Source: Syntrophus aciditrophicus SB (GTDB taxonomy: Bacteria > Desulfobacterota > Syntrophia > Syntrophales > Syntrophaceae). Taken from it: a stretch of DNA of 64,000 nucleotides. The translations under genes and the position numbers were made by a program. Shown here in pieces: positions 1 to 64,000 of the stretch. Under the pieces are notes generated by a model. The model was not told the DNA's origin. It ran no database searches and worked only from the letters and a program-made list of their open reading frames with translations. The DNA lies in NCBI RefSeq assembly GCF_000013405.1, contig NC_007759.1, positions 62,001-126,000 of the forward strand. Direction: 5' to 3'. How positions within the stretch are numbered: position 1 is the first letter of the stretch; each line of letters opens with the position of its first letter.

Positions 1-405
1 CATCGCTTTGGAATCCAAAGGAACATAGTGAGTATAAGCTTCATAAAGGGTATGATGGGTGAAGACGAGGGGCAGATCGCGCCGCCTCGCTTCCCGCAGG
101 GCGGCATCGCCCAGCAGATAGGGATGGTGGCTGTGAATGAGGTCCGGCTGAAAGGCGTCCAATCGCTCCCGGATGATAAAAGGCAGAGGTATGCACAGGG
201 AAAAATCACTGCCGTTGAAATTCTGAATCGCCGGCACGCGCATCACCTCCGGTCCTTCGTCATCCTCTCCCTGTGCGGCGTAGGTCGGCGCGACGATCAG
301 GACCTGGTGCCCCAGGGCCTGCAGATCTTCAGCGAGTGTGAAGACGGATCGGGAAACCCCTCCGATCTGCGGCAGGTAGGTATTCGTGAACATGCAGATT
401 TTCAT
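1..405 (-). CDS. Glycosyltransferase family 4, N-terminal part (runs off the window)
   Basis: This is the first 135 codons of a minus-strand gene whose remainder lies left of the window. The translation starts MKICMFTNTYLPQIGG and continues with a GxxRSVFTLAEDLQALGHQVLIVAP stretch split over a Rossmann strand and helix, the usual start of GT-B fold, GT4 retaining glycosyltransferases. A SHHPYLLGD segment and an FTHHTLYEAYTHYVP segment near codons 95-130 match the acceptor-side region of that family. Such enzymes move a sugar from a nucleotide-sugar to a lipid or polysaccharide at the cytoplasmic face of the membrane. The ATG at 403-405 is the first in-frame start. Donor and acceptor cannot be told, because the C-terminal donor-binding half is missing from the window. 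Confidence 0.85.
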   Translation of the reverse strand, partial: MKICMFTNTYLPQIGGVSRSVFTLAEDLQALGHQVLIVAPTYAAQGEDDEGPEVMRVPAIQNFNGSDFSLCIPLPFIIRERLDAFQPDLIHSHHPYLLGDAALREARRRDLPLVFTHHTLYEAYTHYVPLDSKAM

Positions 406-568
406 GGTTGATTCCGTTGGATTGTTAAAAGTCTCCTGCAGTGTCTGTAAAAAATTCGGGACAGGACGATAGATGCACAGAAATTCTGGATCATATTAAC
501 ATTTAACCTGAATCCCGTAAACCGCAAGTGTGGAGAAAGCGTTTTTCGCGATCCTGTCTGCACTCCTG

Positions 569-1063
569 TTAAAGATCATAAAGCGTTTCATCGACTCGGG
601 GCTGGGTGCGCCGCTTCGTTCCCTTTGCTGCTTTCTGCCCGGGCAGAAACGGTTCCTCCGATTCCAGCAGGGCACCCATTTCCTGCTCGATCTGTTCCGG
701 ATCCTCCCCCCGTTCCATGCGGCGAAGGGCTTCTTCCATCCCCTCTCCCAGGTGCAAACCGGTCATGTCGGACAGTTTCCTCATCAGGCGGACAGCCTGA
801 CGGGGATCCTCTTCATCGATTCCGTCCATCTCGCCGGCCAGCATGGACATCGCCCTTTCCATCCGGTTTTCATCAAGAGGGGGCATATCCTCCCCTGCCG
901 GGTCCTCCCGGCCGGGGGTAATTTTGGCGAAGACCGACATCTGACGTTTCAAGGGAACCGTTTTGCAGGTGGGGCAGAAGGGGATCTTCTCCGTGTTGAC
1001 CGTTCGAGAAAAAAAATTATAAACCGTATTGCACTGTTCACAGAAAAATTCATAAATCGGCAT
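569..1063 (-). CDS. FmdB-like zinc ribbon protein
   Basis: A 164-residue protein with an N-terminal zinc ribbon: MPIYEFFCEQC followed by a second CPTC pair near residue 31, the CxxC-x(n)-CxxC layout of the FmdB/putative regulatory zinc ribbon family. The rest is acidic and helical (residues 50-140), with a Met-rich stretch and no further recognisable domain; the tail is basic. FmdB-family proteins are small and mostly uncharacterised; the name comes from a gene near formamidase in Methylophilus, and a regulatory role is not established. The start ATG at 1063 is preceded by GTGAGGAAG, a fair ribosome binding site. It stands alone between two other minus-strand genes, separated by over 150 bases on each side. 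The zinc ribbon is confident, the function is not. Confidence 0.75.
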   Translation of the reverse strand: MPIYEFFCEQCNTVYNFFSRTVNTEKIPFCPTCKTVPLKRQMSVFAKITPGREDPAGEDMPPLDENRMERAMSMLAGEMDGIDEEDPRQAVRLMRKLSDMTGLHLGEGMEEALRRMERGEDPEQIEQEMGALLESEEPFLPGQKAAKGTKRRTQPRVDETLYDL

Positions 1064-1221
1064 AAAACTTCCTCACGTTACAATTATCATTTGATGATTT
1101 TAATCATTTCCCTCCGGGAAAATCAAGTTTCCGGGGGCCTGTCGAGCAGCCCTCCTTCTTCTCCGGAAAGCGGATGGTCCTTATTTATTCTTTTTATAGA
1201 AATATCGAATCGTTACCGAGC

Positions 1222-2478
1222 TCAAGCCCGGCGGTCCACAAGGCGGCCGATCCGTTCCAGCAGCGGCGGGTGGGAATAGTGAAACCACACATAAAGCGGA
1301 TGGGGAAAGAGGTTGGCGAGGTTGTCCTTTGCCAGGCGTTTCAGGGCCGATATCATGGGGGCTGCCGTTCCGATCAGATTCCGGCTGTAGTCATCCGCTT
1401 CCCGTTCGAACCGGCGGAGCATTGCGGCGCTGAAAGGCTTCAGAAAGAAGAAAAAGGGCCCGGTCAGGATCCCGATAAGCAGCAGGCCGGCATAAGTGAC
1501 GGGTTCCGAAAAGCCGAAGGTCGAATAGAGAAGAGGCCATTTCAGCAGACGGGAAAAGAGGTAAAGTATCCCCAGGGAGGTCAGTTCCGTGAAAATCAGC
1601 TGTTTGAGTATGTGCCTCTTTTTCCAGTGCCCGATTTCATGAGCCAGCACGGCCAGGATTTCCTCCCGGGTCGAAGAAGCAAGGAGGGTGTCGAACAGGA
1701 CGATCCGCCGGGTTTTCCCCAGACCGGTAAAGTACGCATTGGTGTGACGACTCCGTTTCCCTTCATCGACCTGATAAATTCCGGCCACTTCCAGTTCCGC
1801 CCGTCTCGCCAGATCCATCACGGCCCTTTTGAGATCCTGGTCCTGGATCGGTTCGTAGCGGTTGAAAAGGGGGGCGATGACCACCGGATAAAGCCAGAGC
1901 ATCAACAGTTGAAAGGCGGCGAACAGCAGCCAGGACCAGAACCACCAGGATTCCCTGGCGTATTGTATCAGTGCCAGAAAAGCGCTTCCCAGCGCACCCA
2001 GCAGGATGACGGAAATCCCCAGGCTTTTCAGGCTGTCCATCACCCACAGCCGGAAAGTCATCGTGCTGAAGCCATACCGTTTTTCAATCCCGAAGATGCG
2101 GTAGAGATCGAAAGGCACAGCGATTACACCGCTGGCCAGCATCAGGACACTGAAAAAGAGCAGACCCGACAGGATAAAGGGAAGCTGCCGGCCTGAAAGA
2201 ATGCCGGTCAGCCAGGGAAGGACACCGCTGAGGAGAACTGTCAGCGTCAACAGATCATCGACGATCCCTTCAAACGAAGTAAAACGGGAGGTCGTCACCG
2301 TATAATCCGTCATCCGGGAGAGGGTGGCTTCATCGATTTCACCGCGGAAAAGTTCCGGCACCCGGCGGCCGTGATGCTGGAGATGCCGGATGTTGATCCG
2401 GGTCAACGCTTCCTTGAAAAGGCTGCGGGCAAGGAAAAGAATCAGAAAAGTCACCAGCAACGCGTTCCATTCTATCAT
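1222..2478 (-). CDS. M48 family integral membrane metallopeptidase (Ste24/CAAX protease 1-like)
   Basis: A membrane-embedded zinc endopeptidase of about 418 residues. The active-site motif HEIGH lies in the C-terminal half, followed some 75 residues later by the third zinc ligand region EREADDYS, as in Ste24/M48A proteins. At least six hydrophobic segments are visible (residues 5-20, 65-125, 150-185, 310-345 and others). Family members cleave peptides inside or next to the membrane; in bacteria the substrate is usually unknown and probably not prenylated. The longest reading frame extends to 2583, but those extra 35 residues are polar; the ATG at 2476-2478 starts directly with MIEWNALLVTFLIL, a membrane segment as expected for the family, so I prefer it. 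It is divergent from the DEAD-box helicase gene. Confidence 0.85.
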   Translation of the reverse strand: MIEWNALLVTFLILFLARSLFKEALTRINIRHLQHHGRRVPELFRGEIDEATLSRMTDYTVTTSRFTSFEGIVDDLLTLTVLLSGVLPWLTGILSGRQLPFILSGLLFFSVLMLASGVIAVPFDLYRIFGIEKRYGFSTMTFRLWVMDSLKSLGISVILLGALGSAFLALIQYARESWWFWSWLLFAAFQLLMLWLYPVVIAPLFNRYEPIQDQDLKRAVMDLARRAELEVAGIYQVDEGKRSRHTNAYFTGLGKTRRIVLFDTLLASSTREEILAVLAHEIGHWKKRHILKQLIFTELTSLGILYLFSRLLKWPLLYSTFGFSEPVTYAGLLLIGILTGPFFFFLKPFSAAMLRRFEREADDYSRNLIGTAAPMISALKRLAKDNLANLFPHPLYVWFHYSHPPLLERIGRLVDRRA

Positions 2479-2705
2479 CGGGTTCTCGATTTCTCGCAGT
2501 TCTTGATTATTCTCTGCCTGCTGAAGCCTCTCGGAAGCGGTAGAGACAGGGATGCCTCTAACAGTTCGGAGGAAAAAAGTCAATTTCGGTCAGGGTGGGC
2601 TCTAGTCTGGAAATATGGATCTCCCTCTGATCTTCCTGGAAACGGTGACAGGAAGGACCTGCCCTGCCGTAAAAAAGAAAAGAATTGAATTTTCAAGGAT
2701 TCGGT

Positions 2706-2716
2706 GCAATGATTGC
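2706..2716. promoter_or_regulatory. Short palindrome upstream of the helicase gene
   Basis: A perfect 11-base dyad, GCAAT-g-ATTGC, sits about 60 bases before the helicase start in the divergent interval. It could be an operator, but an 11-base palindrome is short enough to occur by chance, and no promoter hexamers align clearly with it. Confidence 0.2.
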
Positions 2717-2775
2717 GCGCTTGAATTTACTGCTGAAAAGTCACTTTCCCTTAAAAAAGCGATAATTGCTGAAGG

Positions 2776-4353
2776 ATGCCTATGGACCCCACATTGAACG
2801 ATCAAGAACCCGAATCGACACCGCCTGCAGACCAGAATTTCAATGATCCCGGGGAGGAGCCGATCCTGGAGCCGACCGACGCCCTGCCCGAGGTCGCTCT
2901 GGAGTGTTTGCCCCCGACGATAAGGGATGCTGCCACCCGCGCGGGGTGGACGAAACTGATGGACGTTCAGGCCAAGGCGATTCCCTATATCCTGGCCCGG
3001 CGGGATCTCATGATCCAGTCGAAAACGGGCAGTGGAAAGACGGGAGCCTATCTCCTGCCCATACTGGGACGTCTTGACCCGCGGAAGGCCGCCTGCCAGG
3101 CCATGATTCTTGTGCCGACTCGGGAACTGGCCCTTCAGGTGTCGAGGGAAGCCCTCCTGCTGAGCGCCGACTCCGGAATCCGCACAGCCGTTGCCTACGG
3201 CGGCGTTGGGTATCACGCCCAGCTCGAGGCCTTCCGGGAAGGGGCGCAGCTCGTCATCGGAACACCAGGGCGGATCCTGGATCATCTGATCCGGAGTTCC
3301 CTGTCGCTGAAAGCCTTGTCGATTCTGGTTTTCGATGAGGCGGATCGCATGCTGTCCATGGGATTCTATCCGGACATGAAGCGCATTCAGGAATTCATTC
3401 CCCGCGAGATCAATGCCTATCTGCTGTCGGCCACGTTTCCGTCCCATGTTCTCCGCCTTGCCGGAGAATTTCTGAGAAAACCGGAATTGCTGAGCCTCAG
3501 TCGGGATCAGATTCACGTGACGGAAACGGAGCATGTGTACTATCTCGTTCCGGGAATGGGCAAGGAACGGTCTCTTGTCCGGATCATCGAAGCGGAAAAT
3601 CCCGTTTCCGCCATTATCTTCTGCAACACCAAAGCCACGGTCCATTTCGTGAGCGTCGTACTGAAACGTTTCGGTTATGACGCGGACGAATTGAGTTCCG
3701 AACTGTCCCAGAAGGCACGGGAAAAAGTCATGGCGCGGATTAGGAGCGGATTACTCCGTTTTCTGGTGGCCACGGATGTGGCAGCCAGAGGCATCGATAT
3801 CCCGGACCTGTCCCATGTCATTCAATATGAACCGCCGGAAGATCCCGAGGCTTACATCCACCGGGCGGGCCGCACCGGCCGGAAAGGCGCCAGCGGCGTC
3901 GCCATTTCCCTGGTTGCCGGGATGGAGCAGTTTCGGCTGCGGGACATCGCGAAGTCCTTCAGTATCGATATTCAGGAACGGTCCCTGCCAAAAGATGAAG
4001 AAGTGGAAACGACCGTGTCCCAGCGAGTGATCGCTCTGCTGGAGGCCAAGATGAGAATGCGTGACCGACTGCAGGTGGAACATATGCAGCGTTTCATTCC
4101 TCTGGTCAAAAGTCTGTTGCAGAATGAAGAAGAAATGGACCTGATCGCCATGCTGGTTGATGATTTCTATATGGCGACTCTGAATACGCCTCCTCCCCAG
4201 CCGCCGGAAGTGCAGAAGTCGTCAGTGTCCGCTGGGGGGCCTGAGGCTGCCTCCGGGGCAAAAAAGAAACGCCGCCATCGCAAATCTTCCCGCAGCATGG
4301 CCGGAAGCCGATCGGACAGCGGCGAATCCACGGGAGAAACGGAAGGGGATTAA
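2776..4353 (+). CDS. DEAD-box ATP-dependent RNA helicase
   Basis: A 525-residue helicase with all canonical motifs in order: a Q-motif-like segment ending MDVQAKAIP, motif I SKTGSGKT, Ia PTRELA, TPGR, motif II DEAD, motif III SAT, and motif VI HRAGRTGR. The core covers about residues 40-400. The N-terminus (about 40 residues) is acidic and Pro-rich; the C-terminal tail is Lys/Arg/Ser-rich (GAKKKRRHRKSSR), a likely non-specific RNA-binding extension as in RhlE/CsdA-type helicases. It should unwind RNA in ribosome assembly or mRNA turnover in the cytoplasm. The start ATG at 2776 follows GAAGG; an internal ATG two codons later is also possible. The gene is monocistronic, with more than 250 bases to the next gene. 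Confidence 0.93.
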   Translation: MPMDPTLNDQEPESTPPADQNFNDPGEEPILEPTDALPEVALECLPPTIRDAATRAGWTKLMDVQAKAIPYILARRDLMIQSKTGSGKTGAYLLPILGRLDPRKAACQAMILVPTRELALQVSREALLLSADSGIRTAVAYGGVGYHAQLEAFREGAQLVIGTPGRILDHLIRSSLSLKALSILVFDEADRMLSMGFYPDMKRIQEFIPREINAYLLSATFPSHVLRLAGEFLRKPELLSLSRDQIHVTETEHVYYLVPGMGKERSLVRIIEAENPVSAIIFCNTKATVHFVSVVLKRFGYDADELSSELSQKAREKVMARIRSGLLRFLVATDVAARGIDIPDLSHVIQYEPPEDPEAYIHRAGRTGRKGASGVAISLVAGMEQFRLRDIAKSFSIDIQERSLPKDEEVETTVSQRVIALLEAKMRMRDRLQVEHMQRFIPLVKSLLQNEEEMDLIAMLVDDFYMATLNTPPPQPPEVQKSSVSAGGPEAASGAKKKRRHRKSSRSMAGSRSDSGESTGETEGD

Positions 4354-4612
4354 TTTTTCTCTTCCGCAATGACCGGCTCTACTTCCCATCCCATGTTTCC
4401 GGCGCCGCAGCGGTGAAAGTTCCCATGCCGGCCTTCCATGAAGATCCGCCGGTTGCGCTGCCCCCCTCCCTTTTGGTTTTGTCTGCAACCGTTAAAACGC
4501 CTTCAGCTCGAGTCCGCCATCTCCTGATTCCGTGGAATTTCGGAGAGTTTTTGTTTTACAGGCTGACAAAAAAACGGTATGGAAAAAACGATGGAATTTT
4601 CAAGGAGATGCG

Positions 4613-6469
4613 ATGAGCGCACTGCAGAATGTCCTTTCCCGCATGACCGGGACCCCGCTGATTTTTGACGGGGCCATGGGGACGATGATTTATGAAAAAG
4701 GGGTCTTTATCCAGACCTGTTACGACGAATTATGCCTGACCGAGCCCGGACTGATTCTGGGGATTCATGAGCAGTACGCTCAGGCCGGGGCGCAGGTGCT
4801 GGAAACCAATTCCTTCGGCGCCAACCGGATCAAACTCCGGGCTTACGGCCTGGCGGAAAAAGTGGCCGACATCAACCGCGCCGCAGCAAGACTCGCCCGC
4901 CAGGCGGCCGGGACGACGCTCTACGTCGCCGGATCCGTGGGGCCCTGTACCCAGGGAGGTCAGGTGATCACCGGGAGGGACATGGCGGAAGTCGAAGCCG
5001 CCTTCCGGGAACAGATGGAAGCCCTGACAGAAGAAGGCGTGGACCTGCTGCTTCTGGAGACGTTCAGCGACTTAAAAGAGCTGCAGCTGGCAGCCCGGGT
5101 TGCACGTGAAAGAGGCGTGCCGGTGCTGGCCTCCTTTGCCGTGGACGATGATGGGGAGACGGCGGCCGGAACACCGGCGGAAAAGATGGCTGCGGCCCTG
5201 GAAAAAGATCCTCACGTCGACGTCATCGGCCTCAACTGCGGCACCGGTCCGGCAGGGATTTACGAGGCTCTGCTGAAAGTCCTTCCCGTTGCTGGCAAAC
5301 CGGTGATCGTGATGCCCAATGCCGGGATGCCGCGGGAAATCGGTGGAAGGACCCTCTATCTGGCCAACCCCGAATATTTCACCGAATATGCCAAAAAATT
5401 CATTGAACTGGGCGTTCGCGGAATCGGCGGATGCTGCGGCGTCCATCCCGCACACATCGCCACGGCGGCCCGTGCTGTTCGCGGACTCAGCGGTGTCCGA
5501 AAGCATGTCGAAGTGACGACTCGTCAGCAGGCTCCTGCGCAGAAGCCCGCAATTCCGACTGCGGCTAAATCACGTCTGGCCGCGAAGATATGTTCCGGGC
5601 AGAAGGTGACTTCTGTGGAGATTCTTCCCCCCCGGGCCGGCGACTTCAGTAATATGCTGGCCAAAGTGCGTCGGTGCCATGAAGCCGGCGTCGATGCCAT
5701 AAACATTCCCGATGGTCCCCGGGCCAGCGCCCGGGTCTCACCCATGATCACGGCCCTGGTCATCCTCAGGGAAGTGGGCATCGAGCCGGTAGTCCATTAC
5801 TGCTGCCGGGACCGGAACCTGATCGGGATGCAGAGTGATCTGCTGGGCGGGTACGCCGTGGGGCTCGTGAATTACCTGATCATTACGGGTGACCCGCCGA
5901 AACTGGGAAACTGCCCGGAGGCGACGGGCGTCTTCGATGTGGATTCCATCGGCCTCACCTCCGTGGTCCATAATCTCAATTCCGGCTGGGACATCGGAGG
6001 CAGTCCCGTAGACCCGCCCACGGGCATCTTCATCGGCGTGGGCGCCAATCCCTGCGCGGTGGATCTGGAGCGGGAGATCGACCGCTATTTTCAGAAGATC
6101 GAGGCCGGCGCCGAGTTTGCCATTACTCAGCCGGTTTTCGACGAGAAGGCCCTGTTCCGGTTCCTGGACCGCGTGGAGAAGCACTCGAAGCGCGTTCCCG
6201 TTCTGGCCGGCGTCTGGCCGCTGTTGAGCTACCGGAATGCGGAATTCATGAATAATGAAGTTCCGGGCGTGATGGTGCCGCGGGAAATCCTCGAGCGCAT
6301 GGCCCGGTGTGAAACCCGGGAGGAAAGCCAGCGCACCGGGATCGAAATTGCCAGGGCCATCTGTGAAAAAATTCACGAAAGGGTTGCCGGTTTCCAGGTG
6401 TGCGCTCCCTTGAACAACGTGGAAATCGCACTTTCCGTGCTGAGGAAGGGCGAAGGTCGGGAAATCTAG
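4613..6469 (+). CDS. Bifunctional homocysteine S-methyltransferase / methylenetetrahydrofolate reductase
   Basis: A 618-residue two-domain cytoplasmic enzyme. Residues 1-300 are a homocysteine S-methyltransferase (BHMT/MetH N-domain type): FDGAMGTMIYE near the start, the LNCGTGP motif around residue 205, and the zinc-binding GGCCGVHP near residue 270. Residues 320-618 are a TIM-barrel MTHFR domain beginning TSVEILPPRAGD. This is the YitJ-like architecture, which couples reduction of methylene-THF to methylation of homocysteine for methionine synthesis and methyl-group supply. The MTHFR domain has no NADH-binding extension, so the electron donor is unclear. A reading frame extends upstream to 4532, but AAGGAG at 4602-4607 sits correctly before the ATG at 4613. 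No SAM or SAH riboswitch fold was recognised in the 259 bases upstream. Confidence 0.92.
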   Translation: MSALQNVLSRMTGTPLIFDGAMGTMIYEKGVFIQTCYDELCLTEPGLILGIHEQYAQAGAQVLETNSFGANRIKLRAYGLAEKVADINRAAARLARQAAGTTLYVAGSVGPCTQGGQVITGRDMAEVEAAFREQMEALTEEGVDLLLLETFSDLKELQLAARVARERGVPVLASFAVDDDGETAAGTPAEKMAAALEKDPHVDVIGLNCGTGPAGIYEALLKVLPVAGKPVIVMPNAGMPREIGGRTLYLANPEYFTEYAKKFIELGVRGIGGCCGVHPAHIATAARAVRGLSGVRKHVEVTTRQQAPAQKPAIPTAAKSRLAAKICSGQKVTSVEILPPRAGDFSNMLAKVRRCHEAGVDAINIPDGPRASARVSPMITALVILREVGIEPVVHYCCRDRNLIGMQSDLLGGYAVGLVNYLIITGDPPKLGNCPEATGVFDVDSIGLTSVVHNLNSGWDIGGSPVDPPTGIFIGVGANPCAVDLEREIDRYFQKIEAGAEFAITQPVFDEKALFRFLDRVEKHSKRVPVLAGVWPLLSYRNAEFMNNEVPGVMVPREILERMARCETREESQRTGIEIARAICEKIHERVAGFQVCAPLNNVEIALSVLRKGEGREI

Positions 6470-6569
6470 CCCCGGCATTTTTTATGGAAATATTTTTTCC
6501 CCCCTGATATGAGATGAAACTGAGTTTTTAGAGAGGATACATTTCTGTCGGCTCTGGAGTATAGTCGCG

Positions 6570-7409
6570 ATGATTGTTCGGTGCTGGGGGGCGAGAGGAT
6601 CCATTCCCGTTTCCGGAAGAGATTACCTGAAATATGGCGGGGATACCACCTGCATTGAGATTCGGACGCAGCGGGACGAGATCATCATCATCGATTCCGG
6701 CTCCGGAATCCGGCGACTGGGCAACAGGCTCATGGCGGAACGCCGTTTCGAATACACCCTCATCTTTACCCACGCGCACTGGGACCATCTCATCGGATTT
6801 CCCTTCTTCAAGCCGATCTACCATCGAAAAACACGCGTCACCCTGTATGGCTGTCCCTATGCCCAGGCCTCCGTCCAGCAGATTATCTCGCGCATCATGA
6901 CGCCTCCGAACTTTCCGGTCGCGCTTGCCGATGTCCATGCCGATCTGATCTTTCATGAATCCTGCGCCGTGCCGTTTGAAATCGGCGGGATGCGCGTGAC
7001 CCCGATTCCTCTGAGCCACCCCAACGAGGGGATCGGTTACCGGTTTGAAGAAGACGGCAAAAGTTTTGTATTTCTGACAGATAATGAATTGATGCATCAC
7101 CATCCCGGGGGAATGGCCTATGAGGATTATTGCCGCTTTGCCCGGGGGGCGGATCTGCTCATCCATGACGCGGAGTATGTTGCCGCCGACTATCTGACAA
7201 AAAAATCGTGGGGGCATACCGTTTACCTGGATGCCCTGCGTCTTGCCCTGGACGCGGGCGTCGCGAGACTGGGATTGTTTCATCACAATCAGGAGCGAAC
7301 GGATTCGGAGCTTGACGCCATGGTGGAGGACTGCCGCGGCTTGATTTCGCGGGGGGGGCACAGGCTGGACTGTTTCGCCATGAATCAGGAAATGGAAATC
7401 ATTCTGTAA
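6570..7409 (+). CDS. MBL-fold metallo-hydrolase
   Basis: A 279-residue metallo-beta-lactamase-fold protein. The signature THAHWDHLIG around residue 70 supplies the HxHxDH zinc ligands; LSHPNEGIGYRF near residue 150, FLTDNEL near 170 and a late GHTVYLDA plus FHHNQERTD supply the remaining metal ligand regions. The opening MIVRCWGARGSIPV is typical of the PhnP/RNase Z-like cytosolic subgroup often found beside signalling genes. The substrate cannot be read from sequence; a phosphodiester or cyclic nucleotide is possible. It lies 65 bases upstream of a hybrid histidine kinase in the same direction and may be co-transcribed with it. The ATG start at 6570 is the first in frame. Confidence 0.85.
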   Translation: MIVRCWGARGSIPVSGRDYLKYGGDTTCIEIRTQRDEIIIIDSGSGIRRLGNRLMAERRFEYTLIFTHAHWDHLIGFPFFKPIYHRKTRVTLYGCPYAQASVQQIISRIMTPPNFPVALADVHADLIFHESCAVPFEIGGMRVTPIPLSHPNEGIGYRFEEDGKSFVFLTDNELMHHHPGGMAYEDYCRFARGADLLIHDAEYVAADYLTKKSWGHTVYLDALRLALDAGVARLGLFHHNQERTDSELDAMVEDCRGLISRGGHRLDCFAMNQEMEIIL

Positions 7410-7474
7410 AAACCTTGAAGGGGCGGCAGCCTGCTGCCGAATTGAACGGGCAGGTCGGGGAAGGATCTCGTGGT

Positions 7475-9262
7475 ATGAACGAAGGGGGCCAGGTCAGGGC
7501 CGGTCGGATGCGGGACAGGGTTGTCCTGGGGCGGCGATGGATGCCGACGGAGCCGGCGGAAGACGAAACCGAACGGCTCCGGGAGGAACTCCTGGAAACC
7601 CGGAAGAGACTTCGGGATTTTAAAGCCCTGATCAATCGGAGCCCGGCGGCGGTCTTTCTGTGGCGCGTTACAGCCGGCCGGCCAGTGGAATTTGTCTGTG
7701 GCAATGTGACCCAGTTCGGTTATACAAGGAAGGAATTCCTGGATGGCGACGTTTCCTGGACAGCGATTATCCATCCCGATGACATTGCCTGTCTGGAAAG
7801 GGAGAAGGAAGAATGTGCCGCCCGGGGGATTGACAAATTCACCCGGGAATACCGGATTTTCACGAGATCGGGTGAAATCCGCTGGATCGAGGATCGAACA
7901 GTGGCTATCCGGGATGAACGGGGGATCACAACGCACTATCAGGGGGTACTTCTGGATGTGACGGATCGCAAGCGTCTGGAGGAGATGCGCTGCAATACCA
8001 GAGAGGAGCTGGAACGGCGGGTGGCTGAACGGACCGCCGAACTGGCCCGGGTCAATGAAGAGCTCCAGCTTGACATCGCCATGCGCAGGGAGGCTGAAGA
8101 AAGCCGCAGGCAGTTGGAGCAGATGCTTCAGCAGGCGCAGAAGATGGAAGCGATCGGCACGCTGGCAGGCGGAATTGCACATGATTTCAACAACATCCTG
8201 GGTGGGATCATGGGGTTTACGGAGCTGGCCCTCCTGGATATCCCGGAAGGAAGTCCGGCTTGCCTGAATCTGAAACAGTCTCTGAAAGCGCAGCATCGAG
8301 CCATCGAAATGGTCAATCAGATTCTGGCCTTCGGTCGCCAGACGGAAGGCGATCCCATTCCGGTCAAGGTCAGCACGATCGTCAAGGAAGCCGTGAAGCT
8401 GCTCCGAATGTCGATTCCAGCCATGATTGACATTGTGTTGAAAAACGATGCCGCTTCGGACATGGTCATCGTCGATCCCACCCGGATTCACCAGATCCTC
8501 ATGAATCTCTGCACCAATGCGGCCCATGCCATGCGTGAGCGGGGAGGCAGACTCACGGTTTCGCTGTTCAATGTTTCGATTGATCTGGAAGCCGCTCTGG
8601 CTTATCCGGAAATTCTGCCCGGACTCTATATCGAGTTGGCGGTGGAAGATACGGGGCATGGCATTGATCCCCAAATCCAGGACCGGATTTTTGACCCCTT
8701 CTTTACGACCAAAAAACCCGGAGAAGGCACGGGGATGGGACTGGCTGTGGTTTATGGGATCGTTAAAGACTTCAAGGGCGCCATTGACCTGGACAGTCAG
8801 CCCGGCAAGGGGACCCGGTTCCGCGTGCTGATTCCTGCGATTGAATCCAGGGAGGAAGAATGCACAACGACAGGTTCGATCCCCCGGGGGCGGGAACGGA
8901 TTCTTTTCGTGGATGACGAAAAGTGTCTGGTTCGGATTGCTGAACAATTGCTGACCCGACTTGGCTATAAGATTGTGGCGAGCATGAGCAGTATCGAGGC
9001 CCTGGAAGCCTTTCGCAGCCGGCCGGAAAGCTTCGATCTGGTGATTACCGATCTGAACATGCCCGATATGACCGGGATCGACCTTTCCAGGGAACTGCTT
9101 CATATCCGGGCGGACATCCCGATTATTCTCTGTACGGGATTCAGCGAGCAGATCATTGAAGAAAAGGCGAGAAAACTGGGCATCCGGGAATTTATTTTCA
9201 AACCGTTCATCATGAGCACAATGGCACAGGTTATTCGGGATGTCCTGGAGTGTCGGGAGTAA
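7475..9262 (+). CDS. PAS-domain hybrid sensor histidine kinase with C-terminal receiver
   Basis: About 595 residues without an obvious membrane segment, so probably cytoplasmic. Order: short coiled coil; PAS/PAC (about residues 35-165, ending GVLLDVTDRKRLEE); a long coiled coil; HisKA with IAHDFNNILGG (phospho-acceptor His); HATPase with N box LMNLCTNAAHAM, DTGHGID and GTGMGLAVVYGI; then a receiver with FVDDEK, phospho-acceptor Asp in VITDLNMPDMTG and Lys in FKPF. The reading frame extends to a TTG at 7415, but no binding site precedes that; GGGGAAGGA at 7457-7465 fits ATG 7475. It is followed 14 bases later by a single-domain response regulator, its probable partner in a phosphorelay. The signal is unknown. 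Confidence 0.93.
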   Translation: MNEGGQVRAGRMRDRVVLGRRWMPTEPAEDETERLREELLETRKRLRDFKALINRSPAAVFLWRVTAGRPVEFVCGNVTQFGYTRKEFLDGDVSWTAIIHPDDIACLEREKEECAARGIDKFTREYRIFTRSGEIRWIEDRTVAIRDERGITTHYQGVLLDVTDRKRLEEMRCNTREELERRVAERTAELARVNEELQLDIAMRREAEESRRQLEQMLQQAQKMEAIGTLAGGIAHDFNNILGGIMGFTELALLDIPEGSPACLNLKQSLKAQHRAIEMVNQILAFGRQTEGDPIPVKVSTIVKEAVKLLRMSIPAMIDIVLKNDAASDMVIVDPTRIHQILMNLCTNAAHAMRERGGRLTVSLFNVSIDLEAALAYPEILPGLYIELAVEDTGHGIDPQIQDRIFDPFFTTKKPGEGTGMGLAVVYGIVKDFKGAIDLDSQPGKGTRFRVLIPAIESREEECTTTGSIPRGRERILFVDDEKCLVRIAEQLLTRLGYKIVASMSSIEALEAFRSRPESFDLVITDLNMPDMTGIDLSRELLHIRADIPIILCTGFSEQIIEEKARKLGIREFIFKPFIMSTMAQVIRDVLECRE

Positions 9263-9276
9263 CTGAGGGGGCAAAG

Positions 9277-9660
9277 ATGCCGCGTATTCTGGTTGTGGAA
9301 GATGATGAACCGCTGCGGTCCGTTCTGAGGCAGATTCTGGAACGAACAGGCCATGAAGTGGCTGAAGCGGCGGATGGCAGGGCGGCCATGGAGATTCAGC
9401 GTCAGAAGGGAGCCGACCTTGTGATTACGGACATCATCATGCCGGAAGTGGACGGCATCGAAACGATCATGGTCCTGCGGCGGGAATTTCCGTCGGTCAA
9501 GATCATCGCCATCTCCGGGGGCAGCCGCGTCGGTCCCAGGGAGTTCCTGAATCTTGCCAGGGTGCTGGGGGCGCATCGGACGCTTCATAAACCTTTTGCT
9601 CTGCAGGAGATGCTCGATGCCGTTGATGAGCTCCTCGGCGAAGGCGGTGCATCCGGTTAG
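9277..9660 (+). CDS. Single-domain response regulator (CheY-like)
   Basis: A 127-residue stand-alone receiver domain: ILVVEDDEPLR at the N-terminus (acidic pocket), phospho-acceptor Asp in VITDIIMPEVDG, Ser/Thr position in IAISGG, and the conserved Lys in LHKPF. There is no output domain, so it probably acts as a phosphotransfer intermediate or through protein binding. A GTG at 9250 overlaps the kinase gene, but ATG 9277 with TGAGGGGG just upstream is the better start. Its place directly behind the hybrid kinase and ahead of the HDOD gene suggests one signalling operon. Confidence 0.92.
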   Translation: MPRILVVEDDEPLRSVLRQILERTGHEVAEAADGRAAMEIQRQKGADLVITDIIMPEVDGIETIMVLRREFPSVKIIAISGGSRVGPREFLNLARVLGAHRTLHKPFALQEMLDAVDELLGEGGASG

Positions 9661-9701
9661 AGGAGAACGTTCCGGAGCAGACGAAAGGAGCCGGATGTTT
9701 C

Positions 9702-10034
9702 ATGTGCGTGTTGAATTCCGATCAACTGGAACCGGGGATGATACTGGCCGGACCGATCTTGATGAAAAACGGCATGGTCCTTTTCGGGAAGGGCACGGAA
9801 TTAACGGAAGCTTACATTGAGCGGATTCGCAGTATGACCTTGAAAGGCATCTCCATTGTGGAAAGGGCGCCGCTTTACGAGTCCCGGGAGCAGCTCCTGG
9901 AGAAGCTGGAGGCGCGGTTCCGGCCTGTCGGACAGCAGCCCTACATGAAGATGCTGAAGCGGCTGGTTGAAGAGCGCATCCTGGAGTGCGATGAGCAGGA
10001 AAAAAAAGAAGATTCCCGGGGAAAGAGCGAATAA
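9702..10034 (+). CDS. Small conserved protein resembling the N-terminal cap of HD-GYP proteins
   Basis: A 110-residue soluble protein. Residues 8-50 (DQLEPGMILAGPILMKNG, then KGTELTEAYIERIRS) match the short beta-rich segment often found before HD-GYP or HDOD domains, here as a separate gene. The C-terminal half is charged and probably helical. There are no catalytic residues I can name. The start ATG 9702 has AAGGAG at 9685-9690. The HDOD gene follows 17 bases later in the same direction, so the two products may work together as a split version of that architecture. Function is inferred from neighbours only. Confidence 0.65.
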   Translation: MCVLNSDQLEPGMILAGPILMKNGMVLFGKGTELTEAYIERIRSMTLKGISIVERAPLYESREQLLEKLEARFRPVGQQPYMKMLKRLVEERILECDEQEKKEDSRGKSE

Positions 10035-10051
10035 AATCGTGAGGATAAGCG

Positions 10052-10903
10052 GTGGTTCCGGTGCCGGATAATCCCACGGATATCCGTATCCTGCGCCACA
10101 GGATTGAAAAGATCGACATGCTGCCCACGATTTCCGGGGTTGTGAGGCGGCTCACAAAGGTTATCGGAAATCCGAAAACATCCCTGCATGAAATCAGCAG
10201 CTTCATCTCCAGCGATCCGGCGCTTACCAGCAGGATCCTGAAGATGGTCAATTCCGCCGTCTTCGGCTTTCCCGGAAGGATTTCATCCGTCACGCATGCA
10301 TTGACGCTTCTGGGACTGGACGCCGTCAGGAGCCTTCTGATGGGGGTGACCGTTCTGGAGCTCATGCAGACTGTGATGGTCGGTCTTCGGGAACATTCCG
10401 TCGGATGTGCAGTGGCGGCGCGGTCAATAGCGGAAATCAAAGGCTTGAAAAATCTGGAAGAAGTTTCCGTGGCCGGTCTGCTCCACGATATCGGCAAGGT
10501 GATTTTCCTTCTGGAATTTCCCAAAGATTATAGGACAGTTATGGAGGAGGCGGAGCAAAAGGAGATTCTGGTCATGGAAGCCGAGAAGGCCCGTTTTTCC
10601 GAAACCCACGCGGCCGCGGGCCAGTGGCTTGCCGAAAAATTATTCTTTCCCGGAAAGCTGACGGACATGATCGCCTTCCACCACAAGCCCGGCTTGGCGA
10701 GAAGCGCGCCCCTGGAGACGGCCATCGTTCATCTGGCGGACATCCTGGTGAGGGCCCTGGGGTTCGGTTATGCCGGCGATGCCTTCGTTCCCGCCGTTTC
10801 CCCCGTTGCCTTCGAACTGCTCGATCTCAAAGAACGGGATATCCGGGAGGTTCTGAAGAGCATCGAGAATGTGCGGGCATCGGGGGAAGACCTCTTCTGG
10901 TAA
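10052..10903 (+). CDS. HDOD domain signalling protein
   Basis: A 283-residue protein made of one HDOD domain: LPTISGVVRRLTKVI near residue 25, SDPALTSRILKMVNSA near 55, ISSVTHALTLLGLDAVRSLL near 80, and HDIGKV around residue 147, followed by ETHAAAGQWLAEKW-like and IAFHHKP segments. HDOD proteins are related to HD phosphohydrolases but usually lack part of the metal site; here both an HD pair and a later HH pair remain, so residual phosphodiesterase activity cannot be excluded. They often act in two-component or cyclic-di-GMP pathways. GTG start at 10052 with GAGGATAAG upstream. It is the last gene of the 7.4-10.9 kb signalling cluster. Confidence 0.88.
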   Translation: MVPVPDNPTDIRILRHRIEKIDMLPTISGVVRRLTKVIGNPKTSLHEISSFISSDPALTSRILKMVNSAVFGFPGRISSVTHALTLLGLDAVRSLLMGVTVLELMQTVMVGLREHSVGCAVAARSIAEIKGLKNLEEVSVAGLLHDIGKVIFLLEFPKDYRTVMEEAEQKEILVMEAEKARFSETHAAAGQWLAEKLFFPGKLTDMIAFHHKPGLARSAPLETAIVHLADILVRALGFGYAGDAFVPAVSPVAFELLDLKERDIREVLKSIENVRASGEDLFW

Positions 10904-11158
10904 ACCGGTGGTAAACCGGGAAACCGTTGTCATTGCCGGCCGGAATCCCGCCGCCGCCCTTTCTTCCTCCCTATTCTTTCCTAATTCTTTCCCTTCCGGT
11001 TTCCGGATTTCCAAGCGGGTTAAAATCGAGAAATAAACCCTGTCTGCACCCGGTTTCGGGGATGAAATGTGAACAGCAGGTCGTTCCGGCGTTGACGCGG
11101 GCGTCAGGATGGGTTATGCAGGAGCGAAAAATTTTTCGAACCGGACAGGAGTTGAAGA

Positions 11159-11992
11159 ATGATCGAATTTTTCAAAATGAGCGGAAGCGGCAATGACTTC
11201 ATCCTGATAGACAACCGGGAAGGGGCGCTGTCTTCCATCAAGAATATTCCGTCCTTCGTGGAGGCGATCTGCCGTCGGAAGGTTTCCGTCGGCGCCGATG
11301 GTGTGATCCTCGTCGAACGGTCGCCGCGGGCGGATTTCCAGTGGCGCTTTTTCAACGCCGACGGCAGCGAAGTGGAAATGTGCGGCAACGGCGGTCGCTG
11401 TGTCGCCCGCTTTGCCTATCTCAAAGGGATTGCCGGGGAGCGGATGTCCTTTGAAACCGTGGCCGGACTTATCGATGCCGAACTACGGGGAGACGATGTG
11501 AAATTGCGGCTGACCGAACCTTCGTCTCTGCAGGCGAACCAACCCATTCCCGTTGGAGACGAAATCCTGACGGTGGACAGCCTCAACACCGGCGTGCCCC
11601 ACGTCGTGGCCTTCGTCGAGGAGCTGGGCGGATTCGATGTTTTCCGTTACGGCCGGGCGTTGCGGTATGCCGAGGCTTTTCAGCCGGCGGGCACGAACGC
11701 CAACTTCGTGACCGTCACCAGCCTTCACAGCCTTTCCGTCCGGACCTATGAAAGGGGCGTGGAAGACGAAACCCTTGCCTGCGGCACAGGGTCGGTGGCT
11801 TCGGCCCTGGCGGCAGCGGCGCGGGGATTGGTGGAGTCACCGGTGGAGGTGACCGTGAGAAGCGGCGAAAGGCTCAAGATTCATTTTGAGCGGATCGACG
11901 GTGCGTTCAGGAACGTTTACATGGAAGGCCGGGTCCGGGTGATTTACGAGGGCCGGCTCTGGGAAGAGGCCTGGCAGGAGAACGGAAATTAA
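11159..11992 (+). CDS. dapF: Diaminopimelate epimerase
   Basis: A 277-residue cofactor-independent epimerase that converts LL- to meso-diaminopimelate for lysine and peptidoglycan synthesis. Both catalytic cysteines are in their signature motifs: MCGNGGRC near residue 76 and ACGTGSVA near residue 207. The N-terminus MIEFFKMSGSGNDF is typical. Length matches the family. The start ATG 11159 follows GGAGTTGAAG. It lies 21 bases upstream of the LL-diaminopimelate aminotransferase gene, which makes its substrate, so the two form a pathway operon. Confidence 0.96.
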   Translation: MIEFFKMSGSGNDFILIDNREGALSSIKNIPSFVEAICRRKVSVGADGVILVERSPRADFQWRFFNADGSEVEMCGNGGRCVARFAYLKGIAGERMSFETVAGLIDAELRGDDVKLRLTEPSSLQANQPIPVGDEILTVDSLNTGVPHVVAFVEELGGFDVFRYGRALRYAEAFQPAGTNANFVTVTSLHSLSVRTYERGVEDETLACGTGSVASALAAAARGLVESPVEVTVRSGERLKIHFERIDGAFRNVYMEGRVRVIYEGRLWEEAWQENGN

Positions 11993-12013
11993 ACGATTAA
12001 AGGAGAGAGAACG

Positions 12014-13180
12014 GTGCAGATTGCGGAGCGTTTAGGAAAAATTCCCCCTTACCTGTTCATGGAGTTGCGGAAAAAGATCAATAAGGCGAAGGCCGAGGGC
12101 GTGGACGTCATCAGTCTGGCCATCGGCGACCCGGTGGAACCTACGCCGGATTCCATAATCGAGGAACTCTGCCGCCAGGCGCACGTCCCCGAGAATCACC
12201 GGTATCCCACAGATGAGGAAAAAGGGATGCTGGCCTACCGGCAGGAGGTGGCCCGCTGGTACCGGGAGCGCTACGGCGTCACTCTCGATCCCGAAAAGGA
12301 AATCCTGGGGCTTATCGGTTCGAAGGAAGGATGCCATCACTTTGTGCTGGCCTGCATCAACCCCGGTGACATCGTTCTCATGACCGATCCGGGCTATCCG
12401 GCCTATCGTTCCAGCATTCTCATGGCCGGCGGAGAACCCTGGAATGTTCCGATTCTGCCCGAAAACGATTATCTTCCCGTTTTCGAAGACATCCCTTCCA
12501 ACATCCTGAAGCGGGCGCGGGGGATGTTCCTCAACTATCCCAACAACCCGACGGGGGCCTGCGCAACCCGGCCTTTCCTGGACCGGCTGGTGGCCTTCGC
12601 GAGGGAGACCGGAATCGCCGTCTGCTATGACAATCCTTATGGGGAGATGGTTTTTGAGGGGCAGGAACGTTTGAGCTTCCTGATGGCCGATGGGGCTAAG
12701 GAGGTCGGCGTGGAACTCAATTCCCTGTCCAAACCGTTCAACATGACGGGCTGGCGGATTGGGATGGCTTCGGGAAACCAGGAAATCCTTGCCGCCATGA
12801 GCAAGGTCAAGGAAAATACCGACTCGGGAATCTTCAATCCCATTCAGTACGCGGGAATTCACGCCCTCCGTCATGAGGGAGCTTCGATTGACCGGATGCG
12901 GGCGATCTATGCCAGGCGGCGGGCGCTGGTTCTGGAGACGCTCAAGAAGATCGGCATAAACTTCGAACCGCCCAAGGGCACCTTTTATCTCTGGGTGCCG
13001 GTTCCTGCGGGAATGACTTCCCTGGAGTTCACCAATCGACTTTTCGAGAAGACCGCGGTCGTCGTGGCTTCCGGTACGGCCTATGGCCAGTACGGCGAAG
13101 GCTTCATCCGCATCTCGCTGACCGTGCCCGATGACCGGCTGGCAGAGGCCATGGCCCGGATCGGGAAGGAGTTCGCCTGA
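12014..13180 (+). CDS. dapL: LL-diaminopimelate aminotransferase
   Basis: A 388-residue class I PLP aminotransferase. The opening RLGKIPPYLFMELRKK and SLAIGDPVEPTP segments are typical of DapL, YPNNPTGA binds the cofactor region, and the Schiff-base lysine is in SLSKPFNMTGWRIG. DapL converts tetrahydrodipicolinate directly to LL-diaminopimelate using glutamate, bypassing the succinylase or acetylase steps. Its neighbour dapF completes the route to meso-DAP, which supports DapL over a generic aspartate aminotransferase. GTG start at 12014 with AGGAGAGAG upstream. A strong hairpin follows at 13269. Confidence 0.93.
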   Translation: MQIAERLGKIPPYLFMELRKKINKAKAEGVDVISLAIGDPVEPTPDSIIEELCRQAHVPENHRYPTDEEKGMLAYRQEVARWYRERYGVTLDPEKEILGLIGSKEGCHHFVLACINPGDIVLMTDPGYPAYRSSILMAGGEPWNVPILPENDYLPVFEDIPSNILKRARGMFLNYPNNPTGACATRPFLDRLVAFARETGIAVCYDNPYGEMVFEGQERLSFLMADGAKEVGVELNSLSKPFNMTGWRIGMASGNQEILAAMSKVKENTDSGIFNPIQYAGIHALRHEGASIDRMRAIYARRRALVLETLKKIGINFEPPKGTFYLWVPVPAGMTSLEFTNRLFEKTAVVVASGTAYGQYGEGFIRISLTVPDDRLAEAMARIGKEFA

Positions 13181-13268
13181 TTGCGAGCAGTGATCCCTGC
13201 CCCTTCGGAAGGTTTGGTTCGACGTTTAATGTTCTCACCGTAATATTCCGACCTTGAACATTGAACGT

Positions 13269-13297
13269 AGCGCCCCCCGTCGAGGTGGCGCTTTGTT
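13269..13297 (+). terminator. Rho-independent terminator after dapL
   Basis: AGCGCC pairs with GGCGCT, with two more C-G pairs inside one mismatch and a 6-base loop, and the stem is followed by a short T-rich run (TTTGTT). Placement about 90 bases after the dapL stop fits transcription termination, although the T run is weak. Confidence 0.5.
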
Positions 13298-13298
13298 A

Positions 13299-13326
13299 GT
13301 GAGTAACTTGTTTTCGTGTTACTCAC
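13299..13326 (+). promoter_or_regulatory. Perfect 9-bp inverted repeat directly before the GTPase ribosome binding site
   Basis: GTGAGTAAC at 13299-13307 is the exact reverse complement of GTTACTCAC at 13318-13326, with a 10-base spacer. The right arm ends one base before the AAGGAGG ribosome binding site of the YchF-like GTPase (13328-13334). It could be an operator or an RNA hairpin that tunes translation. It is distinct from the terminator just upstream. Confidence 0.45.
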
Positions 13327-13342
13327 AAAGGAGGAATCAGCA

Positions 13343-14374
13343 ATGGAAATCGGGATTCTGGGTCTTCCCCAGAGTGGAAAAAGCACCCTTTTCGAAATCA
13401 TGACAGGCGTCCGCAGCTGCGATGTTCATGGGGAACAGTGTGTCCGCGGACAGGCCTCCGTTCCCGACAGACGGTTTGACCGGCTTGTGGAAATCTATAA
13501 ACCCCTTCGGGCCGTGCCTGCCCGGGTTCCCTTTACGGATGTGAACGCCGCGGGTGAAAAGGCGTGGGAAACGGTTCGCCAGGCGCTCAGCGGCGCCGAA
13601 GGCCTGCTCCATGTGGTGGACTGCTTTTCGGACAGATCGATTTCGGCCATGGTGAATCGCTGCCGGCAACTGGATGACGAACTGATCCTCTCCGATCTGG
13701 TGGTGGTGGAGAACCGCCGCGAGCGGCTCTTGAAGGTGGCCAAAAAAAACCTGAAGCCGCCTGAATCTCTCCATGTGGAGCTGATGCCGCGCCTGCAGGA
13801 GCAGCTCGAAAGCGGGAGGCCCTTGCGGGAACTGAATCTGACGGTTGAGGAACGCCATGCTCTGTCCAGTTTTTCTTTCTGGACGCTGAGACCGGAACTG
13901 GTTGTCCTTAATGTGGCTGAAGATGGTTTCCCGACCGTGGAAGCCTTTCAGACGGAAGCCGGGCTGGTGGAGCCGGTGATGGGGATCTGCTGCGAGCTGG
14001 AAGCGGAAGTGGCCTCTCTTCCCACTGAGGAGCAGCAGGAATTCCTGGCGGCCCTGGGCATGGAAGAACCTGCTTTCGGACGGGTGATCCGCGCCGCCTT
14101 TTCTCTCCTCGGGCGGATATCCTACTTTACCGTGGGAGAGGACGAGGTGAAGGCCTGGGTCATTCCGGAAGGGACAAAGGCCCCACGCGCAGCCGCGGCC
14201 ATTCACAAGGATTTTGAAAGGGGTTTCATCAAAGCCGAAGTGGTAGCTTATGATGATTTCATCGCCTGCGGCGGCTCTCACGCCAAAGCCAAGGCGGCGG
14301 GGAAGGTCCGCCTGGAAGGCAAGGATTATATCGTGCGGGACGGCGACATCATCACCTTCCGATTCAACGTCTGA
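13343..14374 (+). CDS. YchF/OLA1-like GTPase, G domain degenerate
   Basis: A 343-residue relative of the Obg-family ATPase YchF. The C-terminal half is well conserved: a YFTVGEDEVKAWVIPEGTKAPRAA block, then the TGS-like end FIKAEVVAYDDF ... GKDYIVRDGDIITFRFNV (parts quoted). The N-terminal P-loop reads GLPQSGKST instead of the family's GLPNVGKST, and the family's VDIAGLVKGA switch II segment is replaced by TDVNAAGEKA, so the G3 Asp-x-x-Gly motif is lost; NVAED keeps the NxxE nucleotide contact. It may bind but not hydrolyse nucleotide. A TTG-started frame extends to 13316, but AAAGGAGG fits ATG 13343. A second, canonical YchF would be expected elsewhere in the genome. Confidence 0.8.
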   Translation: MEIGILGLPQSGKSTLFEIMTGVRSCDVHGEQCVRGQASVPDRRFDRLVEIYKPLRAVPARVPFTDVNAAGEKAWETVRQALSGAEGLLHVVDCFSDRSISAMVNRCRQLDDELILSDLVVVENRRERLLKVAKKNLKPPESLHVELMPRLQEQLESGRPLRELNLTVEERHALSSFSFWTLRPELVVLNVAEDGFPTVEAFQTEAGLVEPVMGICCELEAEVASLPTEEQQEFLAALGMEEPAFGRVIRAAFSLLGRISYFTVGEDEVKAWVIPEGTKAPRAAAAIHKDFERGFIKAEVVAYDDFIACGGSHAKAKAAGKVRLEGKDYIVRDGDIITFRFNV

Positions 14375-14451
14375 TCTTTCTTTTTCCCTTACAGGCAAGA
14401 CGAAGAGCAGACGGCCTATCATCCAAATTCTTATTGCAGAGGTTCATAATT

Positions 14452-16059
14452 ATGAAAATCAAATTTTTAGGCGCGGCGAGAACGGTGACAGGGTCCTGTT
14501 ATATTCTGGAAACGCAGGGGCATCGCTTTGCGATTGACTGCGGCATGCATCAGGGAAATGAGGAGATCGAGAAGCGGAACTGGAATGTGGAGCTTTATGA
14601 GCCTGAAAAGATTGAGTTTTTTCTGATTACCCATGCCCATATCGATCATACCGGTCTTCTGCCCCGCCTTGTTCAGAAAGGGTTTCGGGGGCCGATTTAT
14701 GCGACGCAACCGACCGTGGATCTGCTGAGGATTCTCCTGCTGGATTCCGCCCATATCCAGGAAATGGAAGCCCAGTGGAAAAGCCGGAAGCGCCTGCGCT
14801 TCGGAGAGAAACGCGTGGGGCCGCTTTATACACAGCGGGATGCCGAAGCGGTTTTTCCGATGTTGAAAAGCGTTTCCTATGACAAACCCTTTGAACCCTT
14901 CCCGGGGCTTAAGGTGAACTTCATGGATGCGGGGCATATCCTGGGCTCTTCATTTCTGGAACTCTGGCTGAAGGAAAACGGCGTTCCTGCAAAACTTGTT
15001 TTTTCCGGGGATATCGGTCGACCAGCCCAGTTGCTCATGGACGATCCCGGGATTATCGCCGAGGCGGACTATCTCTTTCTCGAATCCACCTACGGCAACC
15101 GGAATCACAAGAATGAGCAGGACAGCCTGAACGAGCTGGCCGAGGCCATCGCCTACAGCTATGAATGCAGGCAGAAGATGGTGATTCCCGCATTTGCCGT
15201 CGAACGGACGCAGGAGATGATGTACTGTCTCTATCTGCTGTCCAAAAAGGGACAGCTGCCTAAGGACATGCCCATTTACCTGGACAGCCCCCTGGCGATC
15301 CAGGCTACGGAAATCTTCCGCCGCCATGCCACCTTTCTGGATGATGAAACACAGGCACTGATCCTGAAGGGAGAAAACCCCCTGCGCCTCCCCCAGCTCC
15401 GTTGTACGCAGACCACGGAGGAATCCATCGCCATCAACCAGACCGAGGGGCCGGCCATCATCATCTCCGCCAGTGGAATGGCCAACGCCGGTCGGATTCG
15501 CCATCATCTCCGCCATAATCTGTGGCGTGAAGGCGCCAGCATCGTCTTTGTGGGTTTTCAGGCCGAGGGAACCACAGGACGAAAGATTATCGACGGTGCG
15601 AAAAGAGTCCGCATCCTGAATGAAAATGTGGCCGTCAAGGCCCGGATTTTCACAATCGGCGGTTTTTCGGCGCATGCCGGGCAGAGCCAGCTTCTCGAAT
15701 GGCTCAGTCATTTTAAAAATCATGGGCTGGAGGTTTTTCTGGTTCACGGTGAATATTCCGCTCAGCAGGTTCTGGCGGACCGCATCCGGGAACGGTTCGG
15801 CTACAAGGTGATTATTCCGGAATATCTGGAAGAAACGTTCCTGAAGATCGGCGAGGAAATCAAAAGAGTGGAATTCCCGGAAAAGGCGGCGCCGAAGATC
15901 GACTGGGCCTATCTGATCGGCGATCTGGAAGCCCGGATGGAGCAATTGCGCCAGAGACAGCCGCAGCTGGAGTCCAAATCCTGGGTGCAGCAGACCGAAT
16001 TTCGCGATCGGATTCTGGAGCTTAACCGGGATCTGATGGAAACCATTTCGGAAATCTGA
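14452..16059 (+). CDS. MBL-fold beta-CASP RNA-processing family metallohydrolase
   Basis: About 535 residues with an MBL domain carrying ITHAHIDHTG (HxHxDH), MDAGHILGS and FSGDIGR, an inserted beta-CASP domain (about residues 200-400) with LESTYGNR and IPAFAVERTQE, then SASGMANAGR and the closing FSAHAG and LVHGE motifs. This is the layout of CPSF73/YsH1-like bacterial proteins, which act as endo- or exoribonucleases; the bacterial clade is little studied. The C-terminus adds an amphipathic extension of about 70 residues. ATG 14452 is preferred over a TTG at 14434. It converges with the TonB-like gene, with 19 bases between the two stops. Confidence 0.87.
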   Translation: MKIKFLGAARTVTGSCYILETQGHRFAIDCGMHQGNEEIEKRNWNVELYEPEKIEFFLITHAHIDHTGLLPRLVQKGFRGPIYATQPTVDLLRILLLDSAHIQEMEAQWKSRKRLRFGEKRVGPLYTQRDAEAVFPMLKSVSYDKPFEPFPGLKVNFMDAGHILGSSFLELWLKENGVPAKLVFSGDIGRPAQLLMDDPGIIAEADYLFLESTYGNRNHKNEQDSLNELAEAIAYSYECRQKMVIPAFAVERTQEMMYCLYLLSKKGQLPKDMPIYLDSPLAIQATEIFRRHATFLDDETQALILKGENPLRLPQLRCTQTTEESIAINQTEGPAIIISASGMANAGRIRHHLRHNLWREGASIVFVGFQAEGTTGRKIIDGAKRVRILNENVAVKARIFTIGGFSAHAGQSQLLEWLSHFKNHGLEVFLVHGEYSAQQVLADRIRERFGYKVIIPEYLEETFLKIGEEIKRVEFPEKAAPKIDWAYLIGDLEARMEQLRQRQPQLESKSWVQQTEFRDRILELNRDLMETISEI

Positions 16060-16078
16060 TGGGGCGGTGCAGGGGAAA

Positions 16079-16651
16079 TTACCGGACCAGACGGTATTCG
16101 AAAGTCGCAACGACATTCAGCCGGGAAAGCTGAAAAACGTCGGGCAGAGGTGCATAGCGGGGTTTTCTGACCGCCCTCAGAGTGGCTTCATCCAGCAGAG
16201 GGAAGCCCGATGACCGGATGATGGCTGTATCCAGAAGCTCTCCCGTCTTCGCGAGGGAAAACCGGATGACCGTGATGCCCTGTTCTTTCCGGGCGGAAGC
16301 CTTTTCGGGATAAATCCAGGAGCTTTCGATTTTTTCTCTGACTGCCTTCAAGTAAGGCCGGTAGCGCGATTCACTGCTGTTCAGGTCCACCGTCGCTTCG
16401 CGAATCTTTCCGCCGGCGAAGCTCTGTACCTTCTTTGCCGGCGGATGAGCCGGTCGAGCCTGCGGCGGTGGTGCTGCAGGGGGAAGGGATTTGCCCTCGA
16501 CGCCGGCAGACATCTCCCTGAGATCGAGGGTCATCACCCGCGCTGGGCGTCTGTTCCCCTGCCATTCGATCAGACCGGTCAGGGAGAGGACGGCAAGATG
16601 AATGACCAGAGAAATCATGACGGAATAAATGAGGATTTTGTTTGCCGGCAT
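16079..16651 (-). CDS. TonB-like energy transducer protein
   Basis: About 190 residues: an N-terminal membrane anchor (ILIYSVMISLVIHLAVLSL), a Pro/Ala-rich periplasmic linker around residues 55-80 (PPAAPPPQARPAHPPAKK), and a C-terminal TonB domain with RYRPYLKAVREKIESSW, YPEKA and a closing EYRLVR strand. TonB transmits proton-motive energy from an ExbBD complex to outer-membrane receptors; no exbBD or receptor gene is nearby, so the partner is unknown. The frame opens with GTG at 16663, but GAAAGG fits the ATG at 16651 better. It is divergent from tadA. Confidence 0.82.
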   Translation of the reverse strand: MPANKILIYSVMISLVIHLAVLSLTGLIEWQGNRRPARVMTLDLREMSAGVEGKSLPPAAPPPQARPAHPPAKKVQSFAGGKIREATVDLNSSESRYRPYLKAVREKIESSWIYPEKASARKEQGITVIRFSLAKTGELLDTAIIRSSGFPLLDEATLRAVRKPRYAPLPDVFQLSRLNVVATFEYRLVR

Positions 16652-16719
16652 CGGTCGCTTCACCTTTCATTGGCCGGGAAGCATAGAATAAGAACTTTTT
16701 AAAATCAACAGGTGGTTCA

Positions 16720-17283
16720 GTGGATACGGAAAACGGTTCTGCAGAGTCAGACAGAAATCCGGGTTTCCCATCAGGGGCATCGGAAACGGAAAGAGACCAT
16801 GATGAGCGATGGATGCGCCTTGCCCTCGAAGAAGCCCGCCTGGCGGCGTCAGAGGGAGAGGTTCCGATCGGGGCGGTGATTGTCCGGGAAAACGAGGTGA
16901 TCGCCAGAAGCCACAATATGCCGGTTGACCGTCATGATCCCACGGCCCATGCGGAGATTCTGGCCATCCGGGAAGCCGCGGAAAAAATGAAAAATTACCG
17001 CCTGACGGGAATGACCCTCTACGTGACGCTTGAACCGTGCATCATGTGTGCGGGGGCGATTCTTCAGGCCCGCCTGAAAAGGCTGGTTTATGGAACCGGC
17101 GACCCAAAGGGCGGTGCGGTGGATTCCCTTTACCGGTTGCTTCAGGACAGCAGACTGAATCATTTCGTGGAGGTTACAGGGGGCGTTCTGCAGGCATCCT
17201 GCGCGGAAATTTTAAGTGGATTTTTCCGGGAAAAGAGGGTAACATCCCCTCTCTTAAAATCAGAAGGACAGGTAAAGTCTTGA
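16720..17283 (+). CDS. tadA: tRNA-specific adenosine deaminase
   Basis: A 187-residue cytidine-deaminase-fold enzyme that makes inosine at the wobble position of tRNA-Arg(ACG). The zinc and proton-transfer site is visible as HAEILA, and PCIMC gives the two Cys ligands. A GEVPIGAVIV segment and the KGGAVDSLY segment are typical of TadA. The N-terminus has about 28 extra polar residues before the usual start (DHDERWMRLALEEA), so an internal start at the ATG near 16801 is possible; the GTG at 16720 has AGGTGG only a few bases away. The tRNA-Ser and SRP RNA genes follow directly. Confidence 0.92.
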   Translation: MDTENGSAESDRNPGFPSGASETERDHDERWMRLALEEARLAASEGEVPIGAVIVRENEVIARSHNMPVDRHDPTAHAEILAIREAAEKMKNYRLTGMTLYVTLEPCIMCAGAILQARLKRLVYGTGDPKGGAVDSLYRLLQDSRLNHFVEVTGGVLQASCAEILSGFFREKRVTSPLLKSEGQVKS

Positions 17284-17289
17284 TTTTGC

Positions 17290-17383
17290 GGAGAGGTACC
17301 GAAGTGGTCGTAACGGGATCGACTCGAAATCGATTTGGGGGCCAAAAGCTCTCACGGGGGTTCGAATCCCCCTCTCTCCGCCA
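17290..17383 (+). tRNA. tRNA-Ser (anticodon CGA), CCA encoded
   Basis: A class II tRNA: acceptor strands GGAGAGG and TCTCTCC with discriminator G, anticodon stem ATCGA/TCGAT around loop CTCGAAA giving anticodon CGA, a long variable arm, and a T arm with GGTTCGAATCC. CCA is encoded at 17381-17383. Confidence 0.95.
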
Positions 17384-17385
17384 GT

Positions 17386-17403
17386 TATTGCTTCGGGAAG
17401 CAA
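17386..17403 (+). other. Hairpin just after tRNA-Ser(CGA)
   Basis: ATTGCTT and AAGCAAT pair around a CGGG loop right behind the tRNA. There is no T run, so it may be a processing or stabilising hairpin rather than a terminator. Confidence 0.35.
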
Positions 17404-17589
17404 TCCAAATCCGGATTCGGAATGAGGTGCAAGGCACCGGCGCAGAGTGTGCTGCGATACGGAATTGGAAGCGGACTCCCGCCGGGGAAGGCCGCATCCT
17501 GCCCTTGAACGGTTTTTAAAAATCGTTGGTGTTTTTTCTCTTTTTCTGTTAGGGAGTTCCCGTCATTTTTCGGCAGGCCGTTTCTTTAA

Positions 17590-17683
<94 letters not shown>

Positions 17684-17760
17684 GTCCCTGTTATTTTCCC
17701 GAAAGCGGTCAACCGGCTGCCGCGGAAGCGGCTTTCCTGACGGGATTCCTTTTTGATACG

Positions 17761-17862
17761 GATAGCCGGGCCCCGTGCAACGACGGCGTGTGAACCCCGC
17801 CAGGTCCGGAAGGAAGCAGCGGTAGCAATGTCCGGCGTGTGCTGCGGATCAGCCTGGCTATC
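17761..17862 (+). ncRNA. ffs: Signal recognition particle RNA (bacterial 4.5S type)
   Basis: The conserved SRP domain IV core is plain: AGGTCCGGAAGGAAGCAGC on one side and AATGTCCGGCGTGTGCTGCGG-type sequence on the other, containing the GGAA tetraloop and the symmetric and asymmetric loops that bind Ffh. The ends GATAGCCGGGC and GCCTGGCTATC pair almost perfectly (one G-T), which defines a roughly 102-base RNA; a TTTT run follows. Its position just upstream of dnaX is a common bacterial arrangement. Confidence 0.95.
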
Positions 17863-18084
17863 TTTTGTCCGTTATGGTGGCAGGTCGTAAATTCTCAGGT
17901 CTAAGTGCGCCATCCGGCGTGAAATCGTCCAGCCCCTTGATCGTGGTTTCTCTGAGCATCTTCGCACTTCCAGCGTCATCATGATGTTTCAGACCGGGAA
18001 GCTCCCTCTTCCGATTCTGATCTTACCCGTTTTTCGGAGAGGGGAAGATGGAATTGTCTGCCGTTTTTTTCCCCAGGAGCCCTT

Positions 18085-19851
18085 ATGGACTACCTTGTTT
18101 TAGCCCGCAAATGGAGGCCTCAGGTCTTTGAGGACGTCGTCGGCCAGCAGCATGTCGTCCAGACCCTGAAGAATGCCATCCGTCAGGAGCGCATTGCCCA
18201 CGCCTTTCTGTTCAGTGGGCCGCGCGGTGTCGGCAAGACCTCCATTGCCCGCATTCTGGCCAAGGCCATCAATTGTGAACAGGGGCCTGCCGGGACACCG
18301 TGCAATGTCTGTACAAACTGCCGTGAAATCACGGAAGGCATTTCCATGGATGTCCGGGAAATCGATGGCGCCTCCAATCGGGGTATCGACGAAATTCGGG
18401 AGCTCCGCGAACGGATCCGTTTCCTGCCCGTTTCCTGCCGTTATAAGGTCTATATCATCGATGAAGTGCACATGCTGACTCGGGAAGCCTTCAACGCTCT
18501 GCTGAAGACCCTCGAGGAACCCCCTCCCCATGTCGTTTTCATTTTTGCCACAACAGAGACCCATAAAGTGCCGGCAACCATCCTTTCCCGCTGTCAGTGC
18601 TTTGAGTTCCGCCGCCTTTCCCTGCGTCAGATTGCAGAGCAGCTGCGGAAGATCGCCGAGACGGAAAAGATCCGGATCAGCGATGCCGGCCTTGCCTGGA
18701 TTGCCGAAGCGGGGGACGGCAGCATGCGGGACTCCGAGAGCATCTTTGATCAAGTGATTTCCTATGCCGGAACGGCGATCGAAGACGAGGCCGTTGAGGA
18801 GCTGCTCGGCCGGACCGACCGTCGCTTTCTCTTCCAGCTTTCCGAGGCGGTCCTGCGCCGCGATGCCGGACAATGTCTCCGGATTGTGGAGGAGGGGTAT
18901 TACGCCGGCCTGGACATGACGTATTTTTATACGCTTCTTCTCCACCATTTCCGTAATCTTCTCCTGGTGAAGATCGTCGGGCCGCAGCAGGAGCTCCTGG
19001 ATCTGCCCGGCAACGACCTGTCCGGCATCGAGGCGCAGGTGGCGGAGGTCTCGCGGGAGACTCTGCAGCAGCTTCTGGATATCCTGCTGGCGGAAGAGGA
19101 AAGCGCGCGACGGAGCCACAACCCCCGGCTTCACTTGGAAGCGATCGTCTGCCGCATGGCCGGTCTGCCGCCAGCTCTTCCCATCGAAGAGATTCTCTCC
19201 CGCATGGAGGACCTGGAAACCCGGCTGGCGTCTTCCGCGCCTTGCCTTTCGGAAACGGTTCCCGGGGCCGCCTCCTTTTCGCCTTCCAAACCGGGAAATT
19301 CAACGACAGTGAGAGAGCGTCCGTTGACACTGCCAATCGTCCGGACAGAGGACCGGAGCGTAAGGGAACCGATGGCGGAATTGCAGGGGGCGGTCAGGGA
19401 TCCGGCGCATGCCGGGGGGGATGTCTGGGCGGATTTCAAAGCCCATGTGAAGAAGCATTCGATCCTGCTGGCCTCCAAGATCGAGCAGGGCGAATGTCTC
19501 GGCTGTGAAAACGGCCATCTGCGCATCGGGTTTCGCAAGGGGAGCGTTTTTTTTGAGGACCTCAACGAACCGGAGCAGAAGAGCCGGCTGAGCGAGCTTG
19601 CCGGATCCTTTTTCAAAACCGCCGTGACGGTGGACATCGAGCCCGTGGAGACGGAATCCGACGGTCGGGGCTCCGGGGGGAGATTGTCGGAGGCCATGGC
19701 CCGGAAAAATCAGGCGGAAGAGCTCCGTCGGGAAGCCCTGAATCATCCCCTTCTGCAGAAAGTCTTGAGCGTCTTTGAAGGAGCGGAGGTTCAGGAGATT
19801 AAAGTCCTGCCCCCTCAGAGGCCATCGACCGATGTGAAGTCTGAAGGATAA
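18085..19851 (+). CDS. dnaX: DNA polymerase III subunits gamma/tau
   Basis: The clamp-loader ATPase, 588 residues. Walker A GPRGVGKTS is near residue 45, the four-Cys zinc module spans residues 64-79 (NCEQGPAGTPCNVCTNC), Walker B is IIDEVHML, and sensor 1 is FATTETHKVPATILSRCQ. Domains I-III cover residues 1-365, followed by a variable Pro/Ser-rich linker and a tau-like C-terminal domain. No A/G-rich slippery heptamer for gamma production was obvious. ATG 18085 follows AGGAGCCCTT. ybaB and recR follow in the same direction, the classical dnaX-ybaB-recR operon. Confidence 0.96.
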   Translation: MDYLVLARKWRPQVFEDVVGQQHVVQTLKNAIRQERIAHAFLFSGPRGVGKTSIARILAKAINCEQGPAGTPCNVCTNCREITEGISMDVREIDGASNRGIDEIRELRERIRFLPVSCRYKVYIIDEVHMLTREAFNALLKTLEEPPPHVVFIFATTETHKVPATILSRCQCFEFRRLSLRQIAEQLRKIAETEKIRISDAGLAWIAEAGDGSMRDSESIFDQVISYAGTAIEDEAVEELLGRTDRRFLFQLSEAVLRRDAGQCLRIVEEGYYAGLDMTYFYTLLLHHFRNLLLVKIVGPQQELLDLPGNDLSGIEAQVAEVSRETLQQLLDILLAEEESARRSHNPRLHLEAIVCRMAGLPPALPIEEILSRMEDLETRLASSAPCLSETVPGAASFSPSKPGNSTTVRERPLTLPIVRTEDRSVREPMAELQGAVRDPAHAGGDVWADFKAHVKKHSILLASKIEQGECLGCENGHLRIGFRKGSVFFEDLNEPEQKSRLSELAGSFFKTAVTVDIEPVETESDGRGSGGRLSEAMARKNQAEELRREALNHPLLQKVLSVFEGAEVQEIKVLPPQRPSTDVKSEG

Positions 19852-19935
19852 GCCGGAAGGAGCCGCAATCGGGTTCCGGGCGGCATGAGTGTGCAGTTTT
19901 ATTATCAAGTGATAAGGATAAGGAGGTAAGTTTTT

Positions 19936-20250
19936 TTGGCGCCCAATATTGGAAATATCATGAAGCAGGCCAAGGCCCTTCAGGAGAAGATGGCCCGCCT
20001 TCAGGAAGAGCTGGCGTCCCGGACCGTGGAAGCCACGGCGGGGGGGGGGATGGTCTCGGTTACGGTCAACGGCCGGTTTGAAGTCGTTTCTCTGAGAATT
20101 GAAAAAGATGTGGTCAATCCCGAGGATCTGGAAATGCTGCAGGATCTGATTGTCGCGGCCGTTAACGAAGGCATTCGCAAGGCGCAGGAGATGACGTCCT
20201 CGGAAATGGCCAAGATTACCGGGGGGATGAATATTCCCGGGTTGATGTAG
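19936..20250 (+). CDS. YbaB/EbfC family nucleoid-associated protein
   Basis: A 104-residue DNA-binding protein. The N-terminal helix [20 protein letters not shown] is a coiled coil that dimerises, and the middle [14 protein letters not shown] is the conserved beta sheet. The protein binds DNA as a pincer-like dimer and helps organise the chromosome. The start is TTG at 19936, supported by a strong AGGAGG at 19921-19926 and the lack of any nearer ATG before the conserved helix. It sits between dnaX and recR. Confidence 0.92.
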
Positions 20251-20267
20251 AGGAGGGGGGGTTTTCA

Positions 20268-20879
20268 ATGGCAGGATATCCCCTTCCCATTAAACATCTG
20301 ATTTCGGAACTGGGAAAACTTCCGGGAATCGGGGAAAAAACGGCGACCAGACTGGCGATGCACATTCTGAGAGCCCCGGAAGGCGATGCTCGCGCTCTGG
20401 CCGACAGCATTCTGGAGGTTCGGGATAAAATCCGGTTCTGTCGGGTCTGCTACAATTTTTCCGAGGCCGAGTTGTGCACGGTTTGTCGCGATTCTGCCCG
20501 GGATTCGAGTCAGATCTGCGTCGTCGAGGATCCCGATGCCCTGATGGCGATCGAAGACAGCGGAAGTTATTCGGGGACTTATCATGTCCTGCACGGCGTT
20601 CTGTCTCCGTTGGACGGGATCGGGCCTGAGCAGTTGAAACTGCGGGAACTGGTTGAACGGATCCGGGAAAGTGGGGTCCGGGAGGTTATCCTGGCCACGA
20701 ATCCCAATGTTTCGGGAGATTCGACGGCCCTTTTGATTTCCCGTATGATCGGGCCGCTGGCTGTCACCGTGACCCGGATCGCCCAGGGAGTTCCCATGGG
20801 CAGCGATCTCCGGTATATGGATCGGATGACCCTGTCCAAATCGCTGGAATTCCGCCGGGGCATGGAGAAAGAGCCGTGA
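20268..20879 (+). CDS. recR: Recombination mediator protein RecR
   Basis: A 203-residue protein of the RecFOR gap-repair pathway. A helix-hairpin-helix ([16 protein letters not shown]) is near the N-terminus, a zinc finger with CRVC and CTVC follows at residues 57-74, and the Toprim domain ([15 protein letters not shown], then [12 protein letters not shown]) fills the rest. It loads RecA on single-stranded DNA with RecO. ATG 20268 has GAGGAGGGGGG upstream. It ends the dnaX-ybaB-recR operon; the fumarase genes start 25 bases later and may be co-transcribed. Confidence 0.96.
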
Positions 20880-20904
20880 GGCCTTCAGGAAAGTCGATAT
20901 CGGA

Positions 20905-21759
20905 ATGATGAGCCGAATCAGAGAAATTTTCGTGGAGACTGTCACGGATACCGTGCGGGAGCTTTTCATCGCTGCAAACCGCGAACTGAGCCGCGACGTG
21001 CTGGAAGCTCTGGCAAGGGCGGCGGAAGAGGAAGTGTCGCCCCTGGGACGTTACGCCCTGGAAAAAATCCTCGAAAATACGGAAGTGGCCAGAGATGATA
21101 ATATGCCTCTCTGCCAGGATACGGGCCTGGCGGTAGTTTTCGTGGAAATGGGCCAGGATGTGCACATCGTGGGCGGCGATTTCAATGAAGCCGTTCAGGA
21201 GGGCGTCCGACAGGCCTACCGGGATGGGTATCTCCGCAAATCCCTTTGTGACCCCCTGTCGCGGCGGAATACGGGCGACAATACTCCGGCGGTGATTTTT
21301 ACCGAACTGGTTCCGGGCGACCAGCTCAAGCTGAGTGCGATGCCCAAGGGCGGCGGCAGTGAAAACATGAGCGGCAGTGTCATGCTGACCCCGGCTGTGG
21401 GTGAGGCCGGGATTCGGGCTCATGTTGTGGACTGTGTCCGCAGAGCCGGTTCCAATCCCTGTCCGCCGGTCGTTGTAGGGGTGGGCATCGGCGGCTCTCT
21501 GGAGATGTCCGCCGTTCTGGCGAAAAAGGCCCTGCTCCGGCCGCTGGGAACGGCCAATGTCCGGGACGAACGTCTGGCTGCCATGGAGCGGGAACTACTG
21601 ACGGAAATCAACCGGCTGGGAATCGGGCCGCAGGGGTATGGGGGGCGTGTGACCGCCCTGGCCGTCCATGTGGAAATGATGCCCTGCCATATCGCCAGTC
21701 TGCCCGTTACTGTCAACATCCAGTGTCACGTGGCTCGGCACCGGGAGGCGGTGATTTAA
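20905..21759 (+). CDS. Fumarate hydratase class I (TtdA-type), alpha subunit
   Basis: A 284-residue subunit of the oxygen-sensitive [4Fe-4S] fumarase, which interconverts fumarate and malate. The cluster cysteines are visible in MPLCQDTGLAVV, VDCVRRAGSNPCPP and the late MMPCHIASLPV. PKGGGSENMS is the family signature. Two ATG codons in a row (20905, 20908) are possible starts. The beta subunit gene overlaps the stop (TAATG), as in two-subunit archaeal and deltaproteobacterial class I enzymes. L(+)-tartrate dehydratase is a close alternative that sequence alone does not exclude. Confidence 0.9.
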   Translation: MMSRIREIFVETVTDTVRELFIAANRELSRDVLEALARAAEEEVSPLGRYALEKILENTEVARDDNMPLCQDTGLAVVFVEMGQDVHIVGGDFNEAVQEGVRQAYRDGYLRKSLCDPLSRRNTGDNTPAVIFTELVPGDQLKLSAMPKGGGSENMSGSVMLTPAVGEAGIRAHVVDCVRRAGSNPCPPVVVGVGIGGSLEMSAVLAKKALLRPLGTANVRDERLAAMERELLTEINRLGIGPQGYGGRVTALAVHVEMMPCHIASLPVTVNIQCHVARHREAVI

Positions 21760-22319
21760 TGATGAGCGAACCGATCCGTCTGGAAACACCCTTAAATGAG
21801 GATCTGTGCAGGCGTCTGTCTGTGGGCGACCGGGTTCTTCTCAACGGAGTCGTCTATACCGGTCGGGATGCGGCCCATCGCCGCCTTTGCGAGGCCGCCG
21901 GACGCGGCGAGCCTTTGCCGTTTCCGATTGAGGGAGCGGTGATCTTCTATGCCGGGCCGGCCCCGGCAAGGCCGGGTTCCATAACCGGATCCATCGGTCC
22001 GACTACGAGTTGCCGGATGGATTCCTTTGCGCCGCAGTTGATGGCTCTGGGATTGAAAGGGATGATCGGCAAGGGGAAGCGTTCAGCGGAGGTCGTTGCC
22101 GCCATGAAGCGGTACAAGGCGGTTTATTTTGGTGCCATCGGGGGAATTGCGGCACTGACGGCCCGCTGCATCCGGGAATCCTCTGTCATTGCCTATGAGG
22201 ATCTCGGTCCAGAGGCCATCTTCCGATTGGTCGTCTTCGAATTGCCCCTGGTGGTGATCAACGACACCCGGGGGAGGGATCTTTACGACGAAGCCTTGAA
22301 GGCCTATGCCCTGACTTGA
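21759..22319 (+). CDS. Fumarate hydratase class I (TtdB-type), beta subunit
   Basis: A 186-residue partner of the preceding gene. LSVGDRVLLNGVVYTGRDAAHRR carries the beta-subunit fold, and GPTTSCRMD plus GMIGKGKRS are substrate-binding and structural motifs of the family. GGGAGG at 21743-21748 points to ATG 21759, which overlaps the alpha stop codon; the next codon is also ATG. Together the two subunits form one catalytic unit. The product ends 236 bases before the pyruvate oxidoreductase operon. Confidence 0.9.
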   Translation: MMSEPIRLETPLNEDLCRRLSVGDRVLLNGVVYTGRDAAHRRLCEAAGRGEPLPFPIEGAVIFYAGPAPARPGSITGSIGPTTSCRMDSFAPQLMALGLKGMIGKGKRSAEVVAAMKRYKAVYFGAIGGIAALTARCIRESSVIAYEDLGPEAIFRLVVFELPLVVINDTRGRDLYDEALKAYALT

Positions 22320-22384
22320 ATGGAGCAGGCGCGTGTATTGATGTTGAAAACGGTTGCATCGGGTAAAAATGACAATCAATGAGT

Positions 22385-22419
22385 TACAGTCTACATCATT
22401 ATTATAATAAATGACTGTA
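22385..22419. promoter_or_regulatory. Spaced inverted repeat upstream of the por operon
   Basis: TACAGT at 22385-22390 and ACTGTA at 22414-22419 are exact reverse complements, enclosing an AT-rich core with a CATT/AATG pair. It lies about 40 bases upstream of the promoter-like hexamers. It may be a regulator-binding site; the regulator is unknown. Confidence 0.3.
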
Positions 22420-22457
22420 TTTCAATCCATTACGGCATTTTTCCTTCTAAATAAAGA

Positions 22458-22483
22458 TTGACAAGGCCTTTTTTTTATATAAT
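22458..22483 (+). promoter_or_regulatory. Sigma-70-like promoter of the por-nuo operon
   Basis: A perfect TTGACA (22458-22463) and a perfect TATAAT (22478-22483) lie 72 bases before the first start codon. The spacer is only 14 bases, shorter than the usual 16-18, so a -10 shifted by two or three bases is also possible. The region is AT-rich against GC-rich surroundings. Confidence 0.5.
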
Positions 22484-22554
22484 AGCAGGAAACTCTCTTC
22501 AATAGAAAAGAGCAAGTTCTATCTGTTTGCGAACACAACCTGGGGGAAGAGTCA

Positions 22555-23100
22555 ATGATAGAAGTGAGGTGGCATGGAAGAGGCGGACAGGGTGCTGTGA
22601 CATCCGTTGAGCTGCTTGCGCTGGCAGCGATCGGCGAAGGCCGGTACGCGCAGGGATTTCCGAGTTTCGGTCCTGAAAGGCGGGGAGCGCCGGTTGAGGC
22701 TTTCAACCGGATTAATGACACCCGGATCAAGAAGCGGCAGCGTATTTATCGTCCCGATGTGGTGGTCGTCCTGGATCCCGGTTTGATTTCCCTGGTCAAC
22801 GTGTCCGAGGGGCTGAAGCCGGAAGGGCTCCTGATTATCAATACGAGCAAATCCTTGAAGGAGATTGAAAAACACATTCAGTTCAAGGGTCGGATTGCTC
22901 TGGTCGATGCGACAGCCATTGCCTGGAAGGAACTGAAGGTTCCCATTACCAACACGACCATGCTGGGCGCTTTAGTCAAAATGACAGATGTTGTCAAGCT
23001 GGAATCCCTGAATGAGCCGATTGAACACCGGTTCGGCCGGATTGCCAACAGGAATCTGGCGGCCATGAAGCTGGCCTATGATGAGGTACATCTCGCTTAA
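22555..23100 (+). CDS. porG: Pyruvate:ferredoxin oxidoreductase, gamma subunit
   Basis: A 181-residue subunit (domain III type) of the four-subunit 2-oxoacid:ferredoxin oxidoreductases. The N-terminal EVRWHGRGGQGAVTS motif and the GRYAQGFPSFGPERRGAPV motif are diagnostic; they help bind coenzyme A and the intermediate. It opens the operon order gamma-delta-alpha-beta, typical of archaeal and deltaproteobacterial enzymes. ATG 22555 follows GGGGGAAGAG. The delta start lies 29 bases after this gene. Confidence 0.93.
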   Translation: MIEVRWHGRGGQGAVTSVELLALAAIGEGRYAQGFPSFGPERRGAPVEAFNRINDTRIKKRQRIYRPDVVVVLDPGLISLVNVSEGLKPEGLLIINTSKSLKEIEKHIQFKGRIALVDATAIAWKELKVPITNTTMLGALVKMTDVVKLESLNEPIEHRFGRIANRNLAAMKLAYDEVHLA

Positions 23101-23128
23101 ATCTCAGATAAAGGTTGAGGTATATAGA

Positions 23129-23419
23129 ATGGCGGAAAAAAAATGGCCAGAAGACTGGCAGGAAGTCAATCCCGGATGTATCGTCTTTCGACCTGGAAGC
23201 TCCAGAGACTACCATACAGGCACTTGGAGGGCGGAACGCCCGGTCTGGGATAATTCCAGATGCATCAAATGCGGCCTCTGCTATATATTCTGCCCCGAAG
23301 GCTGCATTTCGGAAGACGCGGATGGATATTTTGCGGCGGATCTTAATTACTGCAAGGGGTGCGGTATCTGCGCACATGAGTGCTGGCCCCTCGCGATCAA
23401 GATGGTGGAGGAGGAATAG
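23129..23419 (+). CDS. porD: Pyruvate:ferredoxin oxidoreductase, delta subunit (2[4Fe-4S] ferredoxin)
   Basis: A 96-residue ferredoxin-like subunit with two clusters: CIKCGLCYIFCP and CKGCGICAHECWP. It carries electrons from the thiamine diphosphate site to the external acceptor. The open frame starts at 23078, overlapping porG, but AAAGGTTGAGG fits ATG 23129. porA begins 4 bases after the stop. Confidence 0.93.
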   Translation: MAEKKWPEDWQEVNPGCIVFRPGSSRDYHTGTWRAERPVWDNSRCIKCGLCYIFCPEGCISEDADGYFAADLNYCKGCGICAHECWPLAIKMVEEE

Positions 23420-23422
23420 GCC

Positions 23423-24598
23423 ATGTCGAAACGAATTGGTATGGAAATCGCCTTGGCGGCTGCCGAAGCGGCTGCCCTGTGCAGGCCGGAAGTGATCGCC
23501 GCCTATCCCATTACTCCGAACACACATGTACCGGAACACCTGTCTGAGATCGTTGCGGAAGGCCGCCTTGACGCGGAATTCATCACCGTGGAATCGGAAC
23601 ATTCTGCCATGAGCGCCTGTGCCGGGGCTTCCGGCGCCGGGGCGCGTTCCTTTACGGCAACCAGCTCTCAGGGGCTTCTTTATATGGCTGAAATTCTGGC
23701 GATCGTCTCCGCCATGCGGCTGCCGGTCGTTATGATTATCGGGAACCGGGCGCTCTCCGGTCCCCTGAACATCTGGAACGATCACAGCGACATCATGAGC
23801 CAGAGAGACATCGGCTGGATTTCCATGTTTGCCGCCAACGGACAGGAAACCGTGGATATGACGATCCAGGCCTTCAAAATCGCTGAACATCAGGACGTCA
23901 TGCTGCCGGTGAACGTCAATCTCGACGGCTTCCAGTTGACCCATGTGGTGGAGCCGATGTTCATGCCCGACCAGGAAGAGGTGGATCGTTTCCTGCCCCC
24001 TTTCAAACCTCTTGCCGCGCTTGATCCCGATCATCCCGTGACGCTCGGGGCGCTGGGGCTGCCGGACATCTATGCCGAAGCCTGCAAAAGCCGGGAGGTT
24101 ACTCTGCTGAACTCCAAAAAGGTCATTCTCGAAATCTGGAAGGAGTGGGAACAGCAGTTTGGGCGGAAGTACGAACCCATCGAGTCCTACAAAACGGAGG
24201 GGGCGGAGGTTCTTCTCATGACCATGGGATCCATGGGGGAAACAGCGGAGATGGCGATCGATGAGCTGCGTCAGGAAGGAGTAAAAGCTGGCCTACTTAA
24301 ACTGAAACTCTGGCGGCCCTTTCCCTTCGAGGAATTGCAGAAGGCGGTCAAGGGAGCGAAGGTGCTGGCTGTTACGGATCGCTGCCTGTCCTATGGCGGG
24401 GCTGGCGGTCCGCTCGCTCTGGAAGTGCGTTCGGCCCTTTATGCACAGAAGAAGCGCCCCGCGATCGTGAATTACATCATCGGTCTCGGGGGGCGGGATG
24501 TCATGGTGGATCACTTCAAGGATATGATCTCCAGAGCGGCGAAAGCGGATACGGAAAAACCCAAAGAAGCCTATGAATTTTATGGAGTGAGAGGATAA
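23423..24598 (+). CDS. porA: Pyruvate:ferredoxin oxidoreductase, alpha subunit
   Basis: A 391-residue subunit with the pyrimidine-binding domain: AAYPITPNTHVPEHLS near residue 27, EHSAMSACAGASGAGAR near 68, and TATSSQGLLYMAEIL near 80. The segments NRALSGPLNIWNDHSD and LPVNVNLDGFQLTH are close to the pyruvate enzymes rather than to the 2-oxoglutarate or branched-chain types, so pyruvate is the likely substrate. Decarboxylation yields acetyl-CoA, CO2 and reduced ferredoxin. The gene overlaps porB by one base (TAATG). Confidence 0.9.
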   Translation: MSKRIGMEIALAAAEAAALCRPEVIAAYPITPNTHVPEHLSEIVAEGRLDAEFITVESEHSAMSACAGASGAGARSFTATSSQGLLYMAEILAIVSAMRLPVVMIIGNRALSGPLNIWNDHSDIMSQRDIGWISMFAANGQETVDMTIQAFKIAEHQDVMLPVNVNLDGFQLTHVVEPMFMPDQEEVDRFLPPFKPLAALDPDHPVTLGALGLPDIYAEACKSREVTLLNSKKVILEIWKEWEQQFGRKYEPIESYKTEGAEVLLMTMGSMGETAEMAIDELRQEGVKAGLLKLKLWRPFPFEELQKAVKGAKVLAVTDRCLSYGGAGGPLALEVRSALYAQKKRPAIVNYIIGLGGRDVMVDHFKDMISRAAKADTEKPKEAYEFYGVRG

Positions 24599-25569
24599 TG
24601 AATACGTTCCAATCCGGTATTGTGGAAAATTTTGACCTTTACGCGCCGAAACTGGTGGACAAGGAAGAATACTTTGCCGCCGGGCATCGCGCCTGCCAGG
24701 GATGCGGAGAGGCTCTGGCCATTCGCCTGATGTGCAAGGCGCTGGGTAAGGATACGGTGATTGTCAACGCCACGGGATGTATGGAAGTCGTCTCAACCAT
24801 GTATCCTACGACGGCATGGAAACTTCCCTGGATGCATGTGGCTTTTCCCAATGCCGCTGCCGTGGCTTCCGGCGTGGAAGCCGGCCTGAAGGTTCTGCGG
24901 CGCAAGGGAAAAATATCCGACCGTTATGTCAAGACCGTGGGTATCGGCGGGGATGGCGGCACGGTCGATATCGGACTTCAGGCTCTGTCAGGCGCCATGG
25001 AGAGAGGACATGACATGCTCTATGTCTGCTTCGACAATGAAGCATACATGAACACGGGTATTCAGCGTTCCGGCGCCACCCCCTTCGGTGCTTCAACAAC
25101 AACTGCCCCTCCCGGCAAGGTCAGCAGCGGCAATCCGACATGGAAGAAAAACATGCCCGAGATCATGGTGGCTCATAATCTGCCTTATGTGGCTACGGCA
25201 TGTCACAGTTATCCCATTGATTTCATGAACAAGGTGAAAAAGGCACGGTCGATCAAAGGGCCTTCCTATATCCATTGTCTTTCCGTATGTCCCACCGGAT
25301 GGCGCTGTCGTACCCGCGAATGTATTGCAATGGGGCGGCTGGCGGTTCAGACCGGGGCATTTCCGCTTTATGAGGTGGAACATGGGAAATACAAGCTCAG
25401 TTCGGTTATGCCGGAAACGTTGAGGCCCCTGGAAGACTATATCAGACTTCAGGGCCGCTTCCGGCATCTGACTCCTGATGAGATCGGAATGTTTCAGAAG
25501 AGGGTGAAGCTGGAGTACAATAAACTCATGAACAAGATGAAGCATTCTCGCTCGTGGCGGGAAATGTAA
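24598..25569 (+). CDS. porB: Pyruvate:ferredoxin oxidoreductase, beta subunit
   Basis: A 323-residue thiamine-diphosphate-binding subunit. HRACQGCGEALAIRL and ATGCMEVVS hold cysteines of the beta-subunit cluster, and GIGGDGGTVDIGLQALSGAMERG followed by NEAYMNTGIQRS is the ThDP/Mg2+ site (GDG ... N). A fourth cysteine region follows at CPTGWRC. It is directly followed by three NADH-dehydrogenase-like genes 23 bases later, an arrangement not part of a plain POR operon. Confidence 0.93.
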   Translation: MNTFQSGIVENFDLYAPKLVDKEEYFAAGHRACQGCGEALAIRLMCKALGKDTVIVNATGCMEVVSTMYPTTAWKLPWMHVAFPNAAAVASGVEAGLKVLRRKGKISDRYVKTVGIGGDGGTVDIGLQALSGAMERGHDMLYVCFDNEAYMNTGIQRSGATPFGASTTTAPPGKVSSGNPTWKKNMPEIMVAHNLPYVATACHSYPIDFMNKVKKARSIKGPSYIHCLSVCPTGWRCRTRECIAMGRLAVQTGAFPLYEVEHGKYKLSSVMPETLRPLEDYIRLQGRFRHLTPDEIGMFQKRVKLEYNKLMNKMKHSRSWREM

Positions 25570-25592
25570 CCGAAAAAATCAAGGGGAAAATA

Positions 25593-26075
25593 ATGAACAA
25601 AGAGGTAGACAGGGGGAAAATCAGGGAGATTATCAGCAAGTACGATGGAGAAAAAAGTGCTGCCGTCGCCGTATTGCAGGATCTCCAGGAGGAATTCCGA
25701 TACCTGCCGAAGGAGGCCTTAACCATCGTGAGTGATGAGCTTCAGGTGCCCTTGAGCAGGATCTATGAGATTGCGACCTTCTACAATGTCTTCAGCCTGA
25801 AGCCGCGGGGTAAATATCTTATTGAAGTGTGCGCCGGTACGGCTTGCCATGTTCAGGGAGGCTTCAACCTCATGAACCGGCTGGAGAGGAATCTCAATAT
25901 CTCCTGCGGAGAGACGACGGAGGATGCCATGTTCACCCTTGAGGAGGTGCGGTGTCTCGGCTGCTGCAGTCTTGCCCCGGTGGTACGGATTGACGGGAAC
26001 ATTCATCCTTACCTCACCCAGGATGAGATTCCCGGGATTCTGAAAAACTATCGCAAAGCAGGGGTGAAAAAGTGA
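25593..26075 (+). CDS. NuoE/HydC-like [2Fe-2S] subunit
   Basis: A 160-residue thioredoxin-like ferredoxin of the NuoE/HndA/HydC family. The helical N-terminal domain ends with IYEIATFYNVFSLKPRG, and the cluster ligands are CAGTAC and CLGCC, the usual C-x4-C and C-x3-C pairs with an extra Cys. It works with the NuoF-like flavoprotein encoded next, whose GTG overlaps this stop. ATG 25593 with AAGGGGAAA is preferred over the frame opening at 25554. Confidence 0.9.
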   Translation: MNKEVDRGKIREIISKYDGEKSAAVAVLQDLQEEFRYLPKEALTIVSDELQVPLSRIYEIATFYNVFSLKPRGKYLIEVCAGTACHVQGGFNLMNRLERNLNISCGETTEDAMFTLEEVRCLGCCSLAPVVRIDGNIHPYLTQDEIPGILKNYRKAGVKK

Positions 26076-27985
26076 GCACGATAAATACATGGGATGATTT
26101 GAACAAAGCTGCGAAGCGAGGCCTGGCGCGTCTTCTGCCGGCAAAGGTGAAGATCGTTGTCGGTATGGCTACGAGCGGTATCGCTTCGGGAGCCCAGGCA
26201 GTGTATGACGCCTTGGCAAAAGAAATTGCGAATCGCGGTCTGGATATCGTCCTCAGCAAGGCGGGCAGTATGGGGATGGACTGCATCGAACCCATCGTCG
26301 ACGTCATCGCGCCGGGCAAGCCGCGCCTCTCCTTCAGCAAGATGACGGCGAAGATGGTCCCCATCCTTATTGACCGGGTGGTCAATGGTGATCTGAATGG
26401 GATACAGCCGGCATACCGTATGGATGAGATGGAGCTTCTCCTTCAGGGAGAGAAAAAGGCCTATTTCTCTGGTTCCGTGCCGGTCGATTGCTCCGGAATT
26501 CCTCAGATCAACGAGCTGCCCTTCTACCGCAAACAAGTTAAGATTGCCTTGCGCAACTGCGGTATGATCGATCCTGAAAATATGGATGAATATATCGCCA
26601 GGGGTGGTTACACCGCCCTGCATAAAGCCCTCACGACCATGTCGCCGGAGGATGTTATCCTCGAGGTGAAGACTTCAGGCCTTCGAGGGCGCGGCGGCGG
26701 CGGCTTCCCGACGGGTACGAAATGGGAAAGCTGCCGGCGGGCTGAGGGGGAAATCAAATACGTCATCTGCAACGGTGATGAAGGAGATCCCGGGGCTTAC
26801 ATGGATCGGAGCCTTATGGAAGGCGATCCCCACAGCGTTCTTGAGGGGATGATCATCGGAGCTTATGCTATAGGCGCCCATGAAGGGTACATTTACGTAC
26901 GGAACGAGTACCCTCTGGCCGTGGCAAATCTTCAGCATGCCATCGGGCAGGCAAGAGAAGCCGGCCTTCTGGGGAAAAATATCCTCGGCACGGGTTTTGA
27001 GTTCGACATCAAGATCGCCAAAGGTGCGGGCGCCTTTGTCTGTGGAGAATCGACGGCCCTGATGGCTTCCCTGGAAGGGAAAGCGGGCGAGCCTCGGGCC
27101 AAGTACATACATACGGTGGAACAGGGGCTTTGGAACCGGCCGTCCAACTTGAATAACGTGGAGACATGGGCGAATGTTCCCGTCATTATCGCCCGGGGCG
27201 GCCAATGGTTCTCCGGCATCGGTGTGAAGCACAGCACGGGGACAAAGGTTTTTTCCCTGGTGGGTAAGATCAACAACATCGGCCTCGTGGAAGTGCCTAT
27301 GGGCATACCGCTTAAAGACATCATCTACGAGATCGGCGGCGGCATCCCCGGCGGCAGGAAGTTCAAGGCCGTGCAGACGGGAGGCCCTTCCGGCGGATGC
27401 ATCCCGGACACGATGATCGATCTGCCCGTTGATTTCGATTCCCTCTGGGAAGCCGGCTCCATGATGGGATCCGGGGGGATGATCGTCATGGACGATAAGA
27501 CCTGCATGGTTGACATTGCCCGCTACTTTATCGAATTTCTCGTGTCCGAATCCTGCGGGAAGTGCGTGCCCTGCCGGGAGGGAATCTACCGGATGAACGA
27601 GATTCTCCAGGACATCTGTGCGGGAAAGGGCAGAAGGGGTGACCTGGAGCTTCTGGGACGAATGGCAGAAGCCATCAAGGACGGGTCCCTTTGTGCTCTC
27701 GGTGGCAGCGCCCCGAATCCTGTACTGAGCACAATCCGTTATTTCCGGAGCGAATATGACGCCCACATCCGGAGCAAGAAGTGCCCCGCCGGTGTTTGCA
27801 AGGCCCTCATCCAATATAACATCGACAAGGAGAAGTGTACCGGCTGCATGGCCTGTGCGAAGAAGTGTCCCGTTGAGGCAATCAGTGGCGAGCGGAAAAA
27901 GGCCCACGAGATTGACCAGGCGAAATGCATCAAGTGCGGAGTTTGCATGGAAACGTGCAAGTTTGATGCGATAACCTTATCATAA
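26072..27985 (+). CDS. NuoF/HydB-like NAD(H)-binding flavoprotein, N-terminal cluster site lost
   Basis: A 637-residue subunit. Order: thioredoxin-like domain (residues 1-110), FMN/NADH domain with RGRGGGGFPTGTKW and CNGDEGDPGAYMDR, SLBB segment, a [4Fe-4S] site with SCGKCVPCREG, then two ferredoxin clusters CTGCMACAKKCP and CIKCGVCMETC. This matches electron-bifurcating hydrogenase HydB. Oddly, the N-terminal domain lacks the expected four Cys ligands: the family's GTCG/GCxGLC positions read MATSGIASG and AGSMGMDC, so the [2Fe-2S] cluster is probably absent. GTG start overlaps the preceding stop. It should exchange electrons with NAD(H) and ferredoxin-level clusters. Confidence 0.9.
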   Translation: MSTINTWDDLNKAAKRGLARLLPAKVKIVVGMATSGIASGAQAVYDALAKEIANRGLDIVLSKAGSMGMDCIEPIVDVIAPGKPRLSFSKMTAKMVPILIDRVVNGDLNGIQPAYRMDEMELLLQGEKKAYFSGSVPVDCSGIPQINELPFYRKQVKIALRNCGMIDPENMDEYIARGGYTALHKALTTMSPEDVILEVKTSGLRGRGGGGFPTGTKWESCRRAEGEIKYVICNGDEGDPGAYMDRSLMEGDPHSVLEGMIIGAYAIGAHEGYIYVRNEYPLAVANLQHAIGQAREAGLLGKNILGTGFEFDIKIAKGAGAFVCGESTALMASLEGKAGEPRAKYIHTVEQGLWNRPSNLNNVETWANVPVIIARGGQWFSGIGVKHSTGTKVFSLVGKINNIGLVEVPMGIPLKDIIYEIGGGIPGGRKFKAVQTGGPSGGCIPDTMIDLPVDFDSLWEAGSMMGSGGMIVMDDKTCMVDIARYFIEFLVSESCGKCVPCREGIYRMNEILQDICAGKGRRGDLELLGRMAEAIKDGSLCALGGSAPNPVLSTIRYFRSEYDAHIRSKKCPAGVCKALIQYNIDKEKCTGCMACAKKCPVEAISGERKKAHEIDQAKCIKCGVCMETCKFDAITLS

Positions 27986-27996
27986 AGGTAGGCGAG

Positions 27997-28719
27997 ATGG
28001 TGAATTTAGTCATAGATGGGAAGAAGATCGAGGCAGAGACCGGCACAACAATCCTTTCCGCTGCCCGGGACAACGGGATCGTCATTCCGACCTTGTGTCA
28101 TCACGAGTCGATTGAGGCGTCAGGCGCTTGCCGGCTGTGCGTCGTGGAGATCGCAAAGGGCGGGAGAAAGCGTATCGTTACCTCCTGCATTTATCTTGTC
28201 GAAGACGGCATCGTTGTTGATACAAAAAGCGAACGCGTTCTTGGGGTCCGACGCCTCGTCCTGGAGCTGCTTATGGCCCGGTGTCCGGAATCCGAGGTGG
28301 TGCGGAACCTGGCTGAAGAGCTTGGCGTCAAAACTCAGAAACGCTTCAAGCCTGATAAGGACAAGGGCAAGTGCATCCTGTGCCGGTTGTGTGTAAAGAC
28401 CTGTGAAGATATCGTGGGCGTGTCCGCCATCGGATTGTCCTTCCGCGGGAAGGATAAGGTGGTTGGTCCCCCTTTCACGGAGGATTCGAAGGCCTGCATC
28501 GGCTGTGGCGCCTGTGCTTATGTATGCCCGACGGGGCACATCGAGATGACCACCGGCAACGGCGGCGCCGAGCGCACAATCTGGGGACGAACCTTCAAAA
28601 TGGCACAATGCAGCGTCTGCGGTCAGTACTTTGCCCCGGAGGATCAGCTTCAATATATCAGCAACAAGACGGGTGTGCCGATGGAGAACCTCACCGTCTG
28701 TATGAACTGCCGGCTGTAA
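27997..28719 (+). CDS. Short NuoG/HydA-N-like iron-sulfur subunit without catalytic domain
   Basis: A 240-residue electron-transfer subunit. A plant-type [2Fe-2S] domain has ligands in CHHESIEASGACRLC and TSC, followed by two [4Fe-4S] clusters, CILCRLCVKTCE and CIGCGACAYVCP. The His-ligated cluster seen in NuoG and HydA is missing, and there is no hydrogenase H-cluster or molybdopterin domain. The C-terminus instead ends in two CxxC pairs (CSVCGQYF, then CMNCRL), a likely zinc or rubredoxin-like knuckle. It closes the operon and could couple the NuoEF-like pair to the pyruvate oxidoreductase. Confidence 0.85.
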   Translation: MVNLVIDGKKIEAETGTTILSAARDNGIVIPTLCHHESIEASGACRLCVVEIAKGGRKRIVTSCIYLVEDGIVVDTKSERVLGVRRLVLELLMARCPESEVVRNLAEELGVKTQKRFKPDKDKGKCILCRLCVKTCEDIVGVSAIGLSFRGKDKVVGPPFTEDSKACIGCGACAYVCPTGHIEMTTGNGGAERTIWGRTFKMAQCSVCGQYFAPEDQLQYISNKTGVPMENLTVCMNCRL

Positions 28720-28765
28720 GCCGGGAGACCCTGGCAGCAGAGACACATGAATTAGAGATACATAC

Positions 28766-28841
28766 TCCTCAGTAGCTCAGTCGGTAGAGCAGATGGCTGT
28801 TAACCATCGGGTCCGTGGTTCGAGTCCGCGCTGGGGAGCCA
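28766..28841 (+). tRNA. tRNA-Asn (anticodon GTT), CCA encoded
   Basis: Acceptor TCCTCAG pairs with CTGGGGA (one G-T), the D arm has GTAGCTCAGTCGGTAGAGC, the anticodon loop CTGTTAA gives GTT, and the T arm contains GTTCGAGTCC. CCA is encoded at 28839-28841. It lies 46 bases after the operon's last stop codon. Confidence 0.96.
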
Positions 28842-28859
28842 ATAAATAACGGAACTGAA

Positions 28860-28877
28860 TGCTCCCGGAAGGGAGCC
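28860..28877 (+). other. Hairpin after tRNA-Asn
   Basis: GCTCCC and GGGAGC pair around a GGAA tetraloop shortly after the tRNA end. There is no T run; it may help tRNA 3' processing. Confidence 0.35.
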
Positions 28878-28895
28878 GTCTTCCGGGCTTATCCT

Positions 28896-28943
28896 AAGTG
28901 CACCTGTTCAGGCAGCATAACAGCCTTTCAGGTGCACTTTTTC
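28896..28943 (+). terminator. Terminator after tRNA-Asn
   Basis: AAGTGCACCTG pairs perfectly with CAGGTGCACTT over 11 bases and is followed by TTTTTC. The 22-base loop is long. The site lies between the tRNA and the convergent ccsA gene and may act on both strands, because the left arm is preceded by AGGA rather than a strong A run. Confidence 0.7.
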
Positions 28944-29020
28944 TTTGATGATCTTGATTCCGTCGCCTTTCGGCTCAATCCGAATGATCGGCTCCGATTT
29001 TCAGGCGAAAGAGGCCGGTC

Positions 29021-29869
29021 TTATGCGTTGAGGTAGCTGTGCAGTCCGGGCAGATAATTGACGCCGAGATAGGTGAACAGGACGGAAGCGAAGCCGATGA
29101 CCGCCATGACCGCCATGCGCTTTCCCCGCCAGCCCCGGACGAGGCGGGCATGAAGCATGATGGCGTAAATGATCCAGGTAATCAGGGACCACGTTTCCTT
29201 TGGATCCCAGCTCCAGTAGGAGCCCCAGGCGAAATGGGCCCAGACGGATCCTGTCAGGATGCCCATGGACAAAAAAACAAACCCCAGGACGACGCCCTGA
29301 TAGATCAGAGTATCCAGAGTATCCGGTGAGGGCAGACAGGCACTCCTGTTGTCCGGGCTGTCTTTGTCGGCAGGAACCAGGGGGTGGATGAAATAAATCA
29401 GACCTGAGCCAAAAGCCAGGGTAAAGCTTGCATAGCCCAGAAAGCAGGTTACAACATGGCTGGTCAGCCAGTTGCTCTGCAGGGCAGGAATCAGAGGCTG
29501 GATATTGTTGTCGACGCCGGGAGCGATGGAGGCATAGGCCATGGCCAGAAAGGCGACGGGGATGACAAAGGCGCCCGGAACCCTGTTGGCCGCTTTCCAT
29601 TCCAGAATGAGATAGAGAAAGACAATGCTCCAGGCAAAGAAGACCATGGATTCGTAGAGATTGGACAAGGGGATATGGCCGATCCCCAGGTCGTAGGACA
29701 ACTTCCACCGCCAGACAAGAGCGCAGGACTGCACGGCAAGTCCCACCCAGGCGGTCATGGTCGCCAGCCGACCCCAGAAGGTCTTGCCGAAAACAGTGCG
29801 AAACAGATAAAAAACAAAAGCGGCAAAATAGATGAAAGTTACCCAACTCAGGATCGTCGTATGCGTCAT
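29021..29869 (-). CDS. ccsA: Cytochrome c biogenesis protein CcsA/CcsB type (heme transporter)
   Basis: A 282-residue membrane protein with about eight hydrophobic segments and the tryptophan-rich heme-binding WWD-type motif WGSYWSWDPKETWSL near residue 220. Conserved His residues flank it (HVVTCFLGYASF and IMLHARLVRGW). With ResB it moves heme across the membrane and attaches it to apocytochromes (system II). Its start overlaps the resB stop (ATGA). The neighbouring divergent operon encodes more than 25 heme-binding sites, an obvious client set. Confidence 0.92.
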   Translation of the reverse strand: MTHTTILSWVTFIYFAAFVFYLFRTVFGKTFWGRLATMTAWVGLAVQSCALVWRWKLSYDLGIGHIPLSNLYESMVFFAWSIVFLYLILEWKAANRVPGAFVIPVAFLAMAYASIAPGVDNNIQPLIPALQSNWLTSHVVTCFLGYASFTLAFGSGLIYFIHPLVPADKDSPDNRSACLPSPDTLDTLIYQGVVLGFVFLSMGILTGSVWAHFAWGSYWSWDPKETWSLITWIIYAIMLHARLVRGWRGKRMAVMAVIGFASVLFTYLGVNYLPGLHSYLNA

Positions 29870-31260
29870 ATAGTCATCGCCTTCCTGACCGCGGCGTGAA
29901 GGTTGCGGATCTCCTTTTCAAAAGCCGCCGGATTTCGGTTGCTCATCCCGGTGATGTGGATCGAAGCTCCTTCTCCGTCCGAAAAAATCCAGATCCAGAA
30001 CCGGCGATGGGACATCCAGAAGGTCATCATCAGGCCGGCGATCAGCAGGATGCCGCCCCCCGCCACCAGAGGCACGCCGGGATCCCGGACAACCTGCAGC
30101 CCCGTGCTGTATTTCTGTTCCACCCGGGTGAGAGAAAATTCATAAGGTTTGAAAAGGGCGGGATTGAAAAGGGGCATTTCGTTCAGCAGGCCGGGATTCA
30201 TCTGTTTGATTTCTTCGATATGCCTGAACACCCAGAACTGAACATCCCCCCGGGGCGATGAGATGAGTAATTTGACGGCCGGCCCCATTTCCATGATATT
30301 TTCTTCCACGCGTAAAACCGTTCCCTTTGCCTGGCTGCCGGGCAGTTCAAAGACGTCTCCCTCCGTCAATACCAGTTCCGGCTGCTGCCGTACACCGTTT
30401 CTGGAAAAGGAGAGATGGGCTTTGTTATCCTCTGACATCCCGTAGCTGGACTGATAGAAACGGATCGTCTCGAAAGAAAGAGGATGGTTGACCAGCAGAG
30501 CGCCTTGCCTGATCACCTTTCCGTCCTTGAGAAAGGAAAGATCTGAGCGGTAAGTCTTCGGGGCGCCGTTTTCATGAAATTCCAACGTGAATTTATCGCA
30601 GCGAACGGCAAAGTCGAGTTGCCTGATTCCCCTGCCGCCTTTCAATTCGACTTCCTGTACGGCCTGCCCTTCATCGATGGTGACATAAGCCTCGAACCCA
30701 AAGAGCGAACCGACCACCGCTCCCAGAATAATGATCAGGATGCTCACATGGACCACGTAAACACCCAGATGAGCGAAGCGCCCTTTCTGAGCGAAAAGGA
30801 AGACGCCTCTTTCCGTTTCCTGCCTGTCGACACTCCCCCATCTCTTCCTGGCAAGAGATTCAAGTCTGGAAACGACGGTATCCTTGCCTTCCTTCACGTT
30901 GAAGGTCTGTTCTACGCCTGCGGAGGGAAACAGACCTTCAGGAACGGGAAAACCGGGAGTCCGGATCTTTTTCCATGCTGAGGGGAAACGATTCAGGGAG
31001 CATACGATGAGATTCAGGGACAACAAGCTCATGAGAAGGTAAAAGACTGTGGAATGGTAGATGTCGAGCAACTGGAGCCGCAGCAGCCATTCCGCTGCGG
31101 CAGGCGGCAGGCGATGGAGGAAATCCCCCGCTTCTTGCTGCTGGGGGAGAAACGTTCCCCCAACAGCAAGAAGAGCGATAAGGATCATCAGGACAATCGT
31201 CAGTTTGACGGAGGAAAAGAATGCCCGGACAGGATTTGTTTTTTTTGGCACAAACCGCAC
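29866..31260 (-). CDS. resB: Cytochrome c biogenesis protein ResB/Ccs1
   Basis: A 464-residue partner of CcsA. Membrane segments are at about residues 12-38, 65-90, 160-190 and 400-420, with a large periplasmic domain between the last two. FFSSVKLTIVLMILIALLAVGG at the start and a late LVAGGGILLIAGLMMTFW segment are typical (quoted in part). ResB binds apocytochrome and passes it to the heme site. The GTG at 31260 has little space for a ribosome binding site, so the start is uncertain. It diverges from the cytochrome operon across 330 bases. Confidence 0.9.
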   Translation of the reverse strand: MRFVPKKTNPVRAFFSSVKLTIVLMILIALLAVGGTFLPQQQEAGDFLHRLPPAAAEWLLRLQLLDIYHSTVFYLLMSLLSLNLIVCSLNRFPSAWKKIRTPGFPVPEGLFPSAGVEQTFNVKEGKDTVVSRLESLARKRWGSVDRQETERGVFLFAQKGRFAHLGVYVVHVSILIIILGAVVGSLFGFEAYVTIDEGQAVQEVELKGGRGIRQLDFAVRCDKFTLEFHENGAPKTYRSDLSFLKDGKVIRQGALLVNHPLSFETIRFYQSSYGMSEDNKAHLSFSRNGVRQQPELVLTEGDVFELPGSQAKGTVLRVEENIMEMGPAVKLLISSPRGDVQFWVFRHIEEIKQMNPGLLNEMPLFNPALFKPYEFSLTRVEQKYSTGLQVVRDPGVPLVAGGGILLIAGLMMTFWMSHRRFWIWIFSDGEGASIHITGMSNRNPAAFEKEIRNLHAAVRKAMTI

Positions 31261-31590
31261 TCCCGATGGATGGTTTTGAAAATAAAAGGCGGTTTCGGTT
31301 CCGTTGGCGCCCTAACGATTGAAAATTAACATCAAACGACTCTTACCGCAAGGGTTAGATAGAACCGTGAGTCTGACTGAGTTCTAAAAATTTTCCGCAA
31401 TCGTTCATTTTTTCGTTTGCCGGGGTTATTCTATTGATTTCAGACAAAATCCGTTATAGCATAAATACAACATGGCTCCTGAAACGTACCAGGTTTCGTA
31501 GCGGAAAGGGGCCATCACCCTCGGTCTGAAAACGTTTTCATTGACAGCTCCTTTGATTCCTCTGTCGAAAAGGCAGGAGTATTAAAAAGC
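31261..31590. other. Divergent control region of the cytochrome operon
   Basis: This 330-base AT-richer stretch separates resB from the cytochrome operon and holds no reading frame worth calling. A weak promoter may be TTGATT near 31435 with TAGCAT 17 bases later. A structured element follows at 31472. AGGAG at 31575-31579 is the ribosome binding site for the first cytochrome gene at 31591. Confidence 0.5.
31472..31515 (+). promoter_or_regulatory. Structured 5' leader element, type unknown
   Basis: ATGGCTCC (31472-31479) pairs with GGGGCCAT (31508-31515), and inside it GAAAC pairs with GTTTC, giving a two-stem fold directly behind the possible promoter. It does not match the cyclic-di-GMP, cobalamin or molybdenum riboswitch consensus as I recall them. 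It may be a protein-binding site, an unknown riboswitch or chance. Confidence 0.35.
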
Positions 31591-32826
31591 ATGAAGACGA
31601 ACCGGCTTGTCTCTTTTTTTCTCGTCCTTTTCCTTCTGCCCGCATGGGCTTGGGCGGCTGCAGTCAATCAGTGCATTTCCTGCCATACAGATGATCAAAA
31701 GATGAAGTCCCTGGTCAAACCACCGGCTATCGGCGGCGAAGGCGAGGGGTGAGCGGGGGCGCCTCCGCCCGTGAAGGCGGAAGAGTATTATAAGGGATAC
31801 CTTGTCAACCCTGAACTGTTAGCCAAAGACCCGCATCTTTCCAAGGGATGCGAAACCTGCCACAAGGGCGACAAAAGCGGTGAAACGAAAGAGCAGGCCC
31901 ACGAGGGCATGGTGAAGCGGCCATCGGACAATCTCAAGACCTGCGGCCAATGCCACGGAAAGATCGCCGCCGCCTATGGGAAATCTCTTCATTACACAAC
32001 GATCGGCCAGCGGCAGGGGGTCATGGCAAGGTTTTCCAAGGCGGAACTCAAGATCTTCGACAAGCGCGTCTTCGAACAATCCTGCCGGAGCTGCCACGCC
32101 TCCTGCGGTGGATGTCATGTGAAATCACCACCGGTATCCGGGATCAGCCTCGGCCTGATCCAGGGGCATAAATTTGTCAGGAAGGATGAAGGCAAGACCT
32201 GCGCCTTTTGCCATGGCGGACGTGTCTATCCGGAATATGTGGGCGAATACGGCGGGGCAACGGATGTCCACTACCAGAAAGGAATGATGTGCCTTGACTG
32301 CCACAAGAAACGGGAATTCCACGGCGACGGAAAGAAATATCTCACCAAGCAGGCGGTGAAAGACCGTCCCGCCTGCACGAACTGCCACAAGACGATCAAC
32401 TCGAAGACACTGCTGACAAAGAAGGCCCACAGCGTTCACCGGGGCAAGGTGAGCTGCTACGGCTGCCACTCGGGCGGCCAGTATCGGAACTGTTATGACT
32501 GCCATGAAGGGACGGGTGCTAAGGCGGAGCCAGGTTTTATCCTGGGGAAAAACCCCCGGAACACGAAGGAGGTCACAACACTGCGTGTTATCCCGACTGT
32601 CCGGAATTCCTTTGAGAAGGTGGGAATCCGCATGGAGAAATTCGATGCCCTCCCCAATTACTGGAATTCGCCGGTCCACAATATCCGGAAGCGTACGGAC
32701 CGGACTCGCTCCTGCGATTCATGTCATACGGATCGCACCGGGTTCCTGACGTGGGAAACCCTCCTGAAAGGAGGAGCCAAGGCGAATGAACGGCTGATCC
32801 ACACTCCAAAACCCATAACCCGATAA
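31591..32826 (+). CDS. Eleven-heme c-type cytochrome with in-frame UGA (candidate selenoprotein)
   Basis: ATG 31591 opens a signal peptide (MKTNRLVSFFLVLFLLPAWAWA) and a first heme site CISCH. At codon 54 the frame meets TGA (31750-31752) between GEGEG and AGAPPP, then continues for 357 codons with ten more CxxCH sites and a stop at 32826. The part after the TGA has no signal peptide and no CxxCH-less start of its own, so an exported product needs the UGA read through. A hairpin (31764-31781) fits a bacterial SECIS. Read as selenocysteine, the product is 411 residues and periplasmic. Alternatives are a nonsense mutation or sequencing error. It heads an operon with a 7-heme cytochrome, a rhodanese and a cytochrome b. 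Confidence 0.65.
31750..31781 (+). promoter_or_regulatory. Candidate bacterial SECIS element behind in-frame UGA
   Basis: After the UGA come 11 bases, then TCCGCC (31764-31769), loop CGTGAA, and GGCGGA (31776-31781): a 6-bp stem with a 6-base loop. The loop begins 17 bases after the UGA and has G at its second position. From memory, bacterial SECIS models ask for a loop 16-37 bases from UGA, a stem of at least 4 bp and G in the first two loop positions; this fits all three. A competing stem, GCGGGG with CTCCGC, could also form. Confidence 0.5.
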
Positions 32827-32913
32827 ACGGTATTACAATGATCAAACGGGGTAAGGTATCCCGGCAAATTCCCACTCCTGTTAAATACAAAAGTCTGAAG
32901 GAAAGAGGCGGTC

Positions 32914-34560
32914 ATGGATGCAGTTCGAGGAATGGCATATGCGATCCTGATTGCCGTGCTGGCAATCGCTGTTCAGATTACCTGGGAGAGTCGCGTCCTG
33001 GGAGCAGGCAGTCACGTGGATGTCTGGTTGCGCAATGAAAACGGCGCGAAGATCACCCCCTCGGATAACGAAACCGATCCTTACAGCCCGCGAAAAACAT
33101 GCGGGGCCTGCCACAGCTATGCAACGATCAGCAAAGGGAACCACTTTCAGGGAAAATCTTCAGAGCGCAGAAAAGCGGATTCGTCGGCGCTGCCGGCCGC
33201 TCTGTATCCGGATAACAGAAGCCGTTTTCAGAAAGGCAGCGCCGGGGAGGCGGACTGCCTTGTCTGCCATATGACGGGCTATCGCCTCGATCAGCGCAAC
33301 AGGAGCATCCGGGCGGGGCGGGAGCTTACGGTGCCAACGACTGGAGCGAATCTCGGCGAAATTCAACCGGATCTCAAGTCATCACAGAAGGGCGATCCTG
33401 GAAATCTGTCCCGGCGACCCGCAGTTATCTACCGCTGGGGAAGTCCTGTGTTTACCCGGGATGGCAAATTGTCCGGAACCATCATCCGTCCTTCCGTCAG
33501 TTCGGCCAGTTGCCTGCAGTGCCACGGTGATGACCAGGCGTTTCATACGGCAACCCTGCACAGGGCGGAATACGACGTTCACGTAAGGGTGGGCCTGCGC
33601 TGCACGGACTGCCATGGCCTGGCTGTAAATGTGCCGGGAGGCCGCCTTGCTCACCGGATCGGGCGGGGAAGTTCCGGGCAAAGTGTCGAGAAGACGGGCA
33701 TGAAGACCTGCACGAGCTGTCATCTGGACGGCCTCTACCGATATCGTCCCGGACTTCCGGAGTCGGCGCCGAATCCTCTGGTTGTTCATGCAGCGAAATT
33801 TCCGAAGGCCTCCTTCCATTTCCGACTCCTTTCCTGTACCGCCTGCCACAGCACGGGGCAGCCGGCCAAAGGCGCGTATCTTATGGATGCATCCACCGGT
33901 ACGGTCTCCTGGTACACCGCTGACAACATGTCAGCCGCAGACCGGGGCGCTTTTCGGAAGGCGGCGGAAAAGCCCTGGCCGCCCTGGATTGCCATCCAGG
34001 GCATGAAGGACGGTTCCGGTGAACGCTACACCGCCGCTGTCCCGCACACGGGCCAGTGGTTTGCCGAAAGAACCGGACGGAATACCTTTCGCGCCTTACC
34101 CCCAAATGCAGTTTCCCGAGCATATCAAGCCAGCAGAGGGATCACCTCCGTCGAGGTCAGGGATTCATCCGGCAGGAAGATCCGCCGGGTTACTGTGGCC
34201 ACGGAAGGGGACATGGAAAAGATGCTGCAGGCTCTCCACCGCCTCGGCTACCGAAAGGCCGTCTTTATGGCGGACAAGGTCTATGAATGGAAGGGCGGGA
34301 AGATTGTTTCCTCCGAGCTTCCCTTTGCCAATACCCTGTCTGTTCCCATCTGGCACAATGTGGTTCCCATCGGCAGGAAGCAGACCCTCGGGGCTAAAGA
34401 CTGCAGGGACTGCCACGACGAGAAGGCGCTGTTCTTCGGGAAATTGAAAGTCCGGAGTGTGGGCCGCTTCCTGAAAGAAGATTATCCGAAACCGAAGGCG
34501 CCGAATGCTTCGCCTCAGATGGAGGAATGGGGCATGGAGGAGGTTCCGGCCTATGAATAA
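32914..34560 (+). CDS. Seven-heme c-type cytochrome
   Basis: A 548-residue exported protein: an N-terminal hydrophobic segment (AYAILIAVLAIAVQITW) that may be a signal peptide or anchor, then CxxCH sites CGACH, CLVCH, CLQCH, CTDCH, CTSCH, CTACH and, far downstream, CRDCH. Six hemes cluster in residues 60-330; residues 340-480 have no heme and resemble a separate globular domain (GDMEKMLQALHRLGYRKAVFM); the last heme is near residue 510. A periplasmic electron-transfer or terminal-reductase role is likely, but no known active site is recognised. ATG 32914 follows AAAGAGGCGG. The next gene overlaps its stop. Confidence 0.85.
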   Translation: MDAVRGMAYAILIAVLAIAVQITWESRVLGAGSHVDVWLRNENGAKITPSDNETDPYSPRKTCGACHSYATISKGNHFQGKSSERRKADSSALPAALYPDNRSRFQKGSAGEADCLVCHMTGYRLDQRNRSIRAGRELTVPTTGANLGEIQPDLKSSQKGDPGNLSRRPAVIYRWGSPVFTRDGKLSGTIIRPSVSSASCLQCHGDDQAFHTATLHRAEYDVHVRVGLRCTDCHGLAVNVPGGRLAHRIGRGSSGQSVEKTGMKTCTSCHLDGLYRYRPGLPESAPNPLVVHAAKFPKASFHFRLLSCTACHSTGQPAKGAYLMDASTGTVSWYTADNMSAADRGAFRKAAEKPWPPWIAIQGMKDGSGERYTAAVPHTGQWFAERTGRNTFRALPPNAVSRAYQASRGITSVEVRDSSGRKIRRVTVATEGDMEKMLQALHRLGYRKAVFMADKVYEWKGGKIVSSELPFANTLSVPIWHNVVPIGRKQTLGAKDCRDCHDEKALFFGKLKVRSVGRFLKEDYPKPKAPNASPQMEEWGMEEVPAYE

Positions 34561-35335
34561 TCGAATTCACGAGGATGTGCTGATCAATGCTTTGCAGGTA
34601 AGGTGGCTGATACCCCTACTCCTTGCTGCAGGACTGTGCCTTCAGGGGAACACAGCGTATGCCGCGGGCTGGAAGATTGTAGATGCCGCGACCCTTTACA
34701 GCTGGATGCAGACTGAAGCGGAAAAGGTCACCCTCATCAATGTCATGAGCCGCATCGAATGCCTGGATCATCGGATTCCCGGATCTTTATGCATTGCCTG
34801 TGAGGAATTCGACAAACGTCTGTCCGAAGTTCCTCGGGAGGGGAAAGTCATCCTTTACTGCGAAAGTGACGCGTGCATCCGAAGCTGTCAAGCCGGTGAT
34901 TTGGCCGTGCGCAAAGGGTTCACCAACATCTATGTGCTGAAAGGGGGAATGCCCGCCTGGAAACAGGCGGGATATGCCCTTGAATCCCGTGACCGGATCG
35001 CCCGCGTACCCATCCGGTCCGTGAAGGCTCAGGAACTTGAAAACTGGCGGGGTATCCATCAGGACGCACTGATCCTGGACATCCGTTCCGAGGCGGCCTA
35101 CAGCGAGAGCTTTTTGCCGGGAGCAGTGAACATACCCCTGTATCAGCTTCACAAAAGATACAGGGAACTTCCGGAGCGCCGTCTCATCCTGATCGTGGAT
35201 GATCAGGGATTTCGGTCCTTTATCGCAGGAAGTTATCTCTTCCATAAAGGGTTTCACGACATAAACCGACTCTTTGGCGGCATGAAGGCGGTGAATGCCA
35301 TCAAAGGGAAAAAAGCAGGGAAAACAGGCCAATGA
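34553..35335 (+). CDS. Periplasmic tandem rhodanese, second domain inactive
   Basis: A 260-residue protein with a signal peptide (LIPLLLAAGLCLQGNTAYA) and two rhodanese-like domains. The first has the active-site loop YCESDACIRS with the catalytic Cys at its head; the second has VDDQGFRS at the same place, so its catalytic Cys is Asp and it is probably structural. Rhodaneses move sulfane sulfur or bind selenium and tellurium species. ATG 34553 overlaps the preceding stop, and its own stop overlaps the cytochrome b start (ATGA), so all three are translationally coupled. The longer frame to 34505 lies inside the previous gene and is unlikely. Confidence 0.87.
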   Translation: MNNRIHEDVLINALQVRWLIPLLLAAGLCLQGNTAYAAGWKIVDAATLYSWMQTEAEKVTLINVMSRIECLDHRIPGSLCIACEEFDKRLSEVPREGKVILYCESDACIRSCQAGDLAVRKGFTNIYVLKGGMPAWKQAGYALESRDRIARVPIRSVKAQELENWRGIHQDALILDIRSEAAYSESFLPGAVNIPLYQLHKRYRELPERRLILIVDDQGFRSFIAGSYLFHKGFHDINRLFGGMKAVNAIKGKKAGKTGQ

Positions 35336-37185
35336 AAAATTCGCGGTTATGTGGAAAAATTCTGGTTCCGGCGTTGACGCTCTTCTTGAGCCTTCTCTAT
35401 CATACTGCCGATGCAGCCGTTTCGCGGACCTGCCAGGGCTGCCATGATGACCCGAAATTCCAGGCGGCCTTTAACTCTTCGGTCCACGGCAGCAACGGCT
35501 GCCGGAGCTGTCACGCCGACATCCGGAACCTGGACCGCCACATGACGGGGCAGGACAAGCCCGTGCCCGTTTCCTGTGCGTCCTGCCACCAGCAGATCGC
35601 CGGGGAATACCGCGCCAATTTCCATTACCTTCAGGAGGATTTCCGCTGTGTCGACTGCCATCGGGACATTCATAACCGGCAGCGGGCAGGCAGGGATATT
35701 AAGCGTCGGACCATCGAACAATGCACGGCCTGTCATTCCAACGAGGAATACGTGGCTTCGGGCCATGCGGAAGCCGTTCTCAAGGGAAATATGGATGCGG
35801 CGGATTGCGGCGATTGTCACGGCCTCCACGACACACGGGTTTACCACACCTCCCTGGAAAAGTATCCCGCTGAAGCCAGAAATTTCTATACCCAGAAGTG
35901 CAACCGCTGCCACGCAGACAGGGCCATGATGAAGCGAAACAACCTATCCCCGGACATGGTCAGGCTGTACGAAGAGACTTACCACGGCAAGGTCCGCGGT
36001 GTCGGCCAGGCCACACTGGTCGCCGGGTGCGCCGACTGCCACCGGACCCACAACATCCTGCCGAAAACAGACCCCCGTTCCAGCATCCATCCCAGCCATC
36101 TCGTCGAGAACTGCGGGCGCTGCCATCAGGGATTTCATCCGCGATTCGTGGAATACAAGGCCCATCCGGACTATCGGGACAAGGAACGATATCCCGCCCT
36201 CTACTGGGCCTTTGTCTTCATGTCCGGCCTCCTGATCTTCACGTTCTCCTTTTTCTGGATCCACACAGCTCTCTGGTGGCGAAAAAGTTATTGGGAAAAG
36301 CACGCCCGGGAAAAGAGCGGCCTCCTTTCGGAGGTATGCGAAATAGCTCCGGAGGGCTATCAGCACATCCAACGGTTCTCTTTCCAGGAAAGGTTTCTGC
36401 ATTTCTTTCTGATTCTGTCCTTTTTCACCCTTGTAACGACGGGTTTCCCCTTGAAATATCATTCCACCGACTGGGCCAGGGCCTTTATCCGCCTGTGGGG
36501 AGGCGCTGAGTCGGCTGGGCTCTGGCACCGCATCGCCGCGGGGGTTCTGATGCTGATCGTGGCCTATGTCTTCGTTCTGTCCTGCCGCTTCCTCTTCTCC
36601 GGGGGACAGGGCAAGGGGGAATGGAAAGAACGTCTTTTCGGCCCTGATTCCCTGTTTCCTCGGAAGAAGGACTGGGAAGACATGAAAGGGATGTTCCTGT
36701 GGTTCTTCAATAGAGGGCCGAAGCCCCGCTTCGACCGCTGGACCTACTGGGAAAAGTTCGACTTCTGGGCGGTCTTCTGGGGGATGTTTGCCATCGGCGG
36801 CTCCGGCCTTCTGCTCTGGAAGCCGGAGTGGTCTTCCTGGATCGTACCCGGGTGGGTTCTGAATGTGGCGACGATCATCCATTCCGAGGAGGCCCTCCTG
36901 GCAGCTCTCTTCATCTTTACCGTTCACTTCTTCAATACCCACTTCGTTCCGGACAAGTTCCCCATGGATCGCCTGATTTTCACGGGCACTTACTCCCTGA
37001 ACGAACTGCAGCGGGAGCGCCCCCTTGCGTATGAGCGTCTCATGGCGGAACAGAGGCTCGATTCTCTGAAGCGGGAGCACCCCAGTATACCGCTGAAGCT
37101 CATCTCTGCCGTTATCGGTCTGGGAAGCCTCCTTCTGGGGCTGACCATCACGGCCCTGATCTATTGGGTGATCGTTTCCGGATGA
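35332..37185 (+). CDS. Nine-heme cytochrome c / cytochrome b membrane fusion
   Basis: A 617-residue protein. After a signal peptide come nine CxxCH sites in residues 30-270 (CQGCH, CRSCH, CASCH, CVDCH, CTACH, CGDCH, CNRCH, CADCH, CGRCH). Then a membrane domain with about five helices (starting AFVFMSGLLIFTFSFFWIH) carries His residues placed like a cytochrome b561-type quinol site (RFLHFFLILSF, LWHRIAAGVL, IHSEEALLAALFIFTVHFFNTHF). It most likely exchanges electrons between menaquinone and periplasmic cytochromes encoded upstream. The arrangement resembles b-type cytochrome subunits of multiheme redox loci. A 345-base gap separates it from the next rhodanese gene. Confidence 0.88.
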   Translation: MKNSRLCGKILVPALTLFLSLLYHTADAAVSRTCQGCHDDPKFQAAFNSSVHGSNGCRSCHADIRNLDRHMTGQDKPVPVSCASCHQQIAGEYRANFHYLQEDFRCVDCHRDIHNRQRAGRDIKRRTIEQCTACHSNEEYVASGHAEAVLKGNMDAADCGDCHGLHDTRVYHTSLEKYPAEARNFYTQKCNRCHADRAMMKRNNLSPDMVRLYEETYHGKVRGVGQATLVAGCADCHRTHNILPKTDPRSSIHPSHLVENCGRCHQGFHPRFVEYKAHPDYRDKERYPALYWAFVFMSGLLIFTFSFFWIHTALWWRKSYWEKHAREKSGLLSEVCEIAPEGYQHIQRFSFQERFLHFFLILSFFTLVTTGFPLKYHSTDWARAFIRLWGGAESAGLWHRIAAGVLMLIVAYVFVLSCRFLFSGGQGKGEWKERLFGPDSLFPRKKDWEDMKGMFLWFFNRGPKPRFDRWTYWEKFDFWAVFWGMFAIGGSGLLLWKPEWSSWIVPGWVLNVATIIHSEEALLAALFIFTVHFFNTHFVPDKFPMDRLIFTGTYSLNELQRERPLAYERLMAEQRLDSLKREHPSIPLKLISAVIGLGSLLLGLTITALIYWVIVSG

Positions 37186-37530
37186 GTGATGGTTTTCTAT
37201 ATGAACTGCTGATTGATCTGTTCCTCCGGCAATGGAAGCAGAACAACCTGTTCCCTGGATCTGCCTGGTTTCGATGGGAAGCCTTGCCGACAGATCGGGG
37301 TGCTGAAGCATAAGCGGGAATGGCCACAGGAATGTATTTTGTTGCCGGAGCGTTAAGCGGGAGTTAGCGAAGGGTGCATTCCAGGAAAACCAGGACAAGT
37401 TGAAATGTGAAAGGGGGAAAAAATAATAAACGGCGTATTGAACAAAGGATCAACGGATTGAGAAAAGGCGCTCAGGCCAACAGTAAACCGGTGTACAGAC
37501 CAAATACCTGTAAGCATTAAGGAGGTTGCC
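37186..37530. other. Intergenic stretch without recognised gene
   Basis: 345 bases between the cytochrome b fusion and the second rhodanese. I see no coherent reading frame, RNA gene or clear terminator. AAGGAGG at 37519-37525 serves the following gene. The length suggests the rhodanese may have its own promoter. Confidence 0.5.
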
Positions 37531-38454
37531 ATGAAAAAGATTAAATATTTTTCACTTCTCTTGATTGTTTTCCTTTTCTTGCCCCTGGCAGCGATTGCCC
37601 AGGAGTTTTCTCCGGTCGTGTCGACCGATTGGCTCCAGCAGAATCTTGATAATCCAAAAGTAATCATCGTGGATATCCGGAAAGTTGAAGACTATCGGGC
37701 AGGCCACATTCCCGGCGCAATCAGCATGTTCTATGGGACCTGGGCGATAAAAAAGGGTGAATTGGACAACCAGCTTCCGGAGGATGATGAACTCATCGAT
37801 TTATTGAGTTCCGCGGGCATCAGTCCTGACTCGATTGTTGTTGTAGCTGGGACTACGGAATCAGGTCCCGACCGGGTCAACACAACCCGGGTTGCCTGGA
37901 CGCTGAAATACGCCGGGGTTAAAACCGTCGGCATCCTCGACGGGGGGCATACCAAGTGGATGGTAAGGGAAAAACGGGCCGTGTCGACAGAGGCCGTAAA
38001 GCCGAAGGCAAAGCCCTACCGCGGGAAATTTGACAAGAATCTTCTGGCTAAAAAAGACTATGTCATGAGTCAACTGGGGAAAGCCTTGATTGTGGATGTC
38101 CGGGAGCCGGAATTTTTCAGCGGCACAAACAAGCTTCCCTTTGTCGCAAAGGCGGGCAGAATCGCAGGGGCGGTCAATCTCCCGACAGCACAAGTGTTCG
38201 AGAAGTATCCGCCGGGTGAACATCTTGAAACCTGCTGCTATACCTTGAAAGACAAGGCGCAATTGAAAAATATGGCTTCCGGCGTTGTGGGCAGCGATCT
38301 ATCCCGGGAGATCATCGTTTACTGTGATTCGGGACGGGTAGCCAGCATGTGGTGGTTCATTCTGCATGATGTCCTCGGATACACAAACGTCAGGAATTAC
38401 GACGGCTCCATGCAGGAATGGGCAAAAGATCCGAACGCAAAGATGGAACCGTGA
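37531..38454 (+). CDS. Periplasmic two-domain thiosulfate sulfurtransferase (rhodanese)
   Basis: A 307-residue protein with a clear signal peptide (MKKIKYFSLLLIVFLFLPLAAIA). Residues 35-150 form an N-terminal rhodanese domain (VIIVDIRKVEDYRAGHIPGA) without a catalytic Cys (VVVAGTTESGPD at the loop); residues 180-305 form the catalytic domain with active-site loop VYCDSGRVAS. This inactive-then-active order is that of classical rhodaneses, opposite to the tandem rhodanese upstream. An insertion near residues 225-250 contains two adjacent Cys (ETCCYTL). ATG 37531 follows AAGGAGG. A strong terminator follows at 38567. Confidence 0.9.
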   Translation: MKKIKYFSLLLIVFLFLPLAAIAQEFSPVVSTDWLQQNLDNPKVIIVDIRKVEDYRAGHIPGAISMFYGTWAIKKGELDNQLPEDDELIDLLSSAGISPDSIVVVAGTTESGPDRVNTTRVAWTLKYAGVKTVGILDGGHTKWMVREKRAVSTEAVKPKAKPYRGKFDKNLLAKKDYVMSQLGKALIVDVREPEFFSGTNKLPFVAKAGRIAGAVNLPTAQVFEKYPPGEHLETCCYTLKDKAQLKNMASGVVGSDLSREIIVYCDSGRVASMWWFILHDVLGYTNVRNYDGSMQEWAKDPNAKMEP

Positions 38455-38566
38455 TTGTATTCTCGCGTCGAGGGTTTCAGAGGGCAGGACACATGTACTA
38501 TAAAATGTGAATGGGAATGCGGCAAAGGCGCTCAAGGTAAGAAGGGCGATTGATAAGGATTGAAAG

Positions 38567-38604
38567 GGGATGGGTGTATCGAGCGATGCATCCATCCCTT
38601 TTTT
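38567..38604 (+). terminator. Strong rho-independent terminator after the rhodanese
   Basis: A 14-bp stem (GGGATGGGTGTATC with GATGCATCCATCCC, two G-T pairs) around a GAGC loop is followed by TTTTTT. It lies 112 bases after the rhodanese stop. A minus-strand reading frame ends exactly at its other side, so it may also terminate that transcript. Confidence 0.8.
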
Positions 38605-38920
38605 ACATCGGTCGCCCGGGAAGCACGCACACCGGATCTCCGACGGATTTCAACCTGGGCGTTCTTGGACTGTCTATCCTGAAAACTCCCGGTTTCCCGC
38701 CAGCCAGGCAAAGATGTTGTTCGGCTTCACATATGATCTTGTTGGAGTTTTTGTAGACATTCCGCAGCCGATGCGCTTCATATGATGACCATATCGGGTT
38801 CCAGGGGATGACCCGTATCTGCCCGGCTTCGTTGCAGGCCGCTCGATAGGAAGTGATGACGATTTCTCCGGTGTGAATACACCGGTCAGAGGCTGGCGAA
38901 GTACTCCTTGCGGCAGGCAT
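38603..38920 (-). CDS. Possible small hypothetical protein, unrecognised
   Basis: A 106-codon minus-strand frame just downstream of the class II aldolase gene, overlapping its last 35 bases. The middle part (VITSYRAACNEAGQIRVIPW, then SSYEAHRLRNVYKNSNKIIC) looks like a real protein by codon use and composition, and the stop falls exactly at the terminator hairpin. I know no matching family. It may be a genuine short gene or the tail of a decayed one; chance is also possible. Confidence 0.3.
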   Translation of the reverse strand: MPAARSTSPASDRCIHTGEIVITSYRAACNEAGQIRVIPWNPIWSSYEAHRLRNVYKNSNKIICEAEQHLCLAGGKPGVFRIDSPRTPRLKSVGDPVCVLPGRPM

Positions 38921-40037
38921 TTTCGATGTCCAGGAGGGAGGCAAAGGCATCATTGAAATCGGTTTTCCCGACGGTGAAGACGCCATGGCCGTAAACGATG
39001 GCGCCCCGGTGTTCGGCCAGCGCCGGGGGAACGGTATGGCAGAGGCCGTAAGGGCCCGTTCCCACCTCGCCGGGGACGATGGGGACGCCGGCCGCCTGCC
39101 GCCGGCGGGGGCAGCGAAGATGACATTGTCCCCGCAGCGCGCAATTTTTCTCGTTGCAGGCCAGGGAAAGGATGACGGAGAATTTCGGATGGCCGTGCAG
39201 GACGGTTCGGTGGGTTCCCGCAGTTACGATCGCCCGGTGGGCGCTCAACTCGCTGGAGGCGGTGATGCCGACGCAGGAGGAGCCGTCCATGGGCACGGGA
39301 TCGATGCAGCCCCGCAGCTCGTCCAGGGAACTGCCTGTCTGACTGATATAGAGGATATCTTTGAAAAGACAGGAGATATTCCCGAAATAGGAATCGACCA
39401 GCCGACAGTCTACCGTGGCCTTGCCCGCTTCTTCCATGGCGGTCAGGACGGTCGCTTCATCCCGGAAAGGGCCATGCGTCAGGGAAAAATCCAGCCGGGC
39501 GGGGGAGCCGAGGTAATCCACAACCTGCTGAAAAACAGCCTTCTGCTCCGGGTTTGCAGAGCCGTTCCGGACATCCCGGAGGTAATCGGCGAAAAACTTG
39601 ACGAAACAGGCAAAGCAGGCGGAGCTGAACGTCACGAAGGCCTGTTCGGGGCTTACCGTTCCATAGGTGATAATTCCCCGGCCGGGCACGATGGCGCATT
39701 TCCGGTTTTTCAGGGCTCGGATGATTTCCGCTGGCGCAAGGGACGTGACCACAGGCAGGTCGTGGAGGAATGTCCGGGTTTCCGTGTCCTGTGGGTGGAT
39801 GGTTCCCGGAGACGTCCGGGCCAGGAAATCCACGAGAGTGCGGTAGGGTTCGGCAGGGAGCGCAAAAAGGAGTGTCGAAATGTGCAGTCCCGTGAAAATT
39901 TCCTGCAGAATCGCGCGGTTTTTATCCTCCCGGTTCCAGATCAGTTCGGCATCCCGGGCCCCCATCAAGGGAGCGCCCGCTTCGGCCAGTCCGGATCGGA
40001 TAAGCTTGTCCACATATTTTCGGATCAGTCGCTCCAT
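38886..40037 (-). CDS. Class II aldolase/adducin family protein
   Basis: About 383 residues. The C-terminal half has the class II aldolase fold: HGHPKFSVIL with two metal His, and VYGHGVFTVGKTDFNDAF with the third, near the end. The N-terminal half (SGLAEAGAPLMGARDAELIW ...) is a second, less conserved copy of the fold or an extension, making the protein longer than FucA-type enzymes (about 215). A Cys-rich patch, CNEKNCALRGQCHLRC, between the metal motifs is unusual and could bind another metal. The frame reaches 40118, but GGATGAGG fits ATG 40037, which lies 7 bases after the AOR stop. It may make or cleave an aldehyde used by the AOR. Confidence 0.8.
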   Translation of the reverse strand: MERLIRKYVDKLIRSGLAEAGAPLMGARDAELIWNREDKNRAILQEIFTGLHISTLLFALPAEPYRTLVDFLARTSPGTIHPQDTETRTFLHDLPVVTSLAPAEIIRALKNRKCAIVPGRGIITYGTVSPEQAFVTFSSACFACFVKFFADYLRDVRNGSANPEQKAVFQQVVDYLGSPARLDFSLTHGPFRDEATVLTAMEEAGKATVDCRLVDSYFGNISCLFKDILYISQTGSSLDELRGCIDPVPMDGSSCVGITASSELSAHRAIVTAGTHRTVLHGHPKFSVILSLACNEKNCALRGQCHLRCPRRRQAAGVPIVPGEVGTGPYGLCHTVPPALAEHRGAIVYGHGVFTVGKTDFNDAFASLLDIENACRKEYFASL

Positions 40038-40044
40038 GCAGTCC

Positions 40045-41808
40045 TCATCCTTCGCTGCTCCCGTCCCAATCGATTGCCATCTCCGCTGCTTTTTCTCGAG
40101 TCGGCCGTCCCTCTTCATTCAGACCGCGGATGCGCCGGTATGCCGCCCGCGCCTTTAAAAATTCGGCCCGATCCAGGGGCGGAATTTCCAGATGGCCGTC
40201 TCCCGTGCCCGGCAACTCAAAAAAGCGGGCGGGCAGGTCGTCGTCGGTTCCACGGAAGCCGTTGTTGTCGTTCATGATCCGTTCCGAATAATCGATCCGT
40301 TCCCCCGCCGTCAACAGGTCATCAGCCGAGGATTCGACGCCCGTCACAGCGGTGTAGATCCGGGCGTATTCCTCCAGGGAAGCAGCGAAAAAAACAAACT
40401 TGCAGGCGGTAAGGGAATCGACAACGGCAAAAAGATCTTCCGCCCCTTTGATGATCCGGGCCTTGCCGCTGAAGGTAAAACGGTCCGTCGCCACAGGTTT
40501 TCGCAGGATCTCATGGCTGATGGGATAAGCCCGGAGGTGGCAGCCCCCCCGCGTCGACGTGGCATATGCCAGGGCCATTCCGTAAGCTCCCCGGGGATCG
40601 TAGCCCGGCAGTTCCAGGTTCTTCACCGTCATGGCCGTCTCCGGCCGTCCGCATGCCCGCGCATAGGCGGCGGCTCCCTGTCCCAGGGCCTGTCCGATGC
40701 CCCGTCCTGTTCCGATATCCATGAGAAGAGAGAGAATCTCCGAAGGTTCCAGGGGCCTTCCCCGAATTTCCCCATGGCAGGCCAGCGTCGCCGCCGCCGA
40801 AATGGTGTCCATCCCCAGGTCGTTGCACAGCCGGTTGGCCTCCATCACCGTTTCCAGATTGGTATTTCCCACGAGAGCGCTGAAGTGGGAAAGGGTTTCG
40901 AATTCGGGAAGGCTTCGGCCATCAGCCGCGATCTTCTTGCAGAGGATGGAACAGCCCCGGCAACCCGTCCGGCGGGGGGCATAACGTTGGCGGAAGGCAT
41001 GGGCGTTCATGCGCCGGGCTGCGTCAAAGCGGGTGCGGCGGAAATTGTCCGTCGGCATCATCCGGCGGGCGTCAAGAAGGTCGTAAAGCGCCGCCGTCCC
41101 GTATTGTCCGATTCCCAGTTCCCCGAGGAGAACCGGTGAAGCCGCCATCAGGCGACGGACGTCTTCATTTGCCTTTTTCAGAGCCTCGGGGTAGGCGATA
41201 CGGATTTTGCCTGAACCCCGGACGGTCAGGTATTTCAGATTCCGGGCGGCAAAATGCAGCCCCAGGCCAGCTCGACCTGCGGCGTAGTGACCGTCCACGA
41301 CGATGTCGGCAAAACGAACCCCCACCCCCGCCGCGGGGCCCGCCAGGGCGACCGCTCCTTTCTTTTTCAGACGGGCATACGCCCCGGATGTCCCCGTGCC
41401 GGCCAGGGCTGCGGCATCCACAAGAGTCACCTGATCATCGGCAATTTCGATCCCGCAGAGGGTCTTTGCCCGGCCGGTGATGATCAGGCCGTCCCATCCC
41501 GCCTTTTTCAGCGCGGTTCCCAGCGATCCGCCGACGGAGGCGTCTCCTGCCGTGCCGGTCAGCGGGGAGCGGGACATGACGGTCATCCGGCCGGAAGTCG
41601 GAGAGGTCGTGCCGACCAGAGGGCCGGTAAAGAAAAGCAGGGGCATTTCCGGATGATCCCAGGACCGCGTCACCTTATCCCGGAGATAATAACCTGCCAG
41701 CCCACGGCCGCCGATCCACCGGGCATAAATCTCCCGTTCCGGACGCTTCGCTTCCGTCCGGCCGGAAGACAGATCGATTTTCAGGATTTTTCCACACCAG
41801 CCGTTCAT
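40045..41808 (-). CDS. Aldehyde:ferredoxin oxidoreductase family protein
   Basis: A 587-residue tungsten- or molybdenum-bispterin enzyme. The N-terminal domain has ILKIDLSSGRTE, WIGGRGLAGYYL and TSPTSGRMTVMSRSP pterin-binding segments. The [4Fe-4S] ligands are CRGCSILC around residues 285-292 and a distal Cys in DSLTACKFVFF near residue 490. It oxidises an aldehyde to an acid with ferredoxin, or runs in reverse. The family has many substrate types that sequence alone does not separate. It heads a two-gene operon with the class II aldolase. ATG 41808 has AAGAAACGGCA upstream, a weak ribosome binding site. Confidence 0.9.
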   Translation of the reverse strand: MNGWCGKILKIDLSSGRTEAKRPEREIYARWIGGRGLAGYYLRDKVTRSWDHPEMPLLFFTGPLVGTTSPTSGRMTVMSRSPLTGTAGDASVGGSLGTALKKAGWDGLIITGRAKTLCGIEIADDQVTLVDAAALAGTGTSGAYARLKKKGAVALAGPAAGVGVRFADIVVDGHYAAGRAGLGLHFAARNLKYLTVRGSGKIRIAYPEALKKANEDVRRLMAASPVLLGELGIGQYGTAALYDLLDARRMMPTDNFRRTRFDAARRMNAHAFRQRYAPRRTGCRGCSILCKKIAADGRSLPEFETLSHFSALVGNTNLETVMEANRLCNDLGMDTISAAATLACHGEIRGRPLEPSEILSLLMDIGTGRGIGQALGQGAAAYARACGRPETAMTVKNLELPGYDPRGAYGMALAYATSTRGGCHLRAYPISHEILRKPVATDRFTFSGKARIIKGAEDLFAVVDSLTACKFVFFAASLEEYARIYTAVTGVESSADDLLTAGERIDYSERIMNDNNGFRGTDDDLPARFFELPGTGDGHLEIPPLDRAEFLKARAAYRRIRGLNEEGRPTREKAAEMAIDWDGSSEG

Positions 41809-41856
41809 TGCCGTTTCTTGATATGAGTTCGTTTCTTTTGTGCCGTGTCTGATCCC

Positions 41857-42012
41857 TTAGATAAGATCAGTTCCCTTTAAGGCGCCGCCGGGATGCTTCA
41901 CGTAAACGAACAGGACGTCCGGCGCAATGAGGATTTCCTTATCCAGGCGGTTGCCGCGGTACGGGGTTGAACAACATTGAGCGCGATTATTGTAAGTCGA
42001 TATGATCATCAT
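41857..42012 (-). CDS. Possible 51-residue ORF upstream of the AOR gene
   Basis: A short minus-strand frame, too short for usual gene callers. Its last 35 codons ([20 protein letters not shown], then [13 protein letters not shown]) use GC-rich third positions like real genes here and read like folded protein, whereas the first 16 do not. AOR genes are often preceded by a small MoaD/ThiS-like gene; this one lacks the C-terminal Gly-Gly end, so that identity is not supported. It may be a gene remnant. Confidence 0.25.
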
Positions 42013-42208
42013 ACTTGTTCGGAATTATCAATTTACTTTTACTGCAAGGGCATTCTCATCCGAGCCATCCGCAGGCAAACCGGCGGAACGGATTGCCATG
42101 GGATCTATTTTTCGGGACCGCTTTTCATTGACATGCATTCCGAGTTTGCCTATAGTCCCTGCCCGGAAAAGGAGGGGGAAACAAATCAAGCGCAAAGGAG
42201 GTTTCATC

Positions 42209-42771
42209 ATGTCGGACAATTTAGCGAATCCTGCACCATTGGGTCTCATGGGCTTCGGAATGACAACGGTTCTTTTAAACCTGCACAATGCCGGGCTGTT
42301 CGAGTTAGGCGCTGGAATCCTGGCCATGGGCATCTTTTATGGCGGCCTGGCCAGGTCATCGCCGGGATCATGGAGTTCAAGAAGGGCAATACCTTCGGTA
42401 CGACGGCTTTCACGTCCTACGGTCTTTTCTGGCTCACCCTGGTATTTCTCGTCTACTTCAACGGACAACTCGGCATGACCAAAAACAGTGAGGCCTTTAT
42501 GACCGCCTATCTGTTCATGTGGGGGCTGTTTACCTTTTTCATGTGGATCGGAACCTGGAAGGCCACCCGTGTGCTTCAGGCGGTTTTTTTAACCCTGACC
42601 ATACTTTTCTGGATGCTGGCCGCCCGGGATGGCTTCGGATGGAAAGGGACGTGGGCTGTTCTTACGGGATGGGAAGGGGTCTTCTGCGGCTCCCTGGCCA
42701 TTTACTGCGCCATGGCCCAGGTGCTCAATGAAAGCTTCGGCCGGATCGTGCTGCCCCTCGGAGCGAAGTAA
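42209..42771 (+). pseudogene. Acetate/succinate transporter (GPR1/FUN34/YaaH family), frameshifted
   Basis: ATG 42209 with AAAGGAGG opens [23 protein letters not shown], the YaaH signature (NPAPLGL), and reads to IFYGGLA near 42350. There the frame breaks: the family sequence continues [27 protein letters not shown], and this is found in the -1-shifted frame, as if one C of GCCCAGGTC were missing at 42350-42353. The second frame runs on through the remaining membrane helices to a stop at 42771. All six expected helices are present across both frames. It is either a recent pseudogene or a sequence error; there is no slippery heptamer to suggest programmed frameshifting. Confidence 0.85.
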
Positions 42772-42851
42772 TTCCTGCGGATTATCTTTTTTCTGATATT
42801 TCCTCTTGTCATAGAGAAATCATGGTAATAGAGTAGTATGAACTAAGAAGC

Positions 42852-42881
42852 AGCGCTTTCGGCAGCCATGTCGGAAGCGCT
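42852..42881 (+). terminator. Terminator hairpin after the transporter gene
   Basis: AGCGCTTTCGG pairs with TCGGAAGCGCT (11 pairs, two wobbles) around an 8-base loop; the following GTTATTGTT is T-rich. The ATG at 42868, the first ATG of the LysE reading frame, lies inside this hairpin. Confidence 0.55.
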
Positions 42882-42903
42882 GTTATTGTTGAGGAGATGT
42901 CTT

Positions 42904-43539
42904 TTGCTTGCCCTGATCACCATTTTTTTTTCATCCTTTGTGATTGCCCTTTCCGGGGCGATGATGCCGGGGCCGATGCTTACGGCCACGATCAGCCAAA
43001 GTTCCCGGCGAGGAATCTGGACGGGACCACTATTGGTGGTTGGTCATGGATTCCTGGAGCTGGCTCTTCTGGTGGCATTGATGATCGGCCTGGCCCCTCT
43101 TCTCCTCAAAGACAATGTTTTTACAGTCATTGCCCTTGCCGGATCCGTTATTCTTCTCTGGATGGCCTGGGACATCTTCAAGTCACTGCCCTCTCTGCGG
43201 CTGGAATGGCAGGATGGCGGAGAGCATCATGGCCGGCTGGTGCTTTACGGGATCCTCCTGAGTCTTGCCAATCCCTACTGGTATATCTGGTGGGCCACCA
43301 TCGGCCTGGGGTATATCGCGCAATGCCGGACGTCCGGCATGGCCGGCATTGCCGTTTTCTTCATCGGCCATATCCTGGGGGATATGGCATTTTACGGCCT
43401 CGTTTCAACGACCGTGGCCAAAGGGCGTTCCTTTTTCAGTGAGCGCCTCTATCGAAGAGTGCTTGGTAGCTGTGCCTGCCTGCTTGTCGGCTTCGCCTTT
43501 CTCTTCGCCTTTGCCGGCCTGCAGAAAATTCTGTCCTGA
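42904..43539 (+). CDS. LysE family amino-acid/metabolite exporter
   Basis: About 211 residues with six hydrophobic segments. The LysE/RhtB signature is near the N-terminus (SGAMMPGPMLTATISQS), and the middle NPYWYIWWATIG matches the family's NP motif. Such carriers export amino acids or other small molecules by proton antiport. The frame opens with ATG 42868, but that codon lies within a terminator-like hairpin and lacks a ribosome binding site; GAGGAG at 42891-42896 fits a TTG at 42904, which starts just before the first helix. The substrate is unknown. Confidence 0.8.
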   Translation: MLALITIFFSSFVIALSGAMMPGPMLTATISQSSRRGIWTGPLLVVGHGFLELALLVALMIGLAPLLLKDNVFTVIALAGSVILLWMAWDIFKSLPSLRLEWQDGGEHHGRLVLYGILLSLANPYWYIWWATIGLGYIAQCRTSGMAGIAVFFIGHILGDMAFYGLVSTTVAKGRSFFSERLYRRVLGSCACLLVGFAFLFAFAGLQKILS

Positions 43540-43597
43540 AGGCTGACCGCAGGCGGAAATCCTTACGTGACGTCTCATTAATAGAGGAGGTGTGCAT

Positions 43598-44455
43598 ATG
43601 ATGGGCAATATTTCTTCGAAAAACGGCAAACGCTTCTTTTCCCCGCGAAAAGCCTTTCTGTTGGGAATGGCCGGTCTGGCTCTGATTTTTTTCCTGCTGT
43701 CCTGCACGACTGTTCCCCTTACCGGAAGAAGCAGTCTGAGCCTGGTTCCCGATTCAGAACTGGTGACAATGAGTTATCAGCAATATAACGATGTCCTGAA
43801 GAAGGCGACGCTTTCCCGGGATGCGGAAAAGGTGCAGATGGTCAAGCGGGTCGGCGGAAGAATTGCCGCTGCCGCGGAATCCTTTTTGAGAGAATCAGGC
43901 GCGGGGGCGGAAGTCGCGCAGTACAAATGGGAGTTCAACCTGATTGAAGACGACAAGACGGTTAATGCCTGGTGCATGCCCGGCGGCAAAGTGGCTGTGT
44001 ATACGGGGATTCTTCCCATTACCCGGGATGAAACGGGGTTGGCCGTCGTGGTGGGGCATGAGGTGGCCCATGCCATAGCACGACACGGGAACGAAAGGAT
44101 GAGCCAGGCCCTTCTCGTTCAGTTCGGGGGGATCGGTTTGTCCGCGGCCCTGGCCAGTCAGGCTGCGGCCACTCAGGAGCTTTTTCTCCAACTTTACGGC
44201 GTCGGCGCGAACATCGGTTACATGCTTCCTTACAGCCGTCTCCACGAAAACGAAGCGGATCGGATCGGTCTGGTTCTCATGGCCAAGGCCGGTTATGACC
44301 CGAGAGCCGCAGTGGGGCTCTGGCAGAGGATGAATGCCCAGGGCGGTGGGCGCACTCTGGAATTTTTATCCACCCACCCGGCGCCAACAACCCGGATTGC
44401 GAATATTGAATCTCTCATTCCCGAAGCGATGCGCTATTATCAGAAACCCCGGTAG
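43598..44455 (+). CDS. Periplasmic M48 metallopeptidase, probable lipoprotein (LoiP/BepA-like)
   Basis: A 285-residue zinc protease. The N-terminal hydrophobic stretch ends LLSCTTVPLTG, a lipobox (L-S-C), so the mature protein is probably a lipid-anchored periplasmic protein. The active site is VVVGHEVAHAIARHGNERMSQ, the third ligand region is LHENEADRIGL, and STHPAPTTRI is the conserved C-terminal motif of this subgroup, which degrades or helps fold outer-membrane proteins. AGAGGAGG at 43583-43590 fits ATG 43598 rather than the GTG at 43592. It is unrelated in layout to the M48 membrane protease at 1222. Confidence 0.9.
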   Translation: MMGNISSKNGKRFFSPRKAFLLGMAGLALIFFLLSCTTVPLTGRSSLSLVPDSELVTMSYQQYNDVLKKATLSRDAEKVQMVKRVGGRIAAAAESFLRESGAGAEVAQYKWEFNLIEDDKTVNAWCMPGGKVAVYTGILPITRDETGLAVVVGHEVAHAIARHGNERMSQALLVQFGGIGLSAALASQAAATQELFLQLYGVGANIGYMLPYSRLHENEADRIGLVLMAKAGYDPRAAVGLWQRMNAQGGGRTLEFLSTHPAPTTRIANIESLIPEAMRYYQKPR

Positions 44456-44463
44456 CCATGGTA

Positions 44464-44566
44464 ACCAGGATAACTTCTGCCGCCGGCTGTTCATCCTGGT
44501 GGGCGAGTCGCAGGGTCTTGAGGATCTGCGGAACTCCAATGGCCGGTGTCACGAAATTGAAAATGT
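44464..44566 (-). pseudogene. Remnant of a radical SAM (PflA-like) gene
   Basis: Read on the minus strand this stretch gives FNFVTPAIGVPQILKTLRLA, which lines up with NFVTPTHVVPQILQALPPA of the radical SAM gene at 49155-49814. No flanking cluster motif or other family segment remains, so it is a short decayed fragment. The similarity also shows at DNA level (AGGATCTGCGGAAC is shared). Confidence 0.45.
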
Positions 44567-44640
44567 ATTTAAATTGGAAGAAATCTTTGTTAAATCATCA
44601 GAAACAGCATCGCTGATGTCCACATGAAATAACAAAATAC

Positions 44641-44672
44641 AAAATCCCCGGATTGTGGAATCCGGGGATTTT
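44641..44672. terminator. Bidirectional terminator between convergent genes
   Basis: AAAATCCCCGGATT and AATCCGGGGATTTT form a perfect 14-bp stem around loop GTGG, with A and T runs at the two ends. It sits between the M48 lipoprotein gene and the convergent nifJ gene and should stop transcription from both sides. Confidence 0.85.
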
Positions 44673-44712
44673 AGCGGAATCAGAATAAAATCTTCACCCT
44701 GCATTTTCTTCT

Positions 44713-49154
<4,442 letters not shown>

Positions 49155-49814
49155 TTATTCATCCAGACGATGGAGCCCGGCCTGGCGGTGCATCTCCAGC
49201 AGGGCTTCTTTCGCCCTTTCCCTGTAATCCTTGATATGACAGAAGCGTTCCGCCCACTGGTTATCCCAGAACTTGAAGTCCGGCATGTAGATATCGACAA
49301 CCCCGTCAAGCAGCTTCAGCGCTTCCACGCTTTCGTAACCGCCGCAGTTGTAGACCAGCGGGACGTTCAGCCCCATTTCAATTGCGGGGGGGAGGGCCTG
49401 CAGGATCTGCGGAACCACATGGGTCGGGGTCACGAAGTTGATGTTGTGGCAACCCTGTTTTTGGAGGCGGAGCATGATGGCAGCCAGTTCGGATGGTTCC
49501 ACGGCCAGTCCGACGACGTGATGGCTGATTTCGAAGTTCTGGCAGAAGGAGCAAAGGAGATTGCAGGAACTGAAAAAAATCGTGCCGGAGCCGTACGACC
49601 CCACCAGAGGCGCCTCTTCGCCGAAATGGGGGGAATAGCTGGCAACAACGGCCTTGTCCCCCGTTCTGCAGACCCCCGTTTTACCGGCCAGCCGGTCGAC
49701 GCGGCAGTTGCGCGGGCAGAGCCGGCAGGCGGGCGAAATCAGGGCAAGCGCCCGGTCAATCCGTTCCTGCAGTTTCCCTTCCCGATAGAGACGAAGACAG
49801 GATGGTTCATTCAT
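49155..49814 (-). CDS. Radical SAM protein (PflA-like), probably C-terminally truncated
   Basis: A 219-residue radical SAM protein. An N-terminal Cys-rich segment (CRLCPRNCRVDRLAGKTGVC) precedes the SAM-cluster motif CNLLCSFCQN, then INFVTPTHVVPQIL, LVYNCGGYES and YMPDFKFWD, which match the family of PFL-activase-like proteins of unknown target. Those proteins normally run about 80-120 residues further, through a conserved RGLLVRHLVLPG region. Here the frame ends at RLDE with TAA, and the +1 frame reads NGLEDLRLL before also stopping, so the C-terminal part is lost or scrambled. The barrel may be incomplete; it could be a pseudogene. Confidence 0.75.
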   Translation of the reverse strand: MNEPSCLRLYREGKLQERIDRALALISPACRLCPRNCRVDRLAGKTGVCRTGDKAVVASYSPHFGEEAPLVGSYGSGTIFFSSCNLLCSFCQNFEISHHVVGLAVEPSELAAIMLRLQKQGCHNINFVTPTHVVPQILQALPPAIEMGLNVPLVYNCGGYESVEALKLLDGVVDIYMPDFKFWDNQWAERFCHIKDYRERAKEALLEMHRQAGLHRLDE

Positions 49815-50160
49815 TCACATAAACCCTTTCCAATCATCCATTGCAGACCGGAGGATCACTTTGAAATGAGGAGCATTTGAATGCGCCGGACGGCGGGAAA
49901 TCCTGCCTGCATTTATCAGTTATTATTAACACAATTAAGATGCAGAGACAAAGAAGAAAGGGAATTCCGTGTGGGCGCAATCCCGGGATCGGCATGCCCA
50001 GCCTGCCAGGCAGGCACACGATTTCCGGCGGACGATGTCCACCTGTATTGAAGATCGAGGGTACGCGATGCATTGGGGATCTCGCCAATTGGAGCGTCTG
50101 TTTTATAGCCGATTGATTGGAAGACGGACTTTGCAGATTGACGCTCTTTCTTTTTATACG
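49815..50160. other. Intergenic stretch with a short palindrome
   Basis: 346 bases with no convincing gene. GCCTGCC and GGCAGGC at about 50000-50015 form a 15-base palindrome with one central base. No promoter or terminator is clear. Confidence 0.35.
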
Positions 50161-50574
50161 CTATGCGATTTTCCCGGCGCCCTCGGCATGAAGCGCCTCC
50201 CGTTCAAACCGGTTGTCCCGGTAGGGATCCCTGCCCCGCAAGCGGGCAACCGCGCCGGCCAGAAGATACAGAGGCGGGAAGAGAGGTCCCCAGCGTTCGT
50301 ACTGCCGAACATGAACCTGTTCGTGGATGCGGCACCGTTTAAGGCTTTCATGGTTCCGGCCGATAATGACATGTCCGAGAGTCAGGGCTTCTATTGTGCT
50401 ATTCGGGCGGCGGCGGGACAACAGAAAAGGCAGTATGCCTCCTTCAATTTCGATGACGCCACCGGTAATCGAGGCGGCGCCGCCGGAAAAGATTACAAGC
50501 GGAATCAGCAGAATGCCGATGCAGGATACCGGAAGAACCCAGCAGTATTTGAAAAATAAACCCAATGCCTTCAT
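50161..50574 (-). CDS. Hypothetical membrane protein with HExxH-like motif
   Basis: A 137-residue protein. An N-terminal membrane segment (CWVLPVSCIGILLIPLVIF) is followed by a beta-rich part and the motif RIHEQVHVRQYERWGPLF, in which HEQVH resembles a zinc-binding HExxH, then a hydrophobic PPLYLLAGAVARL segment and a basic end with DNRFEREA. Small proteins with this HExxHxxQYERWG pattern occur in many bacteria without a known function; a membrane metallopeptidase-like role is only a guess. ATG 50574 follows GAGAGGGAAAC. It is not obviously in an operon. Confidence 0.65.
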   Translation of the reverse strand: MKALGLFFKYCWVLPVSCIGILLIPLVIFSGGAASITGGVIEIEGGILPFLLSRRRPNSTIEALTLGHVIIGRNHESLKRCRIHEQVHVRQYERWGPLFPPLYLLAGAVARLRGRDPYRDNRFEREALHAEGAGKIA

Positions 50575-50793
50575 GTTTCCCTCTCGTTTCTCAATGTGCC
50601 CGGGCAGCTTCTTCTTTAATGATTCCCGTATCGGCCTGTCCAGTTTGTTCCATTCCCTCCGATGACTTTGCCGGGAGATAATCTATAATTTTCTCTCTAA
50701 AAATAAAACCGGAATTGTATATTAAATATAGGTTTTTCATGATGGCTGTCAAGGCAGGAACTCTGTGAAATCTGCCGCACAGGTCAAGCGTTT

Positions 50794-53043
50794 TCAAAGC
50801 CCCAGCCAGAGGGCAAGACGGTAGGCGGCCATGCCTCCCAGATAGGAAATAACCAGGGTCAGAAGGAGGGAGAGGATGAACCAGCGCCGGTCTTTCATTT
50901 CCTGTTTCATTACCGCCACCGTGGCCGCGCAGGGAATAAAAAGCATCAGGACGACCAGAAAGGACAGGCCCGACGCGGAACTGACCACCGAAGGCAGGAG
51001 GCTGACCAGACCTTCATCCCCCACGCCGTAAAGAACTCCCAGGGTGGCGATGGCGTTTTCCTTTGCCACGATACTGGTTAACAGCGCCGTTACCATTTTC
51101 CAGTCCAGGCCAAGGGGGACGCCCAGCGGTTCAAGGAATTTCCCTGCTTTGGCCAGGAGGCTGCTTTCCACGCGGCCTTCCGGCCAATAGGACAGCAGCC
51201 AGACGACGACGGAAACGAGGACGATCACCGTCCCCGCTTTTTTGACAAAGGCAAGGGAACGGCTCCAGATGACCATGCCGATGGTTCGAAGATTGGGCTT
51301 GTGATAAAGGGGCAGTTCCATGATGAACGGGGTTTGTTCGTCTTTCAGGAAAAGCGCGGAGGCTGCCATCCCGACGATGCCCAGGACGAGAATGTTCAAG
51401 GTAAGCAGAGACCAGGAAACGAGGGTCGCCGCATGACCGAAGAGCGCCGCGGTCATGAAGGTGAGAACGGCGAGACGGGCGGTGCAGGGGACGAAGGGAA
51501 TCAGCAGCAGGGTGAGCAGCCGGGCCTTTCGAGACTCCAGTATCCGGGCGCCCATGATCGCCGGGACATTGCATCCGAACCCCAGGCAGAGTGGCATGAA
51601 GCTCTTTCCATGCAAACCGATGAGATGCATGAAGCGGTCCATGACAAAGGCCGCCCGGGCCATGTAGCCTACGTCTTCAAGCAGAGCCAGGACGGCGAAA
51701 AAGATGACCAGGATAGGCAGAAAGGTCAGCACGGAACCAGCCCCTCCAATGACGCCGTCAATGACAATGCCTCTCAGCCAGGGCGGAGAGGATGCAAAAA
51801 AAGGTTCCAGAGAACGGCCGAGCCAGCCGACTCCGTCTTCCAGAATCATCTGCAGCGGAAAGCCGACATTATAGGTCAGCAGGAAGATCAGCGCGAACAC
51901 CCCGAGCAGGATCGGTATCCCCCAGAGGGGCCGGGTCAGGACATGATCGATCCGGTCGGTCAAAAGAACCTCATCCATCCGCTTTCGGGAAACCGCTTTT
52001 TCCGTGATCGCCTTAATCCAGGCATAACGGCCGTTGACCACGGCATGCAGGGCGTCTTCGTGTTCGATCAGCAACGCATTGATCCGGTCCCGGACGGTGG
52101 TCGGCACCCGCTCTTCCACAATTCTGGTGATTTCCCCATCCCCTTCCATCAGTTTGATGGCCACCCAGTCTGAGGGGTAGGAATCCAGAGGGACGTGCTC
52201 ATGAATCAGGTTCAGCAGTTCGCAGAAGACCTCCTCATGATCGGGACTGACTCCGGGAATGACTGGGTGATAGGCTTCTTCGCCGTCAACCGTGGCGATA
52301 ACCCGGGAGACCAGATCCTGAATCCCGGTGTTTTTGGTGGCAATCATCGGAACCACGGGAATGCCGAGAGACTTGCGGAGCTGTGTCATGTTGATCCGTA
52401 TCCCAGCGGATTCAGCGACATCCAGCATGTTGACAGCTACGACTACGGGGGGGCCCAGCAGAAGCAGTTCAGAAAGGAGATAGAGGCTTCGCTCCAGGGA
52501 AGCGGCATTGATAAGAAGTGCGATCACATCGGGGCGGCATTGAAGAATGAAATCCCGGGCAACGCGCTCTTCCTCGGAAAAAGCGGAGAGACTGTAGGTT
52601 CCGGGGAGGTCGACAATATGCATCTCCGTGTTGTCAGCGATATGGACGCCTTCCTTCTTCTCCACTGTTTTTCCAGGCCAGTTGCCTACATGTTGGGAAA
52701 GCCCCGTCAGGATGTTGAAGATTGTGGATTTTCCCACATTGGGCTGACCCGCGAGGGCGACCAGTATCCGGCGCTGCTCGGCGACGGGGGCTTCTTCCTC
52801 CCGGGGAGAACTGCTCCTGACCACGCTGATATGGCCGACCTCGGACCATCCGAGGGCGATGCGGGCGTCACCCGCTTCCACAATAAACCGTCCGCCGGCA
52901 CTCTGAAGGATGCGGATCCGCGCGTTCTGGCTGATCCCCATACTGGCCAGCCTGCTGATCAGACCTCTTCCTCCCTTTACGGAACGGACAATCCCCTCTT
53001 CCCCTTCTTTCAGCAGGGACAGGGGAATCAACTCTTCATTCAC
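50794..53043 (-). CDS. feoB: Ferrous iron transporter, FeoA-FeoB fusion
   Basis: A 749-residue inner-membrane protein that imports Fe2+. Residues 1-80 are a FeoA-type SH3-like domain (LSLLKEGEEGIVRSVKGG ... GRFIVEAGDARIALG). Residues 90-260 are the G domain: G1 GQPNVGKST, G3 DLPGTYSL, G4 NMLD. A helical insulator follows, then two gate regions with about ten membrane helices (FLPILVIFFAVLALLEDVGYM, PLCLGFGCNVPAIMGAR, IPFVPCTARL, FIPCAATVA) carrying the conserved pore Cys residues. The fusion replaces the usual separate feoA gene. ATG 53043 has AAAGGAGC upstream. No clear Fur box was seen in the short upstream gap. Confidence 0.95.
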   Translation of the reverse strand: MNEELIPLSLLKEGEEGIVRSVKGGRGLISRLASMGISQNARIRILQSAGGRFIVEAGDARIALGWSEVGHISVVRSSSPREEEAPVAEQRRILVALAGQPNVGKSTIFNILTGLSQHVGNWPGKTVEKKEGVHIADNTEMHIVDLPGTYSLSAFSEEERVARDFILQCRPDVIALLINAASLERSLYLLSELLLLGPPVVVAVNMLDVAESAGIRINMTQLRKSLGIPVVPMIATKNTGIQDLVSRVIATVDGEEAYHPVIPGVSPDHEEVFCELLNLIHEHVPLDSYPSDWVAIKLMEGDGEITRIVEERVPTTVRDRINALLIEHEDALHAVVNGRYAWIKAITEKAVSRKRMDEVLLTDRIDHVLTRPLWGIPILLGVFALIFLLTYNVGFPLQMILEDGVGWLGRSLEPFFASSPPWLRGIVIDGVIGGAGSVLTFLPILVIFFAVLALLEDVGYMARAAFVMDRFMHLIGLHGKSFMPLCLGFGCNVPAIMGARILESRKARLLTLLLIPFVPCTARLAVLTFMTAALFGHAATLVSWSLLTLNILVLGIVGMAASALFLKDEQTPFIMELPLYHKPNLRTIGMVIWSRSLAFVKKAGTVIVLVSVVVWLLSYWPEGRVESSLLAKAGKFLEPLGVPLGLDWKMVTALLTSIVAKENAIATLGVLYGVGDEGLVSLLPSVVSSASGLSFLVVLMLFIPCAATVAVMKQEMKDRRWFILSLLLTLVISYLGGMAAYRLALWLGL

Positions 53044-53128
53044 CCATCAGCTCCTTTTCAATATTGATAAATCGTGCAAGGCTATCACGTCTTTATGTGG
53101 ATTTAAAGTCAAGATTTATCAGAGGATG

Positions 53129-53818
53129 TCACAGATTCAAGCGCGAACCGTTTTTGCGCAGCCAGCCTCTCCGCTCCCGGTGATCGGGAATCACAGCGGC
53201 GACGCGTTTCCAGAATTCCACGGAGTGGTTCTTTTCGACGATATGCTGAAGTTCATGAACGATTACATAATCGATGACCGGCCGGGGCGCCATGATCAGC
53301 CGCCAGTTGAAAGCCAGCCTGTCTGACGCCGAACAGGAGCCCCAGAAACTTCTCGCCCCGGTGATTCTGAACCCTGTCGGTACAAGATTCAGTTGCCGGC
53401 TGAAGAAGTCGAGTCTCTGCCCAAAATGCGTTTCCGCCTGTTCCATGTACCAGGCTGTCAGGATCTCCCGTCCTTGATCCGCGTCATCCCGTTGCAGGAT
53501 AATGTGCCGATCGTCAAAGAGCGGCCTTCCCCGGGGATGAGTTTCCAGGGCTGTGATGCGGAGAGGATAGCGGGTTCCCAAAAAAAGAAAAAGTTCCCCA
53601 TTCTGAAAAGTTTTGGAGGTGCTTTTTCTGTCAGTGCGACACTCCTTTTCCCGGATGCGCTGCTTCAGCCATTCCTCCCGGGACCGGAAGAAATCGTCGA
53701 TTTCCCTTTCAGGGGTAAAAAAAGGAGCCCGGATGATGATCCGGCCGTCATTCCTCAACTGAAGGCAGATTGTTTTTTTTCTTTTCCTGCTCCTTAAAAG
53801 CGTATAATCCAGGTTCAT
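53129..53818 (-). CDS. YgjP-like (SprT/WLM-type) metallopeptidase domain protein
   Basis: About 229 residues with the DUF45/YgjP fold: N-terminal strands (TICLQLRNDGRIIIRAP), the segment RSFWGSCSASDRLAFNWRLIMAP, and the active site VIVHELQHIVEKNHSVEFWKRV, giving HExxH and a downstream His. The family is a putative zinc protease whose substrates are unknown; it is often found near restriction genes, but not here. The frame opens upstream at 53923; ATG 53818, after GAGAGAAAAG, fits the conserved start MNLDYTLLRS. Confidence 0.85.
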   Translation of the reverse strand: MNLDYTLLRSRKRKKTICLQLRNDGRIIIRAPFFTPEREIDDFFRSREEWLKQRIREKECRTDRKSTSKTFQNGELFLFLGTRYPLRITALETHPRGRPLFDDRHIILQRDDADQGREILTAWYMEQAETHFGQRLDFFSRQLNLVPTGFRITGARSFWGSCSASDRLAFNWRLIMAPRPVIDYVIVHELQHIVEKNHSVEFWKRVAAVIPDHRERRGWLRKNGSRLNL

Positions 53819-54037
53819 TCTTTTCTCTCCGAAAGCGCTCGACAACCCTGAAATCCGGTACTTTCTTTCCATGTTTTGCCGCGTTGCGCAAGGGGAATTT
53901 CCTTGTCGGCGACGACCAGACATTTTTGTCGGTTCTATCCCGGTATACGGAACAAAACTGTTTCGTTTTAATCCGGGAACAAAATCATTATTCTTTAAAT
54001 TATCGTAATATCAATAAGATATCGAGATTACACCCTT

Positions 54038-54053
54038 TGGCACTTCCTTTGCT
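54038..54053 (+). promoter_or_regulatory. Sigma-54 promoter of amtB-glnK
   Basis: TGGCACTTCCTTTGCT has the -24 TGGCAC and -12 TTGCT elements with exactly ten bases between GG and GC. The predicted start site near 54064 gives a 100-base leader to amtB. An imperfect inverted repeat (GTAATATC with GAGATTAC) lies just upstream at 54005-54030 and may bind an activator such as NtrC. Confidence 0.85.
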
Positions 54054-54163
54054 CCTTCTTGTTTAAGGCGTCAAGTTTACCGGAAAAGCTTTTCGCCGGC
54101 CGATCGTAAGCCGCGGGCTTTTCATGATCGGTCTTCCGGGAAATTGTTAAGGAGGAATGTATC

Positions 54164-55396
54164 ATGAATGCGGGAGATACAGCTTGGGTGCTTATATCCA
54201 CCGTACTGGTTTTTGTCATGACGCCCGGCCTGGCTTTTTTCTATGGCGGCCTGGTGCGTCGGAAAAATGTTCTGTCCATTCTCATGCAGTGCTTCATCAT
54301 CATGTGCGTGATCAGTCTGCAGTGGGTCCTGTACGGATACTCGCTGGCCTTCGGCCCGGATACGGGTTGGGGGCTCATCGGCGGTCTTTCGTGGGTGGGG
54401 CTCTCCGGCGTGGGAGGTTCGCCCAACGGCGATTATGCGTCGACCATTCCCCACCTCGCTTTCATGATGTTTCAGGCGATGTTCGCCATTATCACCCCCG
54501 CGCTGATCATCGGCGCCTTCGCGGAAAGGGTCAGGTTCTCGGCTTTTCTCGTGATGACGGTTCTCTGGGCCACCCTGGTCTACGATCCGCTGGCTCACTG
54601 GGTCTGGGGCAGTGGAGGCTGGATGAGAAACCTGGGAGCGCTCGATTTCGCGGGAGGAATCGTGGTTCATGTCAGTTCGGGGATTTCCGCCCTGGTCATG
54701 GCGATTCTGCTGGGGAAACGGATCGGCTATGAAAAAGAGCCTTTCCGGCCGCACAATCTGCCCTTTACGGTCCTGGGAGGCGCGCTGCTGTGGTTCGGCT
54801 GGTTCGGCTTCAATGCGGGAAGCGCTCTCGGGGCGAATGAACTGGCGGCCAATGCCTTTGTGACGACCAATACCGCAACAGCGGCCGCCGGCCTGACCTG
54901 GGCACTGATCGAATGGCGGCTTTCCGGCGCCCCGACCGTCCTGGGGGCCGTGACCGGCGCCGTGGCCGGTCTGGTAGCCGTCACGCCGGCCTGTGGATTT
55001 GTAACCCCGGTCAACGCCATTTTTATCGGGGTGAGCGTCAGTGTGATCTGCTATGCCGCCATCGCCGTCGTCAAGGGCCGGCTGGGTTATGACGATTCCC
55101 TGGATGCTTTCGGTGTTCACGGAGTCGGCGGGGCCTGGGGAACGATTGCCACCGGACTTCTCGCGGAAAAGGCGGTCAATGCCGCCGGGGCGGACGGCCT
55201 GTTTTTCGGCGGTCTGCATCAGTTTCTTGTTCAGTTGATGCTGGTGGGCGTTACCGTTCTGTATGCCGGGGTCGTTACCTTCATCCTCTTCAAGGTTGTG
55301 GATGCCCTTCTCGGCATGAAAGTGGACAGGAAAAGTGAAATCCTGGGGCTGGATCTCAGCCAGCAATGCGAATCGGCCTACACGGTCGTCGATTAG
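54164..55396 (+). CDS. amtB: Ammonium transporter AmtB
   Basis: A 410-residue trimeric membrane channel for ammonium with eleven helices. The family signature is [29 protein letters not shown]-like at the N-terminus, the recruitment Asp is in [14 protein letters not shown], and the pore twin histidines are in [10 protein letters not shown] and [14 protein letters not shown] 54164 follows AAGGAGG. It is directly followed by a PII gene 14 bases later. A near-perfect sigma-54 site upstream indicates expression under nitrogen limitation. Confidence 0.96.
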
Positions 55397-55410
55397 AGAG
55401 GCGGAATATT

Positions 55411-55752
55411 ATGAAACTGATTGTTGCCATCATCCAGCCCCACAAACTGGGGGAAGTGAAGGAGGCCCTCGAGGCGGTGGACGTGAATCTGATGACCGTT
55501 TCCAACGTTCTCGGGCAGGGCCGGCAGAAAGGGCATACGGAAATCTATCGGGGAACGCGCGAGGCGGGGGGGCTGTTGCGGAAGGTGCGGCTGGACATCG
55601 CCGTCAACGAGGATTTCGTGGAACGGACGATCGAGGCCATTGTCAGGGGCGCCCACACCGGCGAGATCGGCGACGGCAAGATCTTCGTTCTGGACCTTAA
55701 GGAGTGCGTCCGGATCGGTACGGGCGAGCACGGATCCAGGGCCATCGGGTAA
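55411..55752 (+). CDS. glnK: Nitrogen regulatory protein PII (GlnK type)
   Basis: A 113-residue trimeric sensor of 2-oxoglutarate, ATP and ADP. The T loop reads [11 protein letters not shown], with the Tyr that can be uridylylated, and the C-terminal [19 protein letters not shown] is the PII signature. Paired with amtB it should plug the transporter pore when nitrogen is ample, so the GlnK name is preferred over GlnB. The frame reaches 55366 but GAGAGGCGG fits ATG 55411. A strong bidirectional hairpin follows. Confidence 0.95.
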
Positions 55753-55802
55753 AACCAGGGATTAAATGAATGCAGAGGAATAACCGGCGGCCTTTTTGAC
55801 AA

Positions 55803-55864
55803 GTCATCGAGGGACCCTCAGTCCGGCTTCGGCTGGTCGGATTTCAGGGTTCCTTGACGCTTTT
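55803..55864. terminator. Bidirectional terminator between glnK and the hybrid kinase gene
   Basis: GTCA and TGAC flank AGGGACCCT and AGGGTTCCT, which pair over nearly 20 bases with inner pairs, and a short T run follows on the plus strand. It separates glnK from a convergent kinase gene. Confidence 0.7.
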
Positions 55865-55869
55865 CCTCC

Positions 55870-58020
55870 TCAATCCCGGTCCAGTTCTTTCCGGATCGCC
55901 ATTCCGATTTTCTCCATCAGATAAGGTTTCCGGACATAGGCGCCCGCGCCCAGCTTCTGAACTTCCTGTACTCTTTCCGTCTCTGAATATCCACTGACAA
56001 TGACGGCCTTCTGTCCGGGGGAAATTTCCAGGACTCTGCGGTAGGTCTCCAGACCGTCGATTCCCGGCGTCATGATCATGTCCAGAACCATCAGGTCAGC
56101 CCTGGAAGTCCGCAGGTACTCCACCGCCTCTTCCCCGCTGGAAACGGCAGCTGTTCGATAGCCCAGTGTGGTCAGCATATTCCGGGCGAGTTCCCGCTGT
56201 TCCTTTACATCATCCACGACCAGAATGGATTCCCCCCTGCCCTGATATTGAAGAAGAGAAGCTTTCCGCTGCTCCGTGGCCTCTTCCTCTCGAACCACCG
56301 GGAAATAAAGCGTAAAGACGGTTCCTTCACCCTCGGTGCTCCGCACGTCGATGTATCCCCCGTGATCCTTCACGACTCCCCAGACCACGGCCAGCCCCAA
56401 TCCCGTCCCGTTTCTTCTTCCCATCACCTTTTTCGTATAGAACGGCTCGAAAATCCTGCCGATGTCCTCGGCGGCGATGCCTTTTCCCTGGTCGGACACC
56501 GCCAGGACGACGTGTTCCCCCTCCTTCATGTCGTCATATCCGGATACCGGCGCGTCGAGATACCGGTTTTCCGTGCGGCTCGTCACTTCTCCCCTTTCGC
56601 AGGAAGCCTCCACGGCATTGGACACCAGATTCATGACCATTTTTCCCAGATGCACCGGAGAGCCGTTCATGTTCAGCAGATCCGGATTCAGGTCCGTTCG
56701 GAAGGTCACGCCGGGATACAGGGATTGTAACATCTCGAATTCCGGCGTATTTAGATAATCCCTGACAACACGGTTCAGGTTGATCACTTTGGACGCGGCC
56801 ACTTCCCTGCGGGTGAGAGCCAGAAGGTCCTGGATAATCGCGGCGCTCTTCTTGCCGGATTCGAGGATGTTTGCAATATGTCCCCGATACGGACTGTCCG
56901 CCGGCATCTTCAGCAGAAGCAGTTCCGAGTATCCCACCAGGACCCCGAGGATATTGTTGAGATCGTGAGCCACCCCGCCGGCCATGACGCCCAGGGCTTC
57001 CATCTTTTCGGCGCGGTGCAGACGTTCCTCCAGTCGCTTTTGCTCCTCTTCAACTTTCAGACGTGGCGTGATGTCCCGGATGGCCGCGATGTGAACGGGG
57101 CGGGAATTCCAGGTAAAATGCCTGGCTGTGATTTCCACGGGAAAAACCGTTCCATCTTTTTTACGGTGCCAGCGGACAGGGATCAGCGTTCTTCTTCCGA
57201 TCGTGGCGGCCCTTGTCTCCGACGGTTCAGCGGACATATCCGTGTTCTTTCTCTCCAGAAGCTCGTCGCGTGTATAACCGTACAAAGCGGTCGTTGTGGC
57301 GTTGGCCTCATAGATCCGCCCCATTTCGTCGTCGATGAGGAAAATGGCATCCGAGCTCAGCTCGAAAAGCTGCTGGTACTTCTCCTCCGCGCGTTTCCGT
57401 TCCTTCTCCTGCCGGTCCCTTTGAAGACGGGCATGCAGAATCGGGGCAATGTGGCCGGCAATTCCTTCCTGGATCTTCCGGTCTTCGTCCGTGTAGTCTC
57501 CTTCCTTGTTGGCTACCGAGAGAAGGCCGATGCTTTCTCCACGGTAGAGAATGGGAACCGTCAGGAAGCTTTGGATCGGGACATGTCCTTCCGGCACCGA
57601 GAAGGGGCCGTTGGCATAAAAGGATTTCCGCTCCCGCAGGGCCCGCCCCCAAAGGCGTTCGCCCCAGTTTTCCCGGGGAAAGACAATGCTCTTCTGCACA
57701 ATCTGGCACTCCTGCCAGACATTGAGGGTCATGGACGGCATCACCAGCGCCCCGTCCTCATCGATGTAGCCGAAATAGCCGTATTGACTCCGTTGGATCT
57801 TCAGGACCACATTCAACACTTCTCCATAGACCTCCTCATCAAGACAGGTGAGGAAGATATCGGCAATCTGTTTCTCGATGGACAGGGCACGCTCCGATTT
57901 ACTGAGCGCCTCCGCCACCCGCCTGTACTGGGAATTCCATTTTTCCAGTTCGGCAATCCGCTGGTGCATTGCCTCCAGCCGCTGGAGAAGTTGTTCTCCG
58001 GCTTTGTTTTCATCCTTCAT
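55870..58020 (-). CDS. GAF/PAS hybrid sensor histidine kinase with receiver
   Basis: About 716 residues, no clear membrane segment. Order: N-terminal coiled coil; GAF-like domain (about residues 60-195, with SQYGYFGYIDEDG and FLTVPILYRGESIGLLSVANKEGD); coiled coil; PAS (residues 215-330, with SDAIFLIDDEMGRI); HisKA with VAHDLNNILGVLVGYSELL; HATPase with NLVSNAVEAS, DQGKGI and GTGLGLAVVWGV; receiver with VVDDVKEQ, phospho-Asp in MVLDMIMTPG and Lys in RKPYL. The ligand is unknown. ATG 58020 is preferred over GTG 58026. It ends convergently to glnK; the sigma-54 regulator gene lies upstream in the same direction. Confidence 0.92.
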   Translation of the reverse strand: MKDENKAGEQLLQRLEAMHQRIAELEKWNSQYRRVAEALSKSERALSIEKQIADIFLTCLDEEVYGEVLNVVLKIQRSQYGYFGYIDEDGALVMPSMTLNVWQECQIVQKSIVFPRENWGERLWGRALRERKSFYANGPFSVPEGHVPIQSFLTVPILYRGESIGLLSVANKEGDYTDEDRKIQEGIAGHIAPILHARLQRDRQEKERKRAEEKYQQLFELSSDAIFLIDDEMGRIYEANATTTALYGYTRDELLERKNTDMSAEPSETRAATIGRRTLIPVRWHRKKDGTVFPVEITARHFTWNSRPVHIAAIRDITPRLKVEEEQKRLEERLHRAEKMEALGVMAGGVAHDLNNILGVLVGYSELLLLKMPADSPYRGHIANILESGKKSAAIIQDLLALTRREVAASKVINLNRVVRDYLNTPEFEMLQSLYPGVTFRTDLNPDLLNMNGSPVHLGKMVMNLVSNAVEASCERGEVTSRTENRYLDAPVSGYDDMKEGEHVVLAVSDQGKGIAAEDIGRIFEPFYTKKVMGRRNGTGLGLAVVWGVVKDHGGYIDVRSTEGEGTVFTLYFPVVREEEATEQRKASLLQYQGRGESILVVDDVKEQRELARNMLTTLGYRTAAVSSGEEAVEYLRTSRADLMVLDMIMTPGIDGLETYRRVLEISPGQKAVIVSGYSETERVQEVQKLGAGAYVRKPYLMEKIGMAIRKELDRD

Positions 58021-58127
58021 TTTCACGAGCCCTTTTCACTTGAACATGTTTCCATGATGCCTTGCCCCGCTGGTTTCCTTCTTCGCAAAAGCAATTTTTC
58101 CAGACCGTTTTCATTTTAAAGGAAAGA

Positions 58128-59486
58128 TTACATTTTTCCGTATTTTTTCAGTTTCTGATGCAGGGTGCGCCGGGTGATGCCCAGGCGACGCGCCGCTTCG
58201 CTTTTGTTGCCGCCCGCTTCCTCCAGGGTTTTCAGGATGGTTTCCTTTTCTACAACCTCCAGTGATGAATTGCCGCCTGCGCATTCCGGATTTTCTTCCG
58301 GAGATTCCTTTTCCAGAAGAATGGGAGAGAGATCCGACTCGTCCAGATAGTCCGAGCGCGAAAGCACCACACCCCGCTCCACGGTGTTCATCAGTTCCCG
58401 CACATTGCCGGGCCAGGAGTACCGGAGCATCCGGTCCAGCGCCCGAGGGGTGAACCCTTTGAGTTCCTTGCGGTTCTTCTCGGCGAATTCCTTGAGAAAA
58501 TGGGCGGCCAGCAGGGGAATATCCTCTTTCCGTTCCCGCAGGGGAGGCACTTGGAGGGTCACCACATTAAGCCGGTAATAGAGATCCTCACGGAAACGCC
58601 CGGCGGCGATCTCCCGGACGAGGTCCCGGTTGGTGGCGGTAATGACCCGGACATCGATGGGGATCACCTCATCACCGCCCACCCGGGTGATTTCCCGCTC
58701 CTGAAGGACCCTCAGCAGCTTTACCTGCATGGCCAGCGACATTTCGCTCACCTCGTCGAGGAGGATCGTTCCTCCGTCAGCCTGTCGGAATTTTCCCTCC
58801 TTGCGGCGATCGGCTCCGGTAAAGGCGCCTTTCTCATGGCCGAAGAGTTCCGATTCGAGAAGTGTCTCCGTGATGGCGGCACAGTTGATCTTGATGAACG
58901 GTTTTTCCTTCCGCAGGCTGTTATAATGGATGGCTGCCGCGATAACCTCTTTTCCTGTCCCGGATTCCCCGCTGAGAAGAACCGTCGCCTCCGAAGGGGC
59001 CACCTGGGCCACCAGATCGAGAAGCCTCGTCATGGATTCGCTGCGGCCGATGATATTGCGCCGGTCGAAGCGGATTCCCAGCCGCTCCTTCAGGAGCAGG
59101 TTTTCCTCTTTCAGCCGCGTGTGTTCAAGGCCCCGCTCCAGAACAAGCCGGAGTTCGTCAAAGTCCAGGGGCTTGGTCAGATAGTCATAAGCCCCTTTCT
59201 TGAGAGCCTCCACGGCCGTTTCCACGGAGGCGTAGGCCGTCATGAGGATAATCGGAATGGCCGGGTTGAGCCGCCTGATCTCTTCCAGGGCCTCGATCCC
59301 GGAGATCCGGACCATGCGTATATCCATGAGGATCAGGTCAAAGGGGCGCCGATGGACGGCTTCGATGGCGGACTGACCGTCATCGGCCTCCGAAACGTCA
59401 TAGCCCCACCCGGAAATCAGGGTCTTCAGCATGGTCCTGTGGGCGAAATCATCATCTACAACAAGGACTTCACTCTTCTTTTTCAT
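58128..59486 (-). CDS. Sigma-54-dependent response regulator, NtrC/ZraR family
   Basis: A 452-residue regulator with three domains: receiver (phospho-Asp in LILMDIRM, Lys in TKPLD); AAA+ domain with Walker A GESGTGKE, the sigma-54 loop GAFTGA and Walker B GGTILLDEVSE; and a Fis-type helix-turn-helix (NKSEAARRLGITRRTLHQKL). It activates sigma-54 promoters by ATP-driven remodelling. Its start overlaps the kinase stop, so the two form a two-component pair. The sigma-54 promoter of the ZraP-like gene at 61458 is its obvious target, as in enterobacterial ZraR. Confidence 0.94.
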   Translation of the reverse strand: MKKKSEVLVVDDDFAHRTMLKTLISGWGYDVSEADDGQSAIEAVHRRPFDLILMDIRMVRISGIEALEEIRRLNPAIPIILMTAYASVETAVEALKKGAYDYLTKPLDFDELRLVLERGLEHTRLKEENLLLKERLGIRFDRRNIIGRSESMTRLLDLVAQVAPSEATVLLSGESGTGKEVIAAAIHYNSLRKEKPFIKINCAAITETLLESELFGHEKGAFTGADRRKEGKFRQADGGTILLDEVSEMSLAMQVKLLRVLQEREITRVGGDEVIPIDVRVITATNRDLVREIAAGRFREDLYYRLNVVTLQVPPLRERKEDIPLLAAHFLKEFAEKNRKELKGFTPRALDRMLRYSWPGNVRELMNTVERGVVLSRSDYLDESDLSPILLEKESPEENPECAGGNSSLEVVEKETILKTLEEAGGNKSEAARRLGITRRTLHQKLKKYGKM

Positions 59487-61264
59487 AAAGACAACTCCTT
59501 ATCCGTATGTCCGGCAGAGGTTTCCCGGCAGGGCAGAAAAACGGAAAACACCGTCCCCTTTCCCTGTTGGCTTGCCACGGCGATCTTCCCGCCGTGGGCC
59601 TCGACGATTCTCTGAGCGATGGGAAGTCCCAGACCGGTGCCGGAGGGGCGGGTGGTAAAATAAGGATCAAAGATCCGACCCAGTTCATCCGGGCGGATTC
59701 CCGTACCTGTATCGGCGACATCCACCCGGATCGTGCGCGCCTCAGGCCGGGAGATCTTCAGGGAAAGCGTTCCCCCGGTATCCATGGCATTGACGGCATT
59801 GAGGGACAGATTGAGAAAAACCTGGGTCATCTTGTCGGGATCGATGAGGAGATCCGGGACACCCTCCGGGAACTCGGTCCTGATGTCTATGCCTTTTTTC
59901 CGTGCCTGTTCCTCGATCATCTTAACCGTGTGCTGGAGGATCGGTTCAATGGCCGAATCCTTGCGGTTCATGGTCAGGGGACGGGAAAACTCCAGAAGCT
60001 GACCGATCACCCGGTTCAGTCGTTCCACCTCCGAGATCATGATGTCCGCGATCCGCTGGTCTTCGGGATTCTCCCGATGCCGCTCCCGCAGGACCGTGGC
60101 AAACCCCTTGATGGAGCTCAGGGGATTGCGGATTTCGTGAGCCACGCCGGCGGCAAGACTGCCGATGGCCGCCAGTCGCCGGCTGCGTTCCACTTCACTT
60201 TTCAGGCGCTGCACCTCCGTCAGGTCCCGGAACAGGATGGCGTAACCGAACAACGTCCCTTCATCGTCCTGGAGTCGTGTGGCGATCACTTCCAGCGGCA
60301 CAGTCCGGCCGTCGCCGAGCTGACATTCCATCTCCTTTTCCAGAATCGGTCCGGCTGCATCCAGGGTATCCGGCATCTCCAGAAGCTCGTCCGGCAGGAT
60401 TCCGGAAGCCTCACGCCCGAGAACATCCCCGCCAGACAACCTGAAAATGACTTCCGCCGTTTCGTTGAAGGCCATGATCTTTTCTTCGAGGTCCATGGCC
60501 ACCAGCCCGATGGGCATATGATCCACCAGGCTGTCGGAAAAGGCCTTGACCTGGGAAAGGGAGCCTCGGACCGACCGGTATCCCTGCGCCAGAAATAGGG
60601 AGATCATGCCGGCAAAGCCGATGAGCAGAAGCGATAGAGCCGTGATGACGGCATTGCGGGCCGCCTGTTCCCGGGCCGCAAGGACGGGACCCATGTCGAG
60701 TCCGACAAAAATAACACAGTCACGGGAACGATTGCCATCCGGGCGTTTGTTATCGGGAGAGGCGGATTCCTCGCCGAGTCCCGGAAAGGGGCCTTCTTCA
60801 GGCAGAAAGCCCCGGTAGACCTCGAAGGTCTCGGCGCCCTGGGGGTTGGCAATCTGCCGCCAGGCGACCTGAGTTTTTTGGGCAGCAGCCGCAAGATCCA
60901 GATCCCACCCGTATAATTCGCCCACCATGGAGGGATCGCTGTCCGCCAGAATGACTCCTTGCGAATCGGCAATGATGAGATGATTCACACCCGGCTGGCG
61001 TGCCGTTTCGATGAGAAGCTTCCGGAGCTGGAAGCTGCTCCACTCCAGACCGGCGCCGGTCCGGGCGCCCGCCTCGAAGGAGCGGATCAGGGCTTCTCCC
61101 TTTTCGATCAGCAGGCGGGTGGTCAGTTCCCTTTCCAGGTGGATGTTTCCCAGGGTGATGGTGCCGAAAAGCGGGATGAGCAGCAGGAGCGCGCCCAGAA
61201 TGACCCACGGGGGAATCATCACCCAGAAATTCCTTAAAGAGAGTTTTCTTTCACTTTTTTTCAT
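59483..61264 (-). CDS. Membrane sensor histidine kinase, ZraS-like
   Basis: A 593-residue kinase. Two membrane helices (about residues 12-35 and 205-225) enclose a periplasmic sensor domain of about 170 residues (LIIADSQGVILADSDPS) of the dCache/ZraS type. A PAS domain (VAMDLEEKIMAFNETAE), HisKA with IGSLAAGVAHEIRNPLSSIKG, and HATPase with GTGLGLPIAQRI follow. ZraS senses zinc, copper or envelope stress; the metal site is not defined here. It is divergent from the ZraP-like gene, with 251 bases between them. ATG 61264 has AGTGAAAGAAAAC upstream, a weak ribosome binding site. Confidence 0.93.
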   Translation of the reverse strand: MKKSERKLSLRNFWVMIPPWVILGALLLLIPLFGTITLGNIHLERELTTRLLIEKGEALIRSFEAGARTGAGLEWSSFQLRKLLIETARQPGVNHLIIADSQGVILADSDPSMVGELYGWDLDLAAAAQKTQVAWRQIANPQGAETFEVYRGFLPEEGPFPGLGEESASPDNKRPDGNRSRDCVIFVGLDMGPVLAAREQAARNAVITALSLLLIGFAGMISLFLAQGYRSVRGSLSQVKAFSDSLVDHMPIGLVAMDLEEKIMAFNETAEVIFRLSGGDVLGREASGILPDELLEMPDTLDAAGPILEKEMECQLGDGRTVPLEVIATRLQDDEGTLFGYAILFRDLTEVQRLKSEVERSRRLAAIGSLAAGVAHEIRNPLSSIKGFATVLRERHRENPEDQRIADIMISEVERLNRVIGQLLEFSRPLTMNRKDSAIEPILQHTVKMIEEQARKKGIDIRTEFPEGVPDLLIDPDKMTQVFLNLSLNAVNAMDTGGTLSLKISRPEARTIRVDVADTGTGIRPDELGRIFDPYFTTRPSGTGLGLPIAQRIVEAHGGKIAVASQQGKGTVFSVFLPCRETSAGHTDKELSL

Positions 61265-61324
61265 GCAAATGCCAGTTCCGTCCGGTTCCGTTGCGGGGGA
61301 TTTCAGGGATTCCCGTTGCCGGGT

Positions 61325-61372
61325 GGATAATCCGTAGTCGACTGGATAGCATAATTGGATACTTATTATCCA
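61325..61372. promoter_or_regulatory. GGATA repeats and dyad, candidate upstream activator site
   Basis: GGATA occurs at 61325, 61344 and 61357 and TATCC at 61367; TGGATA and TATCCA form a perfect dyad (61356-61372) with a 5-base spacer. The site lies 90-130 bases upstream of the ZraP-like sigma-54 promoter, the usual place for an activator-binding site. Confidence 0.45.
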
Positions 61373-61457
61373 TATTTTCTGTCGCGATCCGAAGGCAATG
61401 AAAGGTAAAATTAAAATAATCCAGTCATTCAGCTATGTTACTCGTAAATTTTCGATA

Positions 61458-61473
61458 TGGCACGGCTGTTGCC
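61458..61473 (+). promoter_or_regulatory. Sigma-54 promoter of the ZraP-like gene
   Basis: TGGCACGGCTGTTGCC matches the -24/-12 consensus at every conserved position (TGGCACG, TTGC; ten bases between GG and GC). The start site would lie about 33 bases before the ATG at 61516. Confidence 0.9.
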
Positions 61474-61515
61474 CTGTAAAGAATAAAAATCAATCAAGAA
61501 AAGGAGAAGAAAATC

Positions 61516-62046
61516 ATGAAAAAATTACTGGCGGTTATGGCCGTGTTCTTTCTGGTTGCGGTGATTGCCGTTCCCTCGTACGCCCGGGGATGGCGAGGTC
61601 ATGGAGACGGTCCCTGCAGGGATGTGACCAAAATTCCCGGACTGAACCTGACGGTTGAACAGAAGACGAAGCTGGCGGAGATGCAGCAGGCTCATCAGAA
61701 GGATGTCAAGCCTCTGCACGACAAAATTTTCATCCGGAAAGGCGACCTGAGGCTGCTCTGGCAGGAAAAGAGCCTGGATGAGGCGAAAATCAGGGCTACA
61801 GAGAAGGAAATCCGGAGTTTGAGGGATCAGCTCCATGAAAAAAGGACCAGCTATAAATGGGCGGTCTATAAAATGCTGACTCCGGAGCAGCGCGAGAAAA
61901 TCAGGGATTTCGGTCCGTCAGGCTGCCGTTTAGGCTCCGATAAGAGACCCGGTCAAGGGTACGGAAGAGGCCCCGGCGACGGATTCGGTCCGGGTTATGG
62001 CCCCCGCATGATGAGTCCGGGAGCGGACAGGACAGGCAACAAGTAA
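61516..62046 (+). CDS. Periplasmic Spy/CpxP/ZraP-like stress protein
   Basis: A 176-residue exported protein: signal peptide (LLAVMAVFFLVAVIAVPSYA), a helical middle with two LTxxQ-like repeats (LNLTVEQKTKLAEMQQ, MLTPEQREKIRDF) characteristic of the Spy/CpxP/ZraP fold, and a Gly/Pro-rich C-terminal tail (GRGPGDGFGPGYGPRMM). A GWRGHGDGPC stretch near the mature N-terminus is similar to metal-binding ends of ZraP. Such proteins act as periplasmic chaperones and metal or stress sensors. AAAGGAGAAG precedes ATG 61516. It forms a divergent regulon with the kinase and response regulator genes. Confidence 0.87.
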   Translation: MKKLLAVMAVFFLVAVIAVPSYARGWRGHGDGPCRDVTKIPGLNLTVEQKTKLAEMQQAHQKDVKPLHDKIFIRKGDLRLLWQEKSLDEAKIRATEKEIRSLRDQLHEKRTSYKWAVYKMLTPEQREKIRDFGPSGCRLGSDKRPGQGYGRGPGDGFGPGYGPRMMSPGADRTGNK

Positions 62047-62108
62047 ATAATTAAACAACGATCGCAATCTGGGGGGAGTTCATCGATACTTCCCCACCAT
62101 CCTTCGCG

Positions 62109-62151
62109 AGCCGCCGGGGCAGTCGGAATCATCGCCCTGGCGGCCTTTTTC
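62109..62151. terminator. Terminator after the ZraP-like gene
   Basis: GAGCCGCCGGGGC pairs with GCCCTGGCGGCC-type sequence over about 11 bases and is followed by TTTTTCTTTTTTT. It ends the ZraP transcript ahead of the convergent ATPase gene. Confidence 0.8.
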
Positions 62152-62216
62152 TTTTTTTCTCCAGTCTGAAGTTCGATCTGAGCGGCCGGTTCCACCACTC
62201 TGTTTGACAGGCATTC

Positions 62217-64000
62217 TCAACGTTTTCCCCTTAAACCGTTGAAAAGCTTGAGCCCTTCGAACCAGAGAATGCTGAAGATCCCCGCCGTCAGGCACAGCCA
62301 GAGGTCGGAGGAATGGAGCCGGTCAAATTTGAACAGATCCTGCAGGAAAGGGATGTAAAGAACCAGTCCCAGGAACAGGAGGGTTCCGCCGATCACCCAC
62401 CACAGCGCCGGATTGGGAGAACGGAGGGAGCCCAGGATTGTTCGCGACCAGGAGCGGTTGGTGAGAATCAGGCAGAGATTGGCGACGATCAGGGTGGTGA
62501 AGGTCAGGGCGCGGGCATCGCGTTCGCCGTGGTCCTGATACAGAGAAACGATAAAAACAGCCAGAATAATGCAGAGGACGCTGACTCCCTGCAGCAGACT
62601 GATCGCCAGAATCCTGCCATTCAATAAAGGCTCGCCGGGATTGCGGGGGGGGCGCTTCATCACGTCGGCTTCTTCCTTTTCGTTTTCAAATACAATCGAG
62701 CAGGCTGGATCAATGATCAATTCCAGAAACAGGATATGTACCGGCATCAGGACGAGCGGCCACTTGAAAAGTACGGGAATCAGGGACATTCCGGCAATCG
62801 GCACATGAATCGCGAAGATGTAGGCCATGGCTTTCCGGATGTTGTCGAAGATCCTTCGGCCCAGTCGAACGGCCTGCACGATGGACGAGAAATCATCGTC
62901 AAGGAGGACCAGCGACGCCGACTCCCGCGCTACATCCGTGCCACGGCCCCCCATGGCAATGCCGATGTGAGCGGATTTTAAAGCCGGGGCGTCATTGACT
63001 CCATCGCCCGTCATGGCCACAATCTCGCCGTTAGCCTTGAGGGCTTCGACGATCCGCAGTTTCTGCTCCGGCACGACCCGGGCAAAGATATTCACTTCAG
63101 AAATCCGCCGCTGCAATTCTTCATCCGACATGGAGTCCAGTTCGGGTCCGGTAATGAGGCTGTCGTTCAGTGTCAGACCGATCTGCCGGGCGATGTTCCG
63201 GGCCGTGCCGGGATAGTCGCCGGTTATCATGACCACCCGGATGCCGGCCGACCGGCATTCCTGAATTGATTCCGGGACCGTGCGTCTCACCGGGTCTTCC
63301 AGGCCGATCAGACCGAGAAACTCGAAAATGAAGTCATGCTGACCATCCGGAAGAGCGCGGGGTTCAAATCGGGCTTCGGCGACACCCAGCACCCGCAGGC
63401 CTTCATCTGCCAGGGCACTGATGTGCCGGGACAGTTCCGCCGCTTCTTTCCGGTCTAAATGACAGAGATCGATAATCGCTTCCGGCGAACCTTTGGCCGC
63501 AATGATGTAATCCCGGCCATTCGGGGATTTCCAGACGCGTGACATGGAAAGCAGCTCCGGGGAAAGGGCGTATTCATGGACCAGCGTCCAATCCTCATGG
63601 AGATGTTCCGTTCCTGCCAGGCTGGTATCGCCCAGGTGCCTGATCGCCTTTTCCATGGGATCGAAGGGGTCGATCTGGCTGGCCAGGATGCTGAATTCCG
63701 CCAGCTGATGGCAGGACTCCGGCAGAATGGGCCATGCGGAATTTCCAATCGTGCAGTATTCGCCCTGAGCGAACAACTTACGAACGGTCATCCGGTTTTC
63801 GGTGAGCGTGCCCGTCTTGTCAACGCACAGTACTGTGGCCGAGCCGAGCGTTTCAACCGCCGGTACGCGCCGGGTGAGCACGCGCTTCTGCGAAATGCGC
63901 CAGGCCCCCAGGGCCAGAAAGACAGTCAGGACAACAGGAAATTCTTCGGGAAGAGTTGCCATGGCCAGGGTGATGCCGGCCAGAAACCCATGCAGCCAGT
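62217..64000 (-). CDS. P-type cation-transporting ATPase, C-terminal part (runs off the window)
   Basis: About 594 codons are in the window; the N-terminus lies to the right. Seen are the M4 motif LPEEFPVVL, the phosphorylation site CVDKTGTLTENRM, the nucleotide domain with AAKGSPEAII, the hinge MITGDYPGTA, VAMTGDGVNDAPALK, and four C-terminal helices. PEEFP rather than CPC or PEGLP argues against heavy-metal pumps and points to a P2/P3-like Ca2+, Mg2+ or H+ type, which sequence alone does not settle. The C-terminal region includes RIFDNIRKAMAYIFAIHVP and LLFLELIIDP-like segments typical of P2 pumps. Confidence 0.88.
   Translation of the reverse strand, partial: WLHGFLAGITLAMATLPEEFPVVLTVFLALGAWRISQKRVLTRRVPAVETLGSATVLCVDKTGTLTENRMTVRKLFAQGEYCTIGNSAWPILPESCHQLAEFSILASQIDPFDPMEKAIRHLGDTSLAGTEHLHEDWTLVHEYALSPELLSMSRVWKSPNGRDYIIAAKGSPEAIIDLCHLDRKEAAELSRHISALADEGLRVLGVAEARFEPRALPDGQHDFIFEFLGLIGLEDPVRRTVPESIQECRSAGIRVVMITGDYPGTARNIARQIGLTLNDSLITGPELDSMSDEELQRRISEVNIFARVVPEQKLRIVEALKANGEIVAMTGDGVNDAPALKSAHIGIAMGGRGTDVARESASLVLLDDDFSSIVQAVRLGRRIFDNIRKAMAYIFAIHVPIAGMSLIPVLFKWPLVLMPVHILFLELIIDPACSIVFENEKEEADVMKRPPRNPGEPLLNGRILAISLLQGVSVLCIILAVFIVSLYQDHGERDARALTFTTLIVANLCLILTNRSWSRTILGSLRSPNPALWWVIGGTLLFLGLVLYIPFLQDLFKFDRLHSSDLWLCLTAGIFSILWFEGLKLFNGLRGKR

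Follow-up and report, generated by a model that had tools for sequence, protein, structure and literature searches.

A predicted selenocysteine between the first two hemes of an 11-heme cytochrome c family spread across the Desulfobacterota

The window, i.e., the whole stretch of 64,000 nucleotides that we analyzed, lies in the complete, single-contig genome of Syntrophus aciditrophicus (3,179,300 bases). It contains a TGA codon within what otherwise resembles one gene for an exported multiheme cytochrome c, and the question is whether this codon terminates translation or is read as selenocysteine (Sec). The frame runs from an ATG at 31591 to a TAA at 32824, the TGA is its sole internal stop, and readthrough would give 411 residues with 11 CxxCH motifs, one of them N-terminal and ten C-terminal of the TGA. 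The first-pass annotation of this DNA had described a signal peptide, one CxxCH, the TGA and ten more CxxCH motifs in a single frame, and our analysis of open reading frames (ORFs) confirms this arrangement. The absence of stops downstream of the TGA goes beyond chance, in that none of 5000 shuffles remained open. An automatic gene caller would begin at a GTG at 31771 and report a 351-aa ORF without the export signal. Comparison of homologous sequences leads us to a different conclusion: the locus very probably encodes one exported cytochrome c with 11 hemes and with Sec inserted at UGA 54, and this protein would represent a phylum-wide selenoprotein family.

Table 1. Features of the selenocytochrome locus, in window coordinates.
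Feature	Position	Strand	Basis or remark
CcsA, cytochrome c assembly	29021..29869	-	PF01578
ResB, cytochrome c biogenesis; divergent neighbor recurring in relatives	29866..31260	-	PF05140
Selenocytochrome gene	31591..32826	+	Signal peptide, 11 CxxCH, predicted Sec at residue 54
Signal peptide region (residues 1-23)	31591..31659	+	Hydrophobic N terminus
In-frame UGA, predicted to be read as Sec (U54), motif GEG-U-AGAPPP	31750..31752	+	TGA in 100/104 homologs
SECIS-like hairpin: stem 31764-31769/31776-31781, loop 31770-31775 (CGUGAA)	31764..31781	+	Folding, homolog comparison
Companion 7-heme cytochrome c, hydrophobic N terminus (Cyt548)	32914..34560	+	Syntenic in many relatives
Two-domain rhodanese, export-like N terminus (Rhod276)	34505..35335	+	PF00581, syntenic
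Membrane cytochrome, 9 CxxCH and b561-type domain (CytB617)	35332..37185	+	PF01292, cytochrome c7/c3 matches
Two-domain rhodanese with signal peptide (Rhod307)	37531..38454	+	Domain matches, synteny

We assembled 104 non-redundant full-length homologs from searches of the order, the class, the phylum and contigs of named genomes, and assigned the column of the TGA after profile alignment. In 100 of them, from across the phylum, TGA occupies exactly the same column; the nearest relatives include a Syntrophus metagenome-assembled genome (MAG) at ~81% identity, and the most distant groups are at ~31-34% identity. Coding is conserved on either side of the UGA, with G53 invariant and G56 present in 93% of homologs, within motifs that differ by subfamily (GEG-U-AGAPPPV, GEG-U-GGxxAPLEP and VAG-U-GVSAPQVRG). 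The remaining four homologs carry ordinary codons, namely GCA for Ala (L130), CCC for Pro (L057), TGG for Trp (L083) and TAC for Tyr (L160). Neither TAA nor TAG occurs in this column among the 104 homologs, so TGA is the only stop found there, and no homolog has a Cys codon. The first-pass annotation had recommended looking in relatives for UGA or a Cys codon at this place, and only the former was found. On a quick FastTree tree, which has some long branches and was built without the Sec column, the four ordinary codons are four separate tip changes, and they look like separate losses of Sec. The members with Ala, Pro, Trp or Tyr imply that Sec chemistry can be dispensed with. In the homolog with TGG (L083, 8030-9667), the downstream hairpin GGCUCC-GUU-GGAGCC is nevertheless intact, which suggests that Sec was lost recently. 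In Smithella-like genomes (L016, L018, L021, L037, L041, L046 and L047), the frame is longer (~605 codons) and has extra N-terminal heme motifs, seemingly through fusion to another multiheme part.

The SECIS-like hairpin of the window is as previously described, with a stem of 6 bp and a loop that starts 17 nt past the UGA and has G as its second base. In the near group of homologs, it takes the form UCCGCC-xGUxxx-GGCGGA and starts 11 nt after the UGA. Compensated changes in this stem include UCCUCC/GGAGGA in L031 and UCCGGC/GCCGGA in L090 and L022. The distant group has a different, 7-bp stem, UGGCUCC-GUU-GGAGCCA, at the same distance from the UGA, with variants UGGAGCC-GUU-GGCUCCG and UAACUCC-GUU-GGAGUUA. 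The near-group stem is 94% paired, with 4 cells changed on both sides, and the distant-group stem has 13 double-change cells; for each, none of 500 shuffles scored as high, although such controls do not fully remove relatedness among the sequences. It is hard to explain two different covarying stems, in two groups and at one position, other than by SECIS function. The GU of the loop is retained in both groups despite falling in different codons, and the stem-paired third base of codon +8 is G in all 69 distinct near-group sequences, while this codon encodes six amino acids across the first 46 sequences. A stem of at least 6 bp with G in loop position 1 or 2 is found at 67 of the 100 TGA sites, versus 3.2% of 36,074 control codons taken from the same genes. 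For the 46-nt RNA of the window alone, the minimum-energy fold differs from the SECIS stem, which is present in the centroid, and the folding energy is unremarkable (z -0.5); single-sequence energies are not significant in the near group. The support for the hairpin therefore comes from comparison. Searches of the genome with the Rfam model SECIS_1 (RF00031), and of positions 31500-32000 with Rfam, gave no SECIS match, but RF00031 matched no control genome either, so this result is not informative. The family thus combines features by which selenoproteins are recognized: an in-frame UGA in a conserved column, coding conservation on both sides, and a hairpin just downstream that has a covarying stem and G within the first two loop bases.

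We also searched the genome, family by family, for the Sec machinery. The genes whose presence the first-pass annotation had suggested checking are there: selA (615 bits), selB (373.6 bits), selD (380 bits) and tRNA-Sec (77 bits) all score above their cut-offs. The selD gene (G000:C1:1086624-1087553, L080) itself has an in-frame TGA and corresponds to the known Sec form of SelD. We found selB in 94 of 100 relatives searched and in 37 of 41 further or key genomes, and its presence is therefore necessary rather than distinctive, and discriminates little. A few MAGs have the TGA gene and no selB that we could find (G093, G186, G412 and G431); the missing cases are draft genomes.

Several other readings of the UGA must be weighed against Sec. 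A priori, the TGA could have arisen by nonsense mutation or by a read error in this one genome, and the gene would then be a pseudogene or else intact without the stop; frameshifted copies of the gene do occur in a few MAGs (e.g., L054 and L056). However, the identical TGA recurs in independent assemblies from the whole phylum, with coding conserved on both sides. Because of this conservation, the caveat of mutation or read error in the first-pass annotation can be considered refuted, and we give it a negligible probability. Internal initiation at GTG 31771, such that the locus encodes two proteins, is equally improbable: the 351-aa ORF does exist, but its product would lack the signal peptide region, and consequently heme attachment on the outside would fail. 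Moreover, relatives preserve the protein sequence (AGAPPP) encoded between the UGA and the GTG.

It might instead be supposed that the UGA is a conserved true stop or is read through with an amino acid other than Sec (e.g., near-cognate Trp), so that translation would yield a short peptide with a single heme plus some product of full length. The TGG of L083 and the fact that the replacement codons are never Cys would agree with this. However, if the site encoded Trp, TGG should have arisen far more often than once, and the restriction of stops in the column to TGA is also contrary to this idea. Compensatory changes have preserved the GU-loop hairpin at a constant spacing, selB is found in nearly all hosts, and we regard such decoding as very unlikely, if slightly less so than the previous two readings. 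Readthrough with Sec, as the first-pass annotation had proposed, is strongly supported by the combination of a TGA conserved throughout the phylum, a covarying hairpin and a full Sec machinery. SelB and tRNA-Sec would then decode UGA 54, with the hairpin acting as SECIS.

The resulting protein has the attributes of a multiheme cytochrome c, i.e., an export signal, multiple CxxCH motifs and distal His residues. All of its Cys residues are inside CxxCH motifs, so residue 54 is the sole free chalcogen position (Cys or Sec). This residue is located between hemes 1 and 2, in a probably flexible Gly-rich or Gly-Pro loop. The homolog alignment contains nine near-invariant additional His for 11 hemes, and so up to two hemes might be without a conserved distal His. 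An AlphaFold model has a mean pLDDT of 73.5, and its Sec loop is below 50, which means that placement of Sec near a heme cannot be claimed. Comparison of the model to the PDB with Foldseek and VIA-align gave no match.

The surrounding genes offer clues to function. Both rhodaneses of the window open with export-like segments, and the membrane cytochrome CytB617 probably provides a connection to the electron pool of the membrane. Of the 97 Sec members that are testable, 77 have a rhodanese gene directly downstream of the selenocytochrome, distant groups included, where testable means that there is enough flanking sequence (13 of the 20 without an adjacent rhodanese had at most 1.5 kb of flank). 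In most relatives, the directly following gene is of the Rhod307 type. In the window, the rhodaneses are further down the same gene run, not adjacent to the selenocytochrome. The homolog with Tyr in place of Sec (L160, 255-2387) is a 711-aa fusion of the cytochrome and a rhodanese (sulfurtransferase). The rhodaneses beside the cytochrome had been remarked on in the first-pass annotation, and these data establish that the link is real and general. An apparent second cytochrome-rhodanese fusion (L177) is in a gene that is cut by a contig end. We also considered whether the adjacent rhodanese is lost together with Sec, and rejected this idea: there are only four non-Sec members, of which one has an adjacent rhodanese and one is fused, and the window's gene itself is non-adjacent.

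Our favored, though tentative, proposal for the role is a transfer of sulfane sulfur (or selenium) from the rhodanese to Sec, followed by its reduction or oxidation by the hemes. Under this proposal, Sec on its flexible Gly-rich loop would accept the sulfur (or selenium) atom from a partner periplasmic rhodanese, and sulfur would be held as a selenenyl-sulfide. The heme chain, in which one or two hemes may be open, would then reduce (or oxidize) the bound sulfur, and the membrane b/c cytochrome would feed or drain the chain. A resemblance to octaheme tetrathionate reductase (Otr) from heme 3 onward fits such sulfur-compound chemistry. The broader idea of a new, phylum-wide Sec chemistry, in which a selenenyl-sulfide formed with sulfur from a dedicated periplasmic rhodanese is wired to hemes and Cys is unable to substitute, is more doubtful. 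It is also conceivable, if rather unlikely, that Sec is real and the role is selenite or tellurite reduction, as proposed for ExtKL. ExtKL provides a precedent: this Sec-containing multiheme cytochrome is encoded close to the rhodanese ExtH, and the porin of the same cluster, ExtI, is required for normal selenite and tellurite reduction (PMC5877670). There are also parts weakly similar to ExtM, ExtN and ExtH. However, the window's protein and ExtKL differ in family and in the position of Sec, and we did not come across an ExtI-like porin here.

These results add a selenoprotein family that is widespread and that standard annotation would break up or shorten, at the cost of the signal peptide. 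The family occurs in syntrophs and their relatives, in which electron transfer is a central question. Cys homologs are usual, though not obligatory, for bacterial selenoproteins. It is likely that the lack of Cys homologs is one reason for which homology-based searches overlooked this family; its escape from such filters corresponds to a blind spot acknowledged for deep-Sep, which may fail to detect selenoproteins that have no Cys homologs (PMC12013277). Alongside ExtKL and Sec-containing Otr, the family suggests that Sec is used generally next to hemes for chalcogen chemistry.

With regard to known selenoproteins, a 2006 census listed 19 for S. aciditrophicus, with no cytochrome among them (PMC1794560), and we found no description of the selenocytochrome family in the open-access literature that we searched. 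A 2026 inventory, which covers 119 families and subfamilies, includes three that are heme-related: ExtKL, the GSU2204 family and a form of the Otr family (PMC13188914). The window's protein matches none of the models for these three, including that of the GSU2204 family CXXCH protein (NF041027), and no NCBIfam model fits it. The similarity to ExtKL (NF040886, Geobacter) consists of multiple hemes, one predicted Sec, occurrence in the same phylum search and a rhodanese in the cluster. In contrast, ExtKL has five hemes N-terminal of Sec and none after it, with the motif GHxIPDGUPTPNR, where the window's protein has one before and ten after. It had no match to NF040886 up to an E-value of 10, and we found no ExtKL in the genome. 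In another genome (G181:C12:96118-98740), two ExtKL-family genes in tandem lack TGA and score over the NF040886 cut-off, and that genome also has a copy with TGA.

The similarity to Otr (TIGR04315) goes further. A profile comparison aligns the two over 188 columns, from heme 3 of the window's protein onward, with a probability of 98%, a type of score that is inflated by CxxCH patterns. Otr forms with Sec likewise have it between hemes 1 and 2. However, Otr has 8 hemes rather than 11, its Sec/Cys pair is in the motif NNF(U/C)I, and the Sec in the window's protein is upstream of the matching region. The window's protein does not match TIGR04315, and the best of the members scanned reached 37.8 bits versus a cut-off of 375. 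The Sec form of Otr is listed as annotated in GenBank (PMC13188914). Among the Otr-family cytochromes of the phylum, many carry a single in-frame TGA within the motif NNF-U-I (L197, L200, L201, L205, L207, L209, L213 and L214) and others have Cys there (e.g., L195), which is a clear and apparently common Sec/Cys pair in a known family.

With other bacterial selenoproteins, such as FdhA, HdrA and SelD, the window's protein shares the UGA, a close downstream SECIS-like hairpin with G in the loop, and the SelABCD machinery. Most of these have Cys homologs, in contrast to the present family. Multiheme selenocytochromes are therefore a known kind of protein; as far as we have tested, it is this selenocytochrome family, the position of its Sec and its lack of Cys forms that are new.
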